A stretch of 44,135 nucleotides of DNA from a virus. Each line of letters begins with the position of its first letter. Positions within the stretch are counted from its first letter, which is position 1. Shown one piece after another: positions 1 to 44,135 of this stretch. The stretch covers positions 1 through 44,135 of IMG/VR virus record IMGVR_UViG_3300044574_000013; one strand, given 5' to 3'. The notes beneath the pieces were generated by a model, which was not told the origin of the DNA, searched no databases, and worked only from the letters and a program-made list of their open reading frames with translations. Both the position numbers and the translations under genes were made by a program.

Positions 1-21
1 GTGGTCTCAACCTTCTGAGAC
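1..21. repeat. Left copy of 21-bp terminal identity (circular join)
   Basis: These 21 bases recur exactly at the right end (44115-44135). A protein-coding frame passes from 119 down to base 1 and continues in phase at 44114, so the two copies are one locus seen twice. An odd length such as 21 is typical of an assembler overlap; it is too short for a packaged direct terminal repeat. The element contains a short inverted repeat (gtctcaa / ttctgagac). Confidence 0.9.
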
Positions 22-119
22 TGCACCCATTTGTTCAGGGCCGCCATGCAGGCAAAGAAAACCCCGACCGCTGTCGCTACTGTTGTTGGATATCCGGCAA
101 AGCTCGTCGGGTCGTCCAT
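1..119 (-). CDS. N-terminal part of holin-like membrane/coiled-coil protein crossing the circular join
   Basis: ATG at 119 follows a good ribosome site (AAGGA, 6 bases upstream) and lies 9 bases after the fibre chaperone stop. The 39 codons here encode a short polar start, one hydrophobic segment (YPTTVATAVGVFFACMAAL, residues 10-28) and a charged stretch. The frame runs without a stop through base 1 into 44114-43874, giving a protein of about 119 residues: one membrane span followed by a long coiled coil. Position at the head of the lysis genes suggests a holin or holin partner; the fold itself is not diagnostic. Annotators working linearly would lose this start. Confidence 0.8.
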   Translation of the reverse strand, partial: MDDPTSFAGYPTTVATAVGVFFACMAALNKWVQSQKVET

Positions 120-128
120 GTGTCGTCC

Positions 129-455
129 TTACTTGGCAGGCCAAGGATATTGGGCCTGGATCTCTTCAAATCGAGCAATTGCCCGGGTGCGAACTTCTTC
201 ATAGCCAGTCTCGCCCATGATCTGCATGCGCGTCGACTCCGAGAATAGACGGTCGCTGCCAGTCAGAAGATCTGCATAGGCGCGAAGTCGATAAGATTCG
301 ACAGAATCACGAGATAGCTTGGCCGACCCTGGGTTAAGATGAGCCGTTATTTCTTTCGAGGTCATCTGAACAAGATTAACGATACCAAACTTTTCTCGAT
401 CTTCTTTTGATTCGTAGGCAAATACTTCGCCAGCCGGACTCTTAAAATAAAGCAT
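129..455 (-). CDS. Putative tail fibre assembly chaperone
   Basis: A 108-residue protein starting at ATG 455, which overlaps the stop of the upstream tail fibre gene by one base (TAATG); a longer in-frame start at 497 would overlap the fibre gene by 43 bases and is less likely. The sequence has the style of small fibre-assembly proteins: an N-terminal MLYFKSPAGEVFAYES, a segment with LVQMTSKEITAHLNP, then a helical C-terminus rich in Arg and Glu. Such proteins are needed to fold or attach the distal fibre and are usually encoded just downstream of it, as here. The assignment rests on style and position. Confidence 0.6.
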   Translation of the reverse strand: MLYFKSPAGEVFAYESKEDREKFGIVNLVQMTSKEITAHLNPGSAKLSRDSVESYRLRAYADLLTGSDRLFSESTRMQIMGETGYEEVRTRAIARFEEIQAQYPWPAK

Positions 456-1210
456 TATCGAAGCTCCAGCCATTTGGTGGTAGCGGCCACGCCCCAAGCC
501 GAAAGCCTGTAGGTGGAGCCATTGGGAATGATTGCGGATATGAATTCTGAAGCGTTGTCGCCAACAGCAATGGGGTGGCCGCCGAGGGTGAATACGGAAA
601 GACCGCCATCAGGGTCAAAATGAATAAAAATCTGGATAGGCCTGCCTGTGCTATTGGTGTAGGTGACATCCTTGGCTCTCGATGCGGTCATGTCCTGCCA
701 AGATTGTCCGACGCCAATCGGTGGGTTGGCGGTTACGGAGCCTGCGATTGCCTGGGTCACGAACCGGGTGTTTGCTACGCGCTCATTCGCCGATCCGGCA
801 GGGCTGTCGGGAGAGATGGTATTCCCCTCCATAACAGTGTTCTGCCTTGTAGCGATGAGAAATGTAGCTCCGTCAGATCTCTGCATATACGGAATTGTAC
901 CGCCAGCAGTGAATCCCGCTAATTTGCAGTTTTCACCTGTTATTTTTTCAATTATCGCATTGGCGATTACTGAACTCATGGCATTGAAATACTGCGAAGA
1001 TAGCGCAGTATCTGGGGTTCCATTTGGAGTCATCCCGGCAGAGCGAAGTAGAGACCCGAAGAACCCATCCCAGTCATTGGCCCAATCCCGCTCAAGATAA
1101 GACCCGTCCTTTGCCCCTGGGGCGGATCTGTTCTTGAATGCGCCCTGCGGCCTTGCTGTGGTCGGAGCACCAAACCGCCCTGGATATCGCGTATTTCTGT
1201 CAATTGCCAT
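455..1210 (-). CDS. Tail fibre protein
   Basis: 251 residues. The N-terminus (MAIDRNTRYPGRFGAPTTA) and the following ANDWDGFFGSLLRSAG stretch resemble virion-attachment ends of Pseudomonas tail fibre proteins. The middle and end are rich in Gly, Ser, Thr and aromatic residues, as expected for beta-structured trimeric fibre, with a compact tip-like C-terminus ending TKWLELR. It follows the tail protein I-like gene by one base and precedes its probable chaperone. It is short for a fibre, so it may be a second receptor-binding component beside the tailspike at 1893-3956. The receptor cannot be told from sequence. Confidence 0.65.
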   Translation of the reverse strand: MAIDRNTRYPGRFGAPTTARPQGAFKNRSAPGAKDGSYLERDWANDWDGFFGSLLRSAGMTPNGTPDTALSSQYFNAMSSVIANAIIEKITGENCKLAGFTAGGTIPYMQRSDGATFLIATRQNTVMEGNTISPDSPAGSANERVANTRFVTQAIAGSVTANPPIGVGQSWQDMTASRAKDVTYTNSTGRPIQIFIHFDPDGGLSVFTLGGHPIAVGDNASEFISAIIPNGSTYRLSAWGVAATTKWLELR

Positions 1211-1211
1211 G

Positions 1212-1826
1212 CTATACCTCTACAAATCCGGTGAATGTGATCCCTAGCGGCTTAGGCACAAGATCGTTGTTGGTCAGAGCCCACTTCTCAAGATTGCTCA
1301 TGATGCCCTTGTACTCGATGTAGAAGTCACCATCATCATTGTCGACAAGGCGAAGATCCGTAGCCTTTGGAAGAAGAAAGCTAACCGCGTCGAGGATGGA
1401 TTCAGTTGTTGCATCCCCGTTGTTCTTGGCGATTTTCGACTTAATTACGAGGCGATACAAGTCATCAGACATTACGCCGTCCTGACCCACAGATAGCTCG
1501 CTGAACATCGCATCATCATCGCCGAATTCTGCGCCGTCAGTCAGGTCGAACAAGCCCGGGAAAAGCTCGGGTTGGGCTGTGAAGTTTCGTCCGACAACAA
1601 CAATTCGACCAATGACATTCAACAGCTCGCCGCGAGCATTATCTATGTCATATGAATTACGGACTGCCCATATCGTATTGGAAAGGCCGTCAGATAGCTG
1701 TCTAGCTATCTCGTACCACTTGACAGCTTTTGGCTTTGTCCTGTACTGGGCGTAAACCCTGTTTAAATAGGTTCCCCGATAGTCGAGGACGTAACCATGT
1801 TCAACGGTATCGGGAATGAAGTACAT
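1212..1826 (-). CDS. Baseplate protein, DUF2612-like (tail protein I-like)
   Basis: 204 residues; start at ATG 1826 with AAGGA 5 bases upstream. The segment DNARGELLNVIGRIVVVGRN (about residues 63-82) is the hallmark of phage DUF2612 proteins, which sit after the J-like baseplate gene and probably connect the baseplate wedge to the fibres, like P2 gpI. Here the tailspike gene lies between J and this gene, an order consistent with fibre attachment. Acts in the virion baseplate. Function beyond that is inference. Confidence 0.65.
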   Translation of the reverse strand: MYFIPDTVEHGYVLDYRGTYLNRVYAQYRTKPKAVKWYEIARQLSDGLSNTIWAVRNSYDIDNARGELLNVIGRIVVVGRNFTAQPELFPGLFDLTDGAEFGDDDAMFSELSVGQDGVMSDDLYRLVIKSKIAKNNGDATTESILDAVSFLLPKATDLRLVDNDDGDFYIEYKGIMSNLEKWALTNNDLVPKPLGITFTGFVEV

Positions 1827-1838
1827 TTTTATCCTTTT

Positions 1839-1867
1839 GCGCCTAGGTTGTCAGGCTAGGCGCTTTT
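1839..1867 (+). terminator. Hairpin with T-run on the plus strand between tailspike and DUF2612 gene
   Basis: Perfect 8-bp stem: 1839-1846 pairs with 1856-1863 around a 9-base loop, followed on the plus strand by TTTT. All neighbouring genes are on the minus strand, where the hairpin has no T-run after it and instead sits just upstream of the ribosome site for the 1826 gene. It may block antisense transcription or tune expression or mRNA processing between the tailspike and the next gene. Confidence 0.5.
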
Positions 1868-1892
1868 AATAGTTACGGGTTCTCGTGATTTT

Positions 1893-3956
1893 TCAAATCT
1901 GCAAAATCGTACCGACCGCTTGGGTGATGTCAATATTGATTCCTATACGGGCTCTTGTTCCTGCTGGAGCGGCTACTGCTAGCTTATAGCCAATAGTAAC
2001 GCTGGTAGCACTCGTACTTACTACTCGCTTAAAAGCCTCTTGCCATACCGAAGAGTCCGGCGAAGAAACAAGCCAGTCGATACCAACTGTCATAGGGTCT
2101 GGCGTGTACAGAAGACCGTGCGCAACCGTGGTGGTGGCATATGTGGTGGTATCCATTTCCAATGGATCGGTCTTTAGTGTTGCCTTCATTCGTCCAGCAG
2201 ATGTTCCACTTGCATTGACGGTGAACCGATCGGTTGCAGTTGGCGCAGAACCGGCAACAGGAACTTGTCCGGCAGAGGTATTGATTTCAAGATTGACGCG
2301 GTTGTTGCCGCCCGCTGTGTATTTGAATGCCGTAGCACAGCCCGTAAGCTCAAGATTGATATTGTGCTTAGTGCCCGCCAAGTCGAGGCCGGTTCGGCCC
2401 GTGCCGGAGAAGCCCTGAACATAGCCGCCACCTATATGTAGATCGCTGCCGGTTACCACAATAGCGTCGTTATCTGGGTTGTTGGCAACTAGATCAAGCG
2501 TACCAATCTTATTGCGCGACCCAGATGACTTGATAGCCTTGCGTTTTACGGAGTTGACCCAAACAACGGCGTTTACGCTTCCGATTTGAATTGCGTTGCC
2601 TTTCAGGTCTAGACCATCCTGCTCGCCGCCGATGTTATATCCTCGGTACTGACCAATCTGGACGTTTGAACCCGCGATAATTGCGTTATCGCCGTCATTT
2701 ATCATGACACTAATACGGGCGATTTCACCGATGTAGATCCCGGTATCAGCGGCTGGGGATGAGCCTAGACCGTTAGCGTACGTATGTATCGTACCGATAT
2801 AGTCGAAGCCGCCATCATAATTGGGGCCGGACTCACTACGGAAGCCGTAACCATCGTTAAATCCGCCGAGGTAGGAATTCAATCGGCTATTGTGAGGCCC
2901 CCTGAATATCCACGCTACCCCACCGGAGTCTCTAGAAATAACGTTGTCAAACTGTCCTTCTTCCTGACCGCGCCAACCGCTAGACCCTGAAACGTTGGAG
3001 TATTCAGTATAGATATTGTCGCCTGCAGCGCCGTAAACAAGGACATTTCCCTGCATAATTTGCGCGGCTCCGTACCACGCGATTGCTCTACCCGATGTGT
3101 TACCAGTTGGGTTTGTAGTCGCGTTGTGGCGGTTCCCGTTTACCCGAATATCCTTAAGTCCAAACCAGCTTGGGACCAAGGGATTGCCTGAAACCGTGGC
3201 GCCAGTTCCTGTTAGGGCGTCAAAGTTTTCAGACTTTAGGAAGTCTCGGTTTGATCCGCCGATTTGCTTAAGCTCAACCCTAGCGGTCCCGCCTCCGTCA
3301 AAAATGATAGAGCGGTCATGGCGAATCTCGCTGGCCTGATAAACTCCGGGCGCTCCGAACGTTAGCGATCCACCCCCGAGTGCGCCGATAGTTACGCGGG
3401 CAGCCTCGAATGCTGGTGTCCAGTTCCAGGTGCTGAAGTCGCTAGGCACGGGGCGAGACTTGACCAAGCTGGATAATTCCCAAATATCGACAGATAGCTG
3501 GGATAGCGCCTTGGCAATACTGAAATCTACGGCTACCGCAAGTTCGGTGCGCTGGTGTGCGACAATAGTATTGCCCGGAGAAGTGAGTCTTTCCTCAAGC
3601 TGTTGGGCGCTGCTGTTCAGAGCGACCCACACCGAACCAGTCCAGTTATAGCGAAGATTGTCAGTCAGATTCCCGTACTCGTCAGAAATCTTAAGCGGAG
3701 ACCCGTCTAGTCGCGTTGTTGGTGGGGTTGTGCTATTTCCGCACCAGCGAACAACCGAAATGCGCGCCATCTCTTCTGCAAGAACTGCGGAAGACTGGGA
3801 TGCAGCGCTGGCCGCTGTTGCAGATTCAGCCGACGCAGCTGCAGCCATTACCTGGGTGGATACTTCGCGCTGAACATTCTCGACTTCGCGAAAGTTTCCG
3901 TCTAGCTGCGCCCAGGTTAGTGGAGTGTTTTGATTCTCGCGATAGGTAAAGCTCAT
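1893..3956 (-). CDS. Tailspike, probable beta-helix receptor-binding protein
   Basis: 687 residues from ATG 3956, which overlaps the upstream stop as ATGA; a start 33 bases further upstream is possible but lies inside the J-like gene. The N-terminus (MSFTYRENQNTPLTWAQLDG) is a common virion-anchor module of tailspikes, followed by a short Ala/Ser/Glu coiled coil (about 30-65). From about residue 170 there is a beta-helix lead-in (WNWTPAFEAARVTIGALGGG, then GAPGVY), and 200-500 is Gly/Asn-rich repetitive sequence typical of right-handed parallel beta-helices. A polysaccharide-degrading activity is plausible; catalytic residues cannot be assigned by eye. The C-terminal 150 residues look like a beta-sandwich trimerisation part. 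Confidence 0.75.
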   Translation of the reverse strand: MSFTYRENQNTPLTWAQLDGNFREVENVQREVSTQVMAAAASAESATAASAASQSSAVLAEEMARISVVRWCGNSTTPPTTRLDGSPLKISDEYGNLTDNLRYNWTGSVWVALNSSAQQLEERLTSPGNTIVAHQRTELAVAVDFSIAKALSQLSVDIWELSSLVKSRPVPSDFSTWNWTPAFEAARVTIGALGGGSLTFGAPGVYQASEIRHDRSIIFDGGGTARVELKQIGGSNRDFLKSENFDALTGTGATVSGNPLVPSWFGLKDIRVNGNRHNATTNPTGNTSGRAIAWYGAAQIMQGNVLVYGAAGDNIYTEYSNVSGSSGWRGQEEGQFDNVISRDSGGVAWIFRGPHNSRLNSYLGGFNDGYGFRSESGPNYDGGFDYIGTIHTYANGLGSSPAADTGIYIGEIARISVMINDGDNAIIAGSNVQIGQYRGYNIGGEQDGLDLKGNAIQIGSVNAVVWVNSVKRKAIKSSGSRNKIGTLDLVANNPDNDAIVVTGSDLHIGGGYVQGFSGTGRTGLDLAGTKHNINLELTGCATAFKYTAGGNNRVNLEINTSAGQVPVAGSAPTATDRFTVNASGTSAGRMKATLKTDPLEMDTTTYATTTVAHGLLYTPDPMTVGIDWLVSSPDSSVWQEAFKRVVSTSATSVTIGYKLAVAAPAGTRARIGINIDITQAVGTILQI

Positions 3957-5164
3957 ACGATAGTCACCTGAATATTTGCAGTCGTCCATCGCGACAGCTG
4001 GTTGAATGCGATAGGAACCGATGATTCTGCGCCGTTGAGTGTCATGCTTTGCACAAAGCTGTTTCCGTACTCGCCGATCACCTTGTTTATCGGGGTGAAC
4101 ATGGTGCTGTACGGAACGCTTTCGCCGATATCGAAGCCTTCGATTTTGAATCCTACGCCTGCCGGAACAAGCTCGCCCGATACGAACTCAAGGAACGCTT
4201 CCTTGATCATGATATCTGCGTCTTCTGGAAGTGTTCCGTCATTCTTGACGGTTAACACCACGATCATATCGACGTAGCTTGGCGTGCTGTACTTAATGAT
4301 CTTCTTTTGGGCTGGATATTTTGGAGATTGCACCTCATATGTAACCGGTGTTCCGGGCTGGTATTGCGGCGCCGACGGCATAATCTTTAGATAGATCGCC
4401 ATTGCGATATCAGGAACTGCGCCGCCATCAACAATAACAGCCGTCGAGCGTGCGGGTAGGCCGTGCGGGTTCTCGTCAGATACTGCGGCGCTATTGGTCG
4501 AGTTAACGTAAACCTTGACCCGACGAACCCCTGCTACGGAGAAAATCTCGCCGTATAAGGAGTCGGTCTGATTGCTGCCGGGACGCCCAACGGCATAAGC
4601 CCGCATTACGCGCAGGGAGTCGTCAAGCTGTCGACTTGTGCCGATGGTGGCGGGTGCTGGGTTTGTCGCGCCAGTAAGGCCACCGGTAACGTCAACGATC
4701 TTTGTGATGGTTCCGATATCGGCCTGGGTTGGCCCGACTACAGTGCAGGTTGCTTGCACTGTCACGGAACCATCGACAATAACGGCGCGCTGATCAGTCA
4801 TCCATCGCGACCCAGTCGTCGACGAGTCTATTCGTGTTCCTTCTGGAACCGACGTATCGTTAACGCCAGTCAGCACAAGCTCAACGCTAGAACCACTACC
4901 CTTTGATCGCTTGGTTCCAGTTAGAGAGCACACCACATCAAGGTCGTATTTGGTCGCCTTGTTGGGGTCTTTGGAGTTGTACGCCTGCATTAGCGTTTCA
5001 TCGTTCAGCGAAAATATCTCAGCGTCATGTGCGATCTTTAGTCCGTCAGGCGTGGACGGATCAAGGTTCCACTGAGGATCTATTTCCAGATAAAGAGCGC
5101 GCTCTTCCTCAAACCACTGATTTTGGGTCTTTAGCTTGTACCCGGTGTCTGTTAGCTCACCCAT
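3953..5164 (-). CDS. Baseplate J-like protein
   Basis: 403 residues. N-terminal LDPSTPDGLKIAHDAEIFSL (residues 35-54) and a following VELVLTGVNDTSVPEGTRID stretch are typical of baseplate J (P2 gpJ / Mu gp47 / T4 gp6-like) proteins, which form the wedge ring that changes shape on contraction. The middle carries RAYAVGRPGSNQTDSLYGEI, another conserved J-family region. It starts inside the wedge gene upstream (8-base overlap) and its stop overlaps the tailspike start. Length is normal for the family. Confidence 0.85.
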   Translation of the reverse strand: MGELTDTGYKLKTQNQWFEEERALYLEIDPQWNLDPSTPDGLKIAHDAEIFSLNDETLMQAYNSKDPNKATKYDLDVVCSLTGTKRSKGSGSSVELVLTGVNDTSVPEGTRIDSSTTGSRWMTDQRAVIVDGSVTVQATCTVVGPTQADIGTITKIVDVTGGLTGATNPAPATIGTSRQLDDSLRVMRAYAVGRPGSNQTDSLYGEIFSVAGVRRVKVYVNSTNSAAVSDENPHGLPARSTAVIVDGGAVPDIAMAIYLKIMPSAPQYQPGTPVTYEVQSPKYPAQKKIIKYSTPSYVDMIVVLTVKNDGTLPEDADIMIKEAFLEFVSGELVPAGVGFKIEGFDIGESVPYSTMFTPINKVIGEYGNSFVQSMTLNGAESSVPIAFNQLSRWTTANIQVTIV

Positions 5165-5504
5165 TGAAAGATGCCTCTAGTTCGCCGTATTTGGTAAGAA
5201 CAACAGCGGATAAACTGTATTTTCTGGCGTCCAGATCGAAGTCAGTAGCGAAGCTCAGGATGCGGATCACTTCTGGAGTGTTTGCGATTCTTGCGCGAAG
5301 GACGGCTTCGACAACATCCAGGCTTACGAACTTCCCGAGGATCTGCTCATACCACGGCGTGCCCTCGTTGATGTTGCGGAAATACTCGCCAAGGAATAAG
5401 GCCAGGCGCGTCCTGATAGTCTGCGCGACCTCTTCTCGCTCATGAATGAACTGAGTTCCGTGGGTGACGATATCGCCGTCTTCATCCAGCGCCCTGACAG
5501 TCAT
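5157..5504 (-). CDS. Baseplate wedge protein, gp25/W-like
   Basis: 115 residues. A small acidic protein with REEVAQTIRTRLALFLGEYF (about residues 25-44) then NINEGTPWYEQILGK; this layout (multiple short helices then beta strands) and its place directly before J fits the gp25/W-like wedge family that docks the sheath onto the baseplate. No enzyme motif is expected. Start ATG 5504 overlaps the spike gene stop by 4 bases. Confidence 0.65.
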   Translation of the reverse strand: MTVRALDEDGDIVTHGTQFIHEREEVAQTIRTRLALFLGEYFRNINEGTPWYEQILGKFVSLDVVEAVLRARIANTPEVIRILSFATDFDLDARKYSLSAVVLTKYGELEASFNG

Positions 5505-6169
5505 ACGATAGGTGGCCCGCTTGTTTGGTTGCCAGCAGTAACGCCGGATGTTTTATGCTTGTTCAGGCTGATAGCCGTCTTCGTTACAACGTCTTCGGCG
5601 TTCGATATAAGACCTGTTGGCGATATCGTAACACCGTTGATAGATACCACACCGTCCGCGCCTATTCGAATATGACCAAGTGCGTTCTCGACCGCGATAG
5701 AGTCGTCATTCTTCAGCCAAGCAAACTGGCTTCCCGATTTATTGCGAAGGCGTATTCCGTTGTTCTGGAATGACACGAGCGCCTTTGGCCTAGGCCTGAA
5801 TCCGGGAAGAAAGAAGGCGTCCTGCATATCATGGAATCGACCAATAGGGTTGGCTGCTACGCCACCCTCATTCACCCATCCATCAATGCATCGCTGACTA
5901 AAAAAAATGCATCCGGGATCGAATGGGTTTATTTCGTACTCGACACAAAAATCTCCGCCCGGCATATAGACAGGTGTCTCAATGATCGGGGGGACAGTGT
6001 AGGTAGCACCGTCTATATCCACGCGCTCGACACCAACCTGAACCTGGGCAAGCTGGGAATCTGGATCGAAAGCAAGGATGTGACCAGGGATTGATGTGCA
6101 TACCCCTTTCATCATCTCTCGAAATCCAGCCTTCATTAGCTCGGGCTGCTTTACTCGCTGAGTCATCAT
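5501..6169 (-). CDS. Membrane-puncturing spike, Gp138 family
   Basis: 222 residues from ATG 6169; the frame extends to a TTG at 6211, but that lies inside the hub gene. The region PGHILAFDPDSQLAQVQVGV, then PPIIETPVYMPGGDFC and DPGCIFFSQRCIDGW, matches the OB-fold N-domain of Gp138-type spikes (phi92 gp138 family). The C-terminal third (IRLRNKSGSQFAW, HIRIGADGVVSINGVTISP) has the short repeating strands of a triple beta-helix. It would form the needle at the tip of the tail tube that breaches the outer membrane. Next to the hub and wedge genes, as usual. Confidence 0.8.
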   Translation of the reverse strand: MMTQRVKQPELMKAGFREMMKGVCTSIPGHILAFDPDSQLAQVQVGVERVDIDGATYTVPPIIETPVYMPGGDFCVEYEINPFDPGCIFFSQRCIDGWVNEGGVAANPIGRFHDMQDAFFLPGFRPRPKALVSFQNNGIRLRNKSGSQFAWLKNDDSIAVENALGHIRIGADGVVSINGVTISPTGLISNAEDVVTKTAISLNKHKTSGVTAGNQTSGPPIV

Positions 6170-6176
6170 TTTGATC

Positions 6177-7589
6177 TCATTGGATTTTCTGTAAGCCTTC
6201 TTTGTAAGCAAGGTTTACCCGACTTACAGCCTCGCCGCGAGTGATAACGCCGTCGCCGTTTATATCGAGCTTGTCATTGGCTCTGTATTGTCGCTGATAA
6301 GGCCCGGTGTCCCGCTCCCACATTATATACGAGTCAGGGCGACCGACAGCTATAGGCCAGAGTACGGCCATATAGGCATCGCCAAGGCCGGATATCTTGC
6401 GTCTGATTTGTTGGTAATACTTCTCGACATAATCAAGCTGCTCAACCGCAGTCATGCGAGCCAGCTTGGCCGTTGTGGTGCCAAGGCCTATGGCAGTGGC
6501 CGGCATAAACTGAATAAGCCCGATAGCGCCGCTTCCGCCTCGGTTCGGCTGGCTAGGTGAGAATGTTCGATCAGTCTCGAAAGCCATTACGGCCATCAGC
6601 CAATTAGGATCTAGGTTCAGGTTTTTGGCGATCTGGCGAACCTTTACCCTGAATTCCTCGGCGACTACTCGACCCCAAATCAATCCACCTTCGGCAAGGT
6701 CGGCGATTTTAATTTCTGTTCCAGGGCGAATCCCGTCAACAGTTGACGACCATGTTGAACCGTGCGAGTCGCCGCGATGGTGAATACCGAGGATGTTGTA
6801 CTTGCCATTGGCGGTGGAATCTCCGGCCATCTCAAGTACGAACAGGTCTCCAGTGTTGAAGGTCGAGAACTCGCTTTGAACTTCTATCTTGCCATTGATT
6901 TTTAGGAATGGATCTAGGGCTGTCGTTACAGTGACGCCAAGGCCGTCAGGGCCTCTAGTTACCTCTGGCATGCCTATCATGCCGGTGAACTGGTTAATCG
7001 TCTTCTCGATAGCTCCGGCGCGCTCCATGTTCGGCTTTGTGACGATCAGGCGCCCAAGCTCTTGCACGAAAACAAATCCGTAGGCGTAAGCGAGTTTTTC
7101 AAGTGCGGCCGGTATGTCACCATCGATCACAAATCCGCTCACCAGCACCTGATTGCCAGCGAATTGTGATTCGTCTATGTCCAACGGGATAGGCCATGCA
7201 TCAGCCAGAGCCTGGATCACCTCGATAACGGATGTTCCGTGCCCAAAGGATCGCTGCGCAGATCCGCGATCATCCTTTGGCGCGCCCGATCGGCACAATA
7301 AGCGCAGAGCGATTTCAGTGCTGCCCGGATCTCTTTCGCGGAAAGTGTTAGTAACCGTGCCGCGAAAGATAACGTCCGACCGATCATCACTACCAGCCCG
7401 CAGAACAATAGACGACCGCTGATTCACGACAGTTATTTTGGCTAGATTGTAGACCCGGATATCGGCGTATGACTGAACGTCACCCGGATAGATATCCACA
7501 TCGAAGGCGCATCGAAATTGACGAGTGCCGGACTGGCGCTCGATGAATGGCTTTCCGTCAATATCTATTGACCAGACTCGTGAAGTCAT
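6177..7589 (-). CDS. Baseplate hub fused to lytic transglycosylase and EF-hand
   Basis: 470 residues. Residues 1-300 look like the gp27/gp44-type hub (beta-rich, DVIFRGTVTNTFRE, PAALEKLAYAYGFVF). Residues 315-430 are a lytic transglycosylase: MAFETDRTF with the probable catalytic Glu338, then SGAIGLIQFMP (353-363) and a C-terminal Trp/Tyr-rich helix region. Residues 442-453 form a textbook EF-hand loop (DINGDGVITRGE: Asp442, Asn444, Asp446, Gly447, Ile449, Glu453), suggesting calcium binding. The protein would cut peptidoglycan during tail penetration while anchored in the hub. Start ATG 7589 overlaps the plug stop (TGATG). Confidence 0.85.
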   Translation of the reverse strand: MTSRVWSIDIDGKPFIERQSGTRQFRCAFDVDIYPGDVQSYADIRVYNLAKITVVNQRSSIVLRAGSDDRSDVIFRGTVTNTFRERDPGSTEIALRLLCRSGAPKDDRGSAQRSFGHGTSVIEVIQALADAWPIPLDIDESQFAGNQVLVSGFVIDGDIPAALEKLAYAYGFVFVQELGRLIVTKPNMERAGAIEKTINQFTGMIGMPEVTRGPDGLGVTVTTALDPFLKINGKIEVQSEFSTFNTGDLFVLEMAGDSTANGKYNILGIHHRGDSHGSTWSSTVDGIRPGTEIKIADLAEGGLIWGRVVAEEFRVKVRQIAKNLNLDPNWLMAVMAFETDRTFSPSQPNRGGSGAIGLIQFMPATAIGLGTTTAKLARMTAVEQLDYVEKYYQQIRRKISGLGDAYMAVLWPIAVGRPDSYIMWERDTGPYQRQYRANDKLDINGDGVITRGEAVSRVNLAYKEGLQKIQ

Positions 7590-7885
7590 CAGCTAGCCAC
7601 CCATACCAGTTCATTGGTGATTCCGAGGTTATCCAGCGTCGGCGCATCGCCCACGAACACAAGGCGTCCGATGCCAGTGTTATAGGTCTCGATCACATCG
7701 CAGCCTGGCTCCAGCATGGCGCCAAGGGCAAGAGGCGTGCTGTCTCGGTAAAGATCCATCGCCCATGCGGGGCTGTCGAGGTACGACAGGAAGTTAATCT
7801 CGAAACGAATCACCTGCCCGCCTAGGGAAATCGAAAAACTTTGGTGCGCATTAGCCGCGCCGCTGCTTAAAGGTATGGTCTGCAT
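7589..7885 (-). CDS. Baseplate plug protein
   Basis: 98 residues. The pattern LGGQVIRFEINFLSYLDSPA, then WAMDLYRDSTPLALGAMLEPGCD and GRLVFVGDAPTLDNLG, is that of the small plug family described for the simple contractile phage Pam3 (gp18), which closes the hub centre. Its place between the Dit-like hub gene and the gp27-like hub fits. Both ends overlap neighbours by one base (TGATG), showing translational coupling. Confidence 0.75.
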   Translation of the reverse strand: MQTIPLSSGAANAHQSFSISLGGQVIRFEINFLSYLDSPAWAMDLYRDSTPLALGAMLEPGCDVIETYNTGIGRLVFVGDAPTLDNLGITNELVWVAS

Positions 7886-8541
7886 CAGAATATCCCGTCT
7901 AGAACAGCGTCAACCTTGGATGCTACGGCATTGCTGGTGTCCTTTGCCATCTGCTGGCCGCGCTCAATCGAACGCGCAAGGCTTGATTTTGTTGGATCAC
8001 CAGTTCGCAGCCATGATTGGATCGGTTGGCCGGGCGCGACAAGGCGATCTAGCGTTATCAGCTCCTGCATTTCCACCACGAACTCGAGACCGTTTTCGTT
8101 TCTCGGCTCCTTTGTGCGCGATAGCTTGGTGATGATCATGTTCTTTAGGAAAATGTCACCGGCATCAATATCAATTGCATTTCCTTGGCGCATCAGATCT
8201 ATCAGGAACGCAAGTGTTGAGCTGGCCCTTGTCTCGGTGCTGCCAGCCAGGAACGCAGCCGACATGCCCGCTACAGCGGCCACATATGGGTTATCTGTGA
8301 GGTTGGAAAGAAGCCCGCCAGCGAAGTCGACAATGTTTGTCTGCAATGGGTTGTTGCTGATAGCCCCGGTCATCGTCCACTTGAATGGAAGCAAGATTCG
8401 GTGATCGACAATCCGGGCGCCAGACTCAATCGGGTAGCTGGTCAGCTCCACGCCGATTTCTAGCGAGTCCTCAAGAACCGCATCAAACGAATGCCCATTG
8501 ATGGTCGGAGCCACTCTTGTGAAAACACTAATTAAGCTCAC
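7885..8541 (-). CDS. Dit-like baseplate hub protein
   Basis: 218 residues, GTG start at 8541 with GAGGTG upstream. N-terminal beta-rich region (GHSFDAVLEDSLEIGVELTS, PIESGARIVDHRILLPFKW) resembles the Dit-like N-domain of small myophage hubs, followed by helical LAFLIDLMRQGNAIDIDAG and a second beta region NEN-FVVEMQELITLD. It probably forms the hexameric ring joining the tube to the hub. It follows the tape measure gene, the standard order. Confidence 0.65.
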   Translation of the reverse strand: MSLISVFTRVAPTINGHSFDAVLEDSLEIGVELTSYPIESGARIVDHRILLPFKWTMTGAISNNPLQTNIVDFAGGLLSNLTDNPYVAAVAGMSAAFLAGSTETRASSTLAFLIDLMRQGNAIDIDAGDIFLKNMIITKLSRTKEPRNENGLEFVVEMQELITLDRLVAPGQPIQSWLRTGDPTKSSLARSIERGQQMAKDTSNAVASKVDAVLDGIF

Positions 8542-8544
8542 CCG

Positions 8545-9906
8545 TCACCTCGCCGTTGTAGTTGAAAGGTCGCCAAGCGACTCATGCGCGGTGCGCTCGT
8601 TTACCTCTGTGACTCTTGCGTCAAATGCTCGACCGTCAAGCTCAACATTTACCGTGGTGGTGTTGGAGACCTTGATTGGGCTTCTGCTAATAGCGCCCGC
8701 AAGCGCTTCAGCATTGGCCTGACGATCATCCTCGGCCGAAATGGCTCCCGTATTGGCGCTCAATTCGGACGGGGTAAGACCATTGCCTGACGTTAACGGA
8801 TCTCTACCGCGCATATCTGACGGGGAAAGCCCTGCGCCAGATGCTGGCGATGATCCGAACAGTAGCTCAAGCGGGGATGGAATCCGCTCAAGCCCAGTCA
8901 CCTGCATGATGTTCTCGTCAAATCCGCGAGAAATATCGCCGTAGCCCGGGATGTACTTGTCGAGCGTCGTGTTCAGCAGATTTGCGCCAAGCGCACTACC
9001 TGCAACGGCCACGCCAGCAGCGCCAGCACCACCTACAGCGCCGCCAATGGTTGATAGTCCTATCTTAGAAAGACCGGCTCCCAACAGTGAAGCTGTAGCG
9101 CTAGCCCCAAGCGCGGCAGTCGCACCTGCGTTATCGCCAGCGTATTTTATGCCGGAGCTGATAGCCCCTTTGTTCTCAGCCAGAAAGCTATTTATCCACC
9201 CGCTTACACCCACCAATGACGGCAGGAACTCCTTGGCCAGCTCGTTGGTTATTCCCTCCAGCGTCAGGCTAAAGTCAGCCGCATTCTCCATCAGCTTGCG
9301 GGAGTTTTCAGTAAGCTCTTCGATGTTGCCTGCCAGCTCTTCAGATCGAGCAAGGTTTCCTTGGAATGCCTCGGGGCCTTGGGCGAGAACCTTTAGCTCT
9401 GCATCAGATAGGCTCAATGACTTTTGAGTAACGCCGCGCTGCTCTTTTGTCATGCCGGGGATCTGGCGCGACAGCTGAGCCTGGAACTGCTCAGCGCTAG
9501 TGGCTCTCGACAGGTCGAGAATATCGATTCCGGCTACGGCCATATCGCTCAGGCCGCCAAGCTCGCCCTTGAACTGAATTCCGTTAAGCAGGCTTTCGAT
9601 ATTGGCGATTGATGATGCGGCCTCGGATGCATCGCCACCCATCCTTTTTAGGGCGTTCCCGTAGTTGTAAACGTGCTGCATCGAAGTCCGCATGTTGCTG
9701 GTCTTCAGTGCGAGCTGGTCGATTTTACCGGCAGTGTTCACAACGCTTGCCGCAGCTGCGCCGAAGGCACCAACCAGCGCCGCAGATAATTTTAGGGCTG
9801 ATCCCTTGACCCCATCCATCTTGCTATTAACGTCCTTCATTCCAGAGTCGAGTTTTGACGTATCAAAACCGATTCCGATCAGAAAGGAAGTCAGGACGTT
9901 GGCCAT
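8545..9906 (-). CDS. Tape measure protein
   Basis: 453 residues, Ala/Gly/Ser-rich and largely helical. It starts with SFLIGIGFDTSKLDSGMKD, a common opening of tape measure proteins, has heptad-like helices over 1-240, and a strongly hydrophobic Ala/Gly stretch around 255-310 that could cross the host membrane. By the usual 1.5 angstrom per residue it would set a short tail of roughly 65-70 nm. It lies directly after the frameshifted chaperone (stop TAA abuts its ATG), which is the normal arrangement. Confidence 0.85.
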   Translation of the reverse strand: MANVLTSFLIGIGFDTSKLDSGMKDVNSKMDGVKGSALKLSAALVGAFGAAAASVVNTAGKIDQLALKTSNMRTSMQHVYNYGNALKRMGGDASEAASSIANIESLLNGIQFKGELGGLSDMAVAGIDILDLSRATSAEQFQAQLSRQIPGMTKEQRGVTQKSLSLSDAELKVLAQGPEAFQGNLARSEELAGNIEELTENSRKLMENAADFSLTLEGITNELAKEFLPSLVGVSGWINSFLAENKGAISSGIKYAGDNAGATAALGASATASLLGAGLSKIGLSTIGGAVGGAGAAGVAVAGSALGANLLNTTLDKYIPGYGDISRGFDENIMQVTGLERIPSPLELLFGSSPASGAGLSPSDMRGRDPLTSGNGLTPSELSANTGAISAEDDRQANAEALAGAISRSPIKVSNTTTVNVELDGRAFDARVTEVNERTAHESLGDLSTTTAR

Positions 9907-10478
9907 TTATTTGTTCCTTATCGCTTCATTGTGCGCATCAACCAGCTCAGTTATCGACTGATTGAAGCGCTCTACATCGCCTATGGACAGCGACCCGTCT
10001 GCTAGCTGAGACCATGTGCATAGCGGAGGGCAAACGCCCTGCACGCCCACACAAGGCCTCATCAAATACCAGTTTACGGGACTGGGCTTTGCGGGCTTTC
10101 CGCCCGATCGTCGTTTAGGACGCCGGGCAGCCAGTCGAAAAAATCAGACAGGTTCCACCGCAGAAGCTCGCCCAGCAGAGTGTTGTACTGCACCATGCGC
10201 CCGCCGAAGTCCTCAACGGTGATTGGCATGTTCTGGCCGTGAATCACTACGCGACCGGTCAGGATGGATGCCACCTGCGCCTTGAGCGCGGAAGGCATCG
10301 CCATGAACATTGGGACAAGAATCGAATTATCCAGATCCTGGCCGAGCTTTGCGGCGCCCAGTGCGCGATCCATGACCGGCGCAGTAAGCAGGCTAAGCAG
10401 CTTGTCCTGATCCACGGCTACGGCCATAGCGGCGTTGTACGTCACGCCGCCGATAGTGAATGACTTTACTTGGCTCAT
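9907..10478 (-). CDS. Tail assembly chaperone, long form by -1 frameshift
   Basis: Predicted fusion of frame-0 codons 10478-10137 (114 residues) with a second open frame 10137-9907 (76 residues), total 190. The second frame has no start of its own but is open and protein-like: NWYLMRPCVGVQGVCPP then TWSQLADGSLSIGDVERFNQ, the style of the T extension in lambda G-GT type chaperones. It ends with TAA immediately before the tape measure ATG. The slip site T TTT TTC at 10143-10137 is in the right phase (GAT TTT TTC). The long form would bind the tape measure and the short form the tube subunits. Confidence 0.82.
10074..10478 (-). CDS. Tail assembly chaperone, short form
   Basis: 134 residues, start ATG 10478 overlapping the tube stop (ATGA). 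Mostly helical (KLLSLLTAPVMDRALGAAKL), acidic/neutral, of the size of G-type chaperones that escort tape measure and tube proteins during tail assembly and are absent from the virion. The last 20 residues (after DFFDWLPG) are replaced in the frameshifted form. Lies between tube and tape measure genes as expected. Confidence 0.78.
   Translation of the reverse strand: MSQVKSFTIGGVTYNAAMAVAVDQDKLLSLLTAPVMDRALGAAKLGQDLDNSILVPMFMAMPSALKAQVASILTGRVVIHGQNMPITVEDFGGRMVQYNTLLGELLRWNLSDFFDWLPGVLNDDRAESPQSPVP
10137..10143 (-). promoter_or_regulatory. Slippery heptamer T TTT TTC for -1 frameshift
   Basis: On the minus strand the codons GAT TTT TTC GAC contain T TTT TTC, fitting the X XXY YYZ rule in the frame of the short chaperone. 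A slip here enters a frame that is open for 76 codons up to the tape measure gene. I see no obvious strong stem directly downstream, though CTGCCCGGCG / CGGGCG segments could pair. Confidence 0.8.
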
Positions 10479-10891
10479 GCAGCACCGCCTTTGCTAGCAT
10501 CCCAACCGTTGAATTCCATGATGTATTGGTCATCAGAGATGGTCATGCCAGCCCGGCCTTGGGTGCCATCGTTGGTGATAACGCCCTCAGTGCCTACAGC
10601 AGCTTCAAGCGTGCCGATCTGCATATCGGTCAGCGTAATGGTCGCCTTGGAGTTGAACAGGCCTTGCATGTACGCAGAGTCAGGGGAGCCCGGATTCAGG
10701 TAGATGTTGACGGTTCGGCCTGGGTTAATTCGGTCGTTACGAATAGCGCCGCCACCTTGGCCGCGACGAAGCTGGCTCTTAGGGTCGATTGGCGCGTTGT
10801 CGTACGGCGTTGCGTTCTCGCCCCAATGGGTGATTTGACGCCCATTGATAGTGATTACGCGCAGGTCTGTGCTGAAATTCGGCAGGGCCAT
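10475..10891 (-). CDS. Tail tube protein (DUF3277-like)
   Basis: 138 residues. Small beta-rich protein with NFSTDLRVITINGRQITHWG, GAIRNDRINPGRTVNIYLNPG and GRAGMTISDDQYIMEFNGWD, the pattern of DUF3277 tube subunits in small myophages. It follows the sheath gene and precedes the chaperone, so it most likely builds the inner tube along which DNA passes. Size is typical. Confidence 0.78.
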   Translation of the reverse strand: MALPNFSTDLRVITINGRQITHWGENATPYDNAPIDPKSQLRRGQGGGAIRNDRINPGRTVNIYLNPGSPDSAYMQGLFNSKATITLTDMQIGTLEAAVGTEGVITNDGTQGRAGMTISDDQYIMEFNGWDASKGGAA

Positions 10892-10903
10892 GATTGGTTA
10901 TCC

Positions 10904-12046
10904 TTAATAAACGTCGAGCGTAACGTCGACAACACGGATTGAGCCTTTTTTGAACAGGCGAATACGGAGCGGAGCAGACTTGTGCGCGTCTCGATCCTCG
11001 TCAGAAAGATCAAGAATTTCCTCGGCGGTCGTCAGGATCTCAAAGCCGATGGTGTATTTCTCTTGAGCGTCGTCAGGGTCGGTGTAGTTGCGCGGGCCCA
11101 GGTAGTTGTTGGCGATGTACTGGGTGCCTACAACCTTAGCTGCGCCGATCAGAATTGCTTGGCCAACCGGATCTTGACCGAGCTTAGTCAGCTGTCCGGC
11201 AACGGTGTTGTACAGGCGCACGCGGATAGCATTAGTGAAGGCTGCCAGATTGATAACGTCATCAATGGTTTCGCCATACGAACTATGGGTGTTCGTGTTG
11301 ATCCAGCGGCCAGGGTCGGTCGAGCCTTGGTTGTCCACGACTGTGTAGAAGGCGGCACGCTTGGTGCTCTTCATCATTGCGGCATATGCGGAGTCATCAA
11401 GAGACTCAGCCAGAACGCCAGGGGACTTCTTGTATTCGCCATCAATGGTCGAATTCGCAGCAGAGTAGTTGACCGCCGCGAAGTGCTTCATCAGAGCCGA
11501 GCCCGCGTTGCCGTCGCTCGCGTGAGCAAAGGTCGCGGTGAAGCGGTAGCCCAGCAAGGTCAGCTTGCTTGCAATGTCGGCATCGTCATCCAGATCACGG
11601 ATCTTGGCAGCAGACACGCCGGTCTGGTTGTTGACGAAGAAGCTTTCGTTGCTTTCCGCCCATGCGGCGATTGAAAGAACGCTTGCTTCCACGGCCAGAA
11701 CATCAGGCGTGAACATCGAATAGAACCACCACGTCTTGTTGCGCGCCTTGATCAGCGTGGTCGCGACAGTTGCATCGGTTGCGTTCGTTGCCCAAACAAG
11801 GATTTGGCGAGTCGTAGGAATGCCGCCAAGGAACTTCTCGGCGCTCTTGTACGTCTCGGTAGTGTCGGCGAAGTCTTCAGACAGGCCTTTCATGCTGCTG
11901 TATGAGCGGTAGGTGTCGGCAGTGAAGCTAACAGGCAGCTCGGAGGCCTTGGCAAACAGCATCGCGCTAGAGAAGTTAGCCAGCCCCAGCCCGGCTGCCC
12001 GGATTCTTGAAACGATTGGAATGATATTGCTTGCTGGATAGCTCAT
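10904..12046 (-). CDS. Tail sheath protein (DUF3383-like)
   Basis: 380 residues. N-terminal SYPASNIIPIVSRIRAAGLG, a middle with TWWFYSMFTPDVLAVEASVL and QTGVSAAKIRDLDDDADIAS, and a C-terminus with EILDLSDEDRDAHKSAPLRI followed by beta strands are those of DUF3383 sheath proteins. It forms the contractile outer tube. The start ATG 12046 is preceded by a Shine-Dalgarno-like GGAGTTAGCAA. It is the single clearest marker that this phage is a myovirus. Confidence 0.85.
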   Translation of the reverse strand: MSYPASNIIPIVSRIRAAGLGLANFSSAMLFAKASELPVSFTADTYRSYSSMKGLSEDFADTTETYKSAEKFLGGIPTTRQILVWATNATDATVATTLIKARNKTWWFYSMFTPDVLAVEASVLSIAAWAESNESFFVNNQTGVSAAKIRDLDDDADIASKLTLLGYRFTATFAHASDGNAGSALMKHFAAVNYSAANSTIDGEYKKSPGVLAESLDDSAYAAMMKSTKRAAFYTVVDNQGSTDPGRWINTNTHSSYGETIDDVINLAAFTNAIRVRLYNTVAGQLTKLGQDPVGQAILIGAAKVVGTQYIANNYLGPRNYTDPDDAQEKYTIGFEILTTAEEILDLSDEDRDAHKSAPLRIRLFKKGSIRVVDVTLDVY

Positions 12047-12064
12047 TTGCTAACTCCAATGGGT

Positions 12065-12676
12065 TTAGGTTTTTGCCTTTGGATAAAGACCTGAATAGCT
12101 TTCAATGTATTCGGGATCTACCGTTTTCTTGACGAAGAACTCAGAAGAGCTAGGCACTTCGACCCCTCCCAGCACTCTCCCCTTGGCATCAGAGAATACA
12201 GCGCTAGCGCTAAGGATATTATTGATCTCGGATTGAGTCTCGGTAACGTACATCACACGAATACTAACATGAGCGCGCTGCTCCCAATTAGCGGACTGCA
12301 ATGCGGTAAGATCATTAACGGCATCCGCACCATTCCAGCCAAGACCGGCTTTCATGAGCATCATACTAATATTCGGGTGCTTGTTACATTCAAACAGGCG
12401 CTCGGCGAACATATGCGCGTCGCCACGAAAAAAGTTAACGCTGCATGTGGCGATGATCTGTGCGCGAACCTTTGTTTCAATCTTGTCGTTTGGCGTATTG
12501 CGCTTGAAAGTGTTCGACTGCCCGCGCTGACGTACGGTTTGGCGCGGGTAGAGTGATGCGTATTGCCCTTGAGGTGCCAGCCCTGTTGCTGTGGCATTGG
12601 CAAAGATCACGTTAGGCACGCCCGTTGCCAGCATGATGATAGGGCGCAGCTTGTCGAACAGTTGCTCATTGGTCAC
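12065..12676 (-). CDS. Neck/tail terminator protein (LIC_12616 / gp12-like)
   Basis: 203 residues. Carries FDKLRPIIMLATGVPNVIFA at the start, KIETKVRAQIIATCSVNFFR in the middle and ANWEQRAHVSIRVMYVTETQ near the end, like the neck terminator proteins next to DUF3383 sheaths. It would cap the tube and sheath at the head-proximal end. Overlaps the upstream gene by ATGA. The C-terminal 30 residues are loosely conserved. Confidence 0.68.
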   Translation of the reverse strand: MTNEQLFDKLRPIIMLATGVPNVIFANATATGLAPQGQYASLYPRQTVRQRGQSNTFKRNTPNDKIETKVRAQIIATCSVNFFRGDAHMFAERLFECNKHPNISMMLMKAGLGWNGADAVNDLTALQSANWEQRAHVSIRVMYVTETQSEINNILSASAVFSDAKGRVLGGVEVPSSSEFFVKKTVDPEYIESYSGLYPKAKT

Positions 12677-13035
12677 GGCGAGCCCCCTTGATCATCGATC
12701 CTGACAACTATCAATTTGCAGTAGTTGTTCCAGAAGCGATTATCGCATTTTACCGTCTTCCAGCGCTGCCCTAGAAATTCCCACTCACCATTGTTTGTGA
12801 CGCTTTCCATGTCGCCATCGTTGATGTAAACGCGGCGCACGTCATTGATCCGGTCGGCGCCATACCCGAGGAAGTCAATCTCCCGGTCGGTGGCCGGTTG
12901 GATGTTCACGTCATACGGGCGCGGGGCGCCCATAACCTCTACCCACTTCCCGTCTATCCACTCGCCAGACTTAACCTGGCGCGTAGCTGGAACCGATGTA
13001 AAGACGCCAGTTACATGACTCAGCATGTCAATCAT
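12673..13035 (-). CDS. Head-tail connector protein (putative head closure)
   Basis: 120 residues, beta-rich and Trp-containing (GEWIDGKWVEVMG, GEWEFLGQRWKTVKC, FWNNYCKLIVVRID). Located between the tail-completion gene and the terminator gene in a run of neck proteins joined by ATGA overlaps, so a collar or stopper role is likely. I do not recognise a named family with certainty. Confidence 0.5.
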   Translation of the reverse strand: MIDMLSHVTGVFTSVPATRQVKSGEWIDGKWVEVMGAPRPYDVNIQPATDREIDFLGYGADRINDVRRVYINDGDMESVTNNGEWEFLGQRWKTVKCDNRFWNNYCKLIVVRIDDQGGSP

Positions 13036-13634
13036 CGCAGGCCCTCTTCTACTTTCTCCGCTGTGACGGCGTGAGTGACGCTAGCGCGCATTGCGCCCGA
13101 GTCTATAAGTGGGTTTGAACTTCCCTTCTTACGTATGGTGCTAGCGGCGTTTGGCGGCGTCTTGAGCTCGGTCATATACTGCTTTACCGCACCTACTGCA
13201 ACAAGGCCCACAGCTTCAAGGGTGTCATCTGGAGTCTGTCCCGCCTCAATGCCATCGGCGATGGTGGCGATGATCTCTTGTGACGCACTGGCAACGCCCG
13301 GAGCAAGCCACGGACGCGCAGGGATCTCAATCTTGTGCGGCTTTGTTTCGCCGAGAACCATGTAGCCAGATCCGGCCTTCAAGAAGCGGATCTCGTCACG
13401 GTCAGCTGCTGCTTTGCTTGCATACCCGTACGCAGTGCCGCCCGGATGATCGATGCTCGCCCCAAACTCATGGGTTGCACCGAGGGATGCCATCGTAAGA
13501 CCGCCACCCTCCACGCTGCCAGCCGCCTCATGGATGCCCACGGTAACAACCTTGCCGCCCCGGAACTTCTCAAGCTCGCGCCTGATAGCGTCCTGCGCAG
13601 CCTGGAAGTTGATAAGCGAGAAGTTGACACTCAT
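13032..13634 (-). CDS. Neck/tail completion protein (phage virion morphogenesis, HK97 gp10-like)
   Basis: 200 residues. HEFGASIDHPGGTAYG, KIEIPARPWLAPGV and SNPLIDSGAMRASVTH are the signature blocks of the gp10/Mu gpG-like virion morphogenesis family that join head to tail. Between the HEFGA and IPARPWL blocks there is a longer insert (about 40 residues) than in the smallest members, but similar inserts occur. Overlaps both neighbours by 4 bases. Confidence 0.72.
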   Translation of the reverse strand: MSVNFSLINFQAAQDAIRRELEKFRGGKVVTVGIHEAAGSVEGGGLTMASLGATHEFGASIDHPGGTAYGYASKAAADRDEIRFLKAGSGYMVLGETKPHKIEIPARPWLAPGVASASQEIIATIADGIEAGQTPDDTLEAVGLVAVGAVKQYMTELKTPPNAASTIRKKGSSNPLIDSGAMRASVTHAVTAEKVEEGLR

Positions 13635-14047
13635 ACCACTACCGCACCCATGCCCGCACGACGACGCAAGCGCCAGTATTGCTGGCCATAAATAGTGGTA
13701 CTCAACCAGTCGTTACCCGTCGCCTCCATAGCGGTGATACGGTAGTTAACCGACTCATCGCCAACGCTCTTTCCGGCCACGTTGAGGCGAGAAGCAGGGT
13801 CGATATTGGTTGGGTCTAGGGCGTTCTTGCCGTACATGCTCGCCATCCAGTGAGCAGCATAATAGAACAGGCCGCGCCGCTTGAAGTTGCGAGCGGTGTT
13901 CTCAAAGGCACCCCAGCGAGCACTGCCGGTTTCTGCGTCAGCCTCTTCAAGCGCCTCAAAGACAATATCCTCCGGCCACTTGGTCGGGTCTGTGTAGGGC
14001 TTTAGGAACTGCCTAAATGACGCGATGATCTCGCTGGTGATTTCCAT
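13631..14047 (-). CDS. Head-tail adaptor, DUF4054-like
   Basis: 138 residues. FLKPYTDPTKWPEDIVFEAL and ARNFKRRGLFYYAAHWMASM followed by SRLNVAGKSVGDESVNYRI match the DUF4054 family, a helical adaptor (gp6-like) that docks on the portal. Ends with Arg-rich LRRRAGMG. It begins the connector group after the capsid genes. Confidence 0.72.
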   Translation of the reverse strand: MEITSEIIASFRQFLKPYTDPTKWPEDIVFEALEEADAETGSARWGAFENTARNFKRRGLFYYAAHWMASMYGKNALDPTNIDPASRLNVAGKSVGDESVNYRITAMEATGNDWLSTTIYGQQYWRLRRRAGMGAVVV

Positions 14048-14096
14048 TGCTCAGACCCTGGATGATGCCGGACGGGCGCCCGGCATTGATGAACAG

Positions 14097-14483
14097 TTAT
14101 GCCTTTTCGGACAGGCGCTGCTTCAGCTCGTAACCCATCAGAGGCCAGATTTTTTGCTCTGCATTCTGGCGGGCGATCTTACGGCCAATCTCTTCGTCGA
14201 AGTTCTCAGGGCTGGCGCAGGCGCTCTCACCGCTCACCGTGAACCCGTTCTGAAGAACCAGAACGCAAAACGTGAGCAATCGCAGGCTGGTGGAAATCCC
14301 TTCCGGGTCGCCACCGAACTTCTGCGCCTCGCGGAACTTAATCGGATCACAGCCCATCAGCGCGCCTTGGTATGCCGTGAAGTAGTGGCAATGCGCGATA
14401 TTGTCTTGCAATGCCTGAGGAGTAATGCGCGGAGCGGTCAGGCCCTTGTCCTGAATCTCTTGCTCGATTGCTTTATCGGTCAT
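14097..14483 (-). CDS. Gp49-family phage protein
   Basis: 128 residues. The stretch NGFTVSGESACASPENFDEE followed by IGRKIARQNAEQKIWPLMGY is characteristic of the phage Gp49 family, a small helical protein of unknown role that commonly sits between the capsid and connector genes. Start ATG 14483. About 50 bases to the next gene contain a GC-rich palindrome (ATGCCGG / CCGGCAT) without T-run. Confidence 0.7.
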   Translation of the reverse strand: MTDKAIEQEIQDKGLTAPRITPQALQDNIAHCHYFTAYQGALMGCDPIKFREAQKFGGDPEGISTSLRLLTFCVLVLQNGFTVSGESACASPENFDEEIGRKIARQNAEQKIWPLMGYELKQRLSEKA

Positions 14484-14504
14484 GCTATTTCTCCCGAATA
14501 CCGG

Positions 14505-14825
14505 TTACGCGTTGTTGATGGCTTCTTTGATCTTGGCGATGCCCCAACGCTTGTCGATGGCAATACCGAGGTCTTCGGCTTCTGCGCGCAGCAGGTCGAT
14601 TTCTTCGCCCTCTGGCTCTTCTTCATCGCCCTTTTCCAGCAGTGCGGCGCCGGTCATTTGCAGGTGGCCGATTTCTACGAGGTTCTGCACGAAGTCGCAC
14701 TCGACAATGGAATCATCAACGGTCAGCGATTCGCCAGGAGCAATCAGGCCTGCAAGGCTGGAGCCTTCGCCAACGCCCGGAATGATGAATGCACAAACAG
14801 CGGTGTTTTTAAGGGTAACGGACAT
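14505..14825 (-). CDS. Small head-region protein with C-terminal HeH/LEM-like motif
   Basis: 106 residues. Residues 1-55 are beta-rich (IIPGVGEGSSLAGLIAPGES), 64-76 form an acidic patch (KGDEEEPEGEEID), and the end (LLRAEAEDLGIAIDKRWGI then KIKEAI) matches the short HeH/LEM-type helical motif found at the ends of several phage structural proteins. It lies just after the major capsid gene, so a capsid-associated role is possible. Start has AGGAGAG 6 bases upstream. Confidence 0.55.
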   Translation of the reverse strand: MSVTLKNTAVCAFIIPGVGEGSSLAGLIAPGESLTVDDSIVECDFVQNLVEIGHLQMTGAALLEKGDEEEPEGEEIDLLRAEAEDLGIAIDKRWGIAKIKEAINNA

Positions 14826-14847
14826 TGCGTCTCTCCTGAATTCGTAA

Positions 14848-14874
14848 TGCCGGGGCGGTATTAGCGCCCCGGCA
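14848..14874 (-). terminator. Strong hairpin directly downstream of the major capsid gene
   Basis: Perfect 10-bp GC-rich stem (14848-14857 with 14865-14874, loop 7 bases) located 5 bases after the capsid stop. There is no T-run on either strand, so it is more likely an mRNA 3'-end stabiliser/processing signal or a partial terminator than a full stop, since genes continue downstream. Confidence 0.6.
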
Positions 14875-14879
14875 ATTGA

Positions 14880-15917
14880 TTACAGCATGTCTACATACTG
14901 AGCGCACAGAGGGTAGCGGATTTCTGTGCCGGACATTTTGTATTCGCATGGCACGGTGATGCCCAAGCCTTCAAGCTGGGGGGCCAGCATGCGGAAAGGG
15001 ATCGGCTTAGCCAGGCCCAGGTTACGATCGCTCTTGTCGTAGACCATGTAGCGATCTTTGTTGCTGTTTGCCACGCCAGCAGCGGCCAATGCAGCAGCCT
15101 CAAGCTGGTAGCGAACCTTGATATCCAGCTGTTGGCCGGTCATCAGGGTGTAGCTGTTGTTGATCTTGAAGTGCTCCATAACCGTGCGGTCAGTGAAGCC
15201 GGTCATCAACACGGAGTTTGCGCGCTCCCACAGATCCGGGAACATGCGAGCAGTGTTCGGGATGTGGTAGTTCTTCGACAGCTTAATGACCGCGAAAATC
15301 GGGGCATTCAGCATGTTGAACAGCTCTTGGCCGTTTGCCGTCTTGTAGTTCACGACAGCAGCGGTCTTGGTCACGTTGGTGTTGTTGAACAAGCCCTGCA
15401 TCTTGCGAGGAACATCACCGAAGTAGGCGACGGTCTGCGAGTGCTCTTCCGAACCACGGTAAGCCAATTCGGCCTGCATGGTGTCGATCGGCATACCGGT
15501 TGCCGAGGTAGCGCGCAGCTCGTCCAAGGTGTAGTGGCATTCCAGACCAGCATAGCCCAGCTCAACTTGGTGCAACTGAGCGGACTGTGCAACGCGTGGC
15601 AGGTCGCGGGCGTTGGCGCCGATGAACTTGCCCAGCGTTACGCCATCGTACGAGCGATAGTTCCAGTGGGTCGCATACTCAGGAATGCCCGGAGTCGGCG
15701 ACACGTCTTCCAGGTATGTGATGTTGGCGTACGGGGTTTCGTACAGGGTTGTTTCCAGACCGGCCAGCTGCGAGATGTAGAACGCCACGCCGCCGTCAGT
15801 GTCCAGCACAGTGGCCGGTACTTGCAGCTGGTTAGCCGCATCAAGGTATCCCTTGGCCTTCAACCACGGGTTGCCCGCGATGGTTTGGGCATCGACCGTT
15901 ACGAGTTTCATTGTCAT
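14880..15917 (-). CDS. Major capsid protein (DUF2184-like)
   Basis: 345 residues from ATG 15917, chosen because AGGTGG lies 5-6 bases upstream; an in-frame GTG at 15926 would begin inside the cement gene. YEVELGYAG-like block HQVELGYAGLECHYTLDELR, then DTMQAELAYRGSEEHSQTVA and the C-terminal PIPFRMLAPQLEGLGITVPC, match DUF2184 capsid proteins of HK97 fold. It assembles the icosahedral shell. Neighbours are the cement and protease/scaffold genes upstream, in normal order. Confidence 0.85.
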   Translation of the reverse strand: MTMKLVTVDAQTIAGNPWLKAKGYLDAANQLQVPATVLDTDGGVAFYISQLAGLETTLYETPYANITYLEDVSPTPGIPEYATHWNYRSYDGVTLGKFIGANARDLPRVAQSAQLHQVELGYAGLECHYTLDELRATSATGMPIDTMQAELAYRGSEEHSQTVAYFGDVPRKMQGLFNNTNVTKTAAVVNYKTANGQELFNMLNAPIFAVIKLSKNYHIPNTARMFPDLWERANSVLMTGFTDRTVMEHFKINNSYTLMTGQQLDIKVRYQLEAAALAAAGVANSNKDRYMVYDKSDRNLGLAKPIPFRMLAPQLEGLGITVPCEYKMSGTEIRYPLCAQYVDML

Positions 15918-15918
15918 T

Positions 15919-16419
15919 TTAGCCACCTACCACGATAGACAGTTTGACCAAGGTGCCAGCAGCGCCCGAGGATACGAATTTTGCGTTGGGGATGGCGACA
16001 GACAGGGTTTCAGCTTCGCCTTCCGATTTGGAGAAGTCACCAGTGCCGGTAGAGCCGACTCGGAAGAACGCAGGATCGCCCGAGACGACAGCTTCAAGAG
16101 CAGTCACCCAGATCACGCCAGCGGTCAGGACGGATAAGTCTTTAGCCACTACGGCGCCGAATGTTGCGCTATCCAGATACGAGCGGTTCAGCTCGCGCAC
16201 AGCAACGCCGACGAAGTTAACCGCGACACTGCCGCCGACACTGCCGCCGACAGGCAGTTTGACAGCGTTATCGCCATCACGGACAACGGCCTTGCCGTAG
16301 CCAATGGTTACGGTATCGGTGTTCAACTTGGAGATGATGTTTGCCAGCTCGCCATCGGCAACCATGCCCCGGAAGGCTTTGCCGTGGTTCAGGCTGTAAG
16401 AAGCGGCGTTGATGCTCAT
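15919..16419 (-). CDS. Capsid cement/decoration protein
   Basis: 166 residues, Gly/Ala/Val-rich, all beta in appearance. Starts NAASYSLNHGKAFRGMVADG, a pattern seen in structural cement (Gp24-like) proteins encoded just before DUF2184 capsids. An exact 12-bp tandem duplication (16225-16248) encodes a doubled VGGS. It ends one base before the capsid ATG and overlaps the protease gene by 4 bases. Confidence 0.7.
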   Translation of the reverse strand: MSINAASYSLNHGKAFRGMVADGELANIISKLNTDTVTIGYGKAVVRDGDNAVKLPVGGSVGGSVAVNFVGVAVRELNRSYLDSATFGAVVAKDLSVLTAGVIWVTALEAVVSGDPAFFRVGSTGTGDFSKSEGEAETLSVAIPNAKFVSSGAAGTLVKLSIVVGG

Positions 16420-17582
16420 GCTTTCACCTTCCCGGTACGGGCGTTGAGGGCTGCTTGGGCGCGGGAGATTGGCGGAGCCGAGTCAACCACTGGGAGCTTG
16501 ATGTTTGCACCGTCTTTCGACAGCAGTGCCAGCTGGGCCAGAAGGTTAGCGCCGGAATCGCTCGACTCTTTGGCTTCTTTTTCCATGCGGGTCTTCTTCT
16601 CTTCCTCGGTTTCCTCTGTCATTTCTTCGTCAGCCATATCGAAACGAGCCTGGACGTATACGTCAGACTTGGCGGCCCAGTCGATGGTCGGGAACTTGGA
16701 GTTCAGCGCGGCACGCATGATGGTGGTGCTATCAACGCTTTCGCACTTGAACGAATCACCAGCGATCTTTCGAGCAGTTGCGCCGGTCTTGGCGATCAGA
16801 GCTACGCGCTGGCCGATTGCGGTGTCATTCGAAAGCAGAACAGCCTTGGCCAACTCTTCTTTTGCGCCATCAGCGACGGCCTGAATTCGCTGAACAGAAT
16901 CTTCGGCAGTGGTGGCCCGCTTCAGCAGGCGGTCGAACGCGTCTGCAACTACTTGAGCATTGGCCGGGTCGGCAACGTCAACGCTGCGCCCGCTATCGGT
17001 TGTAATGAGTACAGGCATTGTGTTGCCTCCAGTGGTTTCGTTGTCAAAGATTTTAGCTAGTGCGCCCGCACGGCCCCTATCAACTATCGCGATGTGGTTG
17101 ATGCGGATTTCACGCTGTACGTAATCATACTTCTCGCCATCCAGAGTTACCCCCGGAGTTTCATCATATATCGCAGAATATCCGGCGGAAAGCTCGCACT
17201 TGCCGGAGTTTACAGCCTTAATAGCTGCTGCGTCCTTAATGATTAGGTCGCATTGTACGAAAATGTCGGATTTTTGTCCGTCGCCTCTTGATACCCCCTT
17301 GGATACAATCTTGTAATTATCTGCGTTTACCATGCCGACAGGGTGGTTAAGGGTTATGTCGGCGCCATTGTATGTAGCCAGCGAGTCAGCATTGAACACT
17401 TCCTCGGGCGGTCGATAAACTTTAATGATCCGGTTCGGGTCGCCTTTCAGGCCAAGCTCACTGGCAAGATAGTCTTGAATGCCCGTACGAGCAACGTTAC
17501 CGGGTACTCGCAAGAATCCCTCGTCAGTGTACTCGCGGCTTGTTATGCGGTAACTGGATCGGTCATAAACCGTTACTTTCAT
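16416..17582 (-). CDS. Prohead protease and scaffold (DUF2213)
   Basis: 388 residues. N-terminal half has the DUF2213 layout: LRVPGNVARTGIQDYLASEL, LNHPVGMVNADNY with His80, ELSAGYS with Ser132, and INHIAIVDRGRAG with His163/Asp168, consistent with a Ser-His maturation protease. Residues 185-388 are Ala/Glu/Lys-rich and helical with an acidic patch (MADEEMTEETEEEKKTRMEK), suited to a scaffold that the protease removes. The fusion of protease and scaffold is the common state of this family. Confidence 0.8.
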   Translation of the reverse strand: MKVTVYDRSSYRITSREYTDEGFLRVPGNVARTGIQDYLASELGLKGDPNRIIKVYRPPEEVFNADSLATYNGADITLNHPVGMVNADNYKIVSKGVSRGDGQKSDIFVQCDLIIKDAAAIKAVNSGKCELSAGYSAIYDETPGVTLDGEKYDYVQREIRINHIAIVDRGRAGALAKIFDNETTGGNTMPVLITTDSGRSVDVADPANAQVVADAFDRLLKRATTAEDSVQRIQAVADGAKEELAKAVLLSNDTAIGQRVALIAKTGATARKIAGDSFKCESVDSTTIMRAALNSKFPTIDWAAKSDVYVQARFDMADEEMTEETEEEKKTRMEKEAKESSDSGANLLAQLALLSKDGANIKLPVVDSAPPISRAQAALNARTGKVKA

Positions 17583-18400
17583 CGCGTTACACCTTTGACC
17601 GTTAGGCCTTTACGTTGATTTTCTGCAACCTGCCGGGCGGATACTGGCTTGCTTGTGCATCGGCACCCATAATCTTGACCTGGCTTGATCGGAATGCCCT
17701 TCTCGTTGAGTGGGAGATTATCCCATCGATACACGCCCTTGCCATACTCGGTGACTCTGTTGGCGATAACGCTGTGCCAGTGACGTACGCGACTATCATC
17801 CGAGTCTAGCCACTGGAAGTATTCAAAGCCCGCCGCGATCTGTTGCTTCTCGGCCAAATCACCATTGATCTTTCCAGTCTGGTCGCGAGCAATGAACTTT
17901 GCCCGGCGCTCAGATATGCCGTACTTGTCCTGCAAGCTCTTGGAGATATAACTAGGCCTCATGCCCGCGCGCATATTCTCCATTACGGTTGCGCTTACAT
18001 CCTCAAGGTATCGGCCCGGAATCGACTTGATTAGCTGGGCGTTAGCGATTGAAGAGGCCCGCAGATACTCCTGCATCTTTGCGTTGCCGCTGAATGCATC
18101 AATGCCTACGGACTTCTTGAGGTCGCGCTCTGACTTCTTGAGAGAGGCCTGAACGAAGTCCCCAGCGATCTTGTCAGCCCTAGACGTGAGGACTGGCGAA
18201 GTCCAGCGCAGGGAAAGCGTCCTGAGAGCCCCGGCGATCACGTCAGCCCAGCCATCACGAGTGACGATAGCCACCGAGTCAGCAACATAGTCAGGCGCGT
18301 ACTGCCGGATGATAGGCATCAAGGCCGCATCAACGTCGCGCTTAACCTCGCGGACAATGCGCTGCAGCTTTGCGTTGTACTCGATGCCTATTGTGCTCAT
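17579..18400 (-). CDS. Minor head protein, Mu gpF-like
   Basis: 273 residues. C-terminal part has the phage head morphogenesis motifs: RRAKFIARDQTGKINGDLAE, YFQWLDSDDSRVRHWHSVI and the ending PGQDYGCRCTSKP, where the CRC motif and preceding Asp/His residues are typical of Mu gpF/SPP1 gp7-like proteins. N-terminal 150 residues are helical. Probably binds the portal and is packaged in the head. ATGA overlaps link it to portal and protease genes. Confidence 0.82.
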   Translation of the reverse strand: MSTIGIEYNAKLQRIVREVKRDVDAALMPIIRQYAPDYVADSVAIVTRDGWADVIAGALRTLSLRWTSPVLTSRADKIAGDFVQASLKKSERDLKKSVGIDAFSGNAKMQEYLRASSIANAQLIKSIPGRYLEDVSATVMENMRAGMRPSYISKSLQDKYGISERRAKFIARDQTGKINGDLAEKQQIAAGFEYFQWLDSDDSRVRHWHSVIANRVTEYGKGVYRWDNLPLNEKGIPIKPGQDYGCRCTSKPVSARQVAENQRKGLTVKGVTR

Positions 18401-20220
18401 TGGTTATCCGCTTCCTTTACAGAGCTAATCCACTTCGGGTTTATCTGCTCAAATATCTCAGGACCAAGCTCGATAGCTCCAGAATATGGCTTGATTGTGC
18501 TTATATCCAGATATCCAGAATCATAGGTTATTGTGATATGTGGCTGATATTCCGGCCAGTCCCATGATGCTCCAATCTCTTTAATTGCCTCATGACGCCA
18601 AGATAGATCGGCGCTATTGAAGGCCAGGACTATGGCGCCCGCCCCAAATTGCTCAATCATTCGCGGGCCGCCCGGTCGAATGCTAAGACCTCCATCCTCG
18701 CGCGAGCTGAATGTCTCGCCCGCCTTCATCCAATCCACGGGCTGCTTGCTAAATGCCACAGTTACATGCATGTCGGATGCGTCGAGGGTCTTGGTGATCC
18801 CTTGAGATTTAGCCCACGTAATAATATCTGCCGAGTTCTTAACATCGCGGCGAATATACAGAGTTGACGGAGCGGCATCGGCAGAGGTTGTTCTGTCCAT
18901 ATTATCCATATCGGGCTCAAGCGGCTCTTCAAACATGGTTTCATCCTCAAGATCTTCCAGCTCGGCAATCTTCTCGTCATCCAGCTGGTAAAGCTCTTCG
19001 GCCTGCAGGCGGCGCATAACCTGGCTCTTGGTGATAACACCAGAATCAAGGTAAAGAACGTCGCGCTCGGCGTTGGCTTTGTTTGATGCAGCAATCTCAG
19101 CCAGGTTAGGCTGGGCCATCGGGTTCCAGACGTAGTTGAAGTCATCCGGCCAGAATCCAAGCGCCGAGCGCACTAAAACCTCGTCAAGCACGCGAAGGCC
19201 TGGGTCTACCTGATACATGCGCTTGGACGAAAGCGAGGCGTGGTAGTTGCTCATATCGCCTTCACCAGTGGCATTCATGCCCTTGGCGGATGTACCAAAC
19301 AGGCGAGTGACCGGAATGTCTGCCGCGCCACTGATCCACGTCATGAACGTTTCAAGCACCGGAGCGACACCACTCAGGTTCAGCGTCATTCGCTCCAGCT
19401 TCTCGCCGCCGTCCAGCAGGGCCATGTTCAGGTTCGACTTCATCTGACTGAACAGGGCATACCGGCTGACGATGGCTGCGTCCTGATCCGTACCCAGCTC
19501 GTCCATCAGCTCGTCGCGGGTGATAACGTCAATATTCGCCTCTTGCATCAGTTCGGCAATGCCGTCCTTAGATGCAACGGTGTCCATAATGTCATCAAGG
19601 CACTTGCGCAGCTCGGAGTCACCCCAGCCCAGTGTCTGGATGCGCTGGCGACGTGGCAACTTAGCCCCAAGGAATCGGGCGAAGTGCGACCAGTGAATCT
19701 TTTGAGCGCCGCCGGTGATGATGTAGAACTCTGGCTCGAGGTAGTTGGCAGCCAGCACGTTGAAGCTGTTCATCTGCATAGGCTGCACATCGAATCGGTC
19801 AAACACGATAAGGCGCAGCAATCCACCCTTCTTGATCTTGTCGAGCTGCAATGGCTTCTCAAGGTCTTGCCCGGTCAGCATGAGGATTGCCGACCCGCCA
19901 TATAGGCGCGACCAGCTAACAGCCTCACCGATCTTGGTGTGCAACTGAATGCGGTCTTCTTCGGATCGGATATCGTCGGCGCCATCACACTTGATAGTGC
20001 GCCACTCGCGAGTCATGTCCTCGGCGGGCACGTCAACAATCTGGCGAGCCAGCCAATTCGAAGTGTAGGCGGCATCGAGCTGCTGGAAATTACTAACCAG
20101 CGAATACTGGAACGTGTTGTGCGAGCGCTTAGCCTTGGCAGTCCCAAGGCCGGAAACTACGTTCACCAGTCCATCGGCGGACTTAACCGGGGTTCGCGGC
20201 TTCTTGGGTGCGTTGGTCAT
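18397..20220 (-). CDS. Portal protein (DUF1073) fused to 2H phosphodiesterase-like domain
   Basis: 607 residues. Residues 35-400 are a DUF1073-type portal (SNWLARQIVDVPAEDMTREW, VSWSRLYGGSAILML, SGAADIPVTRLFGTSAKGMN). After an acidic linker (418-440) comes an extra domain, about 451-607, with two HxT motifs: HVTVAF (His485, Thr487) and HITITY (His561, Thr563), about 76 residues apart. This pair is the signature of 2H phosphoesterases, the fold of the anti-CBASS nuclease Acb1 that destroys cyclic-nucleotide alarm signals; portal-type proteins carrying such a domain are known in databases under the Acb1 name. Whether this copy cleaves cyclic nucleotides is inference. Confidence 0.82.
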   Translation of the reverse strand: MTNAPKKPRTPVKSADGLVNVVSGLGTAKAKRSHNTFQYSLVSNFQQLDAAYTSNWLARQIVDVPAEDMTREWRTIKCDGADDIRSEEDRIQLHTKIGEAVSWSRLYGGSAILMLTGQDLEKPLQLDKIKKGGLLRLIVFDRFDVQPMQMNSFNVLAANYLEPEFYIITGGAQKIHWSHFARFLGAKLPRRQRIQTLGWGDSELRKCLDDIMDTVASKDGIAELMQEANIDVITRDELMDELGTDQDAAIVSRYALFSQMKSNLNMALLDGGEKLERMTLNLSGVAPVLETFMTWISGAADIPVTRLFGTSAKGMNATGEGDMSNYHASLSSKRMYQVDPGLRVLDEVLVRSALGFWPDDFNYVWNPMAQPNLAEIAASNKANAERDVLYLDSGVITKSQVMRRLQAEELYQLDDEKIAELEDLEDETMFEEPLEPDMDNMDRTTSADAAPSTLYIRRDVKNSADIITWAKSQGITKTLDASDMHVTVAFSKQPVDWMKAGETFSSREDGGLSIRPGGPRMIEQFGAGAIVLAFNSADLSWRHEAIKEIGASWDWPEYQPHITITYDSGYLDISTIKPYSGAIELGPEIFEQINPKWISSVKEADNQ

Positions 20221-20251
20221 CTATTGGCCTATTGGTTGGTTGCTTGGCCGC

Positions 20252-20485
20252 TTACTGCGCCGGTTCTTTTGGTTCTTCATCGCGAATAGCCTTAATCGTC
20301 AAAGTGTAAACGTCACCTGATCGAATTTGCAAAACCTCTCCGCTTGTAGGGCTTCCAATCCAGATATTAAGGCAGTCGTCGCAGTCGATATCTGTGGTTT
20401 TACCTACCGGAAAGAATCCACGAATGCAGTCGCCAGTATAGGTAAGAGCAGTAACTTCAAAGTGCAAAACTGTCTTGTCAGTCAT
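20252..20485 (-). CDS. Small phage protein of unknown function
   Basis: 77 residues from ATG 20485 (MTDKTVLHFEVTALTYTGDC); GGGG lies about 9 bases upstream. ATG 20500 in the same frame is an alternative. Predicted beta-rich with paired Cys (GDCIRGFFPVG, DIDCDDCLNIWIG). It sits between TerL and portal, where small unassigned proteins are common. No family recognised. Confidence 0.55.
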   Translation of the reverse strand: MTDKTVLHFEVTALTYTGDCIRGFFPVGKTTDIDCDDCLNIWIGSPTSGEVLQIRSGDVYTLTIKAIRDEEPKEPAQ

Positions 20486-20522
20486 TTGGCGTAACCCCAT
20501 ATCATTTTTTTCGGAATGGCCA

Positions 20523-21929
20523 TCATAAGGCCTTGTTAAGCGATGTTCTTGCGAGTATTCCACGGCACGCCGCGATTATGAACGCATCCGCGATGTTTGG
20601 CGACGGCACCGCACCGCCCTCACGCGAAGTCTTGGCCAGATCCTTCTTGGATTCAACCTTGACCTTGCCTGCCGGGTCAAAGTCCCTCTTAGGCGTGCAT
20701 AGCTCGTCCACAAGTTTCTCCAGCAGTTTAGCATCGCAGTCACTGGATAGGCTGATCATCTGGTCGGCGGGGAATTTACGCCCCTTGGTCACGGCCAGGT
20801 AGGTGTTACGGAACCGGTCAGCGACCATCCACCAGGCCTGGGCCTTGATGTTCGCGAAGAAGTCTTCGTTAAGGATTCTGGTCTGCGAGTACTGGCGCTT
20901 GGGATGAACAACCTTGCCCCCGGCGTTGAACCGGAAGTGTTTCTTCCAGCCGAGAGAATTCAGGTGCGAACCGGTGCCAGCGCCTACACCTATTGAGTCA
21001 TAACCAATGTTCGAAGCGTCCAGCTTGATAGCAGTCAGGCGCACCCTGTTGGCCGACTCACGCAATTCATCCTCACCACCCTTCCACTCATCCAAGTCAA
21101 CACATACGAAGCCGTCCATGCCAGCTGTGGCGTTCTTGTCGTCGCCGGAGTCGGCCACGTCATAGCCAACGGTCTTGCCGCCGAACCATCCACCATATTC
21201 AGGCTCGACCTTCTTGTGAGCATCGATGGCGGCCTGAATCCAAGATCGCTTGATCACCACGTTGTCGTCGCTATCCTTCGGCACACCCATGTAGACGTGG
21301 ACAGCTTCGTCGTAGTCCTCTTCGAATGCGGCATTGATATCAGCCAAGGCGGTATCAGACAGGAACGGGTTCTCGTCGTAGTTGATCAGACGCTTAATCG
21401 AGCCCTTCATATTCCCGCTAACGAACTGCTTGTAAACGAAGTCAGTCGCTAGACCCGGGTTGAAGGTCAGCCACATCTCAGCGCCAGCGTTACGCATCAC
21501 TGTAGGCCGGATCACCTTGAACATGTCTTTGGTCATTGTCCGGGCCTCTTCGACCCAGCAGACGTTGGCGCCCTCGAAAGACTTTATGTCCTCGATGTTT
21601 CGGGCCATGCCATAGAAGCGGAACAGCGACCCGTTGGTCTTGTGCTCAATGGCGTCGGCGAACACCTTGAAGTTGTTGCCCAGCCCGAAGTAATCGATCT
21701 TGTCCTTGAGCAGCGTGTAAACCGAGTCTGCGATACGGTTCTGAAACATACGCGTGCAAAGGAAGCGCTGCTCGCAGAAGTTTGCGCGCGCAATGGCAAC
21801 CCCTGCCGCGTCATGCGACTTACTGCTCATCCGCCCCCCGTACAGGATGCGGAAGCGAATGTCGTCACCCTCGGGCGTTTCCCGGGTTCGCCAGAAGTCA
21901 CGCAGCGCAGGGTTAAGGGTTGGTTGCAT
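20523..21929 (-). CDS. terL: Terminase large subunit
   Basis: 468 residues. ATPase: Walker A GGRMSSKS (31-38), Walker B VCWVEEA (123-129), coupling motif WLTFNPG (153-159). RNase H-like nuclease: VGYDVADSGDD with Asp257/Asp260, YDSIGVGAG with Asp311, and NIADAFIIA near the end providing the third acidic residue. This is the PBSX/phage_terminase_3-type layout. It cuts and pumps DNA into the prohead with TerS and portal, whose genes flank it. Start overlaps the TerS end by 17 bases. Confidence 0.92.
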   Translation of the reverse strand: MQPTLNPALRDFWRTRETPEGDDIRFRILYGGRMSSKSHDAAGVAIARANFCEQRFLCTRMFQNRIADSVYTLLKDKIDYFGLGNNFKVFADAIEHKTNGSLFRFYGMARNIEDIKSFEGANVCWVEEARTMTKDMFKVIRPTVMRNAGAEMWLTFNPGLATDFVYKQFVSGNMKGSIKRLINYDENPFLSDTALADINAAFEEDYDEAVHVYMGVPKDSDDNVVIKRSWIQAAIDAHKKVEPEYGGWFGGKTVGYDVADSGDDKNATAGMDGFVCVDLDEWKGGEDELRESANRVRLTAIKLDASNIGYDSIGVGAGTGSHLNSLGWKKHFRFNAGGKVVHPKRQYSQTRILNEDFFANIKAQAWWMVADRFRNTYLAVTKGRKFPADQMISLSSDCDAKLLEKLVDELCTPKRDFDPAGKVKVESKKDLAKTSREGGAVPSPNIADAFIIAACRGILARTSLNKAL

Positions 21930-22446
21930 AGAAGTCGTCTAGGCCGCTTCGTGGGGTTGCGTCGGTAGTGGTCACGTCGAGTTTTGATGCAGTGACAATC
22001 CCGAATGCGTCACGCTCAATAGCGATAAGTGTTTTCAGCGTCTCGCCGAGCTTCTTTGAGATATCCACCCTCGCAGCAAGGTTCTCGTCGCTTCCCTCAA
22101 GCTCTACTAACAACTTGTCTACCAGCTCACCATGACGCCTTGCGCGACCCTTGTGGCCTGTTGTGATTGCCAGGATCGCTTCTGCGCTGGAGTTGATAAC
22201 CTCGCGCTCGTTAACAGCCGCATTCTTGTTATCCGACCTGTTAGCTTCTGCCCTGTTAGCAAGCTCCTCTACCTTTGCCTGGATCTTTGCGGCAAGGTCT
22301 CTAGACCATTCATCCCGCTTGGCCCGCTTGTGAATCGTCACATGGGAAACACCGTGTTTCTCTGACAGCTCACGCAGCGTAAGAATGCCAGCCCGGTAGT
22401 CGAGTTCGATCCGCTCCCAGTCGATTGGCTTCTTGGTGGCTGTCAT
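21913..22446 (-). CDS. terS: Terminase small subunit
   Basis: 177 residues. N-terminal helix-turn-helix: WERIELDYRAGILTLRELSE then KHGVSHVTIHKRAKRDEWSR, the usual DNA-recognition region of small terminases, followed by a long helical oligomerisation region and a variable C-terminus. Recognises the packaging site and regulates TerL. First gene of the packaging/head module after a small zinc protein. Confidence 0.85.
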   Translation of the reverse strand: MTATKKPIDWERIELDYRAGILTLRELSEKHGVSHVTIHKRAKRDEWSRDLAAKIQAKVEELANRAEANRSDNKNAAVNEREVINSSAEAILAITTGHKGRARRHGELVDKLLVELEGSDENLAARVDISKKLGETLKTLIAIERDAFGIVTASKLDVTTTDATPRSGLDDFYATNP

Positions 22447-22760
22447 TGCAGAGTCCTTATCGCGAACATCTTAATGTCTTCGCTGCCAGTATCGATATGC
22501 TCAAGATTCCCACGGTCATTTGTCTTGAATCGCCCCCTAGGCAGAAATATGCGCTCGAACTGATCATGCCATACACCAAACTTGGTAGGGCCCTCACCGC
22601 TCGCGTACTGCACTGGCCCGCAAGAGCTGCACAGGAGCATTCCTTTTCGATCAGGTGCGTAAGACCAGTCGAATAACTTCTCGGCCCACCCCTTGAATCC
22701 CTGGCACGCCAAAGCGGTGTTCTCGCAGCACCCGCAGTGCTGGCATTGAAATAGGCTCAT
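22443..22760 (-). CDS. Small zinc-binding phage protein
   Basis: 105 residues from ATG 22760; an ATG 9 bases earlier touches the ribosome site AGAGGA and is less likely. Two cysteine clusters, CQHCGCC near the N-terminus and LLCSSCG at about 45, look like a zinc ribbon, with QFERIFLPRGRFKTNDRG after. Overlaps TerS by ATGA and is the first gene of the late run after the terminator, so it might be a DNA-binding partner of packaging. Family unknown. Confidence 0.62.
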   Translation of the reverse strand: MSLFQCQHCGCCENTALACQGFKGWAEKLFDWSYAPDRKGMLLCSSCGPVQYASGEGPTKFGVWHDQFERIFLPRGRFKTNDRGNLEHIDTGSEDIKMFAIRTLQ

Positions 22761-22815
22761 TGCATCCATTCCTCTTGCAATTCATCAGGAATCAATCTTA
22801 AACCTTCGCCCATGA

Positions 22816-22843
22816 AAAAGCCCGCTGGTTTATGGCGGGCTTA
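22816..22843 (-). terminator. Rho-independent terminator between tRNA genes and late genes
   Basis: On the minus strand AAGCCCGC ... GCGGGCTT forms an 8-bp stem (22819-22826 with 22836-22843), followed by TTTTT. It should end transcripts carrying the upstream accessory genes and the two tRNAs, separating them from the terminase genes. No convincing promoter is visible in the 55 bases between it and the next gene. Confidence 0.85.
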
Positions 22844-22923
22844 GTCCGAACTCTTAGCTGTCGGCGCTTAACTGGTTGCTTAGTGGGCTTCCAGTCTGCT
22901 CACAGGGAGCATTGACGTGTAAC

Positions 22924-22998
22924 TGGCTGGCAATGGAGGGCTCGAACCTCCGACTTCCCGGTTAACAGCCGGGCGTTCTACCACTGAACTAATCGCCA
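22924..22998 (-). tRNA. tRNA-Asn (GTT)
   Basis: Full cloverleaf on the minus strand: 7-bp acceptor (TGGCGAT / ATTGCCA with one G-T pair), D arm GTTCAGTGGTAGAAC, 5-bp anticodon stem CCCGG/CCGGG around CTGTTAA (anticodon GTT), T arm GGAGG-TTCGAGC-CCTCC, discriminator G as in bacterial tRNA-Asn, and an encoded CCA end (22926-22924). Confidence 0.95.
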
Positions 22999-23001
22999 AT
23001 T

Positions 23002-23077
23002 TGGTGCCGCCAAAAGGATTTGAACCCTTGACCCGCTGCTTACAAGGCAGCCGCTCTACCAGCTGAGCTATAACGGC
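23002..23077 (-). tRNA. tRNA-Thr (TGT)
   Basis: Cloverleaf on the minus strand: acceptor GCCGTTA / TGGCGGC (two G-T pairs), D arm GCTCAGCTGGTAGAGC, anticodon stem GCTGC/GCAGC around CTTGTAA (anticodon TGT), T arm AAGGG-TTCAAAT-CCTTT with one G-T pair, discriminator A and encoded CCA (23004-23002). It lies 3 bases upstream of tRNA-Asn and is probably co-transcribed with it. Confidence 0.95.
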
Positions 23078-23354
23078 AAAATCTTTATCGGTCTTTCCCG
23101 ATTGTCAGAATCCCTACAGCCTAGCTGAGCCGTGTTATCCATATGCACTATATCGGATTCAGGTCGGGCTGTCTTTTAGGCTGGCCAATCCATTACCCGA
23201 TTGCTGCTGTTGGTTCGGGCTACCTCATTTGATGTAGACGGCCGGTACTGATCTCCGGCTTTACGTTCTTGCTTTGCGGCGCGCCCCTTTGAAAGCGGGA
23301 CTCAGATTAAAACGCTGCGCATCAGCCTGCGCATTCGCCTACACGCAAACAATA
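23078..23354. other. Gap of 277 bases upstream of the tRNA genes
   Basis: No convincing gene on either strand. On the minus strand CTGACA followed 15 bases later by TAAAGAT, just before tRNA-Thr, is a possible but weak promoter. No third tRNA cloverleaf is visible. Confidence 0.5.
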
Positions 23355-23654
23355 TCACAACTTCTCGCCTTGTCCAGCCGATTCCAGTGTTGCGAGCGAG
23401 ATTGCAGCGATCATCATCCCAGCCAGTTGCTTTGCCATTGCCACGTTAAAGCTCCCTGCTGCTGCCGCCTGAATGCCCATCTCCATGACGTGACGTGTGA
23501 TAGCGATAGGGTTTCCATTCGTCTCTGCGTAGCGCTGGGCATCCTTGGCGAGCGAATCAGCAACAGCCTGGATGTGATCGTTTAGCGATATGGCCGAACC
23601 CTGACTAGCACTAGCCACTTCAACCCGCTGAACTCCCGAGATATTAGGCTTCAT
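23355..23654 (-). CDS. Hypothetical helical protein
   Basis: 99 residues from ATG 23654 (MKPNISGVQRVEVASASQGS), chosen for the GGGGCAGG site upstream; longer starts would lie within the next gene. Ala/Met-rich helices (VMEMGIQAAAAGSFNVAMAK, QLAGMMIAAISLATLESAGQ) follow a short polar start. Neighbours are a His-rich protein and the Gly/Ala-rich protein, a group that could be virion-associated, but no family was recognised. Confidence 0.6.
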   Translation of the reverse strand: MKPNISGVQRVEVASASQGSAISLNDHIQAVADSLAKDAQRYAETNGNPIAITRHVMEMGIQAAAAGSFNVAMAKQLAGMMIAAISLATLESAGQGEKL

Positions 23655-23664
23655 GGCCTGCCCC

Positions 23665-24021
23665 TTATTTCGCCCCGATTTCGATAAGCGCATTCGCGCA
23701 CGCTGCCGCAAGATCTGTTAACTCCTTCTCAATGTCCGCCTCGGTGCCTTCCGCCTTGGCCTGCATAAGCTCGCGATACTCCATCTCGACAATGCTCATG
23801 GCCCCGCCCGAATGCCCCTTATAAACTCGCCAAGTGGCCGGAGGGCTCTCCAAGCGACTAACAATTTCTGCCACAGCTGGAATAACGACAGGAGCCACAT
23901 AGACTTCCCCTTCTTCCTTTGCGTGATGGTGATGATGTTTGTGGTGGTGCGTGTGGTGGTGGACTTCTGAGAGCTCAACCTCTTCCACTGGCGATTCCCG
24001 AACAACAAGCATGCGTCTCAT
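23665..24021 (-). CDS. His-rich hypothetical protein
   Basis: 118 residues, ATG 24021 with GAGGG upstream. Residues 21-33 are HHHTHHHKHHHHH, eleven His in thirteen positions, preceded by an acidic patch (VEEVELSEV). The remainder is amphipathic (AVAEIVSRLESPPATWRVYK) and acidic helical. A metal-binding role for the His run is plausible; the run is encoded by imperfect CAC/CAT repeats that can expand and contract. Close to the previous gene (10 bases), so probably one operon. Confidence 0.68.
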   Translation of the reverse strand: MRRMLVVRESPVEEVELSEVHHHTHHHKHHHHHAKEEGEVYVAPVVIPAVAEIVSRLESPPATWRVYKGHSGGAMSIVEMEYRELMQAKAEGTEADIEKELTDLAAACANALIEIGAK

Positions 24022-24040
24022 GGCGATACCCTCAAGCAGT

Positions 24041-24070
24041 GGGAAAGCCCCCTAAACGAATCAGGGGGCT
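24041..24070 (-). terminator. Hairpin terminator after the Gly/Ala-rich gene
   Basis: On the minus strand AGCCCCCT ... AGGGGGCT makes a perfect 8-bp stem (24046-24053 with 24063-24070, loop 9 bases), followed only by TTT/CCC, so a modest intrinsic terminator. It lies between the stop at 24078 and the ribosome site of the His-rich gene. Confidence 0.6.
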
Positions 24071-24077
24071 ATCTTGA

Positions 24078-24905
24078 TTAGCCGACCTTGTTGTTGGTGG
24101 CGTTTGTGGTTTGGCCGACGCCCGCTTGAGTGCCGAAGTTCACGTTGCTTGTGGTTGCCCGGACGGCCTGGATATCGCCGCACAGGTTGGATACCAGCGC
24201 ACCCAATTGGATGATGGCTTGGCTCTGAGCTTGCATTTGGTTTTGAGCCTGCATTTGCTGGGCTGTCGCGGTATTGGTGTTGGTGATGTTGATTTCAGTT
24301 TCGCGCTGACGACCGACCAGACGGTTTTCCAGCAGAGCCGATTCAGCAACTGTCAGTTGGCGCTGCAGGTTTTGGGTGTTCTGATCATTGAGCGCAGCCA
24401 GGATCTCCTTAGTGCTGGCCGCAACAGCAATGGCATTCGCGTACTGAGCGTCTTTGGTGGCAACCAGATTGGCCTGCCCCATCGTCATTACGTTCATGTT
24501 GATGTTGTTTTGGCTGGCCAGAGATGCAGCGATGGCGTCACTGATTGCCTTGTTGGTGACCGCCTGCCCGGCCACCAGACCGTTTTCAACCTGACCCAGG
24601 TGTGTGCGGATCTCACCGACTGCTCCAGCCAGAGCCAGCTGCACCTGACCCTCGGCCAGAGGGATTGCGCCTTGGATAGCGCCAAGTGTCTGCATGACCG
24701 TGGTGTTTTGCAGCGCGTCTGTCACGCCAGCCAGACCAGCTGTCAGCATTGCAGGCGTTACGATCCCTTCACCTGCTACGCCGCCACCCAGCAGCCCACC
24801 ACGCCCAAGCAGCAAACTACCCAATGCAGCACCAGCAAAACCACCACCAGCACCTCCCAGCGCACCACCATCACCGCCGACAGGCAAAAGATTCATAGTG
24901 TCCAT
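24078..24905 (-). CDS. Gly/Ala-rich, Gln-repeat protein, possibly virion-associated
   Basis: 275 residues. Residues 8-48 are Gly/Ala/Leu runs (GALGGAGGGFAGAALGSLLL) like a flexible or membrane-active head; 50-200 are Ala/Gln/Asn-rich helices; 215-240 carry a Gln/Met/Ala run (QQMQAQNQMQAQSQAIIQLG), then NLCGDIQAVRATTSNVNFGT. This composition and the C-terminal pattern recur in phage proteins of unknown role that I associate with virions. Start ATG 24905 has TGAGG 8 bases upstream. Has its own terminator downstream. Confidence 0.6.
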   Translation of the reverse strand: MDTMNLLPVGGDGGALGGAGGGFAGAALGSLLLGRGGLLGGGVAGEGIVTPAMLTAGLAGVTDALQNTTVMQTLGAIQGAIPLAEGQVQLALAGAVGEIRTHLGQVENGLVAGQAVTNKAISDAIAASLASQNNINMNVMTMGQANLVATKDAQYANAIAVAASTKEILAALNDQNTQNLQRQLTVAESALLENRLVGRQRETEINITNTNTATAQQMQAQNQMQAQSQAIIQLGALVSNLCGDIQAVRATTSNVNFGTQAGVGQTTNATNNKVG

Positions 24906-24964
24906 GATGTAACCTCAGATAAGCGCGGCGAATTGCGCGCTTAAAAAAGGCTACTCCCGGAGTG

Positions 24965-25174
24965 TCAGGGTTTGGACTTGACGAGGCCAGCACTGGCCAG
25001 TGATATATTCAACCACGTTACGCTGCTCAGAACAGAGACGTTCCCGCGAAGGCCGCAAGTGTTGCATTGGATAAGCTGGAGCTTTTCAGATCGTTCGGAA
25101 TTAGGGCTCGGCGTGAAGGTTTTAGTTACCTTCACATCCCCTCCGCATAGCGGGCATTTACGGGATACGCGCAT
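24965..25174 (-). CDS. Zinc-ribbon protein, Ogr/Delta-like late activator candidate
   Basis: 69 residues from ATG 25174 with AAGGAG upstream. Cys pattern CPLCGG (residues 7-10) and CNTCG (about 37-40) with basic and Ser-rich residues between (TKTFTPSPNSERSEKLQL) resembles the Ogr/Delta zinc finger proteins that activate late promoters in P2-like phages. Its place close to the start of the late region fits that job. The similarity is short, so a general zinc-ribbon protein remains possible. Confidence 0.55.
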   Translation of the reverse strand: MRVSRKCPLCGGDVKVTKTFTPSPNSERSEKLQLIQCNTCGLRGNVSVLSSVTWLNISLASAGLVKSKP

Positions 25175-25225
25175 CACATCTCCTTGGCTTTCATGCGGGA
25201 TTAGTCTTGCCAAGGAAGTGTAGGC

Positions 25226-25258
25226 GGCGCCGCTATCGGCTGATATAGGGCGCCGCGA
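25226..25258 (-). terminator. Strong GC hairpin ending the accessory operon
   Basis: GCGGCGCC and GGCGCCGC pair, extended by CTAT/ATAG with one bulged base, giving about 12 bp with an 8-base loop. No T-run follows, so it may be a factor-dependent terminator or an mRNA end stabiliser between the small membrane gene (stop 25268) and the Ogr-like gene. Confidence 0.5.
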
Positions 25259-25267
25259 TTATTTGAA

Positions 25268-25432
25268 CTATTTCAGGAAGGCAGCAAAGCACATCGCCGA
25301 ACCACCGTACATCACTGGCGACCAACCAAGCTGCGGCATGCCGATTGCTAGCATCAGAAGGATTCCCCCGCCGAGGATTAGCATTGCGTTACTGCCTGCG
25401 TGCGGATCTGGTTGTGGCTTTAGCATGTTCAT
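25268..25432 (-). CDS. Small membrane protein, 54 residues
   Basis: Short gene whose ATG (25432) overlaps the upstream stop as ATGA. Predicted two hydrophobic spans: MLILGGGILLMLAIGM (about 17-32) and PVMYGGSAMCFAAFL (about 39-53), joined by a short GWS loop. Translational coupling and clean hydrophobic pattern argue that it is real. Function unknown; small phage membrane proteins of this kind often act in superinfection exclusion or lysis control, but nothing here shows which. Confidence 0.7.
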   Translation of the reverse strand: MNMLKPQPDPHAGSNAMLILGGGILLMLAIGMPQLGWSPVMYGGSAMCFAAFLK

Positions 25433-26058
25433 GGCTTCCTACCTAGGAATTTGGCTTCAAGGTTATTTTTCATCTGATCCGATGAGACTGTTCGGCCGGC
25501 CTCTAAGTCGGCGTTGCTGCGCGACAAGGAATTTAGCAGCTCCACATCGTCAAGGGCTCTGTTGTACTCGCCAGCCATACAGGTCTGCGTGTATGACGAA
25601 TCACGGTATTCACTTGGGCACTTTCGCCCGGGCATCACCACCGCTACCGGAGCGGGCTGCTCGGCGTTTAATGAATGAGCCACTGCTGCGCACCAATTGG
25701 TAGTGCCGCGCAGATAATTGTGCGGGTGCGCGCTGGCATAATCGTAGGCCTTCAGAACCTGTTCAAGCGTGACGATGCCACGGCGCTGTGGGGCTGACTC
25801 ATACGACAAAACGCAAAGGTCATCAGGCAGGCCATAGCCAGTTTGAACATGCGTGATCTTGCGGCTCAGCTCGTTAGGTGTTGGGTTTCCGGTTTCATCG
25901 ACCATCACAAGAATCACGTTGTCGCCAACCTGAAAATCACGGTCAGAACAATCACGAATTTCGCCGGTCTTGCCGCCCGACTCAAGGTCGAGAAAAGGCT
26001 TGCGATGAATTTTCAAACAGTGAACCCGCTCAACGCTCAGCATCGGTTTATTGGTCAT
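25429..26058 (-). CDS. DUF3850/ASCH-like protein with C-terminal extension
   Basis: 209 residues. Residues 12-85 follow the DUF3850 (ASCH/PUA-like, RNA- or nucleotide-binding) pattern: HCLKIHRKPFLDLESGGKTG, EIRDCSDRDFQVGDNVILVM, KITHVQTGYGL and LCVLSYE. Residues 95-209 are a separate polar part (SAHPHNYLRGTTNWCAAVAH). ASCH proteins are frequent in phages and are thought to bind RNA or modified nucleosides. It is translationally coupled to the small membrane genes on both sides. Confidence 0.7.
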   Translation of the reverse strand: MTNKPMLSVERVHCLKIHRKPFLDLESGGKTGEIRDCSDRDFQVGDNVILVMVDETGNPTPNELSRKITHVQTGYGLPDDLCVLSYESAPQRRGIVTLEQVLKAYDYASAHPHNYLRGTTNWCAAVAHSLNAEQPAPVAVVMPGRKCPSEYRDSSYTQTCMAGEYNRALDDVELLNSLSRSNADLEAGRTVSSDQMKNNLEAKFLGRKP

Positions 26059-26228
26059 GGCTTCAGATTCCGATACAGAACAACAAATGGGTAAATTACC
26101 GGGAATGTGATAGGCAAAGTCAAAGCGAATAAGGCAAATGCAAAATCTTTAACTGCGTCCATAGCGTCCTCGCAGACGGATGGATAATCACGAAACTGAC
26201 GCTTGTACAGCTTCCAGAATTCTTTCAC
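26055..26228 (-). CDS. Small membrane protein, 57 residues
   Basis: GTG start at 26228 overlapping the upstream stop (GTGA), with a GGGAAGGG site; its own stop overlaps the next ATG. N-terminal half is charged (KEFWKLYKRQFRDYPS), then one long hydrophobic span (about 30-52, FAFALFALTLPITFPVIYPF) and RNLKP at the end. Function unknown. Confidence 0.68.
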   Translation of the reverse strand: MKEFWKLYKRQFRDYPSVCEDAMDAVKDFAFALFALTLPITFPVIYPFVVLYRNLKP

Positions 26229-26692
26229 GACCCTTCCCCCTCCGCTGTATTGAGTGCAGCCTCAACCTCTATGAAAAACCCAGTATCCCAATCGTAATCG
26301 GGGTGCCGAGTGTATCCAGATGCATCGGATAATAGGCGATTCAGCAATGACTCCCGCTGCTCTGCGACGGTCAGGCGATTTTGTAGGGCTGAGTTTTCGG
26401 TATTCAAATTTCTGATTTCATCACGCATACCGTCGCGGGTAGAAACGCTAAGCGAATGGCGATCATTAAGGTTATCCAGCTCTTCCCACAGCTCATTGCG
26501 CTCAGATTGAATGCCCTTGATGATCCGCGCCGAATCTTGACCAAGGAAAAGGCAGGCGTCAGCACCGTCCAAAACCATTGCATCGACATTTTGGAATTCC
26601 ATTCCATTCAGCACGGACTTCAGGCAATTTATCTCTTCTTTTGCAGCCTCCAGCTTCGCCACAGCATCTTCGTATTTCATTGGAATAGTCAT
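26225..26692 (-). CDS. Coiled-coil accessory protein
   Basis: 155 residues, acidic, with long heptad patterns (KYEDAVAKLEAAKEEINCLK, EIRNLNTENSALQNRLTVAE). Start ATG 26692 has GAGG upstream and overlaps the previous stop. It resembles the many variable coiled-coil proteins of Pseudomonas phage early operons (Ea22-like style C-terminus with RHPDYDWDTGFFIEVEAAL). No enzyme motif. Confidence 0.6.
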   Translation of the reverse strand: MTIPMKYEDAVAKLEAAKEEINCLKSVLNGMEFQNVDAMVLDGADACLFLGQDSARIIKGIQSERNELWEELDNLNDRHSLSVSTRDGMRDEIRNLNTENSALQNRLTVAEQRESLLNRLLSDASGYTRHPDYDWDTGFFIEVEAALNTAEGEGS

Positions 26693-26994
26693 TGGCCTGA
26701 TACCTCTGTAGGTTCAACAATGTCGATGTAGTAGAGAGCCGTGGTGCAGGTTGAGTTCTTGCGGCGTCTGATCGTAGATGTTTTGGTCTTTCCGTCCGTC
26801 ATAGCCCGGAGCTGTGCGCCATTGATATAGCCAGCCATCTTGCGCTCGTTCTTGAACTTTTCTTCGCGCTCCAGGTTAGCCAGGCGGTGCAGGACGTGCA
26901 TTATCTCGGATACGCTGACATAGGCTTTCTCGTCACCCCTGCTCTGCGCCATCGACATTTCAGCGCGCAGGTAGTTTAGGTCTGGCTTGCTCAT
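26689..26994 (-). CDS. Hypothetical protein
   Basis: 101 residues from ATG 26994, overlapping the upstream stop (ATGA). N-terminal half is helical (LNYLRAEMSMAQSRGDEKAY), the middle is Lys/Arg/Glu-rich, and TKTSTIRRRKNSTCTTALYY is basic. It could bind nucleic acid but shows no known domain. Confidence 0.58.
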   Translation of the reverse strand: MSKPDLNYLRAEMSMAQSRGDEKAYVSVSEIMHVLHRLANLEREEKFKNERKMAGYINGAQLRAMTDGKTKTSTIRRRKNSTCTTALYYIDIVEPTEVSGQ

Positions 26995-27317
26995 GACTGG
27001 ATTCCTGCTCGGGATTTGGCGCAGGCTTGCCAGATTTCCCATTCAGATTTGAAGTAATAAAGACCGCCATCATCTAGAACACCGCTAACAGAAGAGCATC
27101 TCCCCATATCGTGCATAGCATTCGCAAACAGCTCGCGCTCTTTGGCTTCGTCGTAGGCTGGAATTTCAACAGGTGGAGCGGCTGAAATCATATCGGCATA
27201 TGCTTCTTTTGCCGCCGAAATCTCGGGAGCGCCCTTGGTTACCTCTCCCCAAAAACCCAATATCATTTCTTCAGTAGGATCTATTGGGACAATTACAAAT
27301 CCGCTTGGAATATTCAT
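26991..27317 (-). CDS. Accessory phage protein behind structured RNA element 1
   Basis: 108 residues from ATG 27317. Opens IPSGFVIVPIDPTEEMILGF, a recurrent start in phage accessory proteins of Pseudomonas and enterobacterial phages, and ends with YYFKSEWEIWQACAKSRAG. Its leader (27318-27331) and the last part of RNA element 1 are nearly the same as the leader of the 39226 gene (TTTTTTGTGGGT then GAAAATGA). No clear ribosome site other than GGGT. Confidence 0.6.
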   Translation of the reverse strand: MNIPSGFVIVPIDPTEEMILGFWGEVTKGAPEISAAKEAYADMISAAPPVEIPAYDEAKERELFANAMHDMGRCSSVSGVLDDGGLYYFKSEWEIWQACAKSRAGIQS

Positions 27318-27331
27318 TTTCAATTACCCAC

Positions 27332-27445
27332 AAAAAAGGCTTCAAGAAGACCGTCGCATTTCTGCGTTGGCGGACGGGGATTGGTTCCCGCACGATCTTC
27401 TTGAAGCCTTACCAATTTAATCGCCCGCCAAGGCGCTATGTACGG
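27332..27445 (-). ncRNA. Structured RNA element 1 (double-pseudoknot type)
   Basis: Minus-strand element of about 114 bases. Helix C is a perfect 15-bp stem (27396-27410 with 27336-27350) followed by six T. Inside it lie a GGGA/TCCC hairpin and CGCA-GAAA-TGCG with a GNRA loop. Helix B pairs an upstream segment (27422-27431) with the internal segment 27367-27376 over 10 bp (one G-T). ATTGGT (27416-27411) can also pair with ACCAAT (27385-27380). Helix A (27438-27445) is weaker: CCGT/ACGG plus CAT/ATG. The arrangement matches elements 2 and 3. Could also act simply as an attenuator upstream of 27317. Confidence 0.65.
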
Positions 27446-27484
27446 ACTGGATATTGCAGCATCTTCGCATGGTGCGCAAGCTGG

Positions 27485-28255
27485 TTATTCGTCCAGCTCA
27501 TCTTGTGAGGATATTGAATGCTGCTGCTGCCACTCTTGGAACTTGTCCGTTTCCAAGGGCTTTAAGTCTGTCCACCCGGTGGGCCACCCCATCAGCCACT
27601 CTACCCACTCCGGGTTCATGTGGCCATTTTCTCCTGAGTGCGCAATAGCCCATCCCAACTTGTTCGGCTTCGTTCGCCCGTCTCCGCTGCATTGAAGTTT
27701 TAAGTCGTTCGATGCCGCCATAGCATTTGGAGTAGGCCACAATCCAGCAGCGATCACGCTGATGGGGCGCTCCAGTGTCGGATGCTGAAACAATGCACCA
27801 CTGCGCGTCATACCCCATTTCGGCAAGATCACCGAGCACCACGGCAAGACCTCTTCCCACAAGCAAAGGTGAGTTTTCCACGAAGACGACTCGAGGTCGT
27901 ACTTCACCGATGATTTTCGCCATTTCCCCCCACAGCCCGGATCTTGCGCCAGCGATACCCGATCCGTTACCTGCTGCGGAAATGTCTTGGCACGGAAACC
28001 CTCCCGAAACCACGTCAACAATTCCTCGCCACGGTCTTCCGTCAAAACTGCACACGTCAGACCAAATTGGGAAAGGCGGGAGAATTCCATCGTTTTGTCG
28101 TTGCGCCAGAACTTGTGCGGCGTAGGCATCACGCTCAACGGCGCAGATTGTTCGCCACCCGAGCAGGTATCCTCCGAGGATTCCACCGCCGATTCCGGCG
28201 AATAGGGCAAGTTCTCGCAAACCTCCATCAGTGCCCTGCTTATCAGCCAGCTCAT
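27485..28255 (-). CDS. Second-frame gene fully overlapping the methyltransferase
   Basis: 256 residues from ATG 28255, four bases inside the methyltransferase start and sharing its ribosome site (GGAGGAATT). It is open for its whole length in another frame and has protein-like, Trp-rich blocks that I recognise from phage proteins annotated near C5 methyltransferases: FSRLSQFGLTCAVLTEDRGE (58-77), LESSSWKTHLCLWEEVLPW (121-139), SVILPKWGMTRSG, GLWPTPNA (171-178) and EWVEWLMGWPTGWTDLKPL (216-234). The last block is the frame-shifted reading of the methyltransferase motif IX/X region. Function unknown. A chance frame is the alternative. Confidence 0.6.
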   Translation of the reverse strand: MSWLISRALMEVCENLPYSPESAVESSEDTCSGGEQSAPLSVMPTPHKFWRNDKTMEFSRLSQFGLTCAVLTEDRGEELLTWFREGFRAKTFPQQVTDRVSLAQDPGCGGKWRKSSVKYDLESSSWKTHLCLWEEVLPWCSVILPKWGMTRSGALFQHPTLERPISVIAAGLWPTPNAMAASNDLKLQCSGDGRTKPNKLGWAIAHSGENGHMNPEWVEWLMGWPTGWTDLKPLETDKFQEWQQQHSISSQDELDE

Positions 28256-28259
28256 TCAT
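27498..28259 (-). CDS. C5 cytosine DNA methyltransferase
   Basis: 253 residues. All core motifs in order: I LFAGIGGG (19-26), IV GGFPCQD with catalytic Cys90, VI VFVENSP (125-131, ENS in place of the usual ENV), VIII QRDRCWIVA (167-175), X ALGNGQVP (234-241). The target-recognition stretch between VIII and X is only about 60 residues, so the enzyme is compact. It would methylate cytosine in phage DNA, most likely to resist host restriction. No cognate nuclease gene is seen nearby. Start ATG 28259 overlaps the upstream stop (ATGA). Confidence 0.88.
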   Translation of the reverse strand: MNELADKQGTDGGLRELALFAGIGGGILGGYLLGWRTICAVERDAYAAQVLAQRQNDGILPPFPIWSDVCSFDGRPWRGIVDVVSGGFPCQDISAAGNGSGIAGARSGLWGEMAKIIGEVRPRVVFVENSPLLVGRGLAVVLGDLAEMGYDAQWCIVSASDTGAPHQRDRCWIVAYSKCYGGIERLKTSMQRRRANEAEQVGMGYCALRRKWPHEPGVGRVADGVAHRVDRLKALGNGQVPRVAAAAFNILTR

Positions 28260-28804
28260 AATTCCTCCGATTCATTTTCATCGAGTCCGATTTTAAGAGA
28301 CTCAGCATGGCCTAATCTTCTGAGTTTTGCCGCAACTTTTTCGGTTATTTGTATTTCGTGGCGCGGCGGCGAGAGCAAAGGAATGGATTCAACTCCGCCT
28401 AGCGCATGCAGCCGCTTAATCAGCGCTTCGACAAACTCCCCTCGATCCGAGATTCCGGCCCACTCCATCAATTCAGCCATTGCCTGCATGGTTCCAGGCC
28501 GTGCGCGCATACGGATCTCTTTAGGGCGATCTGTCTCGCCTATCGAAACCTGATACTCCAAGGTCTGCAGAGCGCCGTGGCGCCCCTTCCCGTGCAGGTG
28601 ATGGATTGCCAGGGTGATCGCTTCTGCCTGCTCTTCGATGCCTGACCACTCCATAAGCTCTGTAAGCAGTGCGCGAGTGCCCGCAACTACCGAAAGCCTT
28701 AGCTCGACCTCATTCAAGGCCTTGCGCTTCTCTGCGGACTTAGCAGAGCGCTCCTGCTGGGTCATCGGTGCCTTCTTCTTCCTGATTCGTGCAAGACCAG
28801 TCAT
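28256..28804 (-). CDS. Internally duplicated helical protein (possible ribbon-helix-helix pair)
   Basis: 182 residues. Two similar units: ELRLSVVAGTRALLTELMEW at about 34-53 with SGIEEQAEAITLAIHHLHG after it, and EIRMRARPGTMQAMAELMEW at about 95-114 with AGISDRGEFVEALIKRLHAL. Each has a strand-helix-helix layout as in ribbon-helix-helix DNA-binding proteins, so one chain could act as a built-in dimer. The first 30 residues are strongly basic (RKKKAPMTQQERSAKSAEKR). A regulator next to the methyltransferase is likely, but the fold is inferred. Confidence 0.6.
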   Translation of the reverse strand: MTGLARIRKKKAPMTQQERSAKSAEKRKALNEVELRLSVVAGTRALLTELMEWSGIEEQAEAITLAIHHLHGKGRHGALQTLEYQVSIGETDRPKEIRMRARPGTMQAMAELMEWAGISDRGEFVEALIKRLHALGGVESIPLLSPPRHEIQITEKVAAKLRRLGHAESLKIGLDENESEEL

Positions 28805-29022
28805 AGCGAATCATCCTTGCAGATATTTTCTGCCCATTTGGTTGGTGAGCTGCAGCGGATGACCAGATTAATAGACGGTCGACACTTCACTGGAACCTTG
28901 TCGCGGACATTGTGCGCAGCCGCCCGTATTGCACTGTCTGTTCCGTGAATCCGATAGGCGAGCATCAGTATAAGAATGGCGTCCATCATGCTGTAAGGGT
29001 TGGTGCGGGCTGGCAGGTTCAT
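28801..29022 (-). CDS. Hypothetical protein, 73 residues
   Basis: ATG 29022 (MNLPARTNPYSMMDAILILM) with GAGTGG upstream; ends in an ATGA overlap with the duplicated-helix gene. A hydrophobic segment (MMDAILILMLAYRIHG) could be a helix of a globular protein. The C-terminus is basic with two Cys. No family recognised. About 70 bases upstream to the next gene hold nothing clear. Confidence 0.55.
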   Translation of the reverse strand: MNLPARTNPYSMMDAILILMLAYRIHGTDSAIRAAAHNVRDKVPVKCRPSINLVIRCSSPTKWAENICKDDSL

Positions 29023-29094
29023 GTTTGATTCCACTCGGTGGCAGGTCAAGGTGTGATTGTCGGCGGCGTGCAGCGACCCTGGTTACGATCCGTT

Positions 29095-29469
29095 TCAAAT
29101 CCGCTTCCCGCAATCTGCCAGGGGCACGCCGAATCGCGCTGCTAGTTGCTCGACCTGTTGAATGGTCATCGGCTCGCCCAGCTCGATCAGCTTTTTCTTC
29201 AACTGCATCGGTGTGCGGCGGATATGGCCGAACTCGGTTATCACGGCCGCATTGTCAGTGATGAGGCGGCGAAGCTCGCTATCCCGCATTGATGCCTTCT
29301 TGCGCGCATCGATCTTGCTCTGCTCTGTCGGGCGCCACGAATTGATCTCGCGGTGTTTCGTAACGCTCTGGCCGAATGACTCAACCTTTCCGCCGGCCTT
29401 GAAGAATTCATTCTTGGCGCTGTCGAGCTTTGATTGTCGTTCCTGGCTGAGCTGAAGAAGCGTGTCCAT
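29095..29469 (-). CDS. Hypothetical protein with C-terminal helix-turn-helix-like segment
   Basis: 124 residues, start ATG 29469 with AGGAG 7 bases upstream. N-terminus is coiled (LLQLSQERQSKLDSAKNEFF), with KAGGKVESFGQSVTK after it; the end (MTIQQVEQLAARFGVPLADC) looks like a helix-turn-helix. Might be a DNA-binding regulator. Its leader (hairpin, ACCAAAATCAGGAGAT) is nearly the same as that of the Ala-repeat gene at 35466. Confidence 0.55.
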   Translation of the reverse strand: MDTLLQLSQERQSKLDSAKNEFFKAGGKVESFGQSVTKHREINSWRPTEQSKIDARKKASMRDSELRRLITDNAAVITEFGHIRRTPMQLKKKLIELGEPMTIQQVEQLAARFGVPLADCGKRI

Positions 29470-29492
29470 GGGTATCTCCTGATTTTGGTTTG

Positions 29493-29510
29493 GCGGGGCG
29501 CTAACCCCGC
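29493..29510 (-). terminator. Short GC hairpin downstream of the HNH gene
   Basis: GCGGGG/CCCCGC (6 bp, loop 6) on the minus strand, without a T-run. Located 20-odd bases after the HNH stop, just before the ribosome site of the 29469 gene. A partial terminator or leader hairpin. Confidence 0.4.
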
Positions 29511-29531
29511 GAGTGATTAATTTTTAATATG

Positions 29532-30221
29532 TTATTCGGCGAAAATTATTTTATCGTGCTCGGCAATAAGGATCCTTAGTGCATCCTCTGATTCAATACC
29601 GTATCTAGATAGGGATTTCATAACATCTCCTCCATAGTTATTTAGCATTTTACGAAGTCCGTGATATGTGACTCCGGATATCTCGGACAACTCCAGCGAC
29701 GTAAACCCTCTGTCATCAAAAAAGTATCTCCTGCTATTTCTTCGATTATTTTGCTGCTCTTTTGCTGTGGACCATTTGCAATTTTCAGGGCCGTAACCTA
29801 GAGAGTTTTCTTTTCGATCAAGCGTTTTCCCTTCGGGCCTTACTCCCATGTCGGCGAAGAAGTTTTCAAACTTCATCCACCTATCGCAAATTGTTATGCC
29901 TCTTGCTCCATAGTCAGAATAACTTTTAGATTTTTGATTAGTGCATCGCTCAATCATCGTAGACCATGATTTGTTTTCCCTGGTCCCGTACATTCCGTGA
30001 CTCTTACCAATACCTTCAGACATCCTTTCGGCCTTTAAGCATCCACAGGATTTTGTCTTTCCTGATCGAAGGCTGGTCCCGCGAACCTCAATCGTAACTC
30101 CGCAATCGCATTGGCATACCCATGCTTTCCGTCCATCATTTGATTCGCTATAGGAAATAATAAGAAGCCGACCCACACGCGCCCCGGATAAATCTATCTT
30201 TGGTCTCTGCAATGGATGCAT
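29532..30221 (-). CDS. HNH endonuclease (homing type)
   Basis: 229 residues. Residues 33-60: a Cys cluster (WVCQCDCG and SCGCL) forming a zinc ribbon. Then HGMYGTRENKSWSTMIERC, YSDYGARGITICDRWMKFEN and the HNH-like block LDRKENSLGYGPENCKW with TAKEQQNNRR. The C-terminal 60 residues contain a helix-turn-helix-like DNA-binding part (LELSEISGVTYHGLRKMLNN). The gene is visibly AT-richer than both neighbours, and is self-contained with its own GGAGG ribosome site, both signs of recent acquisition as a mobile homing endonuclease. It splits a recombination gene pair from the rest of the operon. Confidence 0.82.
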   Translation of the reverse strand: MHPLQRPKIDLSGARVGRLLIISYSESNDGRKAWVCQCDCGVTIEVRGTSLRSGKTKSCGCLKAERMSEGIGKSHGMYGTRENKSWSTMIERCTNQKSKSYSDYGARGITICDRWMKFENFFADMGVRPEGKTLDRKENSLGYGPENCKWSTAKEQQNNRRNSRRYFFDDRGFTSLELSEISGVTYHGLRKMLNNYGGDVMKSLSRYGIESEDALRILIAEHDKIIFAE

Positions 30222-30230
30222 TTCAACCTC

Positions 30231-30845
30231 CTATCCGATGATCTTCATAGTCGACTCAACCAGCGCCAGAAACTCCTTTCGCCTATCCTGAAGGCGCTTA
30301 ATCTCGTCTTCCATGCTACTGCGGGTAACTCGGTAGACGATGAGTTGCCTATCCTCTGGGAAGTCAGAGCAATAACTCACAAAGTCTACCCACTGCCGGT
30401 CAGAACAATCTAGGTGCCCAGCCAGCTGCCAGCGATACGACGGATCGAATGACCCGCGCTGCAATGTTGCATAATGTGTAGAAGCGATAACAGACTTGAT
30501 TTCGATCAGACCATCATCTCCAACGCATCCGTCTGGGCTGTCGCCATACTCGCCGCAATCGAAGAACCCGCCATTAGTTACTGTCACGAAGTTCTCGTCT
30601 TCGTACATCATTCTTGCGATTGGCTCCTGCTCATGGCCGCGATCCATATCGTCATTTTTGAAGCTGTATTCAGCTTTCCTGCCGGTGATACGCTCCAGTG
30701 CTATCTGCAAGGCATATCGTTTGGCCGGATCTCCAAATGCCTTGCCGTCATTCGCCATGAAGCAGGCGAAGTTCGAAGCTGTGGCGCGACCGCAACGCAG
30801 CGCAGCCCAAGCCTCAGAGTTCTGCTCGACGTCATGCCACATCAT
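30231..30845 (-). CDS. YqaJ-like viral recombinase (exonuclease)
   Basis: 204 residues. PD-(D/E)XK nuclease layout: GHEQEPIARMMYEDENF (70-86), GDSPDG with Asp105, IEIKS with Glu115 and Lys117, and a downstream Gln (RWQLAGHLDCS). Lambda-exonuclease-like enzymes degrade one strand of duplex ends for annealing. Start ATG 30845 has GAGGAG upstream; a second ATG follows immediately. Coupled to the 31347 gene, which is its probable partner. Confidence 0.85.
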   Translation of the reverse strand: MMWHDVEQNSEAWAALRCGRATASNFACFMANDGKAFGDPAKRYALQIALERITGRKAEYSFKNDDMDRGHEQEPIARMMYEDENFVTVTNGGFFDCGEYGDSPDGCVGDDGLIEIKSVIASTHYATLQRGSFDPSYRWQLAGHLDCSDRQWVDFVSYCSDFPEDRQLIVYRVTRSSMEDEIKRLQDRRKEFLALVESTMKIIG

Positions 30846-31347
30846 TTGCGCACTCCTCGATCAGCAGGGATTCATGGTCTTTAGAAATACTTAGGCGCGC
30901 CTTTACAGCATCAAGGTTGCCGTCGCGCTTATAGGCTGCCTTGGCATTGCTCCAGGCTTTTGAATTGTCTGGCGTAAGATATGCGACTACAGGCGCCTTA
31001 GGTCTGATCCGCAAGCCTTCCATGACCTCGCGTCCAAACTTAACATTCGAATCAACGTAAATAGCGACCTTGACGCCCTGCCAATCCTCGATAAACGGCG
31101 AGTTGGTGAGCGACTTAAGTGTCTTGCTGTTGGTCACGTTTAGGATCATAGGCTTCAGTTTTTCGCCCGGCCGGATCTCGCGCTCTGAAAAATAAGCGGT
31201 ATTGAAAAGATCCTTGGTCTTCTTTGTCTTGTCCGACTCAAGAACGACTCGGGCAATGGTTAGGATGGTTGGGCCGACGATATCGGCGCTACTCAGATAC
31301 GGGCTGTTGAAAGCCTTTTTGAAATGGGTTTTTTGATCGTTGCTCAT
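30832..31347 (-). CDS. Recombination-associated phage protein (partner of YqaJ)
   Basis: 171 residues from ATG 31347; the frame extends further upstream into RNA element 2, which is not expected to be translated. Pattern: KKAFNSPYLSSADIVGPTIL, EIRPGEKLKPMILNVTNSKT, FIEDWQGVKVAIYVDSNVKF and EGLRIRPKAPVV. This pattern recurs in phage proteins encoded with recombination or replication genes, possibly a single-strand binding or annealing helper. It overlaps the exonuclease gene. The function is inferred from position. Confidence 0.62.
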   Translation of the reverse strand: MSNDQKTHFKKAFNSPYLSSADIVGPTILTIARVVLESDKTKKTKDLFNTAYFSEREIRPGEKLKPMILNVTNSKTLKSLTNSPFIEDWQGVKVAIYVDSNVKFGREVMEGLRIRPKAPVVAYLTPDNSKAWSNAKAAYKRDGNLDAVKARLSISKDHESLLIEECANDVA

Positions 31348-31361
31348 GACTTTTATCCAAT

Positions 31362-31506
31362 AAAAAAGCCCTTTGATTGTTCGCTGGTTAGACTCCGAAA
31401 TTGGCTTGGATCGACGGCAAGTCAACCAATCCCGGAACAGCGAACATCAAAAGGCTCTATTAGCCGTCGATCCTGATTTGTCTTCGAGGTCTAACTCTCT
31501 CCAACG
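31362..31506 (-). ncRNA. Structured RNA element 2 (double-pseudoknot type)
   Basis: Minus strand, expected start near 31506, end at the T-run 31367-31362. Helices: A GTTAGAC (31495-31489) with GTCTAAC (31393-31387); B 11 bp perfect (31473-31463 with 31418-31408); C about 19 bp with small bulges (31456-31438 with 31386-31367); D ATTGGTT (31430-31424) with AGCCAAT (31406-31400). B' lies in the loop of D, and A' directly abuts C', so B/D and A/C both cross. A TATAGT -10 box precedes it. Six T follow helix C, then the 31347 gene after a short leader. Confidence 0.72.
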
Positions 31507-31512
31507 GGACGA

Positions 31513-31541
31513 ACTATAAGCAATGCAGCTCGCCGCCACAA
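31513..31541 (-). promoter_or_regulatory. Promoter for RNA element 2
   Basis: Minus strand: TTGTGG (31541-31536), 17-base spacer, TATAGT (31518-31513). The expected start is about 7 bases downstream, just ahead of helix A. It lies immediately upstream of the element and overlaps no other gene end except the short membrane peptide terminus. Confidence 0.6.
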
Positions 31542-31550
31542 CCTGTTTAT

Positions 31551-31664
31551 TCAACCAGTCACCCGATCAGCCAGACCATAAAGCAAGGTCACTGCAATCC
31601 AGAATGCTGTCGTATATATGGCGCCGCGTAAGATCGCTAGGCGGCGGAGTTTTTGGATGTTCAT
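31551..31664 (-). CDS. Small membrane peptide, 37 residues
   Basis: ATG 31664 overlaps the upstream stop (ATGA). Basic N-terminus (NIQKLRRLAILRG), one hydrophobic span (about 15-30, AIYTTAFWIAVTLLYG), then LADRVTG. Shape is that of a single-span membrane peptide oriented by positive charge. Function unknown. Overlap with neighbours supports translation. Confidence 0.6.
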   Translation of the reverse strand: MNIQKLRRLAILRGAIYTTAFWIAVTLLYGLADRVTG

Positions 31665-32011
31665 GGCACGGCCTTTCCGATTTCTGCGGCTGCGCGGACG
31701 ATGGCTCGACGAGTTGATATCGCCTGTGCAGTAGAGCCATCAAAATCCTCCTTTATCCATCCTCGTGACCATATGCGAATTCTGAATGGCTTTCTCTTGG
31801 CATCAAGGGACTTCTCTGGATAGCAATCAAGAACCATATCGAAGCAGCAACTTATTAGCAGCCGAAACGCATCCCCGTCATCATCAAGCGGATTCCATTC
31901 TTCACGCCCTATCTCTTCTTCGCAGCGGTAGAAACATCCAGAGTTGCGCACCCATTCAATTTTGTATCCGGCCGCCTTGGCCGCCATCTCAAGCAATTCT
32001 CGATCTTCCAT
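31661..32011 (-). CDS. Hypothetical phage protein (WNPLDDDGDA type)
   Basis: 116 residues from ATG 32011, with AGGGGA upstream and a TGATG overlap with the previous gene. Carries LLEMAAKAAGYKIEWV, then EEWNPLDDDGDAFRLLISCC and a C-terminal RRAIVRAAAEIGKA, a pattern I know from many Pseudomonas phage early proteins of unknown function. The spread among phages suggests a conserved role, which is not established. Confidence 0.65.
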   Translation of the reverse strand: MEDRELLEMAAKAAGYKIEWVRNSGCFYRCEEEIGREEWNPLDDDGDAFRLLISCCFDMVLDCYPEKSLDAKRKPFRIRIWSRGWIKEDFDGSTAQAISTRRAIVRAAAEIGKAVP

Positions 32012-32187
32012 CACTTATTCCCCTGGTAAGTGCGCCCCTGGTGCTGGCAGCGCTTTTGTGTGCCATCGCACATGACAATGCGTAGGTCTGCGCCTCGGGC
32101 CATTCGAACGGCCGAGGCGAGCGTTTCGGTTATCTTGAAGCCTTGCGATTGAAGGTTGGCTACTGTGAATTGCTGGGGCTTGGTCAT
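32011..32187 (-). CDS. Small protein, 58 residues
   Basis: ATG 32187 overlaps the upstream stop (ATGA) and its own stop overlaps the next ATG (TGATG). Sequence FTVANLQSQGFKITETLASA is helix-like, ending with a basic patch MCDGTQKRCQHQGRTYQG and two Cys. The gene fills what would otherwise be a 170-base gap. Function unknown. Confidence 0.62.
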   Translation of the reverse strand: MTKPQQFTVANLQSQGFKITETLASAVRMARGADLRIVMCDGTQKRCQHQGRTYQGNK

Positions 32188-32654
32188 GGTCGATCTCCTT
32201 TGCCGAACTCCTTGAGCAGTTGACGAGCCCCCATGACGGCACCCTTATCGCCAGATGTTTTGCTGATGTCTTTTAGCCAGTCCAGCATCCGGCTGTTCTG
32301 TGCTTTCAGGTCGATTACCATGCCCAACAAATCATTGCCGTCGGCGTTCATGTCGGCCTTGAGCGCATTGCCAATCGCGCCCATGTCCACGCAGGCCGCA
32401 AGAAGCATTCGCCGGTTTCGCTCAACATCGGAAATCATCGCAAGCACGGCGGCCGGTGTCATCGCCCCTAGAAACCTTGCCTTGGCTTCTCGCTCAGGAC
32501 AAGGGCCGTATTTGGCTGGATGACCAACAGGCAAGAATGCAATGTAGCCATGGTCGTCACGGATTCCATACTCGGTCAACTTCTCTGTGAGAAAGCGCCA
32601 ATTAAGGTCGCCGCAAGCCTCGGCCGCCTTTTTAATTTCGCTATGGTCGCTCAT
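32184..32654 (-). CDS. Ea22-like protein
   Basis: 156 residues. FLGAMTPAAVLAMISDVERN, preceded by YIAFLPVGHPAKYGPCPERE and followed by ALKADMNADGNDLLGMVIDL, matches the Ead/Ea22-like family of lambda-group phages, variable accessory proteins expressed early. It is coupled at both ends by ATGA. No activity known. Confidence 0.68.
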   Translation of the reverse strand: MSDHSEIKKAAEACGDLNWRFLTEKLTEYGIRDDHGYIAFLPVGHPAKYGPCPEREAKARFLGAMTPAAVLAMISDVERNRRMLLAACVDMGAIGNALKADMNADGNDLLGMVIDLKAQNSRMLDWLKDISKTSGDKGAVMGARQLLKEFGKGDRP

Positions 32655-32836
32655 GGTCGAAGTTCCACTGTCCGCAAGCCACCCTGAAGCGTCACAGCAA
32701 TGCGGATAGGCATGGCTGATATGTTGATGTAAGCCGGAAGGCCTAGCGCCTCATGCAGAGGCACGGAAGAGCTTGAGTAATGCGGCATTGACTCTACTTG
32801 TTCGTCGATCAGGGTTTTGATGGATGGGCTTGTCAT
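32651..32836 (-). CDS. Small hypothetical protein, 61 residues
   Basis: ATG 32836 overlaps the previous stop and its stop overlaps the next start, so coupling is the main support. Sequence PSIKTLIDEQVESMPHYSSS then PIRIAVTLQGGLRTVELRP; no known domain. Confidence 0.55.
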   Translation of the reverse strand: MTSPSIKTLIDEQVESMPHYSSSSVPLHEALGLPAYINISAMPIRIAVTLQGGLRTVELRP

Positions 32837-33309
32837 TTTTCCACCTGCAGGCGATAGCCGTAGTCATAAAGTTCAGCGAAAGGAAAGGTGTTGCAAGAGC
32901 CTACGAGGCGCTGCATTTCCTTGATGGCGGCGTCACGCTTTTCGGTCGCGATCTGCTCGTCAGTCTTGGCCGACCGATATAAAAGATTTCTCGGATGGTG
33001 AACATGCTCGCAACGATCACCACCAATGACAATCGTGCAGTCGCTCACATAGCGAACATCGCCCTTAGTCCATTCACCATTAGCTTTTGGCGGCGCATTG
33101 AGCTTCATGAATTCGCAAACCACTCCGACTTTAGGAATTCCTCCAGCCGACCATTCTGGCTCGGCCTGGATCTTGGTGCAGCAATGCGGGGCGGCGCCTC
33201 CAATGTAAGCCCAGTCACCATCTGCATATCCATACCAGATGCCACCTCGCGCCATTCTGTAAGTGCCATCTGGAGCCGTATGCGTTGCACCTTCTGGAAT
33301 CTTGCTCAT
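32833..33309 (-). CDS. Accessory protein of the IPEGATHTAPDG type
   Basis: 158 residues. Opens IPEGATHTAPDGTYRMARGG with several Trp and Tyr (WYGYADGDWAYIGGA), ends with KTDEQIATEKRDAAIKEMQR. The last part resembles the C-terminus of the 40492 protein (TAEQVAAEERDKAAES), so the two probably share ancestry. These multi-domain early proteins are common in Pseudomonas phages and their task is not known. Confidence 0.62.
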   Translation of the reverse strand: MSKIPEGATHTAPDGTYRMARGGIWYGYADGDWAYIGGAAPHCCTKIQAEPEWSAGGIPKVGVVCEFMKLNAPPKANGEWTKGDVRYVSDCTIVIGGDRCEHVHHPRNLLYRSAKTDEQIATEKRDAAIKEMQRLVGSCNTFPFAELYDYGYRLQVEK

Positions 33310-33524
33310 TTCGCCACCCCTAAAAATGTTTTGGCCTGTTCGTCGTAGATCGCATTGTGACGCTGCACAAGAGGCGTGTATTCCTCAAGGCTCACAACCC
33401 CGCAGGAGTGCGCCATTTCAATCGCCATGCCCAGCTCAGCGTGGACTACGGCCGAGGTATCCCCGGCCTCCAGCAGATTGAAGCGTGACTCGATCATCTG
33501 CATTGCGTTGTCGTGGTTGCTCAT
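33306..33524 (-). CDS. Small hypothetical protein, 72 residues
   Basis: Start ATG 33524 overlaps the previous stop. Helical (NAMQMIESRFNLLEAGDTSA, LGMAIEMAHSCGVVSLEEYT). It could be a small regulator or an inhibitor. Unassigned; the ATGA chain argues that it is real. Confidence 0.58.
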   Translation of the reverse strand: MSNHDNAMQMIESRFNLLEAGDTSAVVHAELGMAIEMAHSCGVVSLEEYTPLVQRHNAIYDEQAKTFLGVAK

Positions 33525-33655
33525 AGGTCGCCGCCGTAGTCTTTATCTGGCGGATCGAAGTCGTCGAATGCTTTCTTCCGGCGCTCGGCGTCGGTTAATC
33601 CGTCTTCTGGCTCATCGTCTTCACCTGGCTCTAGCCATCGGTCATGAGGGGTCAT
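33521..33655 (-). CDS. Small acidic protein, 44 residues
   Basis: ATG 33655 overlaps the upstream stop and its stop overlaps the next ATG. Highly charged: WLEPGEDDEPEDGLTDAERR, KKAFDDFDPPDKDYGGDL. Nearly half the residues are Asp, Glu, Lys or Arg, in the manner of small DNA mimics or disordered linkers. Function unknown. Confidence 0.58.
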   Translation of the reverse strand: MTPHDRWLEPGEDDEPEDGLTDAERRKKAFDDFDPPDKDYGGDL

Positions 33656-33816
33656 TTTATCCCTGCCTCCTTAAGTCGAGCGCCAAGCTCAATACGCTTG
33701 CTTACCGATCCGGTTGGGATGCTGCACATTTTCGCAATACTCATTAGGTCATGCCCTCTCTGGTACAGAACGTATGCGCGGATAGCCTTAACTCTACTTT
33801 TGGCTTGCGTACTCAT
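33652..33816 (-). CDS. Small helix-turn-helix protein, 54 residues
   Basis: ATG 33816 has AAGGTGG upstream. Basic N-terminus (STQAKSRVKAIRAYVLYQRG) followed by a helix-turn-helix-like segment HDLMSIAKMCSIPTGSVSKR. Resembles a stand-alone sigma region 4-like or resolvase-like DNA-binding piece. It probably binds DNA and may regulate the early operon. Confidence 0.6.
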   Translation of the reverse strand: MSTQAKSRVKAIRAYVLYQRGHDLMSIAKMCSIPTGSVSKRIELGARLKEAGIK

Positions 33817-33826
33817 CACAACCACC

Positions 33827-34252
33827 TTACTTCGGCTGGTGCTTGGCGCGCTCGGCCATCATGGCCTTGGCGATTTCGTAAGCATGGATTGAGGCGGTTG
33901 CAGGCATCGCATACAACCCTTTATCAGCCGATAGAAGGCCCTGTAGCGCCGCAATCGCGAAGTCGTCCAGCAGGTCGCTGTCGCGGCTGGCTGGCTGGTC
34001 AATCACCTCAACCGCTGGCGCTGGATCAACCGGAGCCTTGAACACCTGAATCAACGCGTCGAACTCCGAAGGCGAATTAACCACGCCCTTCGCGTTATGG
34101 CAGAAAGGCTTCCAGCCATGACCGGTCACAGATTGAATCTGGAGCAACTGCCACTGGCCTTTCCCGTCGCGACACTTGAAGCCGCGAGCCTCAAGGAATT
34201 TACGAAAGCCTTGAATTTCTTCCATCGTGATTTTGCTTTTGCTGTGAGTCAT
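33827..34252 (-). CDS. Hypothetical phage protein
   Basis: 141 residues, start ATG 34252 with GGGGG upstream. Two parts: EEIQGFRKFLEARGFKCRDG and GQWQLLQIQSVTGHGW (about 10-50), and after a Pro/Ala linker a helical end with IAALQGLLSADKGLYAMPA and AYEIAKAMMAERA. The last motif is widespread in Pseudomonas phage accessory proteins. No assigned function. Confidence 0.58.
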   Translation of the reverse strand: MTHSKSKITMEEIQGFRKFLEARGFKCRDGKGQWQLLQIQSVTGHGWKPFCHNAKGVVNSPSEFDALIQVFKAPVDPAPAVEVIDQPASRDSDLLDDFAIAALQGLLSADKGLYAMPATASIHAYEIAKAMMAERAKHQPK

Positions 34253-34275
34253 GGTTTCCCCCGGCTGGTCTGGAT

Positions 34276-34524
34276 TCAGAGTTCTTTGAATGGAATGAAG
34301 TTAACGGTGTAGCCCTGAGACTTGAGGTAGTCCACCGAAGCGTTAGTCACAGCCACGTAGGCGGATGGATCGGCGCAGGCTTCACAGAACCCGCGAGGCG
34401 AGGTGCAGGCGCCACAAGGGGGCGCACTATGACAAGAGCAGTTTTCTACAGGTTGTTCTTTGACGATACCCTTGCAGCCTTTGCGGCCGCACGTCTCGCC
34501 TTCGCAGTATCCGAATTTGCTCAT
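34276..34524 (-). CDS. Cys-rich small protein
   Basis: 82 residues with eleven Cys in the first 50: CEGETCGRKGCKG, NCSCHSAPPCGACTSPRGFC. Likely binds two or more zinc ions. The C-terminal part (YVAVTNASVDYLKSQGYTVN) is a normal small domain. Start ATG 34524 follows a GAGAGG site. Family unknown. Confidence 0.58.
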   Translation of the reverse strand: MSKFGYCEGETCGRKGCKGIVKEQPVENCSCHSAPPCGACTSPRGFCEACADPSAYVAVTNASVDYLKSQGYTVNFIPFKEL

Positions 34525-34604
34525 TTTTTGTTGCCTCTCACTTTGTGCTGGTCAATGGTTTCAGGCGCTTGCGCTCTCACGGAAAGCACAAGCCTCAAAC
34601 AACT

Positions 34605-34874
34605 TCATCCAGCGGCCTGCCAAGCCCGGTCATCCCACGGCGCGAATTCCTGCGTGCCCAGTTCGTACATGCTTTCTTGATGGGTAGACCGAACGATCAC
34701 CGGGGCCACAACTGGTCGCGCCAGCTTCAGGTAATCGCGCTGGCCACGCCCAAGTGCCGCGGTTGATGCCTTGCACGACTTGGAACAGAACAACCCCCAG
34801 CCGCGCTTCACGTCAGCCGTGCGGGCCATGAACTTGGCGCAGCATGCGCGGTTCTTGCAAACCCGACCGATCAT
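34605..34874 (-). CDS. Small zinc-finger protein
   Basis: 89 residues from ATG 34874, which overlaps the upstream stop (ATGA); ATG 34883 in frame is also possible. VCKNRACCAKFMARTADVKR then GWGLFCSKSCKAS gives a C-x4-C ... C-x3-C finger like those of small phage DNA-binding proteins. The remainder is variable (EFAPWDDRAWQAAG). About 80 bases to the Cys-rich gene hold no gene I can see. Confidence 0.6.
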   Translation of the reverse strand: MIGRVCKNRACCAKFMARTADVKRGWGLFCSKSCKASTAALGRGQRDYLKLARPVVAPVIVRSTHQESMYELGTQEFAPWDDRAWQAAG

Positions 34875-35113
34875 AGTTGCCATTTTGAAGCCCCTGCTAC
34901 GAGCCCGGCCAGCAGGCAGAAAAGAACGATTGCGCCGGCAACCAGCACCAGGCCACTCAACGCCGCATCCACCCTCGGGTGCCGAGTCGCCCACGACGGC
35001 GGAGTCAACCGGCTGGCTGGCGCCTTCTCGCCGCGCTTGAACGTGTAACCCCGGCTTTCCCAATACTTCAGATAAGCCAGTTCCTGCGGGGTATAGCGGC
35101 TTGCCTGGATCAT
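34871..35113 (-). CDS. Membrane-anchored hypothetical protein, 80 residues
   Basis: Starts ATG 35113 at an ATGA overlap. A basic soluble half (YTPQELAYLKYWESRGYTFK) precedes one membrane span (about 52-74, LSGLVLVAGAIVLFCLLAGL). Tail-anchored layout with a short end (GASKWQL). Function unknown. Confidence 0.62.
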   Translation of the reverse strand: MIQASRYTPQELAYLKYWESRGYTFKRGEKAPASRLTPPSWATRHPRVDAALSGLVLVAGAIVLFCLLAGLVAGASKWQL

Positions 35114-35328
35114 TGCTTCGACTCCCTTGCGATGATGGGGCGCTCACGGGACAGCTTGATAAGCGTCCAGTAACCCGCGTGCTGCACCGGGCTCAGGATG
35201 TTTTCGATCAAGCCGAATGCCAGCATGCCCTGGGCCATAGCGATGAACACTTCAGCCTGGCTTTCCGTTTTGGCTTTCTCAGCCTCGACCAGCGTGTTCA
35301 TGAAAAACAACCGGGTTTGTTCGTTCAC
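35110..35328 (-). CDS. Hypothetical protein, 72 residues
   Basis: GTG 35328 (NEQTRLFFMNTLVEAEKAKT) has GAGGG 8 bases upstream; earlier in-frame starts would overlap the tiny gene at 35339. Helical, no obvious domain. The end (WTLIKLSRERPIIARESKQ) is basic. Coupled to the membrane gene by ATGA. Confidence 0.52.
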   Translation of the reverse strand: MNEQTRLFFMNTLVEAEKAKTESQAEVFIAMAQGMLAFGLIENILSPVQHAGYWTLIKLSRERPIIARESKQ

Positions 35329-35338
35329 GGCCAAGCCC

Positions 35339-35434
35339 TCAACCGAAGAAGTGAACCGCGACGACCGCCGCCGTAACGCCAAGCCCAAAGATCAGGGCGC
35401 CGATGAAGGATGCTGCTGGTGGGGTGATCTTCAT
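35339..35434 (-). CDS. Tiny membrane peptide, 31 residues
   Basis: ATG 35434 to TGA 35341-35339: KITPPAASFIGALIFGLGVT then AAVVAVHFFG, almost wholly hydrophobic. It sits immediately before the 35328 gene. Tiny one-span peptides recur in this operon (see 25268, 26055, 31551, 41958). No strong ribosome site was found, so confidence is moderate. Confidence 0.5.
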   Translation of the reverse strand: MKITPPAASFIGALIFGLGVTAAVVAVHFFG

Positions 35435-35465
35435 TTCAAAAGCCCTGATTTTTGAGTTGATTTTA

Positions 35466-35969
35466 TTATTCGGAAGTGCTGCCAAGCCATCCGCCGTCGG
35501 CAATCATCTTGCGCAGTCGCGCTTTTTGGGCGTCCCATGCTGCGTCCCATGCTGCGTCCCATGCTGCGGCCCATGCTGCGGCCCCCGCTGCGGCCCGTGC
35601 TGCGTCCCATGCTGCGTCCCGTGCTGCGGCCCCTGCTGCGGCCCCTGCTGCGGCCCGTGCTGCGTCATCACACAAACCATTGGCGAACTGCTCGGCAACA
35701 TCCAGAGCATCAAGACTGCGCTGGTCTGTCATCAGATGCTGGACTTTGCGGGCAGCCCAAACCGCGAACAGACGAAAATCACGGTCATGACCCTTGAATG
35801 CCCGAGCACACCACAAAGCATCATCCAGGCCGTTGCTGTCGAGAATGGTCAGCAGCGAAAGAGGCTCGTCGTCAGTCTTGGTTTTGCCGAGCGTGCCCAG
35901 CAGTTTTTGCCAGCCATCGGAGCACGGGCTGCATTCGCGTATTTCGTTGAGGGTGGTGGTGAAGGTCAT
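35466..35969 (-). CDS. Protein with Ala-Ala-Trp-Asp repeat domain
   Basis: 167 residues, start ATG 35969 with AGGAG upstream. The first 100 residues are globular (CSDGWQKLLGTLGKTKTDDE, LTILDSNGLDDALWCARAF). Residues about 103-147 are four-residue repeats of the type AAWD / AARA / AAGA, encoded by imperfect 12-bp DNA repeats. Such repeat tails occur in several Pseudomonas phage proteins; the repeats may form a helical rod. The C-terminus (RLRKMIADGGWLG) is again normal. Function unknown. Confidence 0.65.
   Translation of the reverse strand: MTFTTTLNEIRECSPCSDGWQKLLGTLGKTKTDDEPLSLLTILDSNGLDDALWCARAFKGHDRDFRLFAVWAARKVQHLMTDQRSLDALDVAEQFANGLCDDAARAAAGAAAGAAARDAAWDAARAAAGAAAWAAAWDAAWDAAWDAQKARLRKMIADGGWLGSTSE
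35531..35668. repeat. 12-bp imperfect tandem repeat inside the Ala-repeat gene
   Basis: About eleven copies of a unit close to GCTGCGTCCCAT (plus strand), with variants GCTGCGGCCCAT, GCTGCGGCCCGT and GCTGCGGCCCCT. As 12 is a multiple of 3, copy number can change without breaking the frame, adding or removing four residues at a time. Confidence 0.9.
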
Positions 35970-35996
35970 GGTGAATCTCCTGTTTTGGTACTGGCA

Positions 35997-36016
35997 AAGC
36001 CCCAGTTAAGGGGCTT
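35997..36016 (-). terminator. Hairpin after the 36204 gene
   Basis: AAGCCCC/GGGGCTT (7 bp, loop 6), followed by TTT on the minus strand. It lies between the 36034 stop and the ribosome site at 35976; probably a partial terminator or leader hairpin early in the leftward operon. Confidence 0.5.
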
Positions 36017-36033
36017 GAGGTGGTCGGGGATGG

Positions 36034-36204
36034 TTATTTTTGGAGGTCGGACTTTCGAGCCCAGCGGATAAGGTGGCCTTTGCCTGGTAGCGCGCATTGC
36101 AGCTTAATCAGCTGGCCATCGACTTCGATGGGGTCAGCGTAAAACGCCATGGTTGCGCCGTTGAAGCCATCAGGCAGTTCGATGATTTTGCGCTCGGTGT
36201 TCAT
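36034..36204 (-). CDS. First gene of leftward operon, 56-residue protein
   Basis: ATG 36204 (MNTERKIIELPDGFNGATMA) with GGAG about 10 bases upstream; an earlier start at 36291 would run into the promoter. Small beta-rich protein ending LIRWARKSDLQK. First product of the leftward promoter, so expressed early. Function unknown. Confidence 0.58.
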   Translation of the reverse strand: MNTERKIIELPDGFNGATMAFYADPIEVDGQLIKLQCALPGKGHLIRWARKSDLQK

Positions 36205-36249
36205 CACGTCTTGCTCCGTTGTTCGTTGGTGTGTTGCTGCGATGGACGA

Positions 36250-36278
36250 ACTATAGATTTTAGGCTCGAGCACGTCAA
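36250..36278 (-). promoter_or_regulatory. Leftward early promoter
   Basis: Minus strand: -35 TTGACG (36278-36273), 17-base spacer, -10 TATAGT (36255-36250). Strong sigma70-type match. Its -35 box touches the left arm of the operator at 36277. It would drive the accessory operon down to about 25 kb. Confidence 0.8.
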
Positions 36279-36311
36279 CAGGTATTTTCAATTAAATATG
36301 ATTGACCTGTT
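36277..36311. promoter_or_regulatory. Operator-like inverted repeat between divergent promoters
   Basis: AACAGGT (36277-36283) and ACCTGTT (36305-36311) are perfect inverted arms separated by 21 bases; CAAT/ATTG inside and GAGCA/TGCTC outside extend the symmetry. The arms overlap the -35 boxes of both the leftward and rightward promoters, as expected for a shared operator of the Cro-like protein encoded at 36365. Confidence 0.65.
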
Positions 36312-36330
36312 CTGCTCCTAAGAGTAACCT
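36302..36330 (+). promoter_or_regulatory. Rightward early promoter
   Basis: -35 TTGACC (36302-36307), 17-base spacer, -10 TAACCT (36325-36330). Drives the Cro-like gene and the replication genes. Overlaps the right arm of the operator. Confidence 0.65.
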
Positions 36331-36364
36331 TGCTTCAAATCAAGGCCCACCATAAGGAAGCAGA

Positions 36365-36565
36365 ATGAACGTAGGTAAGAGCATCAAGGTTGCACTGGCG
36401 CAGAAATGCATGAGCCAGGCAGAACTGGCTAAGCGAATGGGTCTAACCCACACATGGGTAAGCGCTCTGGCAAACAAACCAAAAGCCTCTACCGCGACAA
36501 TAGAGGCTCTGGCCGCTCAGTTCGACATGAAGGTCAGCGACTTCGTGCGTCTCGGGGAGGACTGA
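36365..36565 (+). CDS. Cro-like XRE regulator
   Basis: 66 residues. Helix-turn-helix of the XRE/Cro type: KSIKVALAQKCMSQAELAKR then MGLTHTWVSALANKP, ending TIEALAAQFDMKVSDFVRLG. First rightward gene, with AGGAAG upstream of its ATG. It most likely binds the inverted repeat at 36277-36311 and represses both promoters. No partner CI-type gene exists on the opposite strand, which is unusual for a lambda-like switch. Confidence 0.82.
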   Translation: MNVGKSIKVALAQKCMSQAELAKRMGLTHTWVSALANKPKASTATIEALAAQFDMKVSDFVRLGED

Positions 36566-36567
36566 AT

Positions 36568-37422
36568 ATGGCTGCCCTCCCGTACATGCAACTGTACGTG
36601 GCTGATTACTTGGCAGACACCGCGCACCTGACCACTGAGGAGCATGGGGCGTACCTATTGCTGCTGTTCAGCTACTGGCAGACTGGAAAACCACTGAGAG
36701 GAGATCGATTAGCGTCCGTTGCACGACTACCTAACGAACGTTGGGCAAGCGTTGAGCCTACGTTGAAAGAGTTCTTTCACGTCGATGATGGTGTCTGGAC
36801 TCACTTCCGGGTAGAGGCTGATCTGGAAAAGGTTGATAGCAAATCCAAGAAAAACAGCAATGCAGGTAAGGCTTCCGCAAAAGCTAAAGCCCTTGCAAAA
36901 CAAGCACTTAAGGACTCTCCGCCAACGAACGTTGTAACGCCTGTTGCAACGAACGTTGAACAAACGCATCAACGAAAGCTCAACCACGCGCGCTCAGGAG
37001 ATACAGATACAGATACAGATACAGAACAAGATCAAAAACACTTGTCACCCAGCGAGCTGGATTCCGAATTGCCGTTGGCGACCGAGAAACGGACAACTGG
37101 GAATATCACTATCAAGCAGCTGATCGCCGAAGGGTGTGATGAGCAGCACGCAAAGGACTGGCTAGCAGTGCGCAAGACCAAGAAGGCACCGCTGACCATG
37201 ACCGCCTGGAACGGCGTAAAGGCTGAAGCCGAGAAAGCGTCCATGACTCCAGCGCAGGCCGTGGCTATGGCGGCGGCAAACGGCTGGCAAGGATTCAAGG
37301 CAGCATGGGCAGCGAACGACATTTCAAAGAAATCGCCAGCACAAGCAAAACATACCGGCTTCGAAACTCGTGATTACCACGAAGGCCTGATTGACCGAGG
37401 GGATGGAAGTTATGGATTCTAA
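36568..37422 (+). CDS. DUF1376 replication protein (YdaU/O-like)
   Basis: 284 residues from ATG 36568, two bases after the Cro-like stop, with GGGGAGG upstream. N-terminus PYMQLYVADYLADTAHLTTE followed by EHGAYLLLLFSYWQTGKPLR is the DUF1376 winged-helix type found in phage replication initiators. Middle: Lys/Ala-rich then a Thr/Asp run from a (GATACA)4 repeat. C-terminus (TIKQLIAEGCDEQHAKDWL, WNGVKAEAEKA) is a second small domain. Works with the loader downstream to start replication. Confidence 0.78.
   Translation: MAALPYMQLYVADYLADTAHLTTEEHGAYLLLLFSYWQTGKPLRGDRLASVARLPNERWASVEPTLKEFFHVDDGVWTHFRVEADLEKVDSKSKKNSNAGKASAKAKALAKQALKDSPPTNVVTPVATNVEQTHQRKLNHARSGDTDTDTDTEQDQKHLSPSELDSELPLATEKRTTGNITIKQLIAEGCDEQHAKDWLAVRKTKKAPLTMTAWNGVKAEAEKASMTPAQAVAMAAANGWQGFKAAWAANDISKKSPAQAKHTGFETRDYHEGLIDRGDGSYGF
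37000..37023 (+). repeat. (GATACA)4 microsatellite in the replication gene
   Basis: Four exact copies of GATACA, coding for a run of alternating Asp and Thr in the linker of the DUF1376 protein. Unit length is in frame, so slippage would lengthen or shorten the linker by two residues. Confidence 0.95.
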
Positions 37423-38215
37423 GAAGAACGACCTGATTACTAAGGTCGATGCAATGCTGGGGATTATTGGTCGCGGCACCGCTGTGTGCGAAAAGCATGG
37501 AGAGCATGTGACCATCATCACCAAGCATACTGAAAAGCCAAGCGGTTGCCCGGAGTGCGCGACAGATCGTCAGAACGTACAAGACAAGATTGAACAGGCC
37601 GAGTTGTTTGCCAAAATCAAGTCTGACCGTATTGAGAAAAAACTGGGTAGCGCGCTGATTCCTAAGCGTTTCGCCGGGAAGTCATTCGACGATTACATTG
37701 CTTCCACTCCAAAACAGGAAAAGAACCTAAGCGAGTGTCGGGCCTATGCAGACAACTTTGAGGAAAACCACAAGGCCGGCCGATGCCTATTGCTGCTTGG
37801 AAAGCCTGGAACTGGTAAAACGCATCTTGCTTCGGCAATTGCATGGCAGGTTATGACTCAGACCTCCCATACGGCCGTATACCGAACGGTTGGAGGAACC
37901 CTGCAGCTCATCAAGGGCAGCTACGGGCATGACTCTGAGTACAGCGAGCAGGAAGCATACAAGGCATTCACCAGCCCTTCCCTGATGATCATTGACGAGG
38001 TTGGAGCAACAAAGCCGACTGAATTCGAACTTACCACATTGTTCGCGATCATCAACGGCCGGTACGAAGACCAGCTTCCAACCATCGTTATTTCCAACCT
38101 GCAGCCTGACGAGCTGGGATCGGTTCTTGGCGAGAGATCGGTTGACCGGCTGCGTGAAGGCGGCGGCATTGCCCTAGTGTTCAACTGGGATAGCGAGCGG
38201 AGGAATTTGAAATGA
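37412..38215 (+). CDS. DnaC-like helicase loader
   Basis: 267 residues from ATG 37412 (earlier TTG/ATG starts lie too close to the ribosome site GAGGGG). N-terminal zinc-like cluster CEKHGEHVTI ... CPECATD, then AAA+ ATPase: Walker A LLGKPGTGKTH, Walker B LMIIDEVG, and an arginine-finger region near GERSVDRLREGG. Loads the replicative helicase at the origin with the DUF1376 protein. Overlaps the upstream gene by 11 bases. Confidence 0.85.
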   Translation: MDSKKNDLITKVDAMLGIIGRGTAVCEKHGEHVTIITKHTEKPSGCPECATDRQNVQDKIEQAELFAKIKSDRIEKKLGSALIPKRFAGKSFDDYIASTPKQEKNLSECRAYADNFEENHKAGRCLLLLGKPGTGKTHLASAIAWQVMTQTSHTAVYRTVGGTLQLIKGSYGHDSEYSEQEAYKAFTSPSLMIIDEVGATKPTEFELTTLFAIINGRYEDQLPTIVISNLQPDELGSVLGERSVDRLREGGGIALVFNWDSERRNLK

Positions 38216-38352
38216 AACCAAGAATCAGGCTGTACCGAAGCGATATGACCTTCATGAAATGGACTTGTAGTTGCGGAACTCGACTATCAGGATTCGGAAG
38301 AACCCCGAAAGAGGCTTACACCTGCTGGCTAAATCAGGAAATACCGTTTTGA
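38212..38352 (+). CDS. Small zinc-like protein, 46 residues
   Basis: ATG 38212 overlaps the loader stop (ATGA). Sequence RLYRSDMTFMKWTCSCGTRL then TPKEAYTCWLNQEIPF, with three Cys, common in small phage proteins next to replication genes. Function unknown. Confidence 0.6.
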   Translation: MKPRIRLYRSDMTFMKWTCSCGTRLSGFGRTPKEAYTCWLNQEIPF

Positions 38353-38477
38353 CCAAACGCAACTGGACAATCCACATCGAAGGCCGACCACCATTCCAGA
38401 TGGTTGTCCTAGATCGAGCACTAACCCAAGCAGAGGCGCTGAGCATGCGGGGATGGTTCGCCAAATCAAGAAGCTGA
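38349..38477 (+). CDS. Small protein with TTG start, 42 residues
   Basis: TTG at 38349 overlaps the upstream stop (TTGA), with AGGA 9-10 bases upstream. Sequence TKRNWTIHIEGRPPFQMVVL, DRALTQAEALSMRGWFAKSR. An ATG start in this frame exists only at 38271, inside the previous gene. Coupled start and basic composition support it. Function unknown. Confidence 0.5.
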   Translation: MTKRNWTIHIEGRPPFQMVVLDRALTQAEALSMRGWFAKSRS

Positions 38478-38490
38478 AAGGAGCCAAGCC

Positions 38491-38640
38491 ATGAACATGC
38501 GATCCCACATCCCGCGCCCATCCCCCTGGCTGGCGCAGAAAACAAACTGCGCAGAGTGCGGGCGCAAGCGTAGCTCGGGGAATCACGCGAAGTGCAGCAA
38601 GGCGCAGCAGGATCGGTTTGCGGCGGAGAACTCGAAATGA
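38491..38640 (+). CDS. Small zinc-finger protein, 49 residues
   Basis: ATG 38491 with AGGAG upstream; ends in an ATGA overlap with NinB. Carries NCAECGRKRSSGNHAKCSKA, a C-x2-C ... H-x3-C finger, with a Pro-rich start. Small zinc proteins of this kind commonly accompany Nin genes. Confidence 0.62.
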   Translation: MNMRSHIPRPSPWLAQKTNCAECGRKRSSGNHAKCSKAQQDRFAAENSK

Positions 38641-39035
38641 GCCTGCCATCGTTCCCGCTGCGCACGGAGCAGGATCGGTCGCGGGCAATCCAGATCCTGC
38701 AAAAAGTCGACCTGACCCAAGGCATCACATGGACGATGCGCGAGGAAGTCCGCAGTGACGCGCAGAACCGCAGGATGTGGGCAATGCTGCGCGACGTGGC
38801 CAAACAGGTCGTATGGCACGGAAAGAAACTGTCTGACGAGGACTGGAAGCACGTTTTTAGCGCTTCTGTGGAGCAACAAAGGGCAGTGCCAGGGTTAGAC
38901 GGTGGATTTGTCGTGCTTGGCGTCTCAACGCGCAAGAAGAGCAAGAAGTGGTTTAACGATATGTTTGAGGTGATGGAGGCTTTCGCGGCCGAGCATCAGG
39001 TTAAATTCCAGACGGCGGATCATTGGGGGATTTGA
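38637..39035 (+). CDS. ninB: NinB recombination protein
   Basis: 132 residues from ATG 38637. Carries the NinB pattern: WTMREEVRSDAQNRRMWAML, DVAKQVVWHGKKLSDEDWKH, GGFVVLGVSTRKKSKKWFND and a C-terminal EVMEAFAAEHQVKF. Lambda NinB (Orf) is a mediator that helps load recombinase/annealing proteins on DNA. Longer upstream starts would overlap the zinc-finger gene. Confidence 0.85.
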   Translation: MSLPSFPLRTEQDRSRAIQILQKVDLTQGITWTMREEVRSDAQNRRMWAMLRDVAKQVVWHGKKLSDEDWKHVFSASVEQQRAVPGLDGGFVVLGVSTRKKSKKWFNDMFEVMEAFAAEHQVKFQTADHWGI

Positions 39036-39044
39036 GAATAGCGC

Positions 39045-39072
39045 TTTACCGATGCGCGAGAATCGGTATACT
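39045..39072 (+). promoter_or_regulatory. Promoter for RNA element 3
   Basis: TTTACC (39045-39050), 16-base spacer, TATACT (39067-39072). CCGAT/ATCGG flank the spacer as a small inverted repeat. A start about 7 bases downstream falls just before helix A of the element, giving a transcript that begins with the RNA structure. Confidence 0.68.
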
Positions 39073-39078
39073 CAGCGA

Positions 39079-39211
39079 ACGGGTGTAGTAGCCCAGAGTT
39101 TATGGATCGAGGGTAGCAAAGGTTTAAGAGTGTGCCGTTCCTGTTGGGTTGAGTTCCCCCTCGATCCAGACCCAACAGGTCTACTACCGGCATACCCTTA
39201 AGCCTTTTTTT
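39079..39211 (+). ncRNA. Structured RNA element 3 (double-pseudoknot type)
   Basis: About 133 bases from the expected start to the 7-base T-run (39205-39211). Helices: A GTAGTAG (39085-39091) with CTACTAC (39181-39187); B GGATCGAGGG (39104-39113) with CCCTCGATCC (39158-39167); C 20 positions (39118-39137 with 39188-39207; one mismatch, two G-U); D CCTGTTGGGT (39140-39149) with ACCCAACAGG (39170-39179). B' is in the D loop; A' abuts C'. So the order is A-B-C-D-B'-D'-A'-C', two pseudoknots. Own promoter and terminator-like end suggest a free RNA. Confidence 0.75.
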
Positions 39212-39225
39212 GTGGGTGATCGAAA

Positions 39226-39462
39226 ATGAGCGAATGGATTAGCGTTGACGAGCAACTGCCTAAACTAGGCGAAATGGTCTTGGCTTCGGTAGCTGTAGGA
39301 TCGGTAATGGGCCGGAGCAGCATGGTTTTTATTTCGGGAATGATGCCTTCGGCGCATGGAGCAGAAAAAGAATGGCAGATGGAATCAATTCCAAAAATAT
39401 ACACGCCATTGCGAGTTACCCACTGGATGCCGCTCCCATCACCGCCGGAGGATTCAGAATGA
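39226..39462 (+). CDS. DUF551-like protein
   Basis: 78 residues. SEWISVDEQLPKLGEMVLAS at the start and RVTHWMPLPSPPEDS at the end are the two ends of the DUF551 domain, a small module common in phage early proteins. Placed right after RNA element 3; the leader (TTTTTGTGGGT, GAAAATGA) resembles that of the 27317 gene. Function unknown. Confidence 0.78.
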   Translation: MSEWISVDEQLPKLGEMVLASVAVGSVMGRSSMVFISGMMPSAHGAEKEWQMESIPKIYTPLRVTHWMPLPSPPEDSE

Positions 39463-39812
39463 AAATCGTAGACCGCAAAACATTCTTGGCCATGCCAGAA
39501 GGCTTTGTATTCCAGAAGTTTGAGCCGATGATTTTTGGCGATATCGAAGTTAGAAATGAGGCGATTCAGCCAAGACCAGAATTCCCCGGAGATTACTACT
39601 CGACAGAGCTAACAAGTAGAACTGACTGTGATGATGATTCTGTGTTTTCTGCAATCGAAAACGGCACATCGTTCGATATGTCGTTCATTACTCAATGTCG
39701 AGATGGATTTTATGACGCGGACGAGCAATTCGCGGTATGGGAGCGCAAGGACGTAGAGGGCTTGATTGCTCGCCTACAGCGCTCGCTTGAAGAAGCATAC
39801 CCGGAGGATTAG
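39459..39812 (+). CDS. Hypothetical protein, 117 residues
   Basis: ATG 39459 overlaps the DUF551 stop (ATGA). DRKTFLAMPEGFVFQKFEPM, FPGDYYSTELTSRTDCDDDS, then acidic YDADEQFAVWERKDVEGLIA. Acidic and without a known fold. Confidence 0.58.
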   Translation: MKIVDRKTFLAMPEGFVFQKFEPMIFGDIEVRNEAIQPRPEFPGDYYSTELTSRTDCDDDSVFSAIENGTSFDMSFITQCRDGFYDADEQFAVWERKDVEGLIARLQRSLEEAYPED

Positions 39813-39814
39813 CA

Positions 39815-40495
39815 ATGAACCTCGTAACCAGCAGCGCCATCACGATGAATAGCGCACGATTGCTTTCTTTGGTGAATGAGGCTCGCCTAAGCGCTGGCGA
39901 GAAACCGGTTCGCCATAACGATTTTGTGGCCCGCTGCCGTGATGAGTTGGAAGGCGACCACTACGAAAGTTTCGTAGTGCAAAATTTGAACAACACCGAG
40001 ACTACTCATTTAAATCTGACGGCCGACCAGTGCAAGCTGGTAGCAATGCGCGAGTCGAAGTCTGTACGCCGCCAAGTGCTGGTAGCTCTAAATCAGATGG
40101 CGCCAGCCGTACCAAAGAATTTTTCCGAAGCCCTGCGACTCGCCGCAGACCAGCAGGAGCAGATTGAGCAGCAGGCCCAGCAACTGGCCATCGCCGCGCC
40201 AAAGGTTGAATTCGTCGACAAGTACGTCGAGGCAACCGGCCTCAAGGGTTTCCGTCAGGTGGCAAAGCTGCTGGCTGCCAAGGAGAACGACTTCCGCGAG
40301 TTCTTGTGCGATCACAAGATTATGTATCGGTTGGGCAGTGAGTGGGTACCGTACGCCAACCACATCGACGCCGGGCGCTTTGAGGTGAAGACCGGCGCCA
40401 GCGATACCGGCCACGCATTCAATCAAGCCAAGTTCACGCCCAAGGGTGTCACATACGTCGCCGGGCTTTGGAATAAATCAGGGGAATCGAAATGA
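39815..40495 (+). CDS. Antirepressor with Rha-like start and KilAC domain
   Basis: 226 residues, ATG 39815 with GGAGG upstream. Residues 1-100 resemble phage regulatory (Rha/antirepressor) N-domains: LVNEARLSAGEKPVRHNDFV, SFVVQNLNNTETTHLNLTAD, ESKSVRRQVLVALNQM. After a Gln-rich coil (112-124) comes KilAC: FVDKYVEATGLKGFRQVAKL, KENDFREFLCDHKIMYRLGS and FTPKGVTYVAGL. Such proteins inactivate repressors in temperate phages; here no repressor gene is visible, so it may act on a resident prophage or be a relic. Confidence 0.75.
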   Translation: MNLVTSSAITMNSARLLSLVNEARLSAGEKPVRHNDFVARCRDELEGDHYESFVVQNLNNTETTHLNLTADQCKLVAMRESKSVRRQVLVALNQMAPAVPKNFSEALRLAADQQEQIEQQAQQLAIAAPKVEFVDKYVEATGLKGFRQVAKLLAAKENDFREFLCDHKIMYRLGSEWVPYANHIDAGRFEVKTGASDTGHAFNQAKFTPKGVTYVAGLWNKSGESK

Positions 40496-41337
40496 AACTT
40501 GTAGATATTTTGGCTGCTGAGCTAAACCTATGGCCTGACTCGCTCGGTGATGCAGTGGGTCAGGCTTCAGACGGAACTCTTCATAACGAGATTGAGTCTT
40601 TAAATGATGAAGTTGTGCGGACTCGCGAAAAGTACACGATGTGCAAGAGCCTTATTAGCGATACCGTCACCCGCGCCGAATGGCAGGCCGCGGTCGATGC
40701 GCTGAATGCCTTAGAGTTCCCGCAGGAGTCTGACTGGCCAGAGGGTTCTACGCACTACACTCCTCCGCAAGGAGAGGGATTCAATGGTGTTTTTTACCTA
40801 GTCATCAACGGGGTTCCAGAAAAATGCTGGCCTCACCACGGCGGAAAAACCAAACCACATGAATACCAGTATCTTTCGACTCATGCGTGGCGGTCAGATA
40901 AAACCATAGAAAGGAAGGTCGCGCCATCTGCGGACTGGGCTAAAGGATCGCTTCCGCCAATTGGATCGGTCGTTGAATGGGATGGATGCATATTCGCCCC
41001 TGAAGAGCCGCAAGAAAAAGACCTTCATGTCGGCGATCAAGTAACGATTATCGCCCACCTGAAAGATGGCGATTTTGAGATGGCCGCCTTCACTTTCAAC
41101 CCAAAGATCCACAACTCGGCCCGAGGACCTATCTGGGTGAATCAAGGGGCATATGGGTGCTTCCGCCCCGTCCGAACCGCCGAGCAGGTAGCTGCTGAAG
41201 AGCGGGATAAGGCAGCAGAATCGCTTTACATGGCTGTGATGGATCATAAAACACAGTATTGGCCTACATTGCAGGAGCACAGAAAGGAACACTATCGCGG
41301 CCTTGTCGACGCTGGCTGGCAGAAGGTGGCGAAATGA
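40492..41337 (+). CDS. Large accessory protein related to the 32833 protein
   Basis: 281 residues, ATGA overlap with the antirepressor. Patches: LFQEV-like FPQESDWPEGSTHYTPPQGE (about 79-98), WAKGSLPPIGSVVEWDGCIF and the end RTAEQVAAEERDKAAESLYM, of the same style as the 32833 gene (IPEGATHTAPDG, KTDEQIATEKRDAA). Possibly built of several small domains by recombination. No catalytic motif seen. Confidence 0.6.
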   Translation: MKLVDILAAELNLWPDSLGDAVGQASDGTLHNEIESLNDEVVRTREKYTMCKSLISDTVTRAEWQAAVDALNALEFPQESDWPEGSTHYTPPQGEGFNGVFYLVINGVPEKCWPHHGGKTKPHEYQYLSTHAWRSDKTIERKVAPSADWAKGSLPPIGSVVEWDGCIFAPEEPQEKDLHVGDQVTIIAHLKDGDFEMAAFTFNPKIHNSARGPIWVNQGAYGCFRPVRTAEQVAAEERDKAAESLYMAVMDHKTQYWPTLQEHRKEHYRGLVDAGWQKVAK

Positions 41338-41588
41338 GCATTCCAGTAATCAAGTGGATTCCAGGCGCGCCGAAGCATCTCAAGGTCGGCATGGTGTTGA
41401 AGGCTGGCAGGGAAGTTTATCTTGTTGGGTCAACGATAATCGAAGATGAATATCTCTTTGGTAATGGCGATGAAAGATCCCTGCATATGCCAAGCGGATC
41501 ACCAATCGAAGCCCACGGCCAGCTAGTAGACGCCTACGTCCTAGAATGGCTTGGGAATGACGGGATTGTTAAGGGGGTGTCGAGATGA
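41334..41588 (+). CDS. Hypothetical protein, 84 residues
   Basis: ATG 41334 overlaps the previous stop. KWIPGAPKHLKVGMVLKAGR then EVYLVGSTIIEDEYLFGNGD; looks like a small beta-barrel (ASCH/SH3-like) but no motif allows a call. Confidence 0.55.
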   Translation: MSIPVIKWIPGAPKHLKVGMVLKAGREVYLVGSTIIEDEYLFGNGDERSLHMPSGSPIEAHGQLVDAYVLEWLGNDGIVKGVSR

Positions 41589-41785
41589 GTAAGCCAGACT
41601 GGAAGTATGCGCCTGAATGGGCTGGAGTGCTTGTTCATCAGCCCTTGGGCATAGGTCACAACTTTTCCTATGCTTGGGCGCATAGCTTCAAAGAAGGGGC
41701 TCACGCCAAGAGATGCGATTATCCAGAGTCGCAGCATTTTGGATTGCTTGTAGATTACTGGGGCTTCGTGGAATCACGCCCATGA
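41585..41785 (+). CDS. Small hypothetical protein, 66 residues
   Basis: ATGA overlaps at both ends. SKPDWKYAPEWAGVLVHQPL then HNFSYAWAHSFKEGAHAKRC; aromatic-rich. Function unknown. Confidence 0.55.
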   Translation: MSKPDWKYAPEWAGVLVHQPLGIGHNFSYAWAHSFKEGAHAKRCDYPESQHFGLLVDYWGFVESRP

Positions 41786-41961
41786 CCGACACACCAAAGG
41801 GCCGCCCTTGCGCGGCCTGCGGTTCGCCGATGAGTGATCTGTCCAGTCAATTCATGCGGATATGCTCAAACAACAAGTGCGGGCATTCTGAAAAATGGGA
41901 TTTGAACGCCGGGCAGGCGCCGTTGCTGGGCGAGTCTCGGGATAGGGGTATGCAGTTATGA
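41782..41961 (+). CDS. Small C4 zinc protein, 59 residues
   Basis: ATG 41782 overlaps the previous stop. CAACGSPMSD and CSNNKCGHSEKWDL give a C-x2-C ... C-x4-C zinc ribbon, like those of small RNA-polymerase or DNA-binding accessory proteins in phages. Function unknown. Confidence 0.62.
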   Translation: MTDTPKGRPCAACGSPMSDLSSQFMRICSNNKCGHSEKWDLNAGQAPLLGESRDRGMQL

Positions 41962-42116
41962 ACTCTTCAAAAGTATTTAAGGTTATTTCCGGTCTCCTGC
42001 TGATTGTCGCGACGACAGCATATAGCCAGACAGCAGGCCAGCTAAATGGTGCTGTGATATTTCTTGTTGCTTGCTCGATATTCCTTTCCGGGTTCTTTGC
42101 TGGCGAGGATATTTAA
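41958..42116 (+). CDS. Small membrane protein, 52 residues
   Basis: ATG 41958 overlaps the stop of the zinc gene (ATGA); its TAA overlaps the NinG ATG (TAATG). Two hydrophobic spans (VFKVISGLLLIVATTA and AVIFLVACSIFLSGFFA) with a short polar loop (YSQTAGQLNG). One of several coupled membrane peptides in this genome. Function unknown. Confidence 0.66.
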   Translation: MNSSKVFKVISGLLLIVATTAYSQTAGQLNGAVIFLVACSIFLSGFFAGEDI

Positions 42117-42694
42117 TGATCCAGAAGCCGCCGCGTCAAAAGAAATGCAGAAACCCGGCGTGCGGCCAGACCTTCACGCCTCAACGCATGGGTCAGCACG
42201 TCTGCTCGCCTGCGTGCGGCCTTGCGATCAAGGATGTTAATCAGGACAAGGCCAAGAAGGCGATTGCTCACACGGAGCGCCTGGCGCATAAAGCGGCGAA
42301 GGAGCGAATCAAATCGAAAGGCGATCACGCGAAGGAAACCCAATCAATTTTCAATGAGTGGATCAGGTTGCGCGATAAGGATTTGGAGTGCGTGAGCTGC
42401 GACAAGCCTGCGAGCTGGCGGGGTCAATGGCACGCATCTCACTTCCTCAGCGTAGGGTCGTCGCCGGAGAACCGGTTTAATCCATTGAACGCCCATAAAT
42501 CCTGCTCGGTCTGTAACGCGCATCTCAGCGGGAATATCCACGGATATTTGCCAAAGTTGATTGAGCGTATCGGGCAGGAAGCGGTGGATGTGTTGAAAGG
42601 CCCGCAAGAACCCAATCGCTACACGGTCGATGATTTGCAGGCAATCAAGAAACACTACCGGGCGCTTGTCCGGGAGATTAAAAAGCAGATGTGA
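42116..42694 (+). CDS. ninG: NinG recombination protein
   Basis: 192 residues from ATG 42116. N-terminal zinc cluster KCRNPACGQTF and VCSPACGLAI, basic coil KDKAKKAIAHTERLAHKAAK-like, then NinG core FNEWIRLRDKDLECVSCDKP, WHASHFLSVGSSPENRFNPL and NAHLSGNIHGYLPKLIERIG. NinG (Rap) family proteins are structure-specific endonucleases that resolve recombination intermediates. Last rightward gene, ending at the terminator with the lysis genes opposite. Confidence 0.88.
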   Translation: MIQKPPRQKKCRNPACGQTFTPQRMGQHVCSPACGLAIKDVNQDKAKKAIAHTERLAHKAAKERIKSKGDHAKETQSIFNEWIRLRDKDLECVSCDKPASWRGQWHASHFLSVGSSPENRFNPLNAHKSCSVCNAHLSGNIHGYLPKLIERIGQEAVDVLKGPQEPNRYTVDDLQAIKKHYRALVREIKKQM

Positions 42695-42699
42695 ATCCG

Positions 42700-42733
42700 C
42701 GCCACGTTTTTACTTTTATCGTAAATCGTGGCG
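42700..42733. terminator. Convergent hairpin terminator
   Basis: CGCCACG (42700-42706) pairs with CGTGGCG (42727-42733), extended inside by TTTAC/GTAAA. It lies between the NinG stop and the Rz stop, so it can serve both converging operons. T-runs are weak on both sides. Confidence 0.6.
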
Positions 42734-42737
42734 AGAC

Positions 42738-43196
42738 TTATTTTGATTGGGCGCTGCGCTTCTTCAGTTCGGAGCGGCAGAACTGAAGGAGTCGGTATTG
42801 CTCGGAAAGGCCACGTTCAAGGGCGAGATAAGTTCGCGTAGAAGCGGCGTCAAGTTCGGCGGCTCCGGCATCAGTTCCGCTGGCATCGGCTCCAGCGGAG
42901 GGCACACCGGCGGGACACTTTGCCTTGATGTACAGCCGCTCAGAGCCAGCAGTAACGCGGCGCTCAAGATCGTCAATTTCACGATTGGCTTTCTCCTTTT
43001 CGGAAAGGTAGGTGGCGCGGATTGATTCTGTCTCGGCGCGGGACCGGATCAGATTGGCATTGATGGCGTCCACGGCTGCGACAGTGGCGTTTGCGGACGC
43101 TATGCCAGCATCTTTAACGTCAGACTCCCAGCGCAGCCCTTGTACGTACCACGCACAACCGAACGCCACCAATGCAACGGCGGCGTACCGGATCAT
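42738..43196 (-). CDS. Rz-like inner membrane spanin
   Basis: 152 residues from ATG 43196 (ATGA overlap with the endolysin). N-terminal signal anchor (YAAVALVAFGCAWYVQGL, residues 4-21), then long helical, coiled region with Cys near the end (KAKCPAGV, LLQFCRSELKKR). Classic Rz layout: cytoplasmic tip, one membrane span, periplasmic coil that reaches the outer membrane partner. It acts in the last step of lysis. Confidence 0.82.
   Translation of the reverse strand: MIRYAAVALVAFGCAWYVQGLRWESDVKDAGIASANATVAAVDAINANLIRSRAETESIRATYLSEKEKANREIDDLERRVTAGSERLYIKAKCPAGVPSAGADASGTDAGAAELDAASTRTYLALERGLSEQYRLLQFCRSELKKRSAQSK
42764..42982 (-). CDS. Rz1-like outer membrane spanin lipoprotein (nested)
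   Basis: 72 residues in another frame wholly inside the Rz gene. GTG start at 42982 with AAGGAG upstream. Signal peptide LTILSAALLLALSGC with lipobox LSGC (Cys17), then Pro-rich mature part (SVPPVCPPLEPMPAELMPEP). This nesting of the Rz1 lipoprotein in Rz is typical of lambda-like spanin pairs. It bridges to Rz and fuses the two membranes. Confidence 0.85.
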   Translation of the reverse strand: MKLTILSAALLLALSGCTSRQSVPPVCPPLEPMPAELMPEPPNLTPLLRELISPLNVAFPSNTDSFSSAAPN

Positions 43197-43648
43197 ACGG
43201 ACAGCCCGAACTTCCACGAACCCGGCCACTTGCCTGGATGTGGTTTACCGGGCCTCCATGTGCGCGCATACATCGCCCATCCATCAGCCTCATTGGCAGG
43301 CAGCTTGCCAGAGTCAGTCCACATCAGCAGGCGGCAGAATGCAGCAGCAAGCACATCATCAGTCTCAAGGGCTTCCCACACGGAACGGCGAACGAACGGA
43401 ACGCCTCGGGCATGGCATACCGATCGGGCAAGTTCGGCGGTGGACTTATGTTCCATAACGCCTTTTACGCCGCCGCCCTCTTCAAACTGCCAATACCCTC
43501 TTGCAGGCCCATTTCCGTACTGGCGACGGACAAGGTATCCCGACTCTTGCTGGCCTATAGCGGCCTGATTTACCCGGGAAAATGAAGAGTCCATCTTGAC
43601 CGGCAGAAGCTTGTAAGATTCGTTTACAGCGTCTTTTGGATAAGACAT
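43193..43648 (-). CDS. Endolysin, transglycosylase-like
   Basis: 151 residues from ATG 43648 with GAGGA upstream. AAIGQQESGYLVRRQYGNGP (about 29-48) includes a probable catalytic Glu followed by GYWQFEEGGGVKGV; the C-terminal ADGWAMYARTWRPGKPHPGK has the Trp/Pro-rich ending of some phage muramidases. The start overlaps the preceding gene by 25 bases. No signal peptide, so a holin is needed. The exact enzyme class is inferred from the motif. Confidence 0.7.
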   Translation of the reverse strand: MSYPKDAVNESYKLLPVKMDSSFSRVNQAAIGQQESGYLVRRQYGNGPARGYWQFEEGGGVKGVMEHKSTAELARSVCHARGVPFVRRSVWEALETDDVLAAAFCRLLMWTDSGKLPANEADGWAMYARTWRPGKPHPGKWPGSWKFGLSV

Positions 43649-43896
43649 TGGCGCAGATCCTCGCGAAGGCTTTTGAGTTGCTTGTTAAGGACGCGCGAAT
43701 GACGGGCGTCAAGGTTTTTGATTGTCTCGGCATGAAGCTCCGTAATTCGGACAAGATTCTCCTGGAACTTCATGGAGGCCATCGAGTAGCCGAAGCCGAC
43801 AGCCAGGGCAATGGCAAGGCCTGCGTAGCAAAGGAACAGGCGCTGCTCCTTTGCTCTACTTTCAGGGCTGCACTTATTGGGCGATTGATCGTACAT
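43624..43896 (-). CDS. Membrane protein with coiled coil, lysis cassette
   Basis: 90 residues from ATG 43896 (AGGTGG 5 bases upstream; a GTG at 43905 is too close). Polar start YDQSPNKCSPESRAKEQ, one membrane span (about 23-40, LFLCYAGLAIALAVGFGY), then a coiled region (FQENLVRITELHAETIKNLD) with basic end. Lies between the junction-crossing protein and the endolysin; probably a holin, antiholin or holin helper. Sequence does not decide. Confidence 0.65.
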   Translation of the reverse strand: MYDQSPNKCSPESRAKEQRLFLCYAGLAIALAVGFGYSMASMKFQENLVRITELHAETIKNLDARHSRVLNKQLKSLREDLRQCLIQKTL

Positions 43897-44135
43897 TTTG
43901 ACCACCTGTCAATTTTCTGAGTTCAGTTTTCAGCTCGCTGTTTTCTTCGCGGAGTCTGGTCAGCTGATCCAGCATGATTGCGTTTTGCGCTTTCATCTCA
44001 GACTGATCAAGGATGATTTGGTTCAGCTTTGCCCGGTACTCTTCGATAGCCTGCTCTGCCTTCTCGGCGCGAGCCTGCCATCTATCGCGGTCTTCAGAGA
44101 GAATCGTCACTTGAGTGGTCTCAACCTTCTGAGAC
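43874..44135 (-). CDS. C-terminal part of the holin-like protein crossing the join
   Basis: From 44114 to 43874 the frame continues the protein begun at 119: TTQVTILSEDRDRWQARAEK, EKAEQAIEEYRAKLNQIILD and QLTRLREENSELKTELRKLT form a long heptad coiled coil; bases 44115-44135 repeat positions 1-21. A GTG at 44110 alone would give a 78-residue soluble coil with no ribosome site near it, so the full-length, 119-residue reading is preferred. The stop overlaps the next gene start by 23 bases. Confidence 0.8.
   Translation of the reverse strand, partial: SQKVETTQVTILSEDRDRWQARAEKAEQAIEEYRAKLNQIILDQSEMKAQNAIMLDQLTRLREENSELKTELRKLTGGQNVRSIAQ
44115..44135. repeat. Right copy of 21-bp terminal identity (circular join)
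   Basis: Identical to bases 1-21, see the left copy. Joining the two ends by collapsing one copy restores a continuous gene. Confidence 0.9.

Follow-up and report, generated by a model that had tools for sequence, protein, structure and literature searches.

A pseudoknotted leader RNA with its own terminator precedes early genes in many phages and probably acts as an attenuator

The window analysed here, the whole stretch of DNA under study, comprises positions 1 to 44,135 (44,135 nt) of the virus record IMGVR_UViG_3300044574_000013 in IMG/VR. Three structured elements, E1, E2 and E3, were located in this one phage record, and a single helix order was observed in all of them: a 5' hairpin with an 8-nt loop (A), the partner of A' immediately ahead of the terminator; another pseudoknot, B/B', which lies within hairpin D; and the long helix C with a T run at its end. 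E1 and its surroundings present the following parts.

27332-27435, minus: E1, subtype 2 element, from the P1 hairpin to the T run (sequence reading and topology search)
27422-27435, minus: P1, 5' hairpin CGC[CTTGGCGG]GCG; stem and loop pairing covary in relatives
27425-27431, minus: A, TTGGCGG inside the 8-nt P1 loop, pairs with A'
27411-27416, minus: B, ATTGGT, partner of B' at 27380-27385; B covaries in relatives
27392-27410, minus: 5' arm of the terminator helix C, 19 nt, AAGGCTTCAAGAAGATCGT
27374-27391, minus: hairpin D, GCGGG/CCCGT, encloses B'
27380-27385, minus: B', ACCAAT, in the loop of hairpin D
27367-27373, minus: A', CCGCCAA, partner of loop A
27355-27366, minus: P4 hairpin, CGCA-GAAA-TGCG
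27332-27354, minus: terminator, formed by the C 3' arm ACGGTCTTCTTGAAGCCTT at 27336-27354 plus the T run
27451-27479, minus: possible promoter TTGCGC-17-CAATAT, seen by eye, weak and absent from the consensus-scan list
26991-27317, minus: gene behind E1, 108 aa, start codon at 27317

Helix C has 15 perfect base pairs, or 19 bp when one G-T is included (AAGGCTTCAAGAAGATCGT/ACGGTCTTCTTGAAGCCTT), and is followed by six T, thus E1 has the stable stem with a directly adjoining U run of an intrinsic terminator. The first-pass annotation had placed a structured RNA at 27332-27445 with the 15-bp stem and the six T, and this RNA is indeed present, on the minus strand. The GNRA hairpin (P4) it had described is real and covaries, its contact between ATTGGT and the ACCAAT loop corresponds to our B pseudoknot, and its 10-bp helix with one G-T, there called B, is the A pairing of the present analysis, TTGGCGGGCG/CGTCCGCCAA. 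Only its helix A (CCGT/ACGG plus CAT/ATG) had to be given up: ACGG forms the base of the terminator stem, and by eye the pair is not kept in the near relatives L189 and L222. Absent from that description were TTGGCGG in the 8-nt loop of CGC[CTTGGCGG]GCG and the pairing around ACCAAT, which is CGGG/CCCG in E1 versus CATG/CATG in the relative L007. The gene behind E1 had no Pfam match and a weak PHROG match of unknown function. Just upstream of E1, at 27498-28259 of the window, lies a C5-cytosine methyltransferase gene; 459 bases of it match methyltransferase genes of Salmonella phages at about 81 % DNA identity, which suggests a recent exchange.

E2 and E3 differ from E1 in sequence; the order P1(A)-B-C-D-B'-D'-A'-C' is kept, without P4.

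31362-31499, minus: E2, subtype 1 element
31486-31499, minus: E2 P1
31463-31473, minus: E2 B
31438-31458, minus: E2 C 5' arm
31426-31436 with 31394-31404, minus: E2 hairpin D
31408-31418, minus: E2 B'
31387-31393, minus: E2 A', GTCTAAC
31362-31386, minus: E2 C 3' arm and T run
30832-31347, minus: gene behind E2, phrog_21613, 171 aa
39080-39211, plus: E3, subtype 1 element
39045-39072, plus: promoter-like site of E3, TTTACC-16-TATACT (consensus scan)
39081-39094, plus: E3 P1
39104-39113, plus: E3 B
39119-39137, plus: E3 C 5' arm
39170-39179, plus: E3 D 3' arm
39181-39187, plus: E3 A'
39188-39206, plus: E3 C 3' arm, with the T run reaching to 39211
39226-39462, plus: gene behind E3, DUF551 protein, followed by a KilAC-domain antirepressor gene

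E2 heads a recombination operon, in which the phrog_21613 gene is followed by genes for a RecE-like exonuclease and an HNH endonuclease. Carriage on plasmids was checked for E2 and rejected. A third copy and near-identical leaders behind E1 and E3 had been claimed before, and both were recovered, the leaders as 33 nt of 82 % identity; this shared leader is mostly terminator tail plus Shine-Dalgarno, common to most related elements read. The idea of duplicated or exchanged modules holds for the modular relation to the gene behind, near-identical E3-type RNAs standing before DUF551 and several other unrelated genes, but not for fresh duplication, the three copies being different sequence subtypes. 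No sign of self-mobility, the other suggestion made for the copies, was found. Elsewhere in the window, about ten tandem copies of a 12-nt unit (GCGTCCCATGCT-like) at 35530-35664 share their stretch with an ORF at 35403-36071 (plus) and look like a coding repeat, and adjoining tRNA-Asn and tRNA-Thr genes at 22924-23077 (minus) are as a pair 92.5 % identical to Pseudomonas phage HU1.

A sequence-blind topology search of the window ranked E2 (score 54.5), E3 (52.6) and E1 (42.1) as the top three, the next best reaching 31.5. Among 400 dinucleotide-shuffled windows one attained the 42.1 of E1 and none attained 52, therefore E1 alone is only moderately beyond chance, and it is the relatives that make it certain. 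When the search was applied to 121 loci (1.08 Mb), scores of 40 or above were confined to loci that contain subtype 1 or 2 elements; one such score, in L012, belongs to an element of unrelated sequence. This element, on the minus strand near 8239, has the helix order in common with another of unrelated sequence on the minus strand of L294 near 2539, a hint at further subtypes.

Relatives were sought in viral contigs. A pattern derived from E2 and E3 retrieved 21 stretches, each of which was read individually; all combined the complete fold and a T run with promoter-like sequence and a start codon downstream, L020 being cut on its 5' side by the contig end. The subtype 1 pattern is palindromic and counts each element twice, so 48 matches correspond to 24 distinct subtype 1 elements. 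Two patterns and then a stricter finder yielded at least 126 distinct elements of subtype 2 in phage contigs, an abundance to be taken as a lower bound. The first subtype 2 pattern fixed the core of A and both patterns fix parts of D or A', thus invariance at these places is no evidence. About half of the matches of the first pattern were due to chance, with a real element in 63 of the 119 loci L141-L259 among the matches listed; for the loci L303-L401 the ratio was 91 of 99, again among the matches listed. On the reversed sequence of all loci (3.7 Mb) the stricter finder accepted nothing. Three elements of different subtypes were present in four of 14 relatives of this phage (G003, G007, G010, G014), each read nearly whole, and one element of G014 has the same helix order and an unrelated sequence. 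Named carriers are the phages Orisa01-03 (P. syringae 7C), AH02 (P. koreensis), BcepMigl, DC1, CSP3 and BcepIL02 (Burkholderia) as well as Lbo-JY16 and Lbo240-yong2, whose host is given as the cyanobacterium Leptolyngbya boryana; the fold was read in AH02, BcepMigl, BcepIL02, CSP3, Lbo-JY16 and Orisa03, the remaining named carriers were assigned by BLAST. About 760 sampled bacterial genomes contained no true copy. The 16 stretches matching the subtype 1 pattern in bacterial genome contigs were all chance on reading, the subtype 2 pattern matched none of the 390 genomes from one order and two of 369 from one class, neither being an element, and presence in bacterial chromosomes was rejected on these grounds. 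Among 80 loci neighbouring phrog_21613 none had a subtype 2 element, and BLAST with the L170-type gave no match. The viral contig L350 has a sub-threshold tmRNA match at 9268-9361 (33 bits against a gathering value of 47).

The fold was examined for covariation in 19 gap-free rows of equal length, representing a whole length class, in which four rows with B shifted by one column were kept. Over P1, B, C and P4, 95.6 % of the cells were paired versus 83.6 % in shuffled rows, 90 cells were changed on both sides versus 23.2 in the shuffles, none of 500 shuffles being as high, and 19 pairs had changed on both sides. Slid controls reduced the paired cells to 37-44 %. The number of further pair types in the 19 rows did not differ from the shuffles (181 of 500). 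A second test used 102 elements picked by their 3' motif only. Most positions of C paired in 94-100 % of these, positions 8 and 9 in 63 % and 44 %, the re-pairing control for C positions spanning 21-100 %; the B run had 6.02 versus 3.94 after re-pairing, and P1 behaved like B and C. Position 9 of helix C is in subtype 2 a fixed internal mismatch, A-C in 51 and C-G in 42 of the 102 elements. Loop A and A' were exact complements in all 107 testable subtype 2 elements, including eight with a changed A'; besides TTGGCGG the loop occurred as TTGGCAG, TTGGAGG and TTGGTGG. Subtype 1 presented seven variants of A in 24 elements, all matched by A'. Among the matches listed, all 126 subtype 2 elements have a P4 of 4-7 bp, with a GAAA or GCAA loop in 62, and the linkers at the C/D/A'/P4 junction measure zero nt in 122 to 126 of the 126. 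Conservation of the terminator stem alone, the outcome the first-pass annotation had named as fatal to its proposal, was not what we found, since every helix covaries or is kept. We hold with very high confidence, judging from sequence comparison, that the predicted fold of the leader RNA is real.

The elements are tied to the gene behind them. Of 144 testable elements, 142 had a start codon on the same strand no more than 60 nt behind C (median 14 nt), five elements too near a contig end being left out, and in 120 of those 142 the distance was 10-20 nt. The tRNA genes of the same loci had a start codon within 60 nt in only four of 22 cases, and among 2000 random points 891 lay within 60 nt of a start codon and 180 at 10-20 nt. 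A close start codon behind any inserted RNA is partly expected, because phage genomes are compact, and since any frame of at least 40-50 aa passes the tests for start codons and ORFs, a few calls are false short frames. For 86 of the 126 subtype 2 elements among the matches listed, the best match to a -10 box lay upstream of the loop with its end 9-13 nt away; with this placement the RNA would start at P1. The 140 complete downstream proteins fell into 39 clusters, the largest of which (46 proteins) is a DUF1376-type, replication-initiator-like group. Nine winged-helix proteins, several HNH or GIY-YIG-like proteins (the GIY-YIG label given partly by reading of the sequence), RecT, ERF, YqaJ, AntA, DUF551 and small unknowns were also present. 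The genes behind the elements are early ones, replication initiators, recombination and homing-endonuclease-like genes, and the former view of merely accessory genes does not fit this cluster of 46 or the recombination operon behind E2. A winged-helix gene stands before the replication genes in BcepMigl and BcepIL02. The BcepMigl element fills a gap inside an early operon and is followed by genes for a winged-helix protein, an HNH protein, a replication initiator and a DnaC-like loader. TransTerm terminators are annotated elsewhere in the BcepMigl record, none at the element; annotation missed the element in the records read, probably owing to the 40-70 nt length of the terminator loop. Sequence and comparison together demonstrate the fold, the terminator and the association with the gene that follows.

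Taken together, E1 appears to represent a widespread leader RNA of phages, about 100-140 nt in length, with which the transcript of the downstream gene would begin. The layout of promoter, P1, knotted body, intrinsic terminator, Shine-Dalgarno and start codon about 14 nt further on leads us to read the element as a cis-acting, pseudoknotted attenuator leader, with a probability of roughly 60 %. Transcription would begin at P1, as the placement of the -10 box suggests. While the polymerase advances, loop A would pair with A', then B with B' and D with D', and the arms of C, about 40-70 nt apart, may thereby meet; C and the U run would then release most polymerases. Expression of the early gene would in this case depend on the failure rate of the terminator, a built-in attenuator, and the knotted RNA probably controls when the next gene is switched on. 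Read-through at the right time might be triggered by a phage antiterminator, a ligand, a competing RNA or a change in the speed of elongation. An antiterminator pairing common to the T-run elements was not found. Structured 5' leaders with an intrinsic terminator just before the gene are the hallmark shared with attenuators and terminator-type riboswitches, however no sequence in common, no Rfam match and no competing antiterminator were found. Against the attenuator stand two elements, L188 and L228, the only ones among the 126 subtype 2 elements of the matches listed in which the U run is clearly missing (it is weak in L246 and L250). A Shine-Dalgarno takes its place, the 3' arm of C can pair with the Shine-Dalgarno region instead, and formation of C would free the gene rather than block it. 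If functional, these two would be a translation-level version of opposite sign, which the attenuator model does not explain.

Other functions have to be weighed for the same layout. The terminated RNA of 100-140 nt may itself be the product, a stable small RNA acting in trans by its shape on a host or phage factor, while the next gene receives leak-through only. Its own promoter and terminator, the protected 5' and 3' ends, a structure kept while the sequence changes and several sequence subtypes of one shape per genome would suit such an RNA; the nearly fixed distance to the start codon in 142 of 144 elements, unlike that of the tRNA genes of the same loci, and the Shine-Dalgarno in place of the U run in two elements would not, and we consider this function unlikely. 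Plain punctuation, i.e., a strong RNase-resistant terminator and 5' end that stops upstream transcripts and restarts transcription without switching, seems quite improbable to us, since punctuation needs no more than a simple hairpin, and placing a promoter and then a terminator of its own ahead of the gene would be expensive. The few conserved unpaired bases and the P4 loops, which may be any stable tetraloop, agree with it, as does the orientation of the nearest upstream ORF, shared with the element in 104 of 135 cases, so that the terminator also cuts off upstream transcripts. The HK022 put RNA (PMC9378689) likewise affects termination as a structured leader of early phage promoters; it is made of two stem-loops, has no terminator and suppresses terminators further on, whereas the present element is pseudoknotted (A/A' and B/B' covary) and contains the terminator.

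The covariance models of Rfam 15 gave no match on the element (window at E<=5, eight loci at gathering, ten loci at E<=1), and Rfam families were rejected as its identity. In HDV-like ribozymes the helices follow the order P1-P2-P3-P3'-P1'-P4-P2'. The order A-C-D-D'-A'-(P4)-C' of the element equals it, including a first helix (A) of 7 bp, an optional P4 and linkers of zero or near-zero length, but an extra stem surrounds A, the loop of D pairs upstream (B) without a P1.1, and the RNA ends in a terminator. HDV-type ribozyme activity was rejected as having next to no probability: in 122 of the 126 subtype 2 elements among the matches listed, no nucleotide separates P4 from the last helix arm, which leaves no place for a catalytic C, and no Rfam ribozyme matched. 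In the rep leaders of IncI-alpha and IncB plasmids a UUGGCG loop has CGCCAA as its partner. Subtype 2, and only subtype 2, has this pair, with the loop C-UUGGCG-G facing a distal CCGCCAA, and often leads a replication initiator (46 of 140 downstream proteins being initiator-like). We nevertheless regard an antisense-controlled replication switch as very improbable, as an antisense -10 is not enriched (3.86 versus 4.17 in shuffled sequence), A' lies inside the terminator loop and not beside the Shine-Dalgarno, and subtype 1 loops differ. Reference titles in PMC10724649 name the UUGGCG motif and the pseudoknot for the rep leader of IncI-alpha, IncB and IncL-M plasmids; the phage element differs from the IncI/IncB leader in lacking an antisense promoter signal, in having a terminator and other pairings, and in standing before many other genes. 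The ToxI leaders of type III toxin-antitoxin systems are pseudoknot RNAs in tandem repeats, with a terminator before the toxin gene. Pseudoknot and terminator ahead of a gene are shared, but the element is a single unit without repeats and the 140 proteins encoded behind it spread over 39 clusters instead of forming a single toxin family, thus this system was rejected.

The terminator list of the Bcep22-like phage JC1 (PMC9144972, Table 4) contains none recognisable as this element. A search of mainly open-access literature retrieved no description of this RNA. The phage leader RNA is real and abundant, and apparently undescribed. As a tentative extension of the attenuator reading, a nested double pseudoknot of HDV-like order without catalysis might serve as a genome-wide switch of early phage operons that knots co-transcriptionally around its own terminator; phages of unrelated hosts could thereby time or limit replication, recombination and homing genes, with several sequence-divergent copies per genome avoiding both recombination and cross-pairing. 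The RNA class is carried by many phages, among them named Pseudomonas and Burkholderia phages and one recorded from Leptolyngbya, and its position is at the head of replication and recombination operons. Should the terminator prove to be regulated, the element would offer a new handle on how phages time their early genes, and a compact natural pseudoknot for work on RNA folding and structure.

Follow-up and report, generated by a model that had tools for sequence, protein, structure and literature searches.

Phages must time the reading of their early and replication genes. The CI RNA of phage P4 and the C4 RNA of phage P1 are immunity RNAs of the antisense type, acting on complementary leader sites, and the nested double pseudoknot of HDV has the strand order P1-P2-P3-P1'-P4-P2'. 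The known solutions that use RNA only are very few (HK022 put and IsrK). The put RNA of HK022, of about 70 nt and with two stem-loops, acts from early leaders on RNA polymerase and needs no protein to do so (PMC9378689). For IsrK of prophage Gifsy-1, a single promoter gives two products, a short RNA that is terminated and an mRNA for phage genes made by read-through (PMC4825925).

The window analyzed here is the whole IMG/VR virus record IMGVR_UViG_3300044574_000013 (44,135 bases). This phage carries three copies of an RNA that in many proteobacterial phages lies behind a promoter and ahead of an early gene and that, judging by its predicted anatomy, most likely decides whether RNA polymerase stops or reads on. 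One complex fold recurs in this way, with dozens of unrelated genes behind it, among phages of Pseudomonas, Burkholderia and uncultured hosts.

Architecture of element 2 and its relatives in the window

The sequence-only reading of element 2 had described helices in the order A-B-C-D-B'-D'-A'-C', with B' inside the D loop and A' touching C', then a T-run. This crossing arrangement is present as claimed and belongs to the minus strand, where the RNA runs from 31503 to 31362 and ends in a U-run. Its parts, with the promoter hexamers and the following gene, are:

31536..31541, minus strand: -35 hexamer TTGTGG, read directly, with a 17-nt spacer to TATAGT
31513..31518, minus strand: -10 hexamer TATAGT, read directly
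31486..31499, minus strand: P0 hairpin GAG-AGUUAGAC-CUC, with GAG at 31499-31497 and CUC at 31488-31486
31489..31495, minus strand: strand A, GUUAGAC, kissing A' (31387-31393) over 7 bp
31463..31473, minus strand: strand B, GGAUCGACGGC, pairing with B' in the D loop (11 bp, perfect)
31438..31458, minus strand: 5' arm of C, the putative terminator stem (about 20 bp, one bulge)
31424..31435, minus strand: 5' arm of D (10-13 bp including G-U pairs)
31408..31418, minus strand: strand B', from the class I/II covariation alignment
31395..31407, minus strand: 3' arm of D, from the same alignment
31387..31393, minus strand: strand A', GUCUAAC, adjoining the 3' arm of C with zero gap
31366..31386, minus strand: 3' arm of C, from the same alignment
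31362..31367, minus strand: terminator U-run, from the sequence
30832..31347, minus strand: gene directly behind element 2, encoding a 171-aa protein (phrog_21613), followed by a RecE-like exonuclease

Both A (7 bp) and the perfect B (11 bp) were found as described, and their crossing combination arose in 3 of 20,000 dinucleotide shuffles of element 2; the nested C-D hairpin alone has z = -5.4 against shuffles. Helix C, previously put at about 19 bp, measures about 20 bp, and helix D is likewise real, but the 7 bp assigned to it were too few. The TTGTGG-17-TATAGT pair noticed upstream is in place at 31541-31513; its -35 hexamer scores below the threshold of the consensus promoter scan and is absent from the list of that scan. 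Transcription is predicted to start at about 31506, immediately ahead of P0. This 5' hairpin, which the earlier reading had missed, belongs to the fold, and its 8-nt loop is made of one extra base and the entire strand A. RNA of the plus strand was rejected as an alternative, since it folds worse (z of -1.6 versus -4.0 for the minus strand, 171 nt) and its covariance-model scores are low. In phage Orisa the gene at the position matching the phrog_21613 gene is annotated as similar to P07 of Xanthomonas phage phiL7.

The window holds two relatives of element 2, at 39080-39211 (plus strand) and 27332-27438 (minus strand):

39045..39072, plus strand: predicted element 3 promoter TTTACC-16-TATACT, from the promoter scan
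39080..39211, plus strand: element 3 (class II), P0 loop UGUAGUAG, ending in a U-run
39103-39113 with 39158-39168, plus strand: element 3 helix B, UGGAUCGAGGG
39118-39137 with 39188-39207, plus strand: element 3 helix C
39140-39150 with 39169-39179, plus strand: element 3 helix D
39181-39187, plus strand: element 3 strand A'
39226..39462, plus strand: gene behind element 3, encoding a DUF551 protein (PF04448)
27332..27438, minus strand: element 1 (class III), P0 loop CUUGGCGG, ending in a U-run
27411-27416 with 27380-27385, minus strand: element 1 helix B, AUUGGU
27392-27410 with 27336-27354, minus strand: element 1 helix C
27367-27373, minus strand: element 1 strand A', CCGCCAA
27355-27366, minus strand: element 1 extra hairpin, CGCAGAAAUGCG
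26991..27314, minus strand: gene behind element 1 (phrog_5913, no known function)

No evident promoter was seen for element 1 in the window. Among other features of this DNA, the region 36250-36310 is a divergent early promoter region, with minus-strand TTGACG-17-TATAGT, which separates the leftward genes from a Cro-like gene, behind which lie O-like and DnaC-like replication genes. The stretch 35966-36038 includes 50-63 bp that are 86-96% identical to the otherwise unrelated Pseudomonas phages PfAn1, Torfinnsbu and phiPto-bp6g, and contains a GCCCC/GGGGC terminator-like hairpin. On the minus strand, a tRNA-Asn(gtt) and tRNA-Thr(tgt) pair at 22924-23077 is 92.5% identical to Pseudomonas phage HU1, and a DNA methyltransferase gene (phrog_363) occupies 27501-28259; phages of Salmonella, Klebsiella and Acinetobacter have DNA methyltransferase genes that match the sequence at 27.7-28.2 kb with about 79-87% identity, an unusually broad sharing.

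Relatives in other phages and covariation of the fold

Homologues of the elements occur in Pseudomonas phages Orisa and AH02, in Bcep22-like Burkholderia phages and in more than 100 viral contigs. Element 2 was found by blastn in Pseudomonas phages Orisa01-03, and pattern scans of viral contigs detected class I or II elements in nine records and in the record of locus L012; in the six longest of those records a covariance model placed two class I/II elements apiece. Starting from the element at 27.4 kb, the search reached Burkholderia phage BcepMigl and, through it, a third class (III), distinguished by a tetraloop hairpin between A' and C'. At least 119 stretches matched in the class III scan, where by our own estimate about five would be expected, and its named carriers are the Bcep22-like phages BcepMigl, DC1, CSP3 and BcepIL02 and Pseudomonas phage AH02. 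When 1.36 Mb was scanned for P0, A:A', C and the T-run, 91 elements came up; these sequences read backwards gave none.

In bacterial genomes the matches stayed at chance level. The GTDB scan for class I/II gave five, a number expected by chance, with no Pseudomonas among them, and one of these matches (L018) reached only 15.6 bits with the covariance model; for class III, two matches, likewise chance-like, came from 398 Pseudomonadota genomes. The family thus looks phage-borne, and a host or prophage origin was rejected on these grounds. At the gathering thresholds of Rfam 15 the whole window and 17 related loci matched nothing but two tRNAs, and permissive thresholds gave weak, implausible matches only. 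Literature searches, with subscription journals and preprints mostly outside their coverage, found no description of the knotted RNA. This suggests that the leader RNA was previously uncatalogued, an earlier description being possible.

The overall layout of the family is P0(A)-B-C-D(B')-A'-[hairpin]-C'-U-run, the bracketed hairpin being absent in class I/II. In all relatives strand A is the content of the P0 loop and not a free single strand, as in GGC-CGUGGAAC-GCC of phage Orisa, CGGG-UGUAGUAG-CCC of element 3 and CGC-CUUGGCGG-GCG of element 1; U-N-R at positions 3-5 is common to these loops. Since A lies inside an 8-nt loop, A:A' is a 7-bp kissing helix. In the Orisa elements A is changed to GUGGAAC and its partner to GUUCCAC. 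One record (G425; loci L197, L212 and L214) has three elements whose loops UUGGCGG, UUGGCAG and UUGGCCG differ by one base, each with the matching A'. Another (G005; locus L055, 9638 and 8350, minus strand) has two class I-like elements, co-directional and 1.3 kb apart, with A loops GUGGAAC and GUGAGAA.

The sequence-only reading had held that shape rather than sequence is kept, and had proposed a search of related phages for compensatory changes in A and B. That search revealed massive compensatory change across phages in every helix. In the alignment of 10 class I/II sequences 92.8% of cells are paired; 77 are double-changed, compared with 26 for shuffles and no more than 12 when the partners are slid. 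All 70 cells of helix A are paired, with 17 double changes (shuffles 4.6 +/- 1.7, slid partners 0) and compensatory changes at 4 of its 7 pairs. P0 is paired in 10 of 10 homologues and shows compensatory changes at 2 of 3 pairs, as do 8 of the 13 pairs of D; in C, 10 of 15 counted pairs covary and 100% of cells are paired. Helix B has CG/GC covariation at one pair, its other pairs being conserved. Homologues without A and B pairing, named beforehand as counting against the fold, were not met for A, which every aligned homologue retains, or for B in class I/II, where 10 of the 11 B pairs form in all sequences, the last failing in four. The U-run is kept in all aligned homologues.

The class III alignment (51 sequences) is 93.4% paired. 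It has 505 double-changed cells, where shuffling gives 141 +/- 10 and sliding the partners never more than 134. Covariation is seen in P0, B, C, D and the extra hairpin alike, and helix B is 5-8 bp long in 48 of the 51. Strand A is constant in this alignment because the search pattern fixed it, and the variants met incidentally (UUGGAAU, UUGGUCG, UUGGCCG and UUGGCAG) each have a matching A'. Departures from pairing are mostly G-U rather than A-C in class I/II (22:1) and lean towards G-U in class III (77:46), and a U-G pair in C is conserved in 10 of 10 class I/II sequences. Together, the covariation in every helix and the preference for G-U speak for a folded RNA with the sense of the element strand. 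Constant sequence is almost nil, nearly all conserved features being pairing, and no single-stranded ligand pocket is conserved except GC or UU at the C/D junction. The original observation is confirmed and its interpretation supported, and for the fold of element 2 we regard the cross-phage covariation as decisive.

Promoters, terminators and the genes behind the elements

Of 84 distinct upstream regions in class III, 49 have their best match to TATAAT 14-16 bases ahead of CCTTGG, and TTG is enriched at the -35 place. With this fixed -10 position and the TTG enrichment, a sigma-70-like promoter should start the RNA of the common class at the first base of P0. At the other end, a start codon follows the U-run by 7-20 nt in 83 of 101 loci, as compared with 6 of 24 other terminator-like hairpins on the same contigs, a closeness that could come partly from the compactness of phage genomes. 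A further correction to the sequence-only account is the close tie between the element and the following gene. A stem and a U-run in a 5' leader with a nearby start codon have the sequence anatomy of an attenuator. The gap of 7-20 nt leaves little room for a second promoter, which is thus unlikely, so that expression of the gene would need read-through; judging from the map, the downstream genes probably depend on it, an argument that covers the gap and not a promoter overlapping C'.

The 96 proteins encoded behind elements fall into 38 unrelated clusters, and hence the conserved thing is the unit and not the gene. Replication genes are frequent: the largest cluster (39 proteins) is of DUF1376/replication type, the next is a small HTH_39 protein, and in BcepIL02 the element is followed by an HTH gene, an O-like initiator and a DnaC-like loader. 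Many single-case first genes after class III elements are HNH or GIY-YIG endonuclease-like (among them L088, L100, L112, L128, L144, L165 and L174), several of them followed by a replication gene. A homing-endonuclease cassette, suggested by these cases, was rejected, as other genes follow most often. The most economical reading suggests a portable combination of promoter, pseudoknotted conditional terminator and start site.

Gated termination and its alternatives

The explanation that we favor, with some reserve, is an early-gene leader RNA working as a promoter-proximal, pseudoknot-gated conditional terminator, that is, an attenuator or antitermination leader. RNA polymerase would start at the adjacent promoter and make an RNA of 105-145 nt, in which P0 would fold first, then D, whose loop would pair with the upstream B, and then A' with the P0 loop. 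P0, D, B:B' and A:A' could all be ready before the 3' arm of C emerges. Helix C would be an intrinsic terminator immediately ahead of the ribosome-binding site of the next gene: its full closure would stop transcription and release a short stable RNA, and a delay of closure by the pseudoknots or by a bound factor would let the polymerase enter the gene. Beyond the fold, covariation, strand, class III promoter position and terminator-to-gene spacing, which the comparison of sequences establishes, the proposal implies that C would terminate in vivo, that read-through would be needed and that the pseudoknots would control it. Helices A and B, which cross C, are able to form while C' is still unmade, and this makes them a natural gate. 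In class III no more than one base separates B from C, and on this geometric argument B and the lower, U-run-side half of C are probably mutually exclusive. The longer B and D of class I/II, together with a linker, could let all helices coexist with full C, so that element 2 need not be a simple either-or switch. A strict two-bundle geometry was dropped as a family-wide rule, B and D lengths differing between the classes.

The main rival holds that the product itself is the agent, a trans-acting stable sRNA of 105-145 nt with helix-locked ends that would bind a host or phage protein or RNA, the gene being read by occasional read-through. We find this possible yet rather doubtful. RNA ends that match the fold, with the predicted start at P0 and a strong terminator, suit it, as do the copies in one phage (G425) with different A loops and matching A', as if cross-pairing were avoided, and IsrK is a precedent, with its one promoter for a short RNA and a read-through mRNA (PMC4825925). 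Action in trans only would, however, leave unexplained why most loci keep a codirectional start codon at a fixed distance; moreover, the loop sequences vary, and no constant target is visible. Processive antitermination of the HK022 put type, in which the leader would bind RNA polymerase and carry it past its own and later terminators, is an unlikely alternative to gated termination in spite of the promoter-proximal position, several copies per genome and early operons, and of the window's own layout, where elements 2 and 1 lie in the path of leftward early transcripts and element 3 in that of rightward ones. The put RNA has about 70 nt and two stem-loops and acts on terminators further on (PMC9378689), whereas here the terminator lies within the fold.

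Two further possibilities carry little weight. That the inverted repeats serve a protein or replication at the DNA level, RNA pairing being incidental, would fit elements adjoining replication genes, as they often do; the crossing single-strand topology, the U-G pair in C in 10 of 10 sequences, the excess of G-U over A-C and the placement of promoter and terminator make it very improbable. A self-cleaving ribozyme of HDV-like topology is more improbable still. The order A-C-D-A'-(hairpin)-C' does match that of HDV, but A sits in the P0 loop, C' comes directly after A' (class I/II) or after the hairpin (class III) with no room for a catalytic joining strand, and the Rfam HDV models give no match. 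This candidate was rejected as similar in topology only, the J4/2 strand with the catalytic C between P4 and P2' being absent.

We would put forward only tentatively that the elements may form a widespread, undescribed class of phage antitermination or attenuation RNA, locked by a kissing loop and closed by a helix that is the terminator, a portable promoter-switch-terminator-start cassette before unrelated early genes with its own loop code in each copy. If gated termination is true, the element would be a portable part for gene regulation and would serve as a test of how co-transcriptional pseudoknots beat or permit terminators; if action in trans is true, it would represent an abundant class of phage RNA.

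Compared with described systems, the elements would resemble IsrK in giving both a short terminated RNA and a read-through mRNA from one promoter; IsrK differs in being a single locus, and its abstract mentions no comparable pseudoknots (PMC4825925). Neither IsrK nor put is known to have the fold seen here. With putL and putR of HK022 they share structured, promoter-proximal phage RNA, more than one copy per genome, early operons and terminators in the path, and they differ in having a kissing loop, two crossing helices, 105-145 nt and a terminator in the fold in place of two stem-loops. Like attenuators and riboswitch expression platforms, they place a putative intrinsic terminator right in front of the ribosome-binding site of the gene that they would control; unlike these, they have no conserved ligand-binding sequence. 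HDV-like ribozymes have in common with them the nested double pseudoknot, a 7-bp P1, P2, P3 and, in class III, a P4-like hairpin, whereas here the catalytic joining strand is absent, the 5' strand of P1 is in a hairpin loop, helix B is extra and P2 is the putative terminator. With P4 CI and P1 C4 they would share control of early or replication operons by a phage RNA through premature termination, and they differ from these in that the pairing partners lie within the same RNA.

Follow-up and report, generated by a model that had tools for sequence, protein, structure and literature searches.

Terminator-loop double pseudoknot RNAs, a new family of structured phage RNAs defined by sequence comparison

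Between the NinB and DUF551 genes of a virus genome (IMG/VR record IMGVR_UViG_3300044574_000013, whose 44,135 nucleotides are here called the window) lie four long helices with interleaved strands, framed by a promoter and an intrinsic terminator. Is this locus, here called element 3, a product of chance, a leader that controls the gene behind it, or an RNA gene in its own right? Our comparison of related loci indicates that it belongs to a new RNA family, the terminator-loop double pseudoknot RNA, which was matched neither in Rfam nor in the open-access literature searched, and that it is probably transcribed as a self-contained unit about 130 nt long. The family shows strong covariation and is represented in cultivated Pseudomonas and Burkholderia phages.

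Fold of element 3 and tests against chance

Read directly from the sequence, the helix strands of element 3 follow the order A-B-C-D-B'-D'-A'-C', with B' inside the loop of D and A' abutting C'. This order had been given correctly in a preliminary description of the locus, and the promoter and the terminator are also present as described there (Table 1). The four helices of that description stand, but it had missed a 5' hairpin, P0, whose loop contains the 5' strand of helix A. Helix C is paired at 19 of 20 positions, with a single A-C mismatch and G-U counted as a pair. The promoter is sigma70-like and is predicted to start transcription near 39079. At the other end the U-tract is followed by GTGGG, and the start codon lies 14 nt further on.

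Table 1. Positions of the three elements and their neighbouring genes in the window
Feature	Positions	Strand	Basis
NinB gene, 5' of element 3	38592..39035	+	PF05772
Element 3 promoter, TTTACC / TATACT, 16 nt spacer	39045-39050 / 39067-39072	+	sequence; family-wide promoter enrichment
Element 3 RNA, type I, about 133 nt	39079..39211	+	R1 117.6 bits (training member); pair counts; 0/2000 shuffles
Element 3 P0 hairpin, GGG/CCC	39081-39083/39092-39094	+	covarying stem in type I; also present in type II
Element 3 helix A, GTAGTAG/CTACTAC	39085-39091/39181-39187	+	type I: 100% paired, double changes at 3 pairs
Element 3 helix B (partner within D loop)	39103-39113/39158-39168	+	sequence; pair counts
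Element 3 helix C (partner is terminator stem)	39118-39137/39188-39207	+	sequence; pair counts
Element 3 helix D	39140-39149/39170-39179	+	sequence; pair counts
Element 3 U-tract, 7 T	39205-39211	+	sequence
DUF551 gene, 3' of element 3	39226..39462	+	PF04448
Element 1 promoter (31513..31541), TTGTGG / TATAGT, 17 nt spacer	31541-31536 / 31518-31513	-	sequence; promoter scoring
Element 1 RNA, type I	31362..31506	-	R1 132.3 bits (training member); scanner; shuffles
Element 1 P0	31499-31497/31488-31486	-	
Element 1 helix A	31495-31489/31393-31387	-	
Element 1 helix B	31473-31463/31418-31408	-	
Element 1 helix C	31457-31438/31386-31364	-	
Element 1 helix D	31436-31424/31406-31394	-	
Element 1 U-tract	31367-31362	-	
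Gene downstream of element 1	30832..31347	-	without Pfam match
Element 2 RNA, type II	27332..27440	-	R2 105.6 bits (training member); pair counts; shuffles
Element 2 P0	27435-27432/27425-27422	-	
Element 2 helix A (5' strand is P0 loop)	27431-27426/27372-27367	-	
Element 2 helix B	27416-27411/27385-27380	-	
Element 2 helix C	27410-27392/27354-27336	-	
Element 2 helix D	27390-27387/27378-27375	-	
Element 2 hairpin H (GAAA loop)	27366-27355	-	
Element 2 U-tract	27337-27332	-	
Gene downstream of element 2	26991..27317	-	without Pfam match

Elements 1 and 3 form one subtype (type I), and element 2 represents a second subtype (type II) of the same topology, which compared with element 3 has one additional hairpin (H) and very different helix lengths. 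All three have the architecture by which the family is defined here (P0/A, B, C, D with B' in its loop, and A' before C'), each as one unrepeated unit, and tandem RNA motif repeats were found in none of them. The earlier proposal had been to build one covariance model from the three elements, but they fall into two sequence subtypes, so that a single model does not recover all three. The leftward (-) and rightward (+) gene arms of the window diverge near 36.3 kb; the former contains elements 1 and 2 and the latter element 3, and all three are oriented along the direction of transcription.

The long pairings had been held not to be expected by chance, and this was borne out. A topology scanner found exactly 3 elements in the window and 0 in five block-shuffled windows. 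For each of elements 1, 2, and 3, helix C was then fixed and the remainder shuffled 2000 times, and 0 of the 2000 shuffled versions scored as high as the element itself. The MFE z-scores of the three window elements, with the knots ignored, were -4.9, -5.6, and -5.5. The scanner score is not proof by itself, as shuffled sequence reached up to 95 in a larger set, and a scanner variant that did not demand a U-tract was insufficiently selective in GC-rich DNA and was dropped. We take the structure as real because of the compensatory changes reported below, which are the proof.

At gathering thresholds, two tRNAs were the only matches of the window in Rfam 15, and relaxed E-values gave chance-level matches only, in agreement with the initial statement that element 3 could not be matched to a known riboswitch or ribozyme. 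Among the candidates, a hammerhead HH9 match scored 17.5 bits against a gathering threshold of 52 and was judged to be chance. BLAST returned no match for element 3 in phages or for a type I relative in plasmids. Model R1, run over 399 Pseudomonas genomes with few candidates scored per genome (weak evidence of absence), and strict patterns, run over 398 Pseudomonadaceae and 369 Gammaproteobacteria genomes, together gave one chance-like match only. A search of the open-access literature turned up no description of these RNAs, which may have been described elsewhere.

Covariation and replacement of sequence

Dozens of viral contigs carry relatives, and so do cultivated phages. The latter comprise the Burkholderia phages Bcep22, BcepIL02, BcepMigl, DC1, CSP3, and JC1, and Orisa01 of Pseudomonas syringae, a predicted virulent myovirus (PMC11256456) in whose genome the RNA is not annotated. 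A pattern scan of viral contigs contributed about 20 further type I members. Up to four copies occur per record, and one record carries two type I and two type II elements.

The pairings are kept while the paired bases change. In type I (13 sequences), 96.9% of pair cells were standard pairs, compared with 30-51% when the partner was slid; both sides had changed at 23 of 40 pairs, and no shuffle reached the covariation score. The type II set (15 sequences, found from element 2) was 95.6% paired, compared with 36-49% for the slid controls, and both sides had changed at 25 of 33 pairs. Such two-sided changes affect many pairs of helices P0, A, C, D, and H. All three pairs of the type I P0 stem change on both sides, with 82% of cells paired. 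In type II, P0 is present in every unique member with A in its loop, and its stem covaries (for example AATCCC/GGGATT, ATTGCC/GGCAAT, AACTCC/GGAGTT, CGCC/GGCG, and CCGG/CCGG). Helix A covaries too, because contigs L314 (TTGGAAA/TTTCCAA) and L330 (CTGCAA/TTGCAG) carry A pairs other than TTGGCG/CGCCAA. Helix B has one varying pair in type I, and in type II and JC1 its sequence is entirely different; the scan pattern fixed part of B, so that its conservation among type I members partly reflects how they were selected. The R2 model of type II, which contains no A or B pairs, matched the untrained members BcepIL02, DC1, and CSP3, and then L314, L330, and Bcep22. Since the 5' strand of A forms the P0 loop in both types, A/A' is predicted to be a hairpin loop that pairs with a distant strand, and the alignments give both types the common topology P0(A)-B-C-D(B')-D'-A'-C', with hairpin H between A' and C' in type II. 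The preliminary description had named differences without compensating base changes as the result that would speak against the structure; the opposite was found, with compensation pervasive in both subtypes.

The same shape also occurs with different sequence. In Lessievirus (Burkholderia phages), the element occupies a single locus, ahead of a winged-helix gene that these phages share. It is of type II in Bcep22 (presumed to be identical to L324), BcepIL02, BcepMigl, DC1, and CSP3, while JC1 carries at this site an unrelated sequence of the same topology (0 of 2000 shuffles), with helices A (TGCCAAACCG/CGGTTTGGCG), B (CCAGC/GCTGG, in the D loop), and D (CCGAG/CTCGG), an 18-bp helix C, and a U-tract. 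Such replacement of the whole body at one locus with the topology kept is an unusual natural experiment, and it suggests that selection sees shape, not sequence. In Pseudomonas-type phages, one promoter cassette precedes type I bodies in L058, L079, L095, and L070 and a type II-like body in L330, so the RNA bodies look interchangeable. The cassette borders coincide with mosaic breakpoints, as might be expected if the inverted repeats were fortuitous or were DNA-level features that serve as recombination junctions in mosaic genomes. The compensatory changes, which include G-U pairs, the polar U-tract, the promoter, and the failure of any shuffle to match the window elements argue against this explanation, to which we give the least weight of all.

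Some loci were less clear. Two Lessievirus-like contigs carry before the same winged-helix gene a possible family member without a U-tract (L325, 5830-5998; L326, 1525-1690), which is only suggestive of a terminator-less form, with 69 of 2000 shuffles reaching its score. Orimi01 (L333) was rejected because its helix B does not convince (314 of 2000 shuffles), although promoter, A, C, and D are kept, and Itty13 has an ordinary terminator and nothing more. Compared with Orisa01, Orimi01 has a gene inserted before the element promoter, at about 4000-4450 (-), and this gene is homologous to the gene after the element in L061.

Promoters, placement, and neighbouring genes

Upstream of the elements the median promoter score was 8.9 against a background of 3.2, a difference whose p-value is nominal, as the members are related. 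The score exceeded the 95th percentile of the background in 26 of 39 cases, and the sites place the start at the 5' edge of P0. Element 2, BcepMigl, DC1, and CSP3 have weak promoter scores; apart from these and the U-tract-less L325/L326 variant, the family combines a predicted start at P0 with a U-tract after C'. These family-wide starts support the original proposal of a free-standing structured RNA whose transcript is bounded by the structure itself.

Nearly all elements are followed on the same strand, at a distance of 9-40 nt, by a start codon, which at most loci comes 12-15 nt after the U-tract, and an SD-like GTGGG is shared at the boundary of element and gene. With the start codon so close, the downstream gene would be made only by read-through, and so some effect in cis seems unavoidable. 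The genes concerned belong to many families, including HNH, NinX, KilAC, ERF, DUF1376, and wHTH genes and genes without a match. Identical RNAs precede the DUF551 gene in L058 and, in L095, a gene that we read as GIY-YIG-like (the relative tested, L059, had no Pfam match). An attenuator for the DUF551 gene, one of the roles first suggested, is therefore unsupported. A convincing element was present at only 3 of 80 NinB-bearing viral loci, so that its occurrence is sporadic, and it was rarely present at loci with a DUF551 neighbour. In L065, L067, L074, L078, L080, and L087, type I elements are followed by related genes that are homing endonuclease-like in appearance; the one tested, from L065, had no Pfam match.

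Column scans for alternative conserved helices recovered the named helices only. There is thus no sign of a switch, and this result, together with the differing downstream genes, makes it unlikely that the element is a riboswitch for a ligand or an attenuator dedicated to one gene.

Proposed mode of action and the virus that carries the elements

We propose, with a probability of roughly 0.47, that the elements are phage noncoding RNA genes that act in trans and are recognised by shape. Host RNA polymerase would start at P0, and most transcripts would end at the U-tract. The sequence comparison shows P0 at the 5' end, its loop A pairing with A' immediately ahead of the terminator's 3' arm, segment B pairing into the loop of hairpin D, and an outer helix C of 18-20 bp that serves both as the base of the fold and, with the U-tract, as the intrinsic terminator. 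The resulting knotted RNA of about 105-135 nt should be stable, and read-through of the leaky terminator would express the next gene, which has no room for a promoter of its own. In the least certain step, the RNA would act in trans through its shape, most likely by occupying or blocking a host protein that binds folded RNA, and a ribonuclease or an RNA-sensing defence protein would be candidate targets.

Action in trans by shape is suggested because the architecture is kept while the sequence is replaced and few unpaired bases are available for an antisense seed. The compensation, the topology kept with unrelated sequence, the start at P0, the unrelated downstream genes, the multiple copies, the seemingly interchangeable bodies behind one promoter cassette, the untrained members recovered by R2, and the lack of any alternative conserved helix likewise favour a trans-acting RNA gene. 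Against it stand the placement just before a start codon, as for a cis leader, and the weakly supported variant without a U-tract, which is not expected of a released small RNA. In addition, no conserved unpaired bases that a specific protein partner could read were identified across the subtypes. If the RNA acts in trans, it would point to an RNA-binding target in the host; a cis leader would represent a new type of terminator architecture. That a widespread phage RNA family disables a host RNA-handling or RNA-sensing machine by its knotted shape with almost no sequence, in several sequence-unrelated copies per phage, is a bolder idea that we regard as doubtful.

The trans-acting RNA is favoured over its closest competitor, a portable cis attenuator, which is nevertheless a serious possibility. 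In such a unit, promoter, knotted leader, terminator, ribosome-binding site, and gene would follow one another, and the knots would pre-assemble the terminator stem and either set read-through or let a factor adjust it. The short distance from U-tract to start codon in most loci, the common GTGGG, the lack of space for a second promoter, and the possible terminator-less variant at the same place before the same gene would all be explained. However, no alternative conserved pairing was found, a stem of 18-20 bp would be hard to switch (helix C alone has -26 to -30 kcal/mol), the downstream genes are unrelated, loci with the neighbouring genes are mostly without the element, and the homologue of the gene that follows the element in L061 sits before it in Orimi01. 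Protection of mRNA ends, in which the 5' structure would shield the read-through mRNA from RNase E/RppH, or processing, in which the C-D duplex would be an RNase III site that separates transcripts, would fit P0 beginning at the predicted +1, the long near-perfect duplexes, and the intergenic position. A simple hairpin would suffice for either, however, and two strictly kept pseudoknots are left unexplained, so we consider this reading improbable.

A type III toxin-antitoxin or AbiF-like system, with an RNA antitoxin, a leaky terminator, and a toxin gene, is very improbable, although its gene layout is the same as in RCd22-abiF and ToxIN and several downstream genes are nuclease-like. In RCd22-abiF, a promoter, an RNA of about 130 nt, a terminator, a ribosome-binding site, and the gene follow one another (PMC12373285). 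RCd22 of AbiF (Rfam RF03085) and ToxI thus resemble the present elements in having their own promoter, a structured RNA of about 130 nt, and an intrinsic terminator before the ribosome-binding site and gene, and ToxI also contains pseudoknots. The elements differ from both in their fold, in the lack of tandem motif repeats, in the lack of an Rfam abiF or ToxI match, and in having no conserved downstream toxin, as the downstream gene varies and is often clearly no toxin (DUF551, NinX, ERF, KilAC, DUF1376, wHTH). The identical RNAs before different genes mostly refute this explanation.

Other known RNAs share single features with the elements. Riboswitch and attenuator leaders that end in an intrinsic terminator have the same order of promoter, folded leader, terminator, and gene; here, in contrast, the conserved helices are all compatible, the scans gave no alternative helix, no conserved ligand pocket is apparent, and the fold has the terminator stem as its base. 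Flavivirus exoribonuclease-resistant RNAs (xrRNA) keep a knotted topology while the sequence varies, and their function is mechanical. Their topology differs from that of the present elements, whose hosts are bacterial and for which nuclease blocking is only putative. The put RNAs of phage HK022 are structured RNAs in both early arms of the genome that act on the polymerase to prevent termination and have no terminator of their own at the end. By analogy, the window elements would resemble them in being present in both arms and differ from them in their terminator end. Some of the ornate RNAs GOLLD, ROOL, and OLE occur in phages. They are structured noncoding RNAs of obscure function, much larger than the elements and of other architecture (PMC12286853); the present elements had no Rfam match.

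The capsid region of the window is ~67% identical to myoviruses of Edwardsiella, Klebsiella, and Iodobacter, and adjacent tRNA-Asn and tRNA-Thr genes at 22924-23077 (-) share 92.5% identity with their counterparts in Pseudomonas phage HU1, with which little else matches. From these two likenesses, the virus is likely a Pseudomonas myovirus. A stretch at 27732-28190 (-) shares about 81-87% identity with genes for DNA cytosine methyltransferase in podophages of Salmonella and Klebsiella, which suggests cross-host transfer. Short tandem repeats of the GCTGCGTCCCAT / GCTGCGGCCC type at 35540-35670 lie in a leftward reading frame and encode an Ala/Trp-rich repeat protein.
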